From a virus: a stretch of 30,944 nt of DNA. Of the stretch, positions 1 through 30,944 are shown one piece after another (positions within the stretch are counted from its first letter, which is position 1; each line of letters starts with the position of its first letter). The stretch spans positions 1-30,944 of the IMG/VR virus record IMGVR_UViG_3300038358_000286, one strand, 5' to 3'. A program made the translations under genes and the position numbers. The notes under the pieces were generated by a model. The model searched no databases. It worked only from the letters and a program-made list of their open reading frames with translations, and had not been told where the DNA came from.

Positions 1-55
1 GGGAGGGGGATTGTAAGGGGGAGGGGGGGAAGGGGAGAGGAGGGGGGAAAGGGGT
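1..55. repeat. G-rich polypurine tract at left edge
   Basis: The first 55 bases are almost entirely G and A on the plus strand, with at least six runs of four or more G separated by one to five bases. On the transcribed (minus) strand this is a C-rich pyrimidine tract lying just downstream of the endolysin stop codon. The pattern fits a G-quadruplex-forming sequence, a Rho-loading pyrimidine tract, or low-complexity sequence at a contig end. Nothing in the window tells these apart. Confidence 0.6.
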
Positions 56-83
56 TGACATGACTATCAGTCTCATGGCATTG

Positions 84-599
84 TCAGGCAAGGTTCCTGT
101 ATCCCAAGTCGGGTGTCCAGACCAGGAACCGAGCCTTCGGCGGCAAGACCTCAATGGCCTCCAGGGCGAACAGGACAGTCCTTGGGTTGGAGAGGTGGAC
201 GAACCTGTTGGACGGGTAAGCAATTGCCTGACCCACTGGAATCCCCTCGGCCATGATCCAGGCGATCAGGTGCAAGGGGTCGATACCGTGGAAGGTGATG
301 TCGGCAGCCCCAACTCCATAGGGATGGACATGGTTGGCGTAGAAGTGGTCGGACCTCTTTGAGGGCTTGCTCTTGTTCGTGCCTTCTCGGTCCTTGACCA
401 TCGCATCATAGACTGCCCAGGACCGTGCCCCAGAGGTCACCCGGACTGGCCGTCCCTCATTGACCCTGACAGGCTCAAGAATGTCGAGGGCGAGTCTCTC
501 GGCAAGGTAATACCCCACCGAGGACAGCTTGACCTGGAACTTCTTCCTCCCGACCGACGCCTTCGTGAACTCATGTAGGCCAAAATGTGGGGAGAGCAT
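84..599 (-). CDS. M15-type zinc peptidase, probable endolysin
   Basis: 171 residues. The sequence fits the M15 family (D-Ala-D-Ala carboxypeptidase / L-Ala-D-Glu peptidase), zinc enzymes that cut peptidoglycan peptides. Visible features are HEF at residues 9-11, SDH at 83-85, a GVGAADI segment ending near 101 with D100, and FVHLS with H135; His-Asp-His is the expected zinc triad. The spacing between H85 and D100 is longer than in short M15 enzymes because of an insert, a form seen in other phage members. The ATG at 599 is preceded by AAAGGAG four bases away. It is the last gene of the tail module and sits about 18 kb from the putative holins. It may be a free endolysin or a virion-associated peptidase; no signal peptide is seen. 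Confidence 0.7.
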   Translation of the reverse strand: MLSPHFGLHEFTKASVGRKKFQVKLSSVGYYLAERLALDILEPVRVNEGRPVRVTSGARSWAVYDAMVKDREGTNKSKPSKRSDHFYANHVHPYGVGAADITFHGIDPLHLIAWIMAEGIPVGQAIAYPSNRFVHLSNPRTVLFALEAIEVLPPKARFLVWTPDLGYRNLA

Positions 600-608
600 G
601 TGGCTCCT

Positions 609-1652
609 TTACCCGGTGATGACCACAGTGGTGACGCCCCCTCCACCAGCATCGGCAGACTGATGAGCGCCGATGTCCATGCCAGGGGAACTCGACCCAC
701 TGCCATCATACCCGGCGTTCCTGGCAGCGGAGCTTGCCCCAAGGGTGTAGTCGCTACCCTCTGCCGTGAACCCAGGCGCATCTGTGATGTCTGTGGCCTG
801 GGCATCCGTCTCCCAGTTGACATACTGGTTTGTGTTCCCGTTGATGAGATTGTTCCGGCCAATGGCAAACCCATTGCATGGGGTCGCATCTCCGTTGATC
901 CCATTCACGCAGTCGTAGATGATGGTATTGACGAGGACATGGGTAAAGTCTGAGTAGCCCGAGAAGTCCACGCCGGAGCCAGTGTCCTTGCTGTCACCAT
1001 CAACGGTGCAGTTGATCGCAGTGCCACCACGCCTGACCTGGAGGCCGATGCTTGCGTTGGAGTTCGCCATCACGCCGAAGGCAACACCACTGTACCCAGG
1101 ACACCGGACTCCATACCCGCCATTGCCGCTGATATCTCCACCGATGACCTTGATATCGTTCTCGGCATAGATGCCATCACTGGAATTGCCCGTGGCCACG
1201 CAATCGACAAAGCTGGTGAACCCCCCAGTGTCGAACCCACGGATTCCGCAATTCAGGGCTTGGCAGTTTTCGAACATGATGAGGTACCGGCTGGAGAGGT
1301 TCCACCCGTCATAGTCGGCGTTCTCCACCGTGATGTTCCTGAAGGCATAATACTGGTAGGTCGAGGTGGTGTAGAAGATGCCATTATTCAGGCCCGTGGC
1401 GTCGATGGTCGCCATGCCGCCGTCGCCGGGGGTTGATGTGTAACCCTCGATGATGACCGAGGCGGATGCCGTGCCAGCGGTGTCGATGGTCGCCATCTCG
1501 GTATAATCGCCGGAGGCCTTGACGTAGATGTGATCACCAGCGGAGAGGGTGTTCATGGCGTGGTCGATGGTGGCCCAAGCGTTGCCAGCACCTTCACTGG
1601 TGCCAGCGTTCCCATCGTTCCCGACAGCAGTGTCAACGTAGTAGGTGGCCAT
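609..1652 (-). CDS. Right-handed beta-helix tail spike-like protein
   Basis: 347 residues. The start YYVDTAVGNDGNAGTS followed by AWATIDHAM is the typical opening of parallel beta-helix proteins of the pectate-lyase-like type. The middle (about 90-260) consists of repeated short rungs rich in N, G, C and hydrophobic residues. Near the end, a DIGAHQ motif at about 326-331 matches the DIGA(Y/H) closing motif of choice-of-anchor Q and beta-helix proteins, followed by a Gly-rich tail. The likely role is a receptor-binding or glycan-degrading spike at the tail tip. Catalytic residues cannot be assigned by eye. Its ATG overlaps the stop of the upstream gene by one base (TAATG), so translation is probably coupled. 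Confidence 0.65.
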   Translation of the reverse strand: MATYYVDTAVGNDGNAGTSEGAGNAWATIDHAMNTLSAGDHIYVKASGDYTEMATIDTAGTASASVIIEGYTSTPGDGGMATIDATGLNNGIFYTTSTYQYYAFRNITVENADYDGWNLSSRYLIMFENCQALNCGIRGFDTGGFTSFVDCVATGNSSDGIYAENDIKVIGGDISGNGGYGVRCPGYSGVAFGVMANSNASIGLQVRRGGTAINCTVDGDSKDTGSGVDFSGYSDFTHVLVNTIIYDCVNGINGDATPCNGFAIGRNNLINGNTNQYVNWETDAQATDITDAPGFTAEGSDYTLGASSAARNAGYDGSGSSSPGMDIGAHQSADAGGGGVTTVVITG

Positions 1653-2041
1653 TATTCCTCCGGGTCGATCCCGTCTTCAGACGGCACGGCGTAGTAGTTG
1701 TAGATCCCGGGGCCGATCTGGTGGCCATAGCAAAGGTTGGCTTTGATCTCCACCGTGATGGTCTCGGCACCGATTACAATGTCCTCGGAGTTGGTGACAA
1801 CGTTCCTGCGAACAATCGCTCTGTTGCACTTGGTCATGGTGCTGCCAGGAGGGACTTCGCAGTTCACCAGATTGCAGCGAGTGAAGGTCCTGGGTGTGTC
1901 ATCACCAGGGAAGACACGGACACCGATGTAATCAGCGCCATCGAGGACAGGTTGTGGATGCGCGAAATTGCAATTGGTGAACTCGGTCTCACCGCCGACA
2001 TCTGGATCGGTCTCACCGAAGAAGTTCTTCTCAGTGATCAT
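1652..2041 (-). CDS. Small phage protein with beta-helix-like Cys/Asn rungs
   Basis: 129 residues, function unknown. It contains spaced FTNCNF, FTRCNLVNCEV and MTKCN segments, a spacing that resembles rungs of a short beta-helix or pentapeptide-like solenoid. The position between fibre and spike genes suggests a tail-tip accessory or adaptor. The start overlaps the upstream stop as ATGA, and the end overlaps the next start by one base. No known catalytic motif is seen. It could be a truncated relative of the neighbouring beta-helix spike. Confidence 0.5.
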   Translation of the reverse strand: MITEKNFFGETDPDVGGETEFTNCNFAHPQPVLDGADYIGVRVFPGDDTPRTFTRCNLVNCEVPPGSTMTKCNRAIVRRNVVTNSEDIVIGAETITVEIKANLCYGHQIGPGIYNYYAVPSEDGIDPEE

Positions 2042-2253
2042 ATCTGTATCCCCGCCCTATCGGCAAAATTGCCGACCTGTTTTGCAATCTTCACGAACTC
2101 CCGAAGTAGGGGGTCACGCTGGTACAGCCATCGCAATTGCTCCTCGGTCATCCGGCTCATGATCGGGTGGTACCGGTCCTTGAAGTTGGTATAGATGGAC
2201 TGTAGGTCTTCCAGGGCCGCAACATACTGTCGGTGGTCTGGGTTGATGATCAT
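2038..2253 (-). CDS. Small conserved-type phage hypothetical protein
   Basis: 71 residues, mostly predicted helical, acidic and aromatic, with no recognised domain. The ATG at 2253 follows an AGGAGG ribosome site in the gap after the fibre gene, and the stop overlaps the next ATG as ATGA. Placement between the fibre gene and two beta-helix-like genes suggests a fibre-assembly or adaptor role, which is inference only. Confidence 0.5.
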   Translation of the reverse strand: MIINPDHRQYVAALEDLQSIYTNFKDRYHPIMSRMTEEQLRWLYQRDPLLREFVKIAKQVGNFADRAGIQI

Positions 2254-2255
2254 CC

Positions 2256-3149
2256 CTAAGCCTCCTCAAAGCTGATCTGAATTCGGAGTTTCGTCGGTGT
2301 ACCGGACACTGCACTCGCAACGTATTCCAGGCCAGCGTGAGCGGCCAGGGAGGCATTGGCGAAGCTGGTGTCCACCGAGTTGGTGCTGCTAGATTGCTCG
2401 TCGGAGGCGTAGACATCGGTGCCAGCCGTGAAGGGTGTGGCCTCGGCCCTCTCCTCCAGGTTCCAGTCAACCGTCCCGGTATCAGTGATGTGGGTGATCC
2501 TGGTGATCGTGCAAGCGAAGGGTACCGAGAAGACCGGCCATGTGTCTGTGGCACTGAGGCCGTCGCCGTTCTCGATGTGGATGATCTTCTTGTACTTCTG
2601 CTTCATCACCGCGCCAGCCGCAGCGACATTCGTGGCATCGGTCACATCGGCGGCAGCCTCGATGCCATCGAGCTTGGAGCCATCGGTGGCAACATCCCTG
2701 CCATCCACCGTGCCGGAGAGGGTGATGTTCACGATGCCGGATAGGCTGTCAGCGTCATTCAATATCACGCCACTGTCCTGGATGATCTTCCCGTTGGTCC
2801 CGTTGAATCTGGTCAGAGCATTGTCGGTCCCGGAGGCAGCGCCGGTCACCTTTGCGTCGATCTCGGTGCTGATCTTGGAGGCACTGTAAAGCTCGGTTGA
2901 ACTGGTCCCGCCATCGTTGATGATCCGGTGTTCCCCGGCAGCGAAGTTCGTCAGTGCATTGTGGTCGATGCTCCCGTGCTGGACCTTCTTCTTGCTGTTG
3001 GAGTCGGCAGAATCTTCGATGATGAAGAGGTCGGCGGCAATCGGGGTGGCCTTCTCGGTGAGGGCAGAGATCTCGGCGGCGGTGGCCTTGTGGATGGCGG
3101 TTGTATCGACGCCACCCGAACTGCTCGTACTGGTAAAGCCTTGGGCCAT
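2256..3149 (-). CDS. Tail fibre protein
   Basis: 297 residues. Residues 60-180 carry linkers common in phage tail fibres: DHNALTNFAAGEHRIIND, KISTEIDAKV, FNGTNGKIIQDSGV and VDGRDVATDGSKLDGIEAAA followed by ADVTDATNV. This low-complexity shaft is typical of trimeric fibres. The C-terminal ~110 residues look like a compact beta domain (residues after KIIHIENGDG) that could be the receptor-binding head. The gene starts one base into the upstream stop (TGATG), and its stop is followed by a strong ribosome site for the next gene. Function is assigned from repeat style and location; receptor specificity is unknown. Confidence 0.75.
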   Translation of the reverse strand: MAQGFTSTSSSGGVDTTAIHKATAAEISALTEKATPIAADLFIIEDSADSNSKKKVQHGSIDHNALTNFAAGEHRIINDGGTSSTELYSASKISTEIDAKVTGAASGTDNALTRFNGTNGKIIQDSGVILNDADSLSGIVNITLSGTVDGRDVATDGSKLDGIEAAADVTDATNVAAAGAVMKQKYKKIIHIENGDGLSATDTWPVFSVPFACTITRITHITDTGTVDWNLEERAEATPFTAGTDVYASDEQSSSTNSVDTSFANASLAAHAGLEYVASAVSGTPTKLRIQISFEEA

Positions 3150-3478
3150 CAGGTGACCTCCGATCCGAAGAGTTGGAATGTGAGGTTCCCCGAAGAGGCA
3201 TAGACCCTGAACTCATCGGTCTCGCCAGCGGTAAGCCCTCCTGTGAGAATGAAGGTGTCATTCCCGGGGATCGTGACATCGTAGTAGAGGTAATCGGTGA
3301 TGCCGGTAGCGTCACCATCCTCTGCAATGGACACCCTGAACGTGGAAGAGGTTGCGCCACGGTTGCAGACCACCAGCGATGAGATGACGACCGAGGTGGA
3401 GGCCGGTACCGTGTAGATGGTGGTCTCGGTGGTCGCCAGTGGGACTACCTGACAGAGGATCTTGTAGGTGTCGGCCAT
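3149..3478 (-). CDS. Small beta-rich tail-tip structural protein
   Basis: 109 residues starting MADTYKILCQ. The pattern of alternating hydrophobic strands (TTIYTVPASTSVVISSLVVC and a later TFRVSIAEDG) is like small phage tail-tip or fibre-associated beta-sandwich proteins with unknown biochemical roles. The ATG at 3478 was preferred over a longer reading frame because GGGAGG lies five bases upstream and the longer frame would overlap the preceding gene by about 75 bases. It is coupled to the fibre gene by a TGATG overlap. Confidence 0.6.
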   Translation of the reverse strand: MADTYKILCQVVPLATTETTIYTVPASTSVVISSLVVCNRGATSSTFRVSIAEDGDATGITDYLYYDVTIPGNDTFILTGGLTAGETDEFRVYASSGNLTFQLFGSEVT

Positions 3479-3479
3479 C

Positions 3480-6400
3480 CTAGCCTCCCATGAGCAAGAA
3501 GATGGAGGAAGTGCTTGCGGCAGAATCTGCCCTTGGATCGACCCCCATACCACTCAAGGTTATCTCATTATGAGGGGCCGGGAAGTCTGTCCAAAGAGTC
3601 CCGGTGTGAACGCCAGAGGAAGTCGGCCAGAAGGAGACCTCGATAGAGTCCGTGCCGCTACCGGCCTCTACATACATCTGATACTGTGGAACTTTGTTTT
3701 TGTCTGCCGAGGTAATGGAGAAAGCGTTCTTGCTGCTGTCATTGGTGAGGGATACCACGGAAGACAGTGCTGGAGACCCCGACGGCGAGGTGTTGGAGAC
3801 TATCCAGGTCTCCTGAGACCCCCTGCCCATATCGGTAGGGTTGAAGTCTATGCTGGTTAGCCCCCTGGGGCTTGGTGCCCAGCCGGTTCCATTTATCGGA
3901 ATGATGCCATGGTCGCCACCGGAGAAGGTGATGTATCCGGTGAAGGTACCCACGCCGGTCGGGGTGAATGCAACTACCGGCCTTACGGTTTCGTAATGAC
4001 GGAGGTCGTAGATCCCACTGCCCCAATCCAGGGAGAATTCAGGATCTCCAGATATGAGCGTGGTGCCGGTAAGGTTGCCCCAGCCAATATTGTAGAGGAG
4101 GCCTTCAGAATGGACAGTCGTGCTGACAGGGGCAGTCATGACAATGTTCGCTGGGATGGTCAAGGGTGCAGGGTCATCGGTCACAGGGTCATAGACGCCT
4201 GGTTCGGCACCAGCACTGACACCAGAGATCTCCATGGTGCCAGCGATGATGTTCATGGAAAATCCGGTCACCCAGTAGAACCCGCTGACACCGGCCTCTG
4301 CGTCGGTGAAGTAGAACCCGCTGCCAATTCGCATGAAGTATTCGTTGCTGTCATCCCAGAAGGCATCGATGGTTGTCGAGAAGGAGATGCTGGAATGAAG
4401 GGTGCCATACAGGGCGTTGATATCATCAGAGATCCCCTGGACCCAGGTTGTGTCGTCTGGGTCCGACCCTACATCAAAGACCAACCCTTGCCCGGACCCG
4501 AAACGCTTCGGCTTTGTCCTGAACCCTGTAGGCGTTAAGGAGGACTTCACCGACCGAGACTCTGTGTTGATCACGCCGGTCGGCATGAAGCCTGGGGACT
4601 CCAGGTCTATGGTCTCCTCGTACAGGGCTCTGTACCTGTATTCGACATGTTCGACAACCTTCCAGTCATGCCAATCGTATTCGACACCCCAGACGTTCCT
4701 GGTTGTCTGGTCCCCAGGCAACGGTGTGTCGCCACTCAGGTCGGCAGAGAAAGTCCAATTGTTATCCCCGGCTCCAGGGCTACCGTTCTGGCACCAGACA
4801 TCAACCCCGCCCCAGGGGGTGGAGAACACATAGAAGCCCAGGCCGCGACACAAAGTCTCTATGGGCTTCTTCCAGGCCTCCTTGGGGGTGATGTCAGCCT
4901 CGGTTAGTCCGACACGCACACCACGTTGGTCCTGGAACTTAGAAGACCCGGGCCATCGGTTGGCGTCCCGCTGGTAATACTGTTGACCAACCCAGGAATA
5001 AGAATTGTCATAGGAGCCTGTGGTCAGGGTGTGAGCGCCATCGGGCCAGAACAGGTCCTCACCGGTTATCCCAGAGGAGACCCCAGTGTCGATGTCGAAG
5101 GTGGGAGGCCTACCGTACCTCCACACCTTGGAGAGGACAGAGTATATAAGCTGGCATGGCTCGTCCCTGGTGGACACCACAGCCGACCCTGGCCACACCA
5201 TGCCGCTGATGCCAGTTAACCAGCGTTGCCCGGGGCAATAGGCGACTCTCAGCCATGGTGAATCCTTGTCACCGCTGGGCCAGCTTGTTGCAACATCGCC
5301 TGGGCCTTGCCTTACATCCGGCCAGAGCGACTGGTTCTCCTCCTTGAGGTCCATGAATGTGGCCGCGTAGGAGATCCAGCCATGGGCATCGTCCACCCAC
5401 GCGCCATTCTCTTTCTTAACCTTCCAGGGGTAGTAGTCGTATGCATGATGGCTGTAGCTGTGGTTGCCCCCAGGGTCCCAACCCATGTGGGGGCAAACAT
5501 TGTTGTTGAGCCCAGCGGCCTGCCTGATGCCGAACAGCCGCCAGTTATTGAACCGTGCGCCAGAAATCGGATTACCCTCGGAGAGGGAGGGCCTCTCAAT
5601 CCTGTCCGGGAGGAAGATCGGATGTGTTACCCCGTCATTGCCATCTCCAACCGGCGTGTCCTCCTGGAAATGCACCTTCCAGACATCAGCGCCACGGGGC
5701 TTCCTGGAACCCTTGGAGGGGGATGGCCCAGACCATGCGGAGCAGCCCCCACTGACGAGCGCCGTAGCGCCTTGGTTTACTAGGCCGAGTGGTGGCGTCT
5801 GCCCTGTGCCATCAACGTACTTGATTGCTGGTGGGGTGATGCAGTAGTAGATCTCATTCAGGTAGGCGGTCTGGGTCCCGTAAGGAGGGTCGGAGGTGAA
5901 GGGGTGATAGGCACCAAACCAATTCAGGCCGCTCTGGACATCGGTGTCCCAGGTCCCGCTGATGGTATGCCCCTGGGTCTTAACGACAACGAGTGATCGG
6001 TTGTCATCGACGCAGGTGTAGGCGTATGGCGTGTTGCCTTCCCTGTTGCATATCCGGGGTCCACCAGAGCTAGTGTCAGTGTACCACCAGTCGTTAACGT
6101 CCTCTTCTATCCAGACAGAGTATGTCTTCGGCCAGTTCGCATCGTAGTTTGTTAGGTCGGCATCTTCCCACCGCTCAGAATCCTCGATCTGGTCATTGAG
6201 GATGAAGTTTCCTTGACCGGGGTCGCGGCCCTTGAAGGTCTTGGGGCTTGAGACGTACCTGTCGGGAGTGAGGGCATACCAATCATCAGGAGCCTCGTTG
6301 TCCATGGACCATTCGAAGTGGTGGTGCGCCGTGATCTCTACGGTACTGTCTTCCTCGTATTTGATCTCGGTGATGCGACCGACAAACAAGGTTCTCATCC

Positions 6401-6743
6401 CAAAGGAGCCGTCATCGAAGTCGGCATCCCCGAACCGGACATACACGACAAGATCGTCACCGATCTGGTCTTTGGTGAGGGTCGTGGTGAAATAGTCGGT
6501 CTTCTTGGTGAAGACGAAGGAGGTGTCTTTGCCTTTGCCGAGGCCTCCGAATTTCTCAAAATCGATAGACCATGCAAAGTCATCGCACGACAGCAATTCC
6601 TCATGGTCAGTTATCCGACTGAGAGCCCCGCCCTCGTAGGGGCGGGTGTAGATCCAGATATTGGCTGGGCCGACAGAGGTTGACCTGGAAGAGAAGTGGT
6701 CGAGCCAGCCCTGTGGGACCTGAATCCATCTGTCAGTGGCCAT
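3480..6743 (-). CDS. Tail hub/tip protein with C-terminal Ig-like domains
   Basis: 1087 residues. The N-terminal ~150 residues (RTLFVGRITEIKYEED and neighbouring strands) look like a baseplate-hub or tail-tip attachment domain. A segment near 640-680 (ITPKEAWKKPIETLCRGLGF) also resembles hub proteins. The middle is rich in W, Y and G. From about residue 855 to 1075 there are two beta-sandwich units of the ASH/choice-of-anchor D type, with VAFTPTGVGTFTGYITFSGG and later VSFWPTSSGVHTGTLW as matching strands. The place right after tape measure and distal-tail genes is where hub and host-contact proteins occur in siphophages. The Ig-like units probably bind carbohydrate or act as spacers. The start overlaps the upstream stop (TGATG). 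Confidence 0.65.
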   Translation of the reverse strand: MATDRWIQVPQGWLDHFSSRSTSVGPANIWIYTRPYEGGALSRITDHEELLSCDDFAWSIDFEKFGGLGKGKDTSFVFTKKTDYFTTTLTKDQIGDDLVVYVRFGDADFDDGSFGMRTLFVGRITEIKYEEDSTVEITAHHHFEWSMDNEAPDDWYALTPDRYVSSPKTFKGRDPGQGNFILNDQIEDSERWEDADLTNYDANWPKTYSVWIEEDVNDWWYTDTSSGGPRICNREGNTPYAYTCVDDNRSLVVVKTQGHTISGTWDTDVQSGLNWFGAYHPFTSDPPYGTQTAYLNEIYYCITPPAIKYVDGTGQTPPLGLVNQGATALVSGGCSAWSGPSPSKGSRKPRGADVWKVHFQEDTPVGDGNDGVTHPIFLPDRIERPSLSEGNPISGARFNNWRLFGIRQAAGLNNNVCPHMGWDPGGNHSYSHHAYDYYPWKVKKENGAWVDDAHGWISYAATFMDLKEENQSLWPDVRQGPGDVATSWPSGDKDSPWLRVAYCPGQRWLTGISGMVWPGSAVVSTRDEPCQLIYSVLSKVWRYGRPPTFDIDTGVSSGITGEDLFWPDGAHTLTTGSYDNSYSWVGQQYYQRDANRWPGSSKFQDQRGVRVGLTEADITPKEAWKKPIETLCRGLGFYVFSTPWGGVDVWCQNGSPGAGDNNWTFSADLSGDTPLPGDQTTRNVWGVEYDWHDWKVVEHVEYRYRALYEETIDLESPGFMPTGVINTESRSVKSSLTPTGFRTKPKRFGSGQGLVFDVGSDPDDTTWVQGISDDINALYGTLHSSISFSTTIDAFWDDSNEYFMRIGSGFYFTDAEAGVSGFYWVTGFSMNIIAGTMEISGVSAGAEPGVYDPVTDDPAPLTIPANIVMTAPVSTTVHSEGLLYNIGWGNLTGTTLISGDPEFSLDWGSGIYDLRHYETVRPVVAFTPTGVGTFTGYITFSGGDHGIIPINGTGWAPSPRGLTSIDFNPTDMGRGSQETWIVSNTSPSGSPALSSVVSLTNDSSKNAFSITSADKNKVPQYQMYVEAGSGTDSIEVSFWPTSSGVHTGTLWTDFPAPHNEITLSGMGVDPRADSAASTSSIFLLMGG

Positions 6744-7129
6744 CAGATCTCCTCAAGGGTCGCCGTGAGAGCATACATGCACCCTCTCTGGGGGACAGGC
6801 TTAAACTCTTTCTCCCTCCAGAGGACATCGTACCAAGTGCTGGAGGAGGGGGTGACAGTATTGTAAGCGGGGGAGAATTGGAAAAGCCTGGAGGTCCACC
6901 AATCCCTGATGACGAGAATCTCCGCTTCGGTGAGGTACTTCCATTGCAACTTCCACAGATACTTGTCCCCGTGATGGACGATGCCCATGACAATGCCCAT
7001 GCGCCTGTGTACGTCAGTGTGGGCAACGCCCCAGGTCAGGCCTGAAGGGGCGGCAGTAGGGTGATGGGGGTCAGCCCATTGTTCCCAGGCTCCAGAGGTT
7101 TCAGCAGTGTCCCAGGCACCGATAGGCAT
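6743..7129 (-). CDS. Distal-tail-like minor tail protein
   Basis: 128 residues. A beta-rich N-terminus is followed by KYLTEAEILVIRDWWTSR, the type of helix seen in short tail proteins that follow tape measure genes, and a final CMYALTATLEEI strand. Position between tape measure and hub protein is the main reason for calling it a distal-tail or tail-tip joining protein. The ATG overlaps the tape-measure stop by one base (TAATG), and its own stop overlaps the next start (TGATG). Confidence 0.55.
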   Translation of the reverse strand: MPIGAWDTAETSGAWEQWADPHHPTAAPSGLTWGVAHTDVHRRMGIVMGIVHHGDKYLWKLQWKYLTEAEILVIRDWWTSRLFQFSPAYNTVTPSSSTWYDVLWREKEFKPVPQRGCMYALTATLEEI

Positions 7130-10092
7130 TACACGTCCTCCAATGCTTCCATCAACATCCTAGCATGTTGCCTGACCTGCTTCTTGTCGTTGGCGTAGAA
7201 CATGCCGGAATAGCTCACAGAGAGGTTGGTGCCCCCTCCTCCTTCGACGGATGTGGTCCCATCGCGCATAGCCTCCAGAAGAGATGCATTCGACAGGGCC
7301 TGATCACGGGGGACCACGAACTCACCCTGGGTCAACATTGCAGGCACGTTGTCATGCCCGGGGTTGCCATCAACCCAGCCACCTTCGGCCAGACCCTGAG
7401 GGGGGAAGCTCAGGGCAAACGCGGCAACCTTCGCGCCAAGGTGAATGCCCATCATGGTGGCCAGGATTGTGGCGGCAGCGGCTGGTGCCGCTGGCCCCAT
7501 CCATGAGACAGACGCAAGAACCTCTGCTGACATGAGCGAGAGGGCGGCAGACTCAAGGACCTTTGCCGCTTTTGTTTTTGCCGTTGCATCGGCAATAGCT
7601 CCAGCGGTCTGAGAGGACGCAAAAGCTGCCTGCGCGGCGGCGATAAGCATCTGACCTACCAGTCGCCACAGGCCACGGGTGATGATCTTGAAGATGTCCT
7701 CCATGCGTTCCCCGAGGTCCTCCGCACCGAAGGCGATGGTATCCCAGACCTGAAGGAATGTGCCCTCCATGCCCTTGATCTCCTCCGCAAGTCTCTCGTT
7801 GAAGGACATGACCTTTTCGGAGGTGGCCTCTAGGTGGATTCCGAGTTGCGCGAAAACTTCCTCACCGAACCTCGTCAACACACCGGTCTCTTCATTGATC
7901 AACCCCATAGAGATGGTGATATCGTCTGCGAGTTGGTAGAAGGCAGCGGCAATGTCCACCGTGTCTGCATCAACACCGAGAGACCCAAGCATGATTTTGA
8001 ATTGGGCTAGATTCGCAGACCCCTGGAGGGCAAAGTCCAAGGTGGAGGCAGACATGCCCTCCATGGCGTCAGAGAATCCGATCAACGCCTCTCGGGCTTG
8101 ATCCAGGCCTGCCTCCCCGGAGAAGGTCACCTGTGGGTCGAGTTCGACATTCAATTGCTTGGAGACGCCCTCTACGCCCTCAGAGATGAACTGTGTGATC
8201 CTCTCCCACATCTCATGGGTGATGCCATAGGCACTCTCAAGCTGTTCGCCCCATTCCACCCACATGGCATCAAGGCCAGCCCTTGTGCCACCGAGGTCAA
8301 GGTGTTCGTTCAAGGCGATGAGGCTCTGCATGGTCACCTCGGACAACTTGGGGACTATCATCCCCCAATTGTCCTGGAACGCATCGACAAATGCCTCCTG
8401 GGAAAGGCCAAGGCTGTCGGCCATGGTAGCCACCCACTTATCGGTGACCCCCTTGGTCTCCGAGAATTCTGCGCGGTTGGCGATGTCGGTCTCTGCCATG
8501 TGAAGCAAGGCCTGAATCTCTCCGACAAACTCGGCCAGAGCGGCAGCCTTTTCACTGTCTGGGATGGTAAGCATGGACTCCAGAATGCTGCTTATCTTCC
8601 CGATGCCTTTAAGGGCAGGAGAGAAGGTAGTGCCCAAGACGCTGCCCATGCCCTTAACCATGTCCCTCAGTTCAGATTGCACATCTGCGATCTGGCCTCT
8701 GAGGTTTGTCGCAAAATTGGCCATCTGCTCGGGCGAGAAGATGGCATCCATTGGTGATTCCTGGCCACCGCTCAACTTTGTATCTAACGCCGCCATGACC
8801 CGCTTCAATTCGGCCTGGAGCTTAACAAGCTCTGCCTGGGCCTCCTGGGTGTCCTGGGTGAAATTGTTTGCCCAGCTTCGACCGGACAACTTGTCCAGGG
8901 CCGCCATGTCTCCAGCGAGATCCTTCATGTCTGTTGCCAACTGCTGGATTCTGGCCTCCTCGATGAAGGCCTTCATGGCAGGAGTGGATTTGTCGGCAGT
9001 GACGCCGATCATTTCCAGGTCGGCTACCATCCTCTCCCAGGGACCCATGTCGGCCCTACGCAATTCAGTGGCTATGACCGACCCGAGCTTCTGCAACAAA
9101 TTGATGACAGCAGAAAGCCTCGGTTCGACAGCCGCGAAGGCACTCAGGGCAGCATCCTTGAACTGGTTCCAGGCAACAATGGCATTGTTCTTCAGGGTGT
9201 CCAACTGGATGTTGAACATCCTCTGGGCAGCCCCAGCGTCATTCATCTTCTTGATGTATTCAACGAATGCATCGGTGCCGATGGACTTCATCACCAGGGC
9301 GGCGTTGACAGCCCTGACATTGAAGATCCTGAACATATCCTCGTTGGACATCCCGGCATCATTCAGCCTCTTGAAGACCTCGACAACGCCATGGGTCTCA
9401 AGACGCGCACCGGCCAAGACATCCCTCAACTCCTTGGTGGGTTTGTTGAGCTTTAGGAGCATCTGCCTGAGGGTGGTACCGGCGATAGAGCCCATGAGGC
9501 CTGCATCATGGAGGGCGGCGAGGGCGGCGGCAGTCTCTTCCAGGGTCATGTTGGAGGCCCTGGCAATCGGGCCGACATACTTCATCGACTCTGTGAGACG
9601 GTCCATGTTGAGGAGAGAGTTCTGGATCGAGGCAGCGAACACATCGACCACATGCCTCGACTGGGTGAACTCCAACCTGAACTGTTTCATGGCAGCGACT
9701 ACAAGCTCGGACACCTGCCCCACCGAAGACATCGTGCCACCGGCCAGGGTCATGATCGGCTTGGAAGCCTGCATAATCTCATTGACCTGAAGACCGGCAG
9801 AGGCGAGGGCATACATGGATCTGGTAGCGTCATTAGCGGACACGGTGGTGACCCTGGCCATGCTCCTGGCAGCCCTCTCCAGGCCCGAGAATTGAGCAAC
9901 GGTACTCTTGGAGACCGATTGGACATTGGCCATGCCCTGCTCAAAAGTAGAGCCGAGCCTTGTCATCGCCACAGAGGCAGCAGTGAGAGCCGCTGTCATG
10001 GTCTTGATGGCACCACTGACGGAGGCGAACCCCCTCGCGGTCTGGGTCGCGCCAACAGCCTTCATCCCAAAGGAGATTACATTAAGAGCCAC
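7129..10092 (-). CDS. Tail tape measure protein
   Basis: 987 residues. It is long, helical and rich in Ala, Met and Gln, with the minor-tail/TP901 pattern in the N-terminal third (FEQGMANVQSVSK, ANDATRSMYALASAGL, ETAAALAALHDAGLMGS). There is a hydrophobic Ala-rich stretch at about 845-905, and a C-terminal AEGGWVDGNPGHDNVPAMLT then QGEFVV motif common at the end of such proteins. Tape measures set tail length at roughly 0.15 nm per residue, so a tail near 150 nm is expected. The start is a GTG at 10092 with GAGAGG five bases upstream. The first codons overlap the end of the frameshifted chaperone frame by 11 bases, as in lambda-like tails. Confidence 0.9.
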   Translation of the reverse strand: MALNVISFGMKAVGATQTARGFASVSGAIKTMTAALTAASVAMTRLGSTFEQGMANVQSVSKSTVAQFSGLERAARSMARVTTVSANDATRSMYALASAGLQVNEIMQASKPIMTLAGGTMSSVGQVSELVVAAMKQFRLEFTQSRHVVDVFAASIQNSLLNMDRLTESMKYVGPIARASNMTLEETAAALAALHDAGLMGSIAGTTLRQMLLKLNKPTKELRDVLAGARLETHGVVEVFKRLNDAGMSNEDMFRIFNVRAVNAALVMKSIGTDAFVEYIKKMNDAGAAQRMFNIQLDTLKNNAIVAWNQFKDAALSAFAAVEPRLSAVINLLQKLGSVIATELRRADMGPWERMVADLEMIGVTADKSTPAMKAFIEEARIQQLATDMKDLAGDMAALDKLSGRSWANNFTQDTQEAQAELVKLQAELKRVMAALDTKLSGGQESPMDAIFSPEQMANFATNLRGQIADVQSELRDMVKGMGSVLGTTFSPALKGIGKISSILESMLTIPDSEKAAALAEFVGEIQALLHMAETDIANRAEFSETKGVTDKWVATMADSLGLSQEAFVDAFQDNWGMIVPKLSEVTMQSLIALNEHLDLGGTRAGLDAMWVEWGEQLESAYGITHEMWERITQFISEGVEGVSKQLNVELDPQVTFSGEAGLDQAREALIGFSDAMEGMSASTLDFALQGSANLAQFKIMLGSLGVDADTVDIAAAFYQLADDITISMGLINEETGVLTRFGEEVFAQLGIHLEATSEKVMSFNERLAEEIKGMEGTFLQVWDTIAFGAEDLGERMEDIFKIITRGLWRLVGQMLIAAAQAAFASSQTAGAIADATAKTKAAKVLESAALSLMSAEVLASVSWMGPAAPAAAATILATMMGIHLGAKVAAFALSFPPQGLAEGGWVDGNPGHDNVPAMLTQGEFVVPRDQALSNASLLEAMRDGTTSVEGGGGTNLSVSYSGMFYANDKKQVRQHARMLMEALEDV

Positions 10093-10453
10093 GACGGCCT
10101 CTCTTCGATTGGGTCCTTGCCTTCTGCTTGGCCTCTTCTGCCTCCCGCTCCTCTCTCTGGTAGGCGGCTACCTCAGAAGAGATGACATCCATGCAGACCA
10201 TCACAGACTCTTCCTGATCATATAAGCCGCCGCCCAGTGGCAAGACCTTGTAGTTGTTCCACCGGAGCCAAAGAGAAAAGCGTGACCACGCCCAGGGGGG
10301 GACGTCGAGGATGTCGATGCCGAACCCTCTACGGATGAACGAATTCCCTGGGCAACGGTCACGCTTCTCCTTGTCACAGCTACAGGTCCTGCAATCTGGA
10401 GCTACCCCACTCCGAGGGCCTCCCTCTATTTCGTATCGGACAGCGGCTCGGAG
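10082..10453 (-). CDS. Tail assembly chaperone, -1 frameshift extension (gpT-like)
   Basis: This open frame has no suitable start of its own. It is entered by a -1 shift at the AAATTTC heptamer at 10453-10459 near the end of the upstream chaperone gene. From 10453 it stays open for 123 codons and stops with TAA at 10084-10082, inside the first codons of the tape measure gene. The fused product would be 108 + 123 = 231 residues. The extension contains a Cys cluster (DCRTCSCDKEKRDRC), then DILDVPPWAW, and ends in a charged helix (YQREEREAEEAKQKA). In lambda the equivalent gpG-gpT fusion recruits tail tube protein to the tape measure. The open frame across the full gap between the chaperone and tape measure genes strongly supports real coding. 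Confidence 0.8.
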   Translation of the reverse strand, partial: LRAAVRYEIEGGPRSGVAPDCRTCSCDKEKRDRCPGNSFIRRGFGIDILDVPPWAWSRFSLWLRWNNYKVLPLGGGLYDQEESVMVCMDVISSEVAAYQREEREAEEAKQKARTQSKRGRRGS

Positions 10454-10776
10454 AAATTTTCATCTTCCTCGTTGAGGCCAGCCGTCTTCATGATCTTGGA
10501 CACCACCTCGTTGGCTATCGTGAGAGGAAGGGCCTCTACGATCTCAGGTGTCAGCTTGGCAATGTCATTGCCGTCCTGGTCCTCAAGGTTCTCGACCCGG
10601 AGGATCAGGCTGGAGGCAACAAGCTGGAGGGCGGCGACAGGGTTGTCCTTGTCCATGGACCTCATGTTGTCCATGTCGGAAACCAGAACAGGTCGATAGA
10701 AGAACTTCACCCCCTCGACTTCGATGCACTCAAGGGCCTCGACCGGATAGTCACCAGTGTAAATTCTGAATCCCAT
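10426..10776 (-). CDS. Tail assembly chaperone (gpG-like)
   Basis: 116 residues from ATG 10776, which has AAAGGAG and a short spacer upstream; a longer frame up to 10860 would run through a terminator hairpin and is not used. The protein is acidic and helical in its second half, with the sequence VKFFYRPVLVSDMDNM early and LTIANEVVSKIMKTAGL late, as expected for the short tail chaperone lying between tail tube and tape measure. The codons for EDENF near the end carry the AAATTTC slip site, after which the zero frame ends within eight codons at TAG (10428-10426). Confidence 0.75.
   Translation of the reverse strand: MGFRIYTGDYPVEALECIEVEGVKFFYRPVLVSDMDNMRSMDKDNPVAALQLVASSLILRVENLEDQDGNDIAKLTPEIVEALPLTIANEVVSKIMKTAGLNEEDENFSEPLSDTK
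10453..10459 (-). promoter_or_regulatory. -1 programmed ribosomal frameshift site AAATTTC
   Basis: Read on the minus strand, GAA AAT TTC in the chaperone frame contains A AAT TTC, a perfect X XXY YYZ slippery heptamer. After a -1 slip the new frame is open for 123 codons. Immediately downstream, CTCCGAG (starting at the heptamer's last base) can pair with CTCGGAG about 30 bases later, and a nearer GAGGG/CCCTC hairpin is possible. The stimulatory structure is therefore uncertain, but the heptamer and the open frame agree. Confidence 0.75.
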
Positions 10777-10792
10777 TATACTCTCCTTTGAA

Positions 10793-10854
10793 AAGCGGCC
10801 AGGGGGAGGCCTGGGAGGTTCCCGAAGGAACGAGGAGAGAGCCGCCCCCCGGCC
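10793..10854 (-). terminator. Terminator-like hairpin after tail tube gene
   Basis: In the transcribed strand, the outer arms at 10842-10854 and 10797-10809 pair over 13 positions with one G-U and one mismatch. An inner arm GTTCC-TTCG-GGAAC (10818-10831) forms a classic C(UUCG)G tetraloop. A short T run (GCTTTTC) follows the outer stem. It sits in the 84-base gap between the tail tube stop and the chaperone ribosome site, so it should lower readthrough from the very highly needed tube protein into chaperones and tape measure. Confidence 0.7.
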
Positions 10855-10860
10855 AAACAA

Positions 10861-11865
10861 CTAACTTGCATTGCCCCTGCCGAAGGTAGCCACCGCGACA
10901 TCATCCTCCATCTGGATGGTCGGCATGGTACCAACAGCCCTCGCCTCAACCGTGAACTCTGTCCTCTCGGAGGACCCATCGATCTCAGGCCAGAGGTTGC
11001 TCGTCATCTGGAACTTCGACCCCGTAATGGTGCAGACCGAAGAGGCAGTCGTGGAAGCAACCGCAGTGAAAGAGAAGTACCCGTCGGACCCTGACAGGGC
11101 AACATCATAGAAGCCATCGGAAGACGTGTCCGCACCGATGACCATGGAGATGGTCACCTCTCGGGCACCCGGCACCAGATTGACGCTGCTGTTGGTCGAG
11201 GTACACATGTCGTAGTAGAACTGGAAGCCATTGTTGAAGGTCAACGTAGCCTCCTTCGGGCAGAGGGTAGTGTCCGGGGTTCCGGTGTTGAACCCGAAGG
11301 TCCAATTCCAGTCATCGAACACGAAGGCCCTCTCATGGGCACCCTCTCCAGGGAAGACCGGAGAGGTCATGTTGATCGTGTTGTGGGCGGCAGACCGGGC
11401 CATGCCCTCTACCGCGATGGTCGTGACCTCTCGGAAGGGGAAGCTGATGGTCAGGGTGTTGCCAACCGCGCCGTAAGCATTCCTTCGGCCAATGCTGGTG
11501 GTCTCGGAATACCCGCTTGTCCAGCCGATAGTCCACGGCTGGATCGCATCGTTGACTGCATCCCATTCGGCACCGGCCCAAGTGTGGTCTCCGCTGGTTT
11601 CGGTCATGCCTCCATAGCCATTGGAGAACAGGTATCCGGCGTACTGAGGAAAGAACCACATCTCAGCAGAGTAGGTGACCTCGTTGCCGATCTTCACACC
11701 ATGCTCGGTGTCGAAGGACCCGGCACCCTGCCACCAGCCCCAGGTCGGCTCCTCGTTGAGGGCTGCCCGGGTGAGGGGTATGACCTGATCACTGGTGACA
11801 GCCGTACCAGCCGTGACCTCGTTACCGAAGTTGAAAATGCCCTTCAGTTTCGCTACCTGGGCCAT
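10861..11865 (-). CDS. Major tail (tail tube) protein
   Basis: 334 residues. The opening AKLKGIFNFGNEVTAGTAVT is typical of siphophage tail tube proteins (an N-terminal signature where 'GxE..AGTA' precedes a beta-rich domain). Several long strand pairs follow, and a C-terminal Ig-like or beta region (about 230-310) ends with FTVEARAVG. The order terminator protein, tube, chaperones, tape measure matches lambda-like tails. A strong GAGGAGG ribosome site lies seven bases before the ATG at 11865, and a terminator follows the gene; both fit a high-copy structural protein. Confidence 0.8.
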   Translation of the reverse strand: MAQVAKLKGIFNFGNEVTAGTAVTSDQVIPLTRAALNEEPTWGWWQGAGSFDTEHGVKIGNEVTYSAEMWFFPQYAGYLFSNGYGGMTETSGDHTWAGAEWDAVNDAIQPWTIGWTSGYSETTSIGRRNAYGAVGNTLTISFPFREVTTIAVEGMARSAAHNTINMTSPVFPGEGAHERAFVFDDWNWTFGFNTGTPDTTLCPKEATLTFNNGFQFYYDMCTSTNSSVNLVPGAREVTISMVIGADTSSDGFYDVALSGSDGYFSFTAVASTTASSVCTITGSKFQMTSNLWPEIDGSSERTEFTVEARAVGTMPTIQMEDDVAVATFGRGNAS

Positions 11866-12062
11866 TAGAGGGCCTCCTCATCTTCAGGGTCTTCCAGGGG
11901 GGCGGGATTGTCATCGACTTGAGCCTCCATTTCGGAGATCGGCTCCAACATCGGATGATCAACCTGACCCTCTAGCTCAATAATCGCCCCGGGCTTCAGG
12001 GCAAGCCTCAACCTGCCAACCTTGTATCGCCCGGGAATTGTAACATTTGCTCGATACTTCAT
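11865..12062 (-). CDS. Small acidic protein of the tail module, unknown
   Basis: 65 residues from the second of two adjacent ATG codons; the first (12065) is too close to the GGGGG ribosome site. The N-terminal half is basic and beta-like (YRANVTIPGRYKVGRLRL), the C-terminal half is very acidic (NPAPLEDPEDEEAL). It lies between the tail-terminator fusion and tail tube genes, and its stop overlaps the tube start (TAATG). No family is recognised; a role in tail assembly is inferred from position only. Confidence 0.5.
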   Translation of the reverse strand: MKYRANVTIPGRYKVGRLRLALKPGAIIELEGQVDHPMLEPISEMEAQVDDNPAPLEDPEDEEAL

Positions 12063-12070
12063 CATTCCCC

Positions 12071-14239
12071 CTACGTCGGAATCAAGCCGAGGGCATTGAC
12101 ACCCTTCCCAGCGGCCTTCGGTTGGGAGCCCTCGTCAGACCCCTGGTATTCCCTGATCTGATCAACCGCAATGTGTCCACCACCAAAGTCCACGATCCAC
12201 AGCTTGACCTCCGTCCCGACCAGTGCGCTTACATCCCACACTACCTCTTCGACAACATGGCTGTCATTGCCAGTTGCAGAGGCGACCATCTCTGAGGTGT
12301 CATTCAGAAGGAGGCCGACATACTGGGTCGCATAGTTGTTGGTCCCCCCGACGGAGATTGAGATGCGGTTCTTGGTCAGAACCCATGGCGAGGATTCGAT
12401 GATACCGTACCTGGACATGTCGGGCCACATCTCGCCAGAACTGATCGTACTCTGGGTCAGGCCTGGACGGTAATGCTTGAAGGCGGTGGCGATGTAGCTG
12501 TTGCCGGTCATGTTCGAAGAGGTCCCGGAAGCGGCCATGTAGGCATCGCCCCAGATGGGTTGGTAGTAGAATGCCCCTGTAGCCGCCTCCTGGTTGTATA
12601 CGCCGCTCCAGACCAAAGATTGGTCCATGGTGCCCGATGCCACCGATAGGCCCCCAGAGACCGCCACACAGCCCTCCATGTTGCCCCAGTTGGTCTCGGC
12701 AGGGTAGTTGCCGTAGGTGCCAGAGGTCAGATCGCTGAAATCGCACTCTGAGTATTTGTAGTAGAAGTACCCAAGGTTGGATGTCTTGTCCTTGTGCTGG
12801 GACAGGACATACTGGGTCCCGCTGATCTGGACAACTTCTGAGGCAGAGCCGGTCTCGCCGGTCCCGGCACCATGGGGGGTCGGGGAGCCAAGAAGCGGTC
12901 CATGGTACTGGTTCTCGGACCATGACCCCTTCATCGAGGATTGGCTTTGATGCCTTGTGCCGCTATTTGCGCCCCACATCAGGTGCCATTCGTCATCGAT
13001 CTTGAACAACGTCGAGGCCTCGGCACCGAAATTGGTCAGGTCGTTGTCGGAGATCGTGGTTGCCGAATGGATGAGGCTGGTGAAATCAGGATAGCCGCCA
13101 CTCTCGGTGACGGTCGCATGGCCGAGGGTCATCTTGCCAGCATTGCTGGACCTCGCGCACAGGAAGAGGTTCCAGGTACCGCCATCCTCGACCACATAGG
13201 CGTCCCTTGAGTCTCCATCCCAATTGGCGGGGTCGGAGTAGGTGCCCCAGGGGGCTCCACCCGCATAGGCCCCACCGTTGCCGGTGTCATCCATGTTTGC
13301 CCAATAGATAGGCTGTTCAGAGTTCAGGGTTGTCCAGATATCGTTCTCGTAGTCGGCATCGGACAGGCATCCGGCAAGGCCGATCTTCTGCTCCCTTGTC
13401 GCCGTTGGGCTGGTGTGGGTCACGCCGGTAAAGAACATCAGGTACTTGTAGGTCGTCTGGGGTGCGCCACCGATCCCATAGTTCGGGTTGTCGATGATGT
13501 AGCAGGCCCAGACGTTGTGGTTCCAGTCCCCCTGGTTGCCGGTGCCAAGCTGGATCAGGGTCCTGCTGCCCCAAGACCTGAGGTCCGGGGATGAGTAATG
13601 GGCAAAGTATTCAGAGCCGTTGGTCTCCCCGGGGCCAGAGATGCCGATGGAGTGCCATCTCCCGTTCACGAACTTCAGAGAGTGGTCATTCTGGGTGGTG
13701 CTGGCAGGCCCCTGGATATAGGGCTGGTTGAAGGTCCAGACCACGCCGTTCTCGCCCTGGTTCCCGGCGTCACCGGCCTCGGAGGGGTAGGCCTCACCCA
13801 CCTTCACCAACAGCGTGACAGTGGCCTCATTTCGGTAGGAGCCGTCCTCCAGGTTCCACCCATAGACAACGCTGGCGATGGAGGTGTGCATGGCGTTGGT
13901 CCCCCATTGGGGATTGGTCCTGGCAACCTCCTTCACGACCTCGGCCATCCACAGAACATTCTGCACGTTTGTGGTGTTGTCGGCCTCGGCCTCCCGGCAC
14001 CGGACCTCGATGTAATACTGGAAGTCATCGAAGCAGGTCCCGGGCTGTTGCCCAGGCTCCTCCTCGGTGGGCGTGATCGAGATAGTCGGGTACTGGACAT
14101 TGACCGGGAAGTCTCCAGCGTGGACAGCCTTGAGGTCAACAAGGGCAAGCTCCGCATTGAGGGAGAGGTAGGCCTCGATAGCCTCGATGATCGTCCACAT
14201 TCTACCGGCAGATGGTGTTGCCCCATGGCTCATCGTCAT
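12071..14239 (-). CDS. Tail-terminator-like domain fused to GH43/GH32-like propeller
   Basis: 722 residues. Residues 1-150 have the size, position and strand/helix pattern of a tail terminator/completion protein (VQYPTISITP, ending ATVTLLVKV). Residues about 165-495 resemble the five-bladed propeller of GH43/GH32-type glycosidases: NDHSLKFVNGRWH (D185), SSPDLRSW (216-223), SRDAYVVEDGGTWNLFL (D346), and EASTLFKIDDEWHLMWG (E407). D185, D346 and E407 sit where the nucleophile, stabiliser and acid/base are expected. Residues about 510-695 form a second beta domain ending VVWDVSALVGTEVKLWIVDF then GGGHIAVDQI, a motif common at the C-terminus of some bacterial glycosidases. The ATG overlaps the upstream stop (ATGA). 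The likely role is a neck or tail protein carrying a glycan-binding or glycan-cutting module; activity is not proven. Confidence 0.65.
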   Translation of the reverse strand: MTMSHGATPSAGRMWTIIEAIEAYLSLNAELALVDLKAVHAGDFPVNVQYPTISITPTEEEPGQQPGTCFDDFQYYIEVRCREAEADNTTNVQNVLWMAEVVKEVARTNPQWGTNAMHTSIASVVYGWNLEDGSYRNEATVTLLVKVGEAYPSEAGDAGNQGENGVVWTFNQPYIQGPASTTQNDHSLKFVNGRWHSIGISGPGETNGSEYFAHYSSPDLRSWGSRTLIQLGTGNQGDWNHNVWACYIIDNPNYGIGGAPQTTYKYLMFFTGVTHTSPTATREQKIGLAGCLSDADYENDIWTTLNSEQPIYWANMDDTGNGGAYAGGAPWGTYSDPANWDGDSRDAYVVEDGGTWNLFLCARSSNAGKMTLGHATVTESGGYPDFTSLIHSATTISDNDLTNFGAEASTLFKIDDEWHLMWGANSGTRHQSQSSMKGSWSENQYHGPLLGSPTPHGAGTGETGSASEVVQISGTQYVLSQHKDKTSNLGYFYYKYSECDFSDLTSGTYGNYPAETNWGNMEGCVAVSGGLSVASGTMDQSLVWSGVYNQEAATGAFYYQPIWGDAYMAASGTSSNMTGNSYIATAFKHYRPGLTQSTISSGEMWPDMSRYGIIESSPWVLTKNRISISVGGTNNYATQYVGLLLNDTSEMVASATGNDSHVVEEVVWDVSALVGTEVKLWIVDFGGGHIAVDQIREYQGSDEGSQPKAAGKGVNALGLIPT

Positions 14240-14682
14240 GGCTTTTTCCCATCCTTAATGTAGGTTGCCAACTTCTTACTGAAAAGCCGATCTGAGGCGG
14301 GACCCCAGTGGAGGAACGGGCGCTGCACCATGTTGGCAGTACCATCCTGGTGGTACTTGTAGTACGGCACATGCGATTCTCTGACGCCGATTTTGGCTGT
14401 CCTCTCTGTGACCCGCCTCAGATGGCCGTGGCCACCCTTCTGGGTTGCAGAATAGAGCCGACCAGTCTTTATCAGTATAGGATTTGGGCTCCTGGTGGCC
14501 TCCCATGGGGAAATGCCATCATAGGCTCCCGCTGCCTTGAAGCGACGGTCGGTATCTTCCTCCACCCGGTCAGCAGCCCAATGCATGACAGGGCGAAGGT
14601 TCTTGACCCTCTTCGCCCTGGTAAGGGTGTCGAGCTTGGCCTTCGTTAGACCGACTGTTCGGACCTGGACCCGAAACGCCAT
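14236..14682 (-). CDS. Virion morphogenesis / tail completion protein (gpG-like)
   Basis: 148 residues, basic. The motif PWEATRSPNPILIKTGRLYSA followed by a beta region and PYYKYHQDGTANMVQRPFLHW is characteristic of the Mu gpG / phage virion morphogenesis family, which acts at the head-tail joint. It sits between a connector gene and the tail-terminator-like gene, exactly where such proteins occur. It overlaps the upstream gene by 37 bases and the next start as ATGA. Confidence 0.75.
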   Translation of the reverse strand: MAFRVQVRTVGLTKAKLDTLTRAKRVKNLRPVMHWAADRVEEDTDRRFKAAGAYDGISPWEATRSPNPILIKTGRLYSATQKGGHGHLRRVTERTAKIGVRESHVPYYKYHQDGTANMVQRPFLHWGPASDRLFSKKLATYIKDGKKP

Positions 14683-15110
14683 TCCTCTGCCACCTCGTTC
14701 ACATTCACCACCTGCACATTCGAAGGCAGTGAGTACATGATGTTGTTGTCAGTGTGAGATCCCCACGGACTCTGCCTCGGATGGTTTGCCACCGTCAGCA
14801 TCGTAGGCTTCTCCAGGACCATGTTGAGGCGGCGAACAGCCCACCGCCTCAACTCGTCCACCTTCTCGACCTTGTTCGACATGTGGGAGCCCGTGTAGGC
14901 CTCTAGGGCATAGGCGGCACCGAAGGCCTCCGATACGCCCTGGATGACCTTATCCACGGATGCCCCGAAGGGGGTCTGGAACATCGGCCTCAACCAAGCG
15001 TCGATGTCACCATCCCCCCTCAGGATGTGTCCAGACGCAGTGGTATCCCCCATGACCGAAGAGGTCACGAAGGGAATGAGGTCACGGAGGCCAGACACAT
15101 TGCAGTACAT
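14646..15110 (-). CDS. Head-tail connector / DUF1320-like protein
   Basis: 154 residues. GDGDIDAWLRPMFQTPFG at about 32-49 followed by VIQGVSEAFGAAYALEAYTG matches the pattern of head-completion adaptors (gp6/DUF1320-like), where a short acidic 'D..ID..L' helix precedes a helical bundle. It comes after the capsid and glycosyltransferase genes and before the tail completion gene, consistent with an adaptor under the portal. The ATG overlaps the glycosyltransferase stop by one base (TGATG). Confidence 0.6.
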   Translation of the reverse strand: MYCNVSGLRDLIPFVTSSVMGDTTASGHILRGDGDIDAWLRPMFQTPFGASVDKVIQGVSEAFGAAYALEAYTGSHMSNKVEKVDELRRWAVRRLNMVLEKPTMLTVANHPRQSPWGSHTDNNIMYSLPSNVQVVNVNEVAEEWRFGSRSEQSV

Positions 15111-16417
15111 CAGATCACCTCATCGAAGAGTTCGACCCACTTCTTGCAGACATTCGGCCACGCGATCTCTTCAGCGTAGGCCATCGCATTGTCCAACCTG
15201 ACCTTGAGTTCATCTGGCGTATTGCCAGCCCGGTCCTCCAGGATCATCTTCGCCACATGGGTCATGTTGTTGGTCAAGTTGTTTACCGAAACCCTGGGAC
15301 GGAATCCGGTGCCATCGACCTGCACCATGCCCTGTGGCCCCTCGCCGCATTTGACCGGCCACCCACGAAGGAGGTCAGAGTTCTCGGCTTCCTCGGCCCC
15401 GGGGATGTTAAGCATCTCCGACAGGGAGGTGTTGTGGGGCGCGATCACCGGGGTCATCGTCGCCATTGCCTCGGTCACCGGGAGGCCCCAGCCCTCGCCA
15501 AGGGTGGCCGTGACAAAGATGTCGGCAGCGTTGTAGATCATGTTCAGGACATCGACGCCCACCGCCCGACCCGGATTGTGATCCTCCTTGAAGGACACGT
15601 CCTTGCCTTCCCCAACTTCCATCCCCAATGACAGGACGGCTGCGTGTTGGTGTGGCCCGTTGTCCTCTGGGTGCATGTGGAAGTAGAGGTGAGATTTGAT
15701 GTCCGGGTTGGCTTCCTTGAACCCATGGTAGGCAAGGATGATGTCACCGTTGGACTTCCTCACCTGATTCCTGGCCACCTGGACAAAGAGAACAGTCTCA
15801 TCGTCCACCTTCATCACGTCACGCCGGAAGGCCATGACAGACTCCTTCTCCTCGACGCGGAAGGATTCGATGTCCGTCCCATGAGGGATGACCTTGCAGC
15901 GATTGGCAACGGCTGGGTTCACAAGCCCGACCATCTCTTTCGAGAACTCGTTGTAGGTCACTGGGGCATCTGCATGTTCGACCCCAGGGAGCCAGCCCTC
16001 ATGGAGGAAGTAGGCGTCGATGGGGAAGTAGTAGATGATCGGCGCGGAAGGAGGCGTCGGTGTGCCGGTCGGTGAGGTCTTCAGAATGGCCAACCGCTCG
16101 GCCAGGACATTGATGTCGTTCAGGATGAAGACGCCATCGTACTCATCGGACCAGTACCGGAAGCCGAAATTAGGACCACCGAAAGCATCACCGAAGCCTG
16201 TCTGAAGGGCACTCTTCTTCTCGATGCCTCCAGGCCAGACCCGGTATGGATACTCTTCGGGGTCATACGGATCGCCCCAGTAATTCACGCCGATGAAATC
16301 GATCTCGTATCTCCCGGTGTCATGGAGGGCTCTGGCGATGTGTCGGTTCACAGTGCCGAACCCGGTGGTAACCATGGGGCCATCGCCCCAGAACAGTAAC
16401 TTCTTCTTGTCTCCCAT
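15110..16417 (-). CDS. GT4-type glycosyltransferase inside the head module
   Basis: 435 residues from ATG 16417, which follows GAGGAG at five bases; a longer frame through the terminator hairpin is rejected. The protein has a GT-B layout: an N-terminal half beginning KKLLFWGDGPMVTTGFGTVN, and a C-terminal half with LFVQVARNQVRKS (donor-binding domain start), FVTATLGEGWGLPVTEAMA and VIAPHNTSLSE. The E-x7-E motif (GEGWGLPVTEA) is the hallmark of retaining GT4 enzymes that use nucleotide sugars. Donor and acceptor are unknown. Its place directly after the capsid gene and its coupling to the connector gene suggest that it acts late, perhaps on virion proteins. Confidence 0.85.
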   Translation of the reverse strand: MGDKKKLLFWGDGPMVTTGFGTVNRHIARALHDTGRYEIDFIGVNYWGDPYDPEEYPYRVWPGGIEKKSALQTGFGDAFGGPNFGFRYWSDEYDGVFILNDINVLAERLAILKTSPTGTPTPPSAPIIYYFPIDAYFLHEGWLPGVEHADAPVTYNEFSKEMVGLVNPAVANRCKVIPHGTDIESFRVEEKESVMAFRRDVMKVDDETVLFVQVARNQVRKSNGDIILAYHGFKEANPDIKSHLYFHMHPEDNGPHQHAAVLSLGMEVGEGKDVSFKEDHNPGRAVGVDVLNMIYNAADIFVTATLGEGWGLPVTEAMATMTPVIAPHNTSLSEMLNIPGAEEAENSDLLRGWPVKCGEGPQGMVQVDGTGFRPRVSVNNLTNNMTHVAKMILEDRAGNTPDELKVRLDNAMAYAEEIAWPNVCKKWVELFDEVI

Positions 16418-16432
16418 TTTCTCTCCTCGTGT

Positions 16433-16465
16433 AAAAAGGGGGACGGAGCGTTGGCCCCGCCCCCC
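16433..16465 (-). terminator. Rho-independent terminator after major capsid gene
   Basis: On the transcribed strand, a 12-base arm (16465-16454) pairs fully with a second 12-base arm (16449-16438), counting two G-U pairs, around a four-base loop, and is followed by TTTTT (16437-16433). It lies 33 bases after the capsid stop and 16 bases before the glycosyltransferase start, so it should uncouple high capsid expression from the genes downstream while allowing some readthrough. Confidence 0.85.
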
Positions 16466-16497
16466 AAGGGATGCTCTCACCCGAACCCTGACCGAAG

Positions 16498-17493
16498 CTA
16501 GACGGTATTTACGATGTAGATACCTTCGGGCTTCGTCAGTCCTGCGAGGCAAGTTTCCTCCACCAAGATCCAAGTACCCGCAGGGTCTTCCTCGACCCAG
16601 GACTTGGAGAACTTGCCGACGGTCCCACCAGCACGGGGGTCCACCGGAGGGGCGACAACCTCGTCACCGACGGTCCCAGGGCCGACGATAATGAAGTGAT
16701 CGTCCGTGATGAAGGAGTTCCAGGTCGAGGAGCCGTCGGCCACATGGCCAGCCTCATAGACCTGGATGTCCAGACCCAGGAAACGCTTCAGGTAACCCCA
16801 CTGGGCAACCTGATCCTTGAGGGAGTCGCCCATCAAGGCCTTCACGCCACTGTTCTGGATCAGGTACTTCATGACCGTCTCGGTGCAGTACGCCCGTGTG
16901 GGCATGACACCGTGGTCCTGCATGATGAGCTTCTTGCCGCTGATGATGTCACCGATGATAGAGTCCGACCCCGTTCCGCTCCATGCCGTACCGGCATTGA
17001 CCTTGTGCGAGGTAGAGAACCCGAAGTCATAGGTGGCAGAAGCGGTCACAGCGCCATCGGTGATGGAAACCGTGAAGTACCCATTGGTGTCGCCACCATT
17101 GAGTAGCTGCCACCGCCACCATTCCTTGCGCTGTTCCAGACGCTGGTTCAGTTCCGAGAGTTCATCAGCCAGCATCTGCTTGCCGTACTGCTGATGTTCC
17201 GTACCGGGACGGCGCAGCCAGTTCATGGCGGCACCGGACAGGAGCTTCTTCTCACGGATAGTCGGGATGATGACCGAGGTCTTCTTCTTGGTCATCGGGT
17301 TGACCATACCGGCCTCTGCCTGAGGGTCACGGTACTTGGCCAGATCCCGGCTGTACTCCAGAACGTCGAAGGTGTACTCGTTCGTGGGCGAAGGGACGCC
17401 CTGCCGGAAGAGAGACGCGCCGAGGCCAAAGTCCACTTTGAACTTACGGACCAAAGCGGTCATGGTCTGATGTCGAAGAACTTCGTGCTGCAT
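16498..17493 (-). CDS. Major capsid protein (lambda gpE-like)
   Basis: 331 residues. The arrangement fits the lambda gpE capsid family: an N-terminal helix, then EYTFDVLEYSRDLAKYRDPQ and a long E-loop region, a charged helix (ADELSELNQRLEQRKEWWRW), a central DIISGKKLIMQDHGVMPTRA region, and a C-terminal segment in which DHFIIVGPG precedes a Gly/Ser-rich strand. It follows a protease and a decoration protein and precedes connector genes. A strong AAAGGAGGG ribosome site lies just before ATG 17493. The strong terminator after it fits very high expression. Confidence 0.85.
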   Translation of the reverse strand: MQHEVLRHQTMTALVRKFKVDFGLGASLFRQGVPSPTNEYTFDVLEYSRDLAKYRDPQAEAGMVNPMTKKKTSVIIPTIREKKLLSGAAMNWLRRPGTEHQQYGKQMLADELSELNQRLEQRKEWWRWQLLNGGDTNGYFTVSITDGAVTASATYDFGFSTSHKVNAGTAWSGTGSDSIIGDIISGKKLIMQDHGVMPTRAYCTETVMKYLIQNSGVKALMGDSLKDQVAQWGYLKRFLGLDIQVYEAGHVADGSSTWNSFITDDHFIIVGPGTVGDEVVAPPVDPRAGGTVGKFSKSWVEEDPAGTWILVEETCLAGLTKPEGIYIVNTV

Positions 17494-17502
17494 GACCCTC
17501 CT

Positions 17503-17874
17503 TTAAGGTCCGAGGAAGAGTTTGGCGTTCACGGTCGTGCCGCTCACATTGATGCACTGTCCACTGGAGACTGCGCCGATAACCACGATAGCACCGGGGT
17601 GGTCGGCATGGGAATTGGCGGTGTCGCCATCCTTCATGTCCACTGCCCGAAGCAGAACACCATTCGTGGCGGTGTGGGTCGTACCATCAGTGTAGTACCA
17701 TTTCTGGCCACTGTAGGTCAGGCACACGCCCTCGCGGATGATGTGGGTTTTGCCGGAGTGTCCGGTGTCGGAAACCGTGGCATCCAGGATTCCCTGGATA
17801 GACACATAGGTGTCAGACAGCAGGAACCATCGGTCGGTCGCAGTCTTTGTGGTGGTCCAACTCATACCAGCCAC
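17503..17874 (-). CDS. Head decoration protein (gpD-like)
   Basis: 123 residues, beta-rich with many Thr, Ser and Gly, ending SSGQCINVSGTTVNAKLF. Size, composition and position between protease and capsid genes match head decoration/stabilisation proteins that trimerise on the capsid surface. The start is GTG at 17874 with AGGAGG seven bases upstream. ATG at codon 4 is a possible alternative, but its spacing is poorer. No diagnostic motif was found, so the call rests mainly on context. Confidence 0.6.
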   Translation of the reverse strand: MAGMSWTTTKTATDRWFLLSDTYVSIQGILDATVSDTGHSGKTHIIREGVCLTYSGQKWYYTDGTTHTATNGVLLRAVDMKDGDTANSHADHPGAIVVIGAVSSGQCINVSGTTVNAKLFLGP

Positions 17875-17886
17875 AGTAAGACCTCC

Positions 17887-19200
17887 TTAGGTCAACGTGT
17901 GAGGTCCGGGGTTCCGAGACTTGTAGTCTTCCATCATCTCGGCAGCCCGCTCCTCGTCCTTATCGGTGTCGGTCTTCTCGGCGTCGATCTCGGCCTGTTC
18001 GTCGTTCTCGGCCATCTTGGCGACGCTGGTGAGAAGGTCCATCAGAGTCTTGTCGAAGGGTTCGTCACCCTCGGCAAACTCGATGGTGTCACAGGATTCC
18101 GACATATGGACGAGTACCTTGACCCATTTGTCCTTGTCGTCGGCCTTGATCTTGTTCTCCTCCAGAAGGCTGTCGGCAAATGCAACAGCTTTCTCTCGGA
18201 TCTCGCTGGCCCGTCCTTCGGCCATCTTCAGCTTCAGGGCCTCATTCTCCTCTAGGAGAGCTTTGGCCTCTTCCTTGGTCACTTCTTCCTCCTCTTGGTC
18301 GAAGTCCAGGGTGATGTCCAGCGGCTTGATAATGTTACCACTGTCGTCGTACCAGATCCAGCCCCCGGTTGTCCAGGACTGTCCTGTGTTGTCGGTGGCT
18401 TGTCCCCACCAATGTTGAGTGTCATTGGTCGCATAATTGCCCCAGAAGCTGTCCGAGTCACTGGTGTCGGCGTAATAGAGCTTGGGCAGGTCGGCCAGGG
18501 TCTTGACCTCAGGGACGTTCGCCCCCAGGAAGGCCAAGGCCCGGAGCAGGTAGGGGTACTGCTCCCCGTTCATGCTTCGGTCTCTCATTAACTCGACAGA
18601 CACCCTTCGGTATCCACCATGGCCGATGACTCGGGCGAGGGCCTTCGGGACACCCTTGATGTCGGTGACAACCTTGTCTCCCACGCGCCGAAGATTGTAG
18701 AGCCACCCCATCGACGGTTGGCCATCGGTGTAGGGCTGGTCCTCGTTGTGCCCGAGCTTCACGAAGGGCTTCAAGGCGTCCAGGTTCTTGTTCGTATCCT
18801 GAACGAGCCGGTCCAGGGTCTCCGAATCGAATGGGATGCTCTTGTGGGTCCCAGCCTGGAAGATCTCCACATTACGGATGTCCACAGTGGCCATGCCACT
18901 GGGCTCATCCTCGGAGAGGCCTGGGATTGGCCCCCGGCCGTCCTTGCCGCCGCCACCCGCAGGAGCAGCCGAGGGGGCGCTCTGCCTGGGTCGCCGCAAG
19001 GCCCTCTTCACCGCTGACAGGCCACCATTGGCCAGTATCTTCTGCGCGGCAGCCTGAGGATTCTTCACCCCATCCTTCTTGAGCTTGGCAATCAGCTTCG
19101 CCATGAAGTTGGCCTCGTCAAGAGTCAGGTCTTCGCCATCGAGTTGTGTCGGGAACCCCGCTGCCGCCACCTCTTCAATGGTCTTGAAATTAATAAGCAC
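17887..19200 (-). CDS. Mu-I-like prohead protease with scaffold-like C-terminus
   Basis: 437 residues. Residues about 120-260 resemble Mu I-type head maturation proteases: PFVKLGHNED, MGWLYNLRRVGDKVVTDI, YRRVSVELM and LLRALAFLGANVPEV, with the LGH and S-V-E segments in the expected order. The C-terminal ~150 residues are highly acidic and coiled (TKEEAKALLEENEALKLK, then EEERAAEMME-like ends), as in fused scaffolds. The GTG at 19200 is chosen because GGAGG lies exactly five bases upstream; a TTG at 19281 and ATG at 19212 have poor ribosome sites. Residues 35-100 carry an extra charged linker. It lies between holin-like genes and decoration protein, and overlaps the holin stop by 11 bases. Confidence 0.75.
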   Translation of the reverse strand: MLINFKTIEEVAAAGFPTQLDGEDLTLDEANFMAKLIAKLKKDGVKNPQAAAQKILANGGLSAVKRALRRPRQSAPSAAPAGGGGKDGRGPIPGLSEDEPSGMATVDIRNVEIFQAGTHKSIPFDSETLDRLVQDTNKNLDALKPFVKLGHNEDQPYTDGQPSMGWLYNLRRVGDKVVTDIKGVPKALARVIGHGGYRRVSVELMRDRSMNGEQYPYLLRALAFLGANVPEVKTLADLPKLYYADTSDSDSFWGNYATNDTQHWWGQATDNTGQSWTTGGWIWYDDSGNIIKPLDITLDFDQEEEEVTKEEAKALLEENEALKLKMAEGRASEIREKAVAFADSLLEENKIKADDKDKWVKVLVHMSESCDTIEFAEGDEPFDKTLMDLLTSVAKMAENDEQAEIDAEKTDTDKDEERAAEMMEDYKSRNPGPHTLT

Positions 19201-19639
19201 CAGGGCCTCCATTTGCTTTGGCACGGGCGATCTTCTCTGCGCTTCGGCCAAGGATCTTCGTTCCGTAGACTGCACCGGCAAACCACCAGAACTCGACAGG
19301 GAACGTGATTGGGGCCTTCCCGGTCATTGGGAGACCTCCGAAGTTGACAACGATCAAAGAGGTCAGAGCGACCATGGTCAGGGGTCGGTGGTTCCCCGCC
19401 AACCATGACTCGCTCTGGGCCTCTGCAACGCGAACACTATCCTGAGACCTCTGGAGATCCACTTCCTTCTGGGAAAGGATCATGACCAAGCTGTTCTCTG
19501 CCTTGTGCAGTTCCACCTTGGCCGAGGTTTTTTCGGCTGAATCAGGCAGAAGTTCTAAGGCCTTCTTGGCCCCACCGAAGACGCCACCGACCTTGTTGGC
19601 GATGGCCCCAATCAGACTTCCTGCAAGTTCGGCCAACAT
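19190..19639 (-). CDS. GTA-type three-segment holin-like membrane protein
   Basis: 149 residues. An N-terminal Gly/Ala-rich segment (LAELAGSLIGAIANKVGGVF), a charged coiled-coil-like middle (about 35-75), then AESQSESWLAGNHRPLTM-like and WFAGAVYGTKILG segments with hydrophobic stretches. The 'swLa.nHRPLTM' motif is typical of the GTA holin 3TM family (PF11351) used for release of gene transfer agents and phages. It stands next to a smaller holin-like gene and an XhlA-like gene, forming a putative lysis block. Confidence 0.65.
   Translation of the reverse strand: MLAELAGSLIGAIANKVGGVFGGAKKALELLPDSAEKTSAKVELHKAENSLVMILSQKEVDLQRSQDSVRVAEAQSESWLAGNHRPLTMVALTSLIVVNFGGLPMTGKAPITFPVEFWWFAGAVYGTKILGRSAEKIARAKANGGPGAY
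19206..19210 (-). promoter_or_regulatory. Ribosome site deciding the protease start
   Basis: GGAGG on the minus strand is five bases before GTG 19200 and lies in the last codons of the holin-like gene. It favours a shorter protease than the TTG at 19281 would give. Confidence 0.6.
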
Positions 19640-19642
19640 GAT

Positions 19643-19840
19643 CTACTTCTTTCCGGTCAGCTTGGCGATGAGGGGCTGGCCAAGGTCAACCGCACTCTGG
19701 CCAATCAGGTAGAACACCACGACCTCGGTGATGGAGTCTATCAACGGGGTCGCCAGATTCTCGGGCATCCCGGCGTTGATGAGGATCAGGGTGACGACAC
19801 CTGCCACGCTGACGATGAGCTTCCTTGAGAGCCATTTCAT
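19643..19840 (-). CDS. Small two-segment membrane protein, possible holin
   Basis: 65 residues with two hydrophobic segments (about 8-24 and 35-55) separated by a turn with MPENLATP, and a basic C-terminus (AKLTGKK). This is the size and layout of small class-II holins. An AGGAGG site lies seven bases upstream of ATG 19840. Nothing in the sequence proves lysis function; the neighbours support it. Confidence 0.55.
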   Translation of the reverse strand: MKWLSRKLIVSVAGVVTLILINAGMPENLATPLIDSITEVVVFYLIGQSAVDLGQPLIAKLTGKK

Positions 19841-19851
19841 TTTCCAGCCTC

Positions 19852-20079
19852 CTACTTGGCCATGAATTCACGCAAAACCACAACGATCACTGACACGCCC
19901 AGGCCCCACGCACCGCCGAGAAACGAGGCCCTAGTCCTGGCCGAGGCCTTTATTTCGGCTATCTCGACCCGCAACGCCCCAATATCCTTACGGATCTCCT
20001 TAATGTCCTTACCGTGGCCCTCCAGGGTGATCAAGATGTGATTTGCCCAGGCCTTAAAATCATCATGAACTTCCGGCAT
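19852..20079 (-). CDS. XhlA-like small membrane protein with coiled coil
   Basis: 75 residues. Residues 15-45 form an amphipathic heptad-like helix (EGHGKDIKEIRKDIGALR), then a C-terminal single membrane span (FLGGAWGLGVSVIVVVL) and a short tail. This layout matches haemolysin XhlA-type and other holin-associated proteins. It overlaps the cupin gene by 17 bases. The role is probably accessory to membrane lysis; it could also be a spanin-like or antiholin protein. Confidence 0.5.
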   Translation of the reverse strand: MPEVHDDFKAWANHILITLEGHGKDIKEIRKDIGALRVEIAEIKASARTRASFLGGAWGLGVSVIVVVLREFMAK

Positions 20080-20464
20080 CAGGGTAGCCTTCCTCTGCTG
20101 GGACCGTGACCGCGATAATCATGGTGTCTTCTACAGCGGTAAATGAGTGCGGTACATGCGGCCTAAGGCCACAATGATCTCCAGGGAAAAGCTCTACCTT
20201 CTCCCCACCATTGACCTCAACAATGGCATGGCCACTGACAAGTATGAGGTGTTCGGTGACGGGATGTTCATGACGGGGGTATGTATCACCCTCAGGGACA
20301 ATGCCCCTAAGGACGGCAACACGGTTTTCCTTGTAGAGCCCATAAAGAGCGGTACTGCCAACAGCGCCGAGCATCACCATAGATGGTGCGGTCGGCAGCT
20401 TGTTGGTAAGCTCTCTCAGCTTTTCGATGTTGTCTGCCACGCTGGGGGCTCCTCTGGTCCTCAT
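20063..20464 (-). CDS. Small cupin-fold protein
   Basis: 133 residues from ATG 20464, which overlaps the portal stop as ATGA; a longer frame would lie inside the portal gene. Residues 60-108 carry a typical single cupin core: YPRHEHPVTEHLILVSGHAI, a GG turn, LFPGDHCGL and PHVPHSF. The likely metal ligands are H65, H67, E71 and H106. Cupins bind metals and small molecules, and may act as enzymes or structural parts; here the substrate is unknown. It stands between the portal and putative lysis genes, an unusual place. Confidence 0.7.
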   Translation of the reverse strand: MRTRGAPSVADNIEKLRELTNKLPTAPSMVMLGAVGSTALYGLYKENRVAVLRGIVPEGDTYPRHEHPVTEHLILVSGHAIVEVNGGEKVELFPGDHCGLRPHVPHSFTAVEDTMIIAVTVPAEEGYPDAGSS

Positions 20465-22890
20465 CGGCCGATCCATTCTAAGACAACATCGCCCCCAAAA
20501 CCCATCAGGGTTGTGGAAGCGGAATCGATAGAGGCACATGCTTCGGTCTTCCAACAGGGGTCTTTGAGGGCCACAGAGATCGACTCTCTGACAGCCTCCT
20601 CGGGTTTCCCACTGGCCATGCCCAGCTTGCCAGCAAGAACCCCACCCTGAACCATCGCGTTCATTGTCCCGGCAAGGGCATAAGCCGCCTCATTGATGCC
20701 ACCCAATTTACCACTGAAGAGAGGTGTCAGATCTCCATAGGTCTCCACCATGGCCTCTGACAGGCCCATGGGGGGTCGTTCACCATCCGGGAGGGCATAC
20801 ACCTCATCCCGGTCCTTCTCGGCCCCCTGGAGGGCATGGGCGGCACCCCTGAAGACATTCTCGGCAAGAACCTCGGCCAGGGTCTCTTTGAATCGGCCAA
20901 GCTGGCGAACCCTGATCTCTTCGAACCTCTTGGGGTCGCCGGAAGCCAAGACCTCTTTCTTGTCGAGTTGTCCGAGGAATTGCTCCCTGCAAATCCTGAA
21001 CTCTTCCTCAACCAGTTCCACAACAGGCCCGGTAACGGGGTCTGGCAAGTCTGATTGCTTGGAGGTCCCGGAGCCCTGGTTGACGGGAATCCACCTGTCT
21101 GGCGGCTTGGGGCCATCCTCCTCCCCCTCGCCAATGCCCTCCTCACCACTCTTGGGTATGGAGTTCTCGACAACAGACAGCGGAACCGGGTCCATGATCT
21201 CATGCCCATGATTCAGGTCAGGCCAGACCCGAGAGGCTACAACCTGATGGCCGTGGTCCACCGCAACAGCCTTGTCACCTATGACTGGATGGGCGTGACC
21301 ATTGGAAGCGCCGGTCGCGGAGAACCCAGTCTGGAGGTCATGGGTGTGGCCATTCACGGGCATGACAACACCGTTGGCTATCTTGTGTTGGTGGAGGATC
21401 GGTAAGGCAATACCATTGCCGAGGTCATCGAGGACGATACTGTGGGCATGGCCATGGATTACAGTAGAGACAAAGGCCTGCGTTGGCTTTGCCTGCCCAT
21501 CCCCCAAGCCGCTGGACCCGCACCAGTCATCCGAATGTGTAGTGGTGGCGCGGTTATCCTTCGGCTTCGGCTCGACACCGGTCTTGTCGTCGGTGGGCTC
21601 TCGGAGCTTCTCTTCTCCGGGCACACCCAGGGCCGCGATAGGGTCGGGCTTGGGCTCCTTCTTCGGGAGGCCTGCACCCTCCGAGGGCAGGTTGAGACGC
21701 TCCCTGATGATCGGGTCTTCGGGAGAGACGATCTGGCCATCGACCAGAGCCAGGAACATGTCGGCAACAGACCGCTCATCGGCAGGCTTGTACCCCATGA
21801 ACCGGAACTTCGGGTACTCCTCGACATCGGAGAAATTGACATCAATGATCCGGCGAACCAACTGCTCCCTGACCACGGTCTCAAGCTCTCTGCCGATGCC
21901 CTCAAGGACCCAGATGAAGTTGGACGCATGGACCTGACCGAGGGAGTAGGAGCCGGATCGGTCACCTTGATCCTGGATCAAGTCAGGAACAAGGATGCCC
22001 CTGGCAATCATCTTGTTGAAGTAAGACAGGGCCTTCAGGAAGGCGTCCGAGCCCCCGGTGCCGACCTCTAGGAGTTCAACCTCCCACTTCTCCGGGATGA
22101 TGACCGCCGAATTGCCCTGCATCCTTCGGAGGAAGTCCAGGACCTCTTTCTTTTCAGTCTGAGCCGACCCGGGAGGGTACTTGCCGACCGCAGTCGGGGA
22201 TGCAAACTTCTCCAGGTGTGCGCCCCACCACTTCTCCAATGCCTTTTTGATGAAGTAGGGCCTGTAAACCGGCTGAAGATCTGACCGCCCATAATACCCT
22301 GTCGGCTCCTTCTGGTAGGAGTAGACGATGAACTTGTCGGTCGGGTACTTGCGCTCCTTGCCGGTCACTTTCTGGACAACGCCCCACCGGAGCATGTTGC
22401 CGAATCGGTCCACCCGGAGTTGGATGCCATGAGGCGGCTTGGCCTTCAGGGCCTTGACCCCCAGGTATCCAGCCCATGGGCCAGATTCATAACGCCCCCA
22501 GATGATCTCCACACAGGCAAAGCCATAGCGCAGGGCCTCCATCAAGTCCCGAAGGAACTCATGGGTAGAGCCTTGCATGTGGTCCAGGGTGTACTTCAGG
22601 AAGTCGAGGTGTTTCTTGCCGCCCTCGGCGGCGGTGTACTCCCACCCGGTCATCAATCTGGCCATGACCTTCGTGTGGTGGCAGGCACGGACCTGGGCAT
22701 CCGTGGCATACATCTCATCGAAGACCTCAAGGCCCTGAGACTGTGAGACGGGATCGGTATATGGGGGGCCAATGGTGGCCTCAAGGGCCACGGGGGAGGT
22801 CACTGAGAGCGCGTATTCCCTCTCAGTGAGAGACTGCTCCTGGACCTCATTGCCGTAGGCGTCGAAGAGAAGCGAATTCAGTCTGCCCAT
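20461..22890 (-). CDS. Mu gp29-like portal protein with His-rich insert and extra C-terminal domain
   Basis: 809 residues, much longer than the usual ~500 residues of this family. Residues 1-400 match Mu gp29-like (DUF935) portals: RYGFACVEIIWGRYE, YYGRSDLQPVYRPYFIKKAL, and HLEKFASPTAVGKYPPGS. Portals form the dodecamer at the capsid vertex through which DNA passes. Residues about 478-563 hold an unusual insert with six or more HxH units (GHAH, HQH, GHTH, GHAH, HGH, HGH), flanked by Pro/Lys/Glu/Asp-rich linkers. Residues about 620-809 form a helical domain with no recognised family; a head-morphogenesis partner is possible. The ATG at 22890 has an AAGGAG site five bases upstream. Confidence 0.8.
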   Translation of the reverse strand: MGRLNSLLFDAYGNEVQEQSLTEREYALSVTSPVALEATIGPPYTDPVSQSQGLEVFDEMYATDAQVRACHHTKVMARLMTGWEYTAAEGGKKHLDFLKYTLDHMQGSTHEFLRDLMEALRYGFACVEIIWGRYESGPWAGYLGVKALKAKPPHGIQLRVDRFGNMLRWGVVQKVTGKERKYPTDKFIVYSYQKEPTGYYGRSDLQPVYRPYFIKKALEKWWGAHLEKFASPTAVGKYPPGSAQTEKKEVLDFLRRMQGNSAVIIPEKWEVELLEVGTGGSDAFLKALSYFNKMIARGILVPDLIQDQGDRSGSYSLGQVHASNFIWVLEGIGRELETVVREQLVRRIIDVNFSDVEEYPKFRFMGYKPADERSVADMFLALVDGQIVSPEDPIIRERLNLPSEGAGLPKKEPKPDPIAALGVPGEEKLREPTDDKTGVEPKPKDNRATTTHSDDWCGSSGLGDGQAKPTQAFVSTVIHGHAHSIVLDDLGNGIALPILHQHKIANGVVMPVNGHTHDLQTGFSATGASNGHAHPVIGDKAVAVDHGHQVVASRVWPDLNHGHEIMDPVPLSVVENSIPKSGEEGIGEGEEDGPKPPDRWIPVNQGSGTSKQSDLPDPVTGPVVELVEEEFRICREQFLGQLDKKEVLASGDPKRFEEIRVRQLGRFKETLAEVLAENVFRGAAHALQGAEKDRDEVYALPDGERPPMGLSEAMVETYGDLTPLFSGKLGGINEAAYALAGTMNAMVQGGVLAGKLGMASGKPEEAVRESISVALKDPCWKTEACASIDSASTTLMGFGGDVVLEWIGR

Positions 22891-22987
22891 TTCATCTCCT
22901 TGCCAATGGCACTTTGGTCAACCCGGTGTGGAAAAGTCAAGTACGGAACCAGTCAATCGCCCTTGGAATGGCAAGTCGATAAAAGCA
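22891..22987 (-). promoter_or_regulatory. Longest gap in the packaging module; possible operator or promoter
   Basis: This 97-base gap between large terminase and portal contains TGCCAATGGCA at 22901-22911, an 11-base inverted repeat just before the portal ribosome site, and a partly matching CCTTG..AATGGCA block at 22961-22975. Two TTGAC-like -35 candidates occur, but neither has a good -10 box at the right distance. A regulatory role is possible and unproven. Confidence 0.2.
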
Positions 22988-24271
22988 TCAAAGGTAGTGA
23001 TCGAAGTCCATTCGTTCACCTGCGACCTCGGGTTCAAAGGGCTGGTAAGAGTCCCTGATGCCCATGATCAGGTACCTCATGGCATCCATGCAGTGATCCC
23101 GACGCTTCTTCGGCTTCTCCGGGATGTTGGTATCCATCGTGTCCTCGTACTTGTAGTGCGTGATCTCAAAAACGAGATCCTTCAGGCCGGGGGCAAAGGT
23201 CAACATGGACGGGTCATTCTCCATCATCGAGGCCACCGCAGCGATGCCACCCGGGATGTCACGGTTGCAGGAATTCTCATCATCGACCCGGACGCCAGCG
23301 TTGTAGGACTGCATGACCAGATCCTTGGCGCTTTCATCGATGAAGAATTGCACTACACCGTACTTCTCCTGGACCTCCAGGAGCTTCTTGACCAGTTCTG
23401 GGGAGGTCATCCTCGGCTTCACGAACTCGTAGAAGATGTGGACCCTGAGAGGCTTCTCAGACAGGACCCCACCAAGCATGATTACCGACGGGTTGGCAAC
23501 CCCCCAGTCCACACCGGCCAAGATGCGTGAGTACCGGGTGACGGGATAGAAGTTCATGTCGATGTGGATGGCCGGATCGAAGGGGTAGACCATGCCACCA
23601 ACAGCCACGAACTCCGCGCCATACTCCTGCCGGAACAGGAGGTCTGGGAGATCCTTCTTGGCGGCAGCGATCTCCCCTGGGTCAATCAGTGGGTTTGAGG
23701 AAGAGGGGTTCTGGAAGGACTCCCATTGATCGTCCTTGCCCTGCCCAAGAGCCCACAAGGAGTAGAAGTAGTTGAACCCCCTGGGGGTGGAGATCAACAG
23801 GGCGTCCCCACGCCGGTCAGAGAGGGTCGGCCTGATGTACTGGGTCCACACCTCTTCCTTGAGAACCGCTGCCTCATCGATGATCACAAGGTCATGGCCA
23901 TCGCCCAGGATACCCTCAGGCTTGTCGGCACTCTTCTTCACCACCCGGGCACCCCATGGCGTCCTGATCTCGTATTGGGTCACCCTGGAGGTCGGCATGG
24001 ATTTCTCCTGCACGATCCTCCGATGCACCTCGTTGAACACGATGTCCGCATGGGAGTAGGTCGGGCCGACCACAGCCACAGAGGCATTTGGCAGTCCCAG
24101 GTACGTTAGGGCTTCCTGAGAGACAGAGTAGGATTTGCCGAATCGACGACCACAGCATACTACCCTGAATCGAGCCTCTGACATGTGGATATTCCATTGC
24201 CCCTCCGAGTGTGGATTGTACCCAACAGAGGCGAACCAATCCTTCTTGTATTGGTTCGGAATTTTACCCAT
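22988..24271 (-). CDS. terL: Terminase large subunit
   Basis: 427 residues. This is the packaging motor ATPase/nuclease. Walker A is CGRRFGKS at 40-47, Walker B is VIIDE at 129-133, and motif III is STPRG at 161-165. The RNase-H-like nuclease domain shows AGVDWG (D255), FIDES (D312) and KKRRDHCMDAMRY (D392), the three metal-binding acids expected. The ATG at 24271 has GAGG six bases upstream and overlaps the small subunit gene by eight bases. The length is normal. It would cut concatemers and drive DNA into the head through the portal encoded next. Confidence 0.95.
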   Translation of the reverse strand: MGKIPNQYKKDWFASVGYNPHSEGQWNIHMSEARFRVVCCGRRFGKSYSVSQEALTYLGLPNASVAVVGPTYSHADIVFNEVHRRIVQEKSMPTSRVTQYEIRTPWGARVVKKSADKPEGILGDGHDLVIIDEAAVLKEEVWTQYIRPTLSDRRGDALLISTPRGFNYFYSLWALGQGKDDQWESFQNPSSSNPLIDPGEIAAAKKDLPDLLFRQEYGAEFVAVGGMVYPFDPAIHIDMNFYPVTRYSRILAGVDWGVANPSVIMLGGVLSEKPLRVHIFYEFVKPRMTSPELVKKLLEVQEKYGVVQFFIDESAKDLVMQSYNAGVRVDDENSCNRDIPGGIAAVASMMENDPSMLTFAPGLKDLVFEITHYKYEDTMDTNIPEKPKKRRDHCMDAMRYLIMGIRDSYQPFEPEVAGERMDFDHYL

Positions 24272-24707
24272 CGATTACCTCGCCATCTTCAGCCCTCTGC
24301 TTGTTCATGAAGGCCTCGAAAGGACTCTTTGGCCCCTCGGCGGCATTCGGGTCGGGAGAGCCGGTGAGGATGTGCTGCAACCGGACATTCTCCTGCATGA
24401 CCCTGAGGAGTTGTTCAAGGCTCTTGGCCTCAGGTTTGTCGTTCTGGAGACGCTCAAGGATCTGCCCCTCGATGATCTCGGTCAGCTTCCACCACCGCTC
24501 AAACCTCTTGGCGGTCTCATCGGCCAGGGAGACTACAAGCTGATCCCGGGCAGCGGACATCACCTCATTCCTGAAGGCGTTCTTGTCTTTCACCCGCAGC
24601 CTCTGACGGGCCATGGGGTAGGACAGGCCCTTCTCTTCAGCGAACTCCTTCACCGAGCCGGTGTAGACATTGAACTCCATCTGGAGGGATGCCCAGTCAT
24701 TCCCCAT
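24264..24707 (-). CDS. terS: Terminase small subunit
   Basis: 147 residues. An N-terminal helix-turn-helix region (GSVKEFAEEKGLSYPMARQR) is followed by helical segments, consistent with DNA-binding small terminase proteins that select packaging sites. A GAGGG site sits six bases upstream of ATG 24707. It overlaps the ParB-like gene by 11 bases and the large subunit by eight bases. The call rests on position, size and the helix-turn-helix pattern. Confidence 0.75.
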   Translation of the reverse strand: MGNDWASLQMEFNVYTGSVKEFAEEKGLSYPMARQRLRVKDKNAFRNEVMSAARDQLVVSLADETAKRFERWWKLTEIIEGQILERLQNDKPEAKSLEQLLRVMQENVRLQHILTGSPDPNAAEGPKSPFEAFMNKQRAEDGEVIDG

Positions 24708-25383
24708 CGCTCACCCTCGGGTCCTGCTCGGTAAGGGGTTCCTGGGAAGAATGGACAGCCATAATCTCCAGGGCCTGCCACCTGTTCCCCCTGGTGAGGC
24801 CGTAATAGGCGGCAATCCTGTCCACCTCGGCCTCGATGACAACGGCAGCATCCTTGGGGACAGCCTTCCTGCCCATCAGGGACGCGAGGGTTACCCAGTC
24901 ATCCTCCTCCCCCTCACCGGGAAGGGTGATGTCGCGGTTGGCCAATTCATCGAGGTCGATGGAGGCAACGTCGATGATGTTCTCAAGCTGGTCAGCGGTG
25001 TAGGGCATGGTCGAGAGGAGATCCTCAACGTCCAACTCCTTCTTCAGGTTGGCCAGCATCTCAGAGAGGAGGATCGGGTCGGCGTCACCGCGAAGCTCAT
25101 TCATGGTGATGGTGAGCCTCTTTGCCGTGGGTTCATCGACATCGATGATCACGACAGGGATCTCCTCATGGCCAAGATCCTTGCAGGCCCTCCACCGATG
25201 TTCGCCGTCGATGATCTGGTAGGAGTCCTCGCCACCAGGGAGGGGCCTGACCAGGACAGGATCGATCATGCCGAAGCGATTGATCGATTCCTTCTCCTTC
25301 TCAAAGACCGGTGCGCTCATCCTGTTCGGATTCCAGTTGTTTGGAAATAGCCTCTCCATCGATATTGACTCGGTGCGCGGCAT
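24697..25383 (-). CDS. ParB/sulfiredoxin-fold domain protein
   Basis: 228 residues. SMERLFPNNWNPNRM near the start and YQIIDGEHRWRACKDLGHEE at about 65-84 are the box I and box II motifs of the ParB-N fold, which binds CTP or ATP or acts as a nuclease in phage proteins. The C-terminal part has an acidic linker and a short helical tail. ATG 25383 is chosen because AGGAGG lies seven bases upstream and the LFPNNWNPN motif must be inside. This makes it overlap the DpdA-like gene by 83 bases in another frame. Its role may be partitioning, regulation, or linking modification and packaging; the data do not decide. Confidence 0.8.
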   Translation of the reverse strand: MPRTESISMERLFPNNWNPNRMSAPVFEKEKESINRFGMIDPVLVRPLPGGEDSYQIIDGEHRWRACKDLGHEEIPVVIIDVDEPTAKRLTITMNELRGDADPILLSEMLANLKKELDVEDLLSTMPYTADQLENIIDVASIDLDELANRDITLPGEGEEDDWVTLASLMGRKAVPKDAAVVIEAEVDRIAAYYGLTRGNRWQALEIMAVHSSQEPLTEQDPRVSDGE

Positions 25384-26314
25384 TGGCCAGCCTCCTGTTC
25401 CAGATGTTGGTAATCTCTCTCTGCATCTCGACGAGATGGCAGATGTTCTCGACGCACAGGGCGTCCTTGTCGGCCCGTCGGCCTGTGATCTTTGCGCCGA
25501 CATCGTGAGAGATGTGGTGCCGCAATTCCCTGAGGTGTCTGGCCTTGGCGGCATCGGTGTTAGAGCCGGCTTTTTCCAGGGTCCTCTTGAGCGACCGGAG
25601 GGAATTCTTGGTGATCATGTACCCATGCCCACCTACACGCGAATCATAGAACTCGCTCTGGCCGAACTTGTCGGTGGTGGTGAAGGCGGTGGTCGAGTCG
25701 GCGGTGTCTAGGTTGGAGGCCTCCATGAGGGGTCGGCGTACCGCAGCGAATCCGTGACATCTCTTCCCGTGCGAATGGACCTGATCAACGAGCCGCCTCC
25801 AGAGAGGAGGATCAGAGTAGGGAATGTCGCGATTGAACCCCATCCAGTGAATGTCGGGGTGGTTGAGCATGATGTCCCACCCCTTCTGTCCGAGTTCGCG
25901 GTGCCATACGAAGATGCAAGGCCTGCCGCTCTTTTGTTGGTACTGGAACATGAGGGGCCAGACATCCTCGATGATCTTCTGGTTCCCGTAGAGCTTGTAG
26001 AGATCAAGATCGACGAATCGATCCCATAATGGAGACAGTCTATCGAGGTATCTGAAGTAGGCATCGCAGTAGTCCTCTATGGTTGCATAGGGAAGCTCCA
26101 GGCCCCCCTGCGCGTTGAGGTAGGTGAAGGCCCCGGAATCCACAATGCATTCATCGCCATTGGCCCGGAGCCATGCCCAGTATTTGATGGCCTGGGTGGA
26201 CTTCCAATAGGCGAAGGACATGAGGTAGTTGACCTCACCGGGGTACCGCTTCATGACCTCACGCGCCCGACGCATGTGCCCCACCGATGCCGACGCCACG
26301 AAGAAGATTTTCAT
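25301..26314 (-). CDS. dpdA: DpdA-like / TGT-like DNA base transglycosylase
   Basis: 337 residues. Key segments match phage TGT-like (DpdA) proteins: DECIVDSGAFTYL (D59 in the SGAF motif, corresponding to the SGGF motif of tRNA-guanine transglycosylases), FVDLDLYKLYGN at 100-111, IFVWHREL at 134-141, KRCHGFAAVR at 184-193, and TADSTTAFTTTDKFG (D206). These enzymes replace guanine with preQ0-type bases in DNA. Adjacent folE, queC, queD and queE supply the precursor. The ATG at 26314 overlaps the upstream stop by one base (TGATG). The zinc-binding Cys cluster of tRNA enzymes is not visible, as in other diverged members. A related role as tRNA transglycosylase is less likely given the phage context. 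Confidence 0.75.
   Translation of the reverse strand: MKIFFVASASVGHMRRAREVMKRYPGEVNYLMSFAYWKSTQAIKYWAWLRANGDECIVDSGAFTYLNAQGGLELPYATIEDYCDAYFRYLDRLSPLWDRFVDLDLYKLYGNQKIIEDVWPLMFQYQQKSGRPCIFVWHRELGQKGWDIMLNHPDIHWMGFNRDIPYSDPPLWRRLVDQVHSHGKRCHGFAAVRRPLMEASNLDTADSTTAFTTTDKFGQSEFYDSRVGGHGYMITKNSLRSLKRTLEKAGSNTDAAKARHLRELRHHISHDVGAKITGRRADKDALCVENICHLVEMQREITNIWNRRLANAAHRVNIDGEAISKQLESEQDERTGL
25391..25396 (-). promoter_or_regulatory. Ribosome site deciding the ParB-like start
   Basis: AGGAGG on the minus strand lies seven bases before ATG 25383 and inside the DpdA-like coding region. It supports the upstream start over the internal ATG codons at 25359 and 25320, which lack good sites. Confidence 0.7.
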
Positions 26315-26877
26315 CAGATCCAATCCCTGCCGGGGGCAAGCGTCTGGGTCTCTGCCATCCATGACCCCTTGGACTCTTTGGGTGTTCTCCAGCCCTTGCC
26401 CCACACCAGTTCACAGTATTCGACAGCAGGCCACAGCATCGGATAGGTCACACCTTTGAACAGGAACGGATGAACATCGAACAGCCTCGCTGGCAGGGTC
26501 TTCTTGCCGTGGGCATTGAGGTTGAAGATGACGCTGGGGTCGGCAGTAGGCTGGTAGGTGATGATGTCTACGAGGCATCCGTCACGGTGAAAACACTCCT
26601 GGTGGGCGCGGTAGCTACCGTCCTCGATGGTGCCCTCCTTTGGGCCGTCGAGAAACCCTTCGGCGTAAAAGTTCTGCCGTAACACCTTCTTCCATCCCGA
26701 GGTGTCACCCTCCCTTGGCAGGAGGACAGCAAAGTCCAGGTCGGTGTCGGAGGACTGGGGGGCTATCTCGTACTGCCGGTACATGGACAGCAGTTGCCCA
26801 GCATAGACAGCATAGGGGTAAGGTTGCCTGCTGAGAATGTCATTGGCGACAGCCATGATGTCTTCAGCGTGATCCAT
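26314..26877 (-). CDS. LicD-like phosphotransferase / nucleotidyltransferase-fold protein
   Basis: 187 residues from ATG 26877, which has AGAGGG six bases upstream; a GTG at 26901 is a weaker option. The sequence AGQLLSMYRQYEIAPQSSDTDL then DFAV resembles the LicD/fukutin core (G.LL...R.....DTDLD), with the D-x-D-L-D acids near residues 45-49. The C-terminal VEYCELVWGKGWRTPKE resembles the closing 'YG..W..P' motif. LicD enzymes transfer phosphocholine or phospho-polyol from a CDP donor to a sugar. The next gene upstream encodes a CDP-alcohol-forming type of enzyme, which fits. The exact donor and acceptor are unknown. Confidence 0.6.
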   Translation of the reverse strand: MDHAEDIMAVANDILSRQPYPYAVYAGQLLSMYRQYEIAPQSSDTDLDFAVLLPREGDTSGWKKVLRQNFYAEGFLDGPKEGTIEDGSYRAHQECFHRDGCLVDIITYQPTADPSVIFNLNAHGKKTLPARLFDVHPFLFKGVTYPMLWPAVEYCELVWGKGWRTPKESKGSWMAETQTLAPGRDWI

Positions 26878-26887
26878 GTTCAACCCT

Positions 26888-27304
26888 CTAGGATAACTCA
26901 CGGAGCCCCTCCTTGATCTCAGTTGAACAGATGCCCTCGGTGTAGGGGATTGGGATTATCGCCACACCATTGCGGATGCACCACATGATGCCCTTGACTT
27001 GTTCGACACCCCATGACCCATGGTCGGTGCCGACGAACCTGACATTGATCCCGAGGTCGGCGTAGTCGATCTCATCGAAGGCATTGTGGGTGATGACCGC
27101 CCTCACGCAATCCAGGTGGTTGATGACATCGGCCCTCACCTCGTAGGGCTGCATCGGGTCGCCCTTCTTCTCATGGTGTATCTGGTCTGAGGCTACACCC
27201 ACATACAGGATGTCACACATGGAGGCTGCTCTGTGGAGGATGTTCGCGTGACCTGAATGGAAGATGTCGAACGATCCATCTATGTACCCGATTTTCCACT
27301 TCAT
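26888..27304 (-). CDS. TagD-like cytidylyltransferase
   Basis: 138 residues. YIDGSFDIFHSGHANIL has the HxGH active-site motif (HSGH at 16-19) of the nucleotidyltransferase superfamily, YEVRADVINHLDCV is the conserved Arg helix, and GICSTEIKEGL near the end is the STTxI-type motif. Length and pattern are close to glycerol-3-phosphate cytidylyltransferases (TagD) and related ethanolamine- or choline-phosphate enzymes, which make a CDP-alcohol from CTP. The ATG overlaps the upstream stop as ATGA. The substrate cannot be deduced from sequence; ADP-forming relatives (for example RfaE-C) are possible. Confidence 0.75.
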   Translation of the reverse strand: MKWKIGYIDGSFDIFHSGHANILHRAASMCDILYVGVASDQIHHEKKGDPMQPYEVRADVINHLDCVRAVITHNAFDEIDYADLGINVRFVGTDHGSWGVEQVKGIMWCIRNGVAIIPIPYTEGICSTEIKEGLRELS

Positions 27305-28251
27305 TCAGGCAACACCCCTTCGATAGCCTGTGAGAATTTCTTGCCAGCTAACCGAACCACTTCAGCGCCCACAGCCACATGGCCCTGATACTCATCGGGA
27401 TCGAGAGCAGCCAATAGAGACACAGAACGCGCAAGACCTCTCGCGTCGAGACTTCTGATTCTGCCGGGGTAGTCGTATCCGTAGAGTTCTGGGTAGCAGA
27501 GGTCTTCGGGGATGGAGGGCAAGGTCCCGCAGAGAAAGGCCTCGGCGGCGACGAGCCCGAAGGTCTCCTTTCTCGATGGAACGGCTGCCACCCTCGCCCC
27601 TGCCAAGGCGGTGTAGTAGGCAGTCCTTGAAGTGAATCTGGCCATTCGGATGTGCGTGTATTTGTTGGCCTCCAGGGCAACATCGTAACCCTTGTCTGCC
27701 GACTTCCTCGATACGAAGATTGCGCCATCTTTTTCCTCCAGGGGAACGGGTTCGATGCCGCTGGGCTCGGCAACCGGAATCCCGACAATGGAAATCTTGT
27801 CCAGATAAGTTGCACCGTAAGCAGCATAGAGCAGGTCGCGGTGATATGCGGTGGAAACCCAGATCTCATCCAGGCAATCCAATTGCGCTATGAATGCCCT
27901 GTGGTAGCTGGCAGGGTTAGCAGAATAGGCGTCATGCTCCTCATACGGGCCACCATGGACATACCCAATGAGGCGATGGTTGCCGTTATCGAAGGCCATG
28001 ATGTTCATGCTCTGAACATCGGGGAAGAAGATGGTCGCGGTCGGGTACCTCTCGGCGGCAGAGATGCCAAGGGCACAGGCTCTGGCAGCCTTCATGTCCA
28101 ACTTCTCAAAGATGGTCCGGTCCTTACTGTCCCGATCCTCGTAGGCCATGGTGAGCATCCTTGGCCCAAGAATCTCATACATGGTCTTCAGCATGTGAGA
28201 GGACCAATTCATCGTGCTGTTGTGCTGGGAGACAGCAATAAGGTCAGGCAC
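27301..28251 (-). CDS. GT4-type glycosyltransferase
   Basis: 316 residues from a GTG at 28251. GGAGG lies six bases upstream, while the ATG at 28284 has its GAGGAG only one base away. The start overlaps the queC end by eight bases. GT-B features include a VAVSQHNS-like N-terminus (LIAVSQHNST), GYVHGGPYEEHD in the middle of the first half, IFVSRKSADKGYDVAL at the start of the donor domain, and SRKETFGLVAAEAFLCG with an E-x7-E motif. It probably uses a nucleotide sugar. It sits between queC and the cytidylyltransferase. The acceptor is unknown. Confidence 0.75.
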   Translation of the reverse strand: MPDLIAVSQHNSTMNWSSHMLKTMYEILGPRMLTMAYEDRDSKDRTIFEKLDMKAARACALGISAAERYPTATIFFPDVQSMNIMAFDNGNHRLIGYVHGGPYEEHDAYSANPASYHRAFIAQLDCLDEIWVSTAYHRDLLYAAYGATYLDKISIVGIPVAEPSGIEPVPLEEKDGAIFVSRKSADKGYDVALEANKYTHIRMARFTSRTAYYTALAGARVAAVPSRKETFGLVAAEAFLCGTLPSIPEDLCYPELYGYDYPGRIRSLDARGLARSVSLLAALDPDEYQGHVAVGAEVVRLAGKKFSQAIEGVLPE

Positions 28252-28807
28252 CTTCGACCTCCGTTCCTGGATAACCAGAGACATACTCCTCGGGTGGGAT
28301 GCCGTGACTGCATAGGGCCTCGATCACATCATCCTTCGTGGTCCACAGGAGCGGGGTTGTGATCTTCAGGGGGCACAGGGCTGGGTCACGGGCGAGATTC
28401 ATCGATGTCACCATGTTGTCGGCAAAGCTCTTTGAGCAGTCTGGGAAGAGGGCCTGATCGTCCTTGTCGAACCCGACCCAGATCTCGTCGGCCTTGTAAT
28501 GCTCCGACCATGAGGCAGCGATGGCCAGGAAGACAGCGTTCCTCCCTGGCACCCAGGCGTCGGACACATTCGGTGATTCGTTCCTCGGCGCATCCCCGGT
28601 GAGGGGGTTGGGTGGCAGGCGTACCTCAACGCAGTCTATGTGAAGCTGGAGCCGGTGAGCGGTCTCAAAGGCCTTCTGCCTCTCCTTCATCTTCTGGCCA
28701 TAGTCAATATGCAGGAGACGGATGTCGTCCTTGTCGAAGATCTCTAGGGCTCGGTGCAGCATCAGGCGGGAATCGGCCCCGCCCGAGTACAGGATAATCT
28801 TCTTCAT
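28244..28807 (-). CDS. queC: QueC-like 7-cyano-7-deazaguanine synthase, C-terminally short
   Basis: 187 residues. QueC converts 7-carboxy-7-deazaguanine to preQ0 with ATP and ammonia. The PP-loop is SGGADS at 8-13. VPGRN at 86-90, and FPDCSKSF at 121-128 with MNLA after it, match QueC. Family members usually have ~220 residues and end with four zinc-binding Cys (SCY, then CGxCxxC). This protein ends at about that point, with SGYPG where SCY-G is expected, and no downstream frame restores the Cys motif. It may still work, depend on a partner, or act on a related substrate. It starts four bases into the folE stop region (ATGA). Confidence 0.85.
28258..28262 (-). promoter_or_regulatory. Ribosome site deciding the GT4 start
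   Basis: GGAGG on the minus strand stands six bases before GTG 28251, within the last codons of queC. It favours the GTG start and tight translational coupling with queC. Confidence 0.65.
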
Positions 28808-29364
28808 TTGGCCCCCCTTACTAAAGACATAAACTCACCCCTGCCCTCACTCTCCATTAGACATCCCCTGAGAGCAGAGGTGACCATCTCGCTATTCTGT
28901 TTCTCTACCCCACGCGCCCTCATGCACAGGTGGGAGGCCTCGATCACGACAGCAACGCCTTTCGGATGAAGGACGGTATCGACTGCATCCGCGATCTGGT
29001 CTGTGAGCCGCTCCTGGTTCTGGAGGCGTCTTGCAAATAGATCGACGGCCCGTGCCAGCTTAGAGATGCCGACGATGCGCTTGTCAGGTATGTACCCGAC
29101 ATGGGCCTTGCCGAAGAAAGGCAGAAGGTGATGTTCGCAGGTAGAGAAAAATTCCACGTCACGCAGGATGACAAGACCATTGTGTCCCTCCGATTCAAAG
29201 AAGGTGGAGAGGACCTCCTCGGCGCTCTGGCTGTAACCGACGAGAAGGTCTTGCCAAGCCGAAGCAATCCGGCGAGGTGTGTCTGCAAGGCCCTCCCTTT
29301 CGGGGTCCTCTCCGACAGTGAGGCAAAGATGGTGAAACCATGAAGCGTTGAAGTCTATGTTCAT
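28804..29364 (-). CDS. folE: GTP cyclohydrolase I
   Basis: 186 residues from ATG 29364, which overlaps the queE stop as ATGA; a longer frame would lie inside queE. FolE converts GTP to dihydroneopterin triphosphate, the first step of preQ0 (and folate) synthesis. Visible signature: [20 protein letters not shown] at 72-91, with zinc ligands C76 and H79, then [20 protein letters not shown] (98-117) and HLCMRARGV (C147). The length is normal for the bacterial type I enzyme. Its role here with queD, queE and queC is 7-deazaguanine production for the phage. Confidence 0.95.
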
Positions 29365-30044
29365 TTCAACCTCAAGAACTTGTGCATCTGGACAGACAGA
29401 CGCCATGGTGAATGGCTCTCCACAAATTGGACGCACCACCTGAGGTTCGGCCAATCGATAAGGTCGCAGCCCTCATCTCCGACACGGGTCCTGTTGGCCT
29501 CTGAGAACTTGTTCATCGGTTGGACAAACCAGCAGTTGCAGGTGAGGACCTCTGGGTATGAGCCCCTGAAGGGTCCGACCCATGGACGTTGCCCCTTGGC
29601 CAGGACGATCTTCACCTCGTCGGGTTTCTGGATGACAACCCTCGCCCCCTTCTTGGGGGACACGGTGACCCAATCGACAATCTTGGCATACTCATGTTCC
29701 AGCTTGATTGTGCCGTTGGTCTCGATGTGGATGTTGAACCCTTCCTTCTTCAGCCTTGCCAGGAGGGGCTTGCAATGCAGGAGGGGTTCGCCGCCGGTCA
29801 GGCACACGGTCTTCGGCCTGGACTTCATCTTCCCTGCGACCCGGAGGTAGCAATCATCGGTCACGTTCTTGATCTCATGGATGATGTCATCCTCGGTCAT
29901 CATCTCGCCGTCACGCCAATCGGTATCACAAAAGATGCAGTCGAGGTTGCACCCGGCGAACCTGACGAAGACAGTTGGGAGGCCCGTGTGCATTCCCTCG
30001 CCCTGAACGGACAGAAAGATCTCGGTGATCTTGTACGATATCAT
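29361..30044 (-). CDS. queE: 7-carboxy-7-deazaguanine synthase
   Basis: 227 residues from ATG 30044, which overlaps the upstream stop as ATGA and has GGAG upstream. QueE is a radical-SAM enzyme that contracts the ring of carboxy-tetrahydropterin. FSVQGEG-type segment is [11 protein letters not shown] at 11-21, the iron-sulfur motif is [11 protein letters not shown] (C32, C36, C39), TGGEPLLH at 83-90 and IHIETNGT at 105-112. The CX3CX2C spacing is standard. The family length is about 210-240. It is one of four preQ0 genes in this block. Confidence 0.95.
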
Positions 30045-30673
30045 GGTGACACTCCGTCGAATGGGATTGTGAATCTCTCGGAACCAGGGACGCCACCCCA
30101 CTTCTTCATGTAGTGGTCCCTCGGGCCAACCTGCTCTCCACCGGAGGAGGCATTGCGCTTGTGGAAGGGGTCGAGAGACTTTGCATTCCCAACAACCCCC
30201 AGCTTTCCCAGCTTGGCCCTGTAGAGGAAATCCCTGTCCTCGTAATAGGCTGGGAAGAAGGCCACATCAAACTTACCAATCGATTCAAACACCCCGCACT
30301 TGAGGGCGAAGGCACACCAGTGGAAGGGGCCGATCATAAGGTCGGGCTCTCCATTACGGAGAAGCTCCCTCTTGATGTCTTCCGGGTCCTGGCCAAGAAC
30401 TATGTCATCGTTCAGGTGGACAACATAGTCGGCCTTGAGGGTGTGGAAGGCGATGTCCGATGCCAGATTCCATGACCCAGCCACGCCGAGATTCCTTCCG
30501 GCCTTCACGATCAGGGTAATGGGCTTCAGGGTCTCCGGGAGGTGGAAGGTCTGCCAGCCGTTATCCACCAGGACCAGTCCAGAGAAGGCGTGGACCCTCT
30601 GGGCCAAGTCCTGAAGGCTTTCGGCCAGGAGGTCAGCACGGATGATTGTTGGGATGGCGAACACCAGCTTCAT
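30041..30673 (-). CDS. GT2-type glycosyltransferase
   Basis: 210 residues from ATG 30673, overlapping the queD stop as ATGA. KLVFAIPTIIRADLL opens the GT-A fold, VDNGW is at 36-40, AGRNLGVAGSWNLA at 58-71 and HLNDDIVLG (87-94) holds the Asp pair that would bind metal and nucleotide sugar. YYEDRDFLYRAKLG near 150-165 is the catalytic-end segment. It is short and lacks membrane segments, so it is soluble. It sits between queD and queE, which implies co-translation. Sugar and acceptor are unknown. Confidence 0.8.
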   Translation of the reverse strand: MKLVFAIPTIIRADLLAESLQDLAQRVHAFSGLVLVDNGWQTFHLPETLKPITLIVKAGRNLGVAGSWNLASDIAFHTLKADYVVHLNDDIVLGQDPEDIKRELLRNGEPDLMIGPFHWCAFALKCGVFESIGKFDVAFFPAYYEDRDFLYRAKLGKLGVVGNAKSLDPFHKRNASSGGEQVGPRDHYMKKWGGVPGSERFTIPFDGVSP

Positions 30674-30944
30674 TTGACCCTCGCCACAGCCTTTGATGTC
30701 GGGGTCTCCCAGAGGGTCACGCCCCTGGGTTTCAAGGAGTGCCGCGCCCAATGGTCCAGGGCCTTCTGGAGAACGTACCGGGAGATGTTCTCGGCGGTGG
30801 GCTCCCAGGGGACGGTGATGATGCCATAGGCCCCATCGAGGCCACGGATGGCCATAATGGGGTCTTTCTCGTTGAGCATCATCTTGTGGTCCCATGGCTC
30901 GATGATGTCCTTGAGGAAGGCCTTGATCTGGGCGTAATCCACGA
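30670..30944 (-). CDS. queD: QueD (6-carboxy-tetrahydropterin synthase), C-terminal part cut by window edge
   Basis: About 91 residues of the C-terminal part. The reading frame continues beyond the right edge; the GTG near 30942 is more probably an internal Val. EPWDHKMMLNE matches the 'LDH..LN' motif, PTAENISRYVLQKAL the 'PT.EN' helix and WETPTSKAVARVK the end strand of the 6-pyruvoyl-tetrahydropterin synthase family. QueD converts dihydroneopterin triphosphate to carboxy-tetrahydropterin. The zinc-binding His residues and active Cys lie in the missing N-terminal half. It overlaps the GT2 start as ATGA. Confidence 0.85.
   Translation of the reverse strand, partial: VDYAQIKAFLKDIIEPWDHKMMLNEKDPIMAIRGLDGAYGIITVPWEPTAENISRYVLQKALDHWARHSLKPRGVTLWETPTSKAVARVK

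Follow-up and report, generated by a model that had tools for sequence, protein, structure and literature searches.

The window analysed here, the whole stretch of 30,944 bases, is a complete IMG/VR virus record in a single contig. On its minus strand, the head genes, read by position and by eye, run in the order small terminase, large terminase, portal, a protease/scaffold-like gene and a small head protein; the order continues with capsid protein E (match at 3e-34), a GT4-like glycosyltransferase, a head-tail adaptor candidate, an HK97gp10-like neck protein and a fusion gene, downstream of which lie a 66-aa ORF, a tail-tube candidate and, farther on, the tape measure. The features of the fusion gene and its surroundings are the following:

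14646..15110, minus strand: head-tail adaptor candidate; its orthologue in the related phage L005 (12828-13295) is weakly similar to Mu Gp36
14236..14682, minus strand: HK97gp10-like neck/tail-completion protein, the upstream neighbour (phrog_26, 8.6e-13)
12071..14239, minus strand: fusion gene in a single ORF, 722 aa, with a predicted tail terminator, a GH32/GH43-type propeller and a GH32-associated beta-domain
13790..14239, minus strand: predicted tail-terminator domain, residues 1-150 (AlphaFold2 fold, structural matches, homology to L005:13732-14208)
12686..13738, minus strand: five-bladed propeller assigned to the GH32/GH43 superfamily, residues ~168-518 (bridging relatives, profiles, AlphaFold2 fold matches)
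13685..13687, minus strand: D185, first catalytic-position acid, in the ND motif of blade 1 (aligned with the ND of T. maritima beta-fructosidase; invariant in alignment A4, its position having been part of the search motif)
13202..13204, minus strand: D346, second acid, in the RD motif of blade 3 (invariant in A4; on the RDP of 1uyp and L095)
13019..13021, minus strand: E407, third acid, at the E-C/S-P position of blade 4 (invariant in A4; on the ECP of L095)
12836..12838, minus strand: E468, a further invariant Glu, at the HAxE position of blade 5, with Ser in place of His (alignment A4)
12149..12685, minus strand: accessory beta-domain, residues ~519-697 (609-697 share homology with an insert of bacterial GH32 enzymes)
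11865..12065, minus strand: small ORF, 66 aa, between the terminator gene and the tube gene (also an ORF in contig L001; L005 is arranged alike)
10861..11865, minus strand: tail-tube protein candidate, downstream (by position; the same-slot counterpart L005:14435-15430 matches Phage_tube_2 at 7.7e-11)

The fusion gene starts with an ATG at 14239, overlapping the stop of the upstream neck gene in an ATGA (14236-14239), and its frame is uninterrupted over 722 codons down to the stop at 12071; the initial annotation had given exactly these limits, and the gene lies on the minus strand. Regarding its composition, all three domains match the other structural genes of the window in GC, GC3 and codon usage, so the gene hardly resembles a recent or chimeric patch. 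The fusion recurs on a second contig (L001), where only 2 of 4,395 bases differ; one difference is synonymous and the other leads to the change K265E. In the translation, residues ~150-167 have the appearance of a short flexible linker (AYPSEAGDAGNQGENGVV) between the first domain and the second. That the protein has a three-part architecture is held to be almost certain.

As for the first part, structures were modelled with AlphaFold2 (AF2) domain by domain, because the L005 terminator came out misplaced when all three parts were aligned globally. Residues 1-150 gave the order H-E-E-E-H-E-E (one helix, three strands, one helix, two strands) with a pLDDT of 60, and the best fold matches (VIA) were T5 p142 (Z 12.3), P74-26 (Z 11.3) and lambda gpU (Z 10.8); nearly all the top-ranked structural neighbours were tail terminators, and the earlier proposal that the first ~150 residues are terminator-like therefore came through the fold check with overwhelmingly terminator matches. 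Foldseek also returned glycyl-tRNA synthetases, which were set aside as a common arrangement. At the sequence level, residues 1-149 align with almost the entire length (27% identity, E 2e-8, shuffle z 13.7) of a 158-aa protein of L005, to which the propeller and the C-terminal part of the fusion have no alignment; the 49.6-kb L005 record contains no propeller match anywhere. Neither residues 1-150 nor the 158-aa gene has a significant match to a known terminator family in Pfam or PHROG; the terminator family is sequence-diverse, and a match of that kind is therefore a weak criterion. The assignment of residues 1-150 as a tail-terminator domain thus rests on predicted fold, genome slot and homology.

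The slot itself agrees with the initial annotation, which had placed the gene in the terminator position: it sits after the HK97gp10-like neck/tail-completion gene and before the tail-tube candidate. L005 is the closest syntenic phage found, with a capsid protein 70% identical, and it shares the order capsid, glycosyltransferase, adaptor, neck, terminator slot, small ORF and tube, the slot being occupied by the plain 158-aa homologue. Where the gene order of relatives can be read, the position ahead of the tube candidate is in most cases taken by a protein of ~150-175 aa, which makes the 722-aa form an outlier. A separate observation in the same capsid lineage is the terminator-slot protein of L077 (17460-18194), which has 244 aa and an extra N-terminal stretch that is Ig/FN3-like by eye; it is possibly another decorated terminator.

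Other genes of the window deserve mention in their own right. The GT4-like glycosyltransferase gene (15110-16447, minus strand) lies inside the structural operon, between the capsid and neck genes, with a counterpart in L005 (11075-12406), and GT9-type genes occur in the same region of L073 (11272-13167) and L087 (9453-11489); virion glycosylation is a possible role for such genes. The portal gene (20461-22890, minus strand) has repeated G-H-x-H-like motifs in its C-terminal part (HGHAHS, NGHTHD, NGHAHP, DHGHQV, NHGHEI), which are possible metal-binding hairpins, and similar motifs are present in the L005 portal. By eye, a cupin-like gene (20063-20554, minus strand) stands between the portal and protease genes, with a similar gene in L005 (7302-7772); QueC-, FolE- and QueE-like genes lie side by side at 28244-30101 (minus strand), and together with a possible DpdA-like gene (25301-26404, also by eye) this row suggests 7-deazaguanine DNA modification. 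Finally, the repeat-rich product of 609-1652 (minus strand) resembles, by eye, a parallel beta-helix tail spike, and is possibly a second glycan-active protein, at the distal end.

With respect to the second part, residues ~168-518 have no direct match in Pfam, PHROG or NCBIfam, and neither the whole protein nor the propeller alone matches PF04616 or PF00251 above the curated cut-off. The link to known families comes from bridging bacterial sequences. A degenerate DNA pattern for blade 1 (N-D-H-[ST]-[LI]-x4-G-x-W-[HY]-x2-G) retrieved 35 genome contigs, most of them from one GH43-like family of Chloroflexota and Streptomyces, together with a few others; because the window served as the template of the pattern and a known family guided its design, the agreement in blade 1 is partly by construction. 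Members of this bridging family match PF04616 (GH43) at 5e-19 and PF00251 (GH32N) at 9e-11, and, in the PDB, GH43 arabinanases. With the window left out, the family profile scored 97% in hhalign against the window propeller and 0.1% against a control protein of the window; the profile with the window included matched GH43 4qqs at 6e-20 and the T. maritima beta-fructosidase 1uyp at 5e-13. Independently of the blade-1 motif, blades 3-4 of L095, from a later genome search, match the window at 4.5e-6. The AF2 model of the propeller, guided by an alignment of 20 motif-selected relatives, has modest to low confidence (mean pLDDT 52, blades 1-3 about 55-75), and residues ~481-610 stay below a pLDDT of 50, which leaves the last stretch of the propeller and the N-terminal half of the C-terminal domain ill-defined; the model's structural matches were GH32/43/68/159-type propellers in all 50 of the matches listed, with Z of 17-19. 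The GH43/GH32-like propeller proposed at the outset is thus borne out by fold and, through the bridging proteins, by sequence family, and residues ~168-518 are assigned to the GH32/GH43 five-bladed-propeller superfamily on profile and model grounds.

As for the putative active site, when the profile with the window is aligned to 1uyp, the first two acids (ND and RD) fall on those of the enzyme, and the D-D-E acids are found in blades 1, 3 and 4 as D185, D346 and E407, all at catalytic-acid positions and in the order that had been claimed for them. Of the 53 family columns that are conserved beyond the search motif, 21 are kept in the window, including D346, E407 and E468, and the retained acids (D185, D346, E407 and E468) look selected. 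The family residues lost in the window include P246C, P347A, P409S and H465S, adjacent in sequence to the acids or to conserved motifs; these changes may mean altered or no catalysis. With the acids kept and their surroundings changed, an altered specificity or a lectin function is possible.

Both the three acids and the W-DVS and GGHIAVDQI ending named in the initial annotation are at their places, the latter in the C-terminal beta-domain. Pfam has no model for this domain, nor does its sequence lead to a relative of solved structure; its residues ~609-697 are homologous (hhalign 96%) to an insert in GH32 enzymes of Catenovulum, Streptomyces and Actinomyces. A plasmid search with the full-length protein gave only matches to the C-terminal domain, the annotated ones being in GH32 enzymes. 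In Planctomycetota, the order of propeller then beta-domain is the same as in the window in L093, while in L092 the beta-domain precedes an NDH propeller. More broadly, an unnamed beta-domain of ~140 aa (WDVS...GHINVDQI) is inserted in or flanks GH32/GH43-like enzymes in L029-L032, L092 and L093. A sub-threshold match to PF18781 (Phage_spike_2) over 646-675 (0.003) was set aside, the GH32-associated domain being the better explanation of this stretch.

Regarding its distribution, the full-length protein had no match among INPHARED phages and matched only L001 among viral contigs, where a motif scan and an alignment-guided scan with the propeller recovered only the fusion itself; scans with the terminator domain found only L001, L004 and L005/L028. 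With the propeller, searching genomes by peptide pattern was unsuccessful, and single-protein genome searching is insensitive, since it missed relatives known to be present. The literature, partially covered, yielded no terminator-glycosidase fusion. The fusion architecture is new to the searched collections, and its parts are of known kinds; the initial statement that this layout has no standard phage counterpart holds for the phages searched, the near-identical L001 excepted. At the level of architecture, the original observation is confirmed and its interpretation supported, the likeness of each of the three parts to its relatives going beyond chance.

Each part has parallels elsewhere. The terminators T5 p142, lambda gpU and SPP1 gp17 share fold, size and genome slot with residues 1-150, but have about 130-160 aa and lack the C-terminal enzyme-like module. 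GH32/GH43-type hydrolases (BT1760 levanase, the T. maritima beta-fructosidase, GH43 4qqs) share the propeller fold and the D-D-E acid order, whereas the window propeller is fused to a virion protein, has no direct Pfam or NCBIfam match, and has replacements of the prolines and His beside the acids. Its nearest sequence relatives are NDH-motif GH43-like proteins of Chloroflexota, Streptomyces and Planctomycetota (among L035-L069 and L091-L150), which are cellular, 23-28% identical and without phage parts; some Planctomycetota members (L092, L093) share the accessory domain.

Glycan modules are uncommon at phage necks but already known there, from the neck passage structures of lactococcal 936/P335 phages, in which a BppU-like anchor bears carbohydrate-binding or beta-helix modules (PMC6669499); in the 936 phages they are mostly binding modules (PMC6669499). 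The likeness to the present proposal lies in glycan-binding or glycan-enzyme-like modules at the neck (PMC6669499), but the lactococcal proteins have a BppU-like N-terminus at the head-tail connector, with a proposed portal attachment, and their modules are CBMs or beta-helices, whereas the anchor here would be the terminator and the module is a GH43-type propeller. A BppU-like N-terminus with a helical stalk of the lactococcal type is absent from the window protein, the N-terminus having a terminator fold and no long helices being predicted past residue 154. Extra domains of structural function occur in certain terminators, for example those that contact the sheath in myophages (PMC11784142). 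As for phi11 Gp45, this receptor-binding protein has a five-bladed propeller whose cavity could hold GlcNAc (PMC4901313); like the window protein, it combines such a propeller and proposed sugar binding with a virion protein, but it is trimeric and acts in receptor binding at the distal baseplate, unlike the neck location proposed here. Among the lactococcal neck structures, the extra-domain terminators and the phi11 propeller, there is no terminator with a GH32/GH43-type module.

Taken together, the protein would be a phage tail terminator with a ~570-residue glycan-active module fused at its C-terminus, and the account judged probable is that the terminator ring displays about six such modules round the neck, probably enzymatic and possibly only binding. 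The N-terminal domains would form the usual six-copy ring that stops tail-tube growth and joins the tail to the head; the propeller and beta-domain would hang outside it, because the lumen of a normal terminator is too small for them with the tape measure and DNA passing through. The likeliest task of the modules would be to recognise and cleave a polysaccharide of the host surface or the matrix, with EPS, capsule or biofilm glycan as candidate substrates, perhaps furanoside or fructan-like, and cleavage could take place as the virion works through polysaccharide or is released from debris. Between the two activities, cleavage is somewhat favoured over binding only. As for the origin, the source of the module was probably a bacterial enzyme with the same accessory domain, and the simplest history would be the fusion of this ready-made two-domain enzyme to the terminator, long enough ago for the codon usage to match. 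The fullest version, in which the ring is a platform for six active GH32/GH43-type glycosidases, acquired by fusion of a whole two-domain bacterial enzyme and forming a polysaccharide-degrading collar at the neck beside any distal tail enzymes, is about evenly balanced between right and wrong.

The alternative that survives best, though rather unlikely, takes the propeller as a non-cleaving glycan-binding adhesin, with neck lectins anchoring the virion to polysaccharide of the host or the matrix, in the manner of the phi11 propeller. That conserved residues next to the acids (P246, P347, P409, H465) have been lost would fit, as would the possible GlcNAc cavity of phi11 Gp45 (PMC4901313) and the predominance of binding modules at 936 necks (PMC6669499); however, all four acids are kept amid drift at most other conserved positions, and it is not obvious why a pure lectin would need them. 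It is highly improbable that the module is made with the terminator and then cut off, to end as a free enzyme in the lysate and not on the virion: the linker-like stretch at residues ~150-167 (AYPSEAGDAGNQGENGVV) would suit such a cut, but no protease site or separate start was identified, the frame is continuous and the composition unbroken. Fainter still is the prospect that the propeller and beta-domain are a structural, neck-stabilising decoration with no glycan function; terminators with structural extra domains, like those contacting the myophage sheath, give it a precedent (PMC11784142), but the glycosidase sequence kinship, the kept acids and the GH32-associated accessory domain speak against it. 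An assembly or frame artefact, to which the sharing of the fusion with a single near-identical contig might point, can practically be dismissed in view of the uninterrupted 722-codon frame, the phage-like codon usage throughout and the recurrence of the fusion in L001, which differs at just 2 of 4,395 bases.

In conclusion, the proposed glycan-active neck ring would bear on how terminators are viewed, usually as small and purely morphogenetic proteins: an enzyme-like glycan module on one of them, if true, means that the head-proximal ring of the tail can face the host or the matrix. This raises the question of why sugar-active modules should be placed at the neck and not at the tip, for instance for passage through biofilm, release from debris or lateral adhesion. 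The Ig/FN3-like extension of the L077 protein may hint at decorated terminators that are under-recognised, and the terminator is suggested as a natural attachment point for the display of about six large domains per virion.
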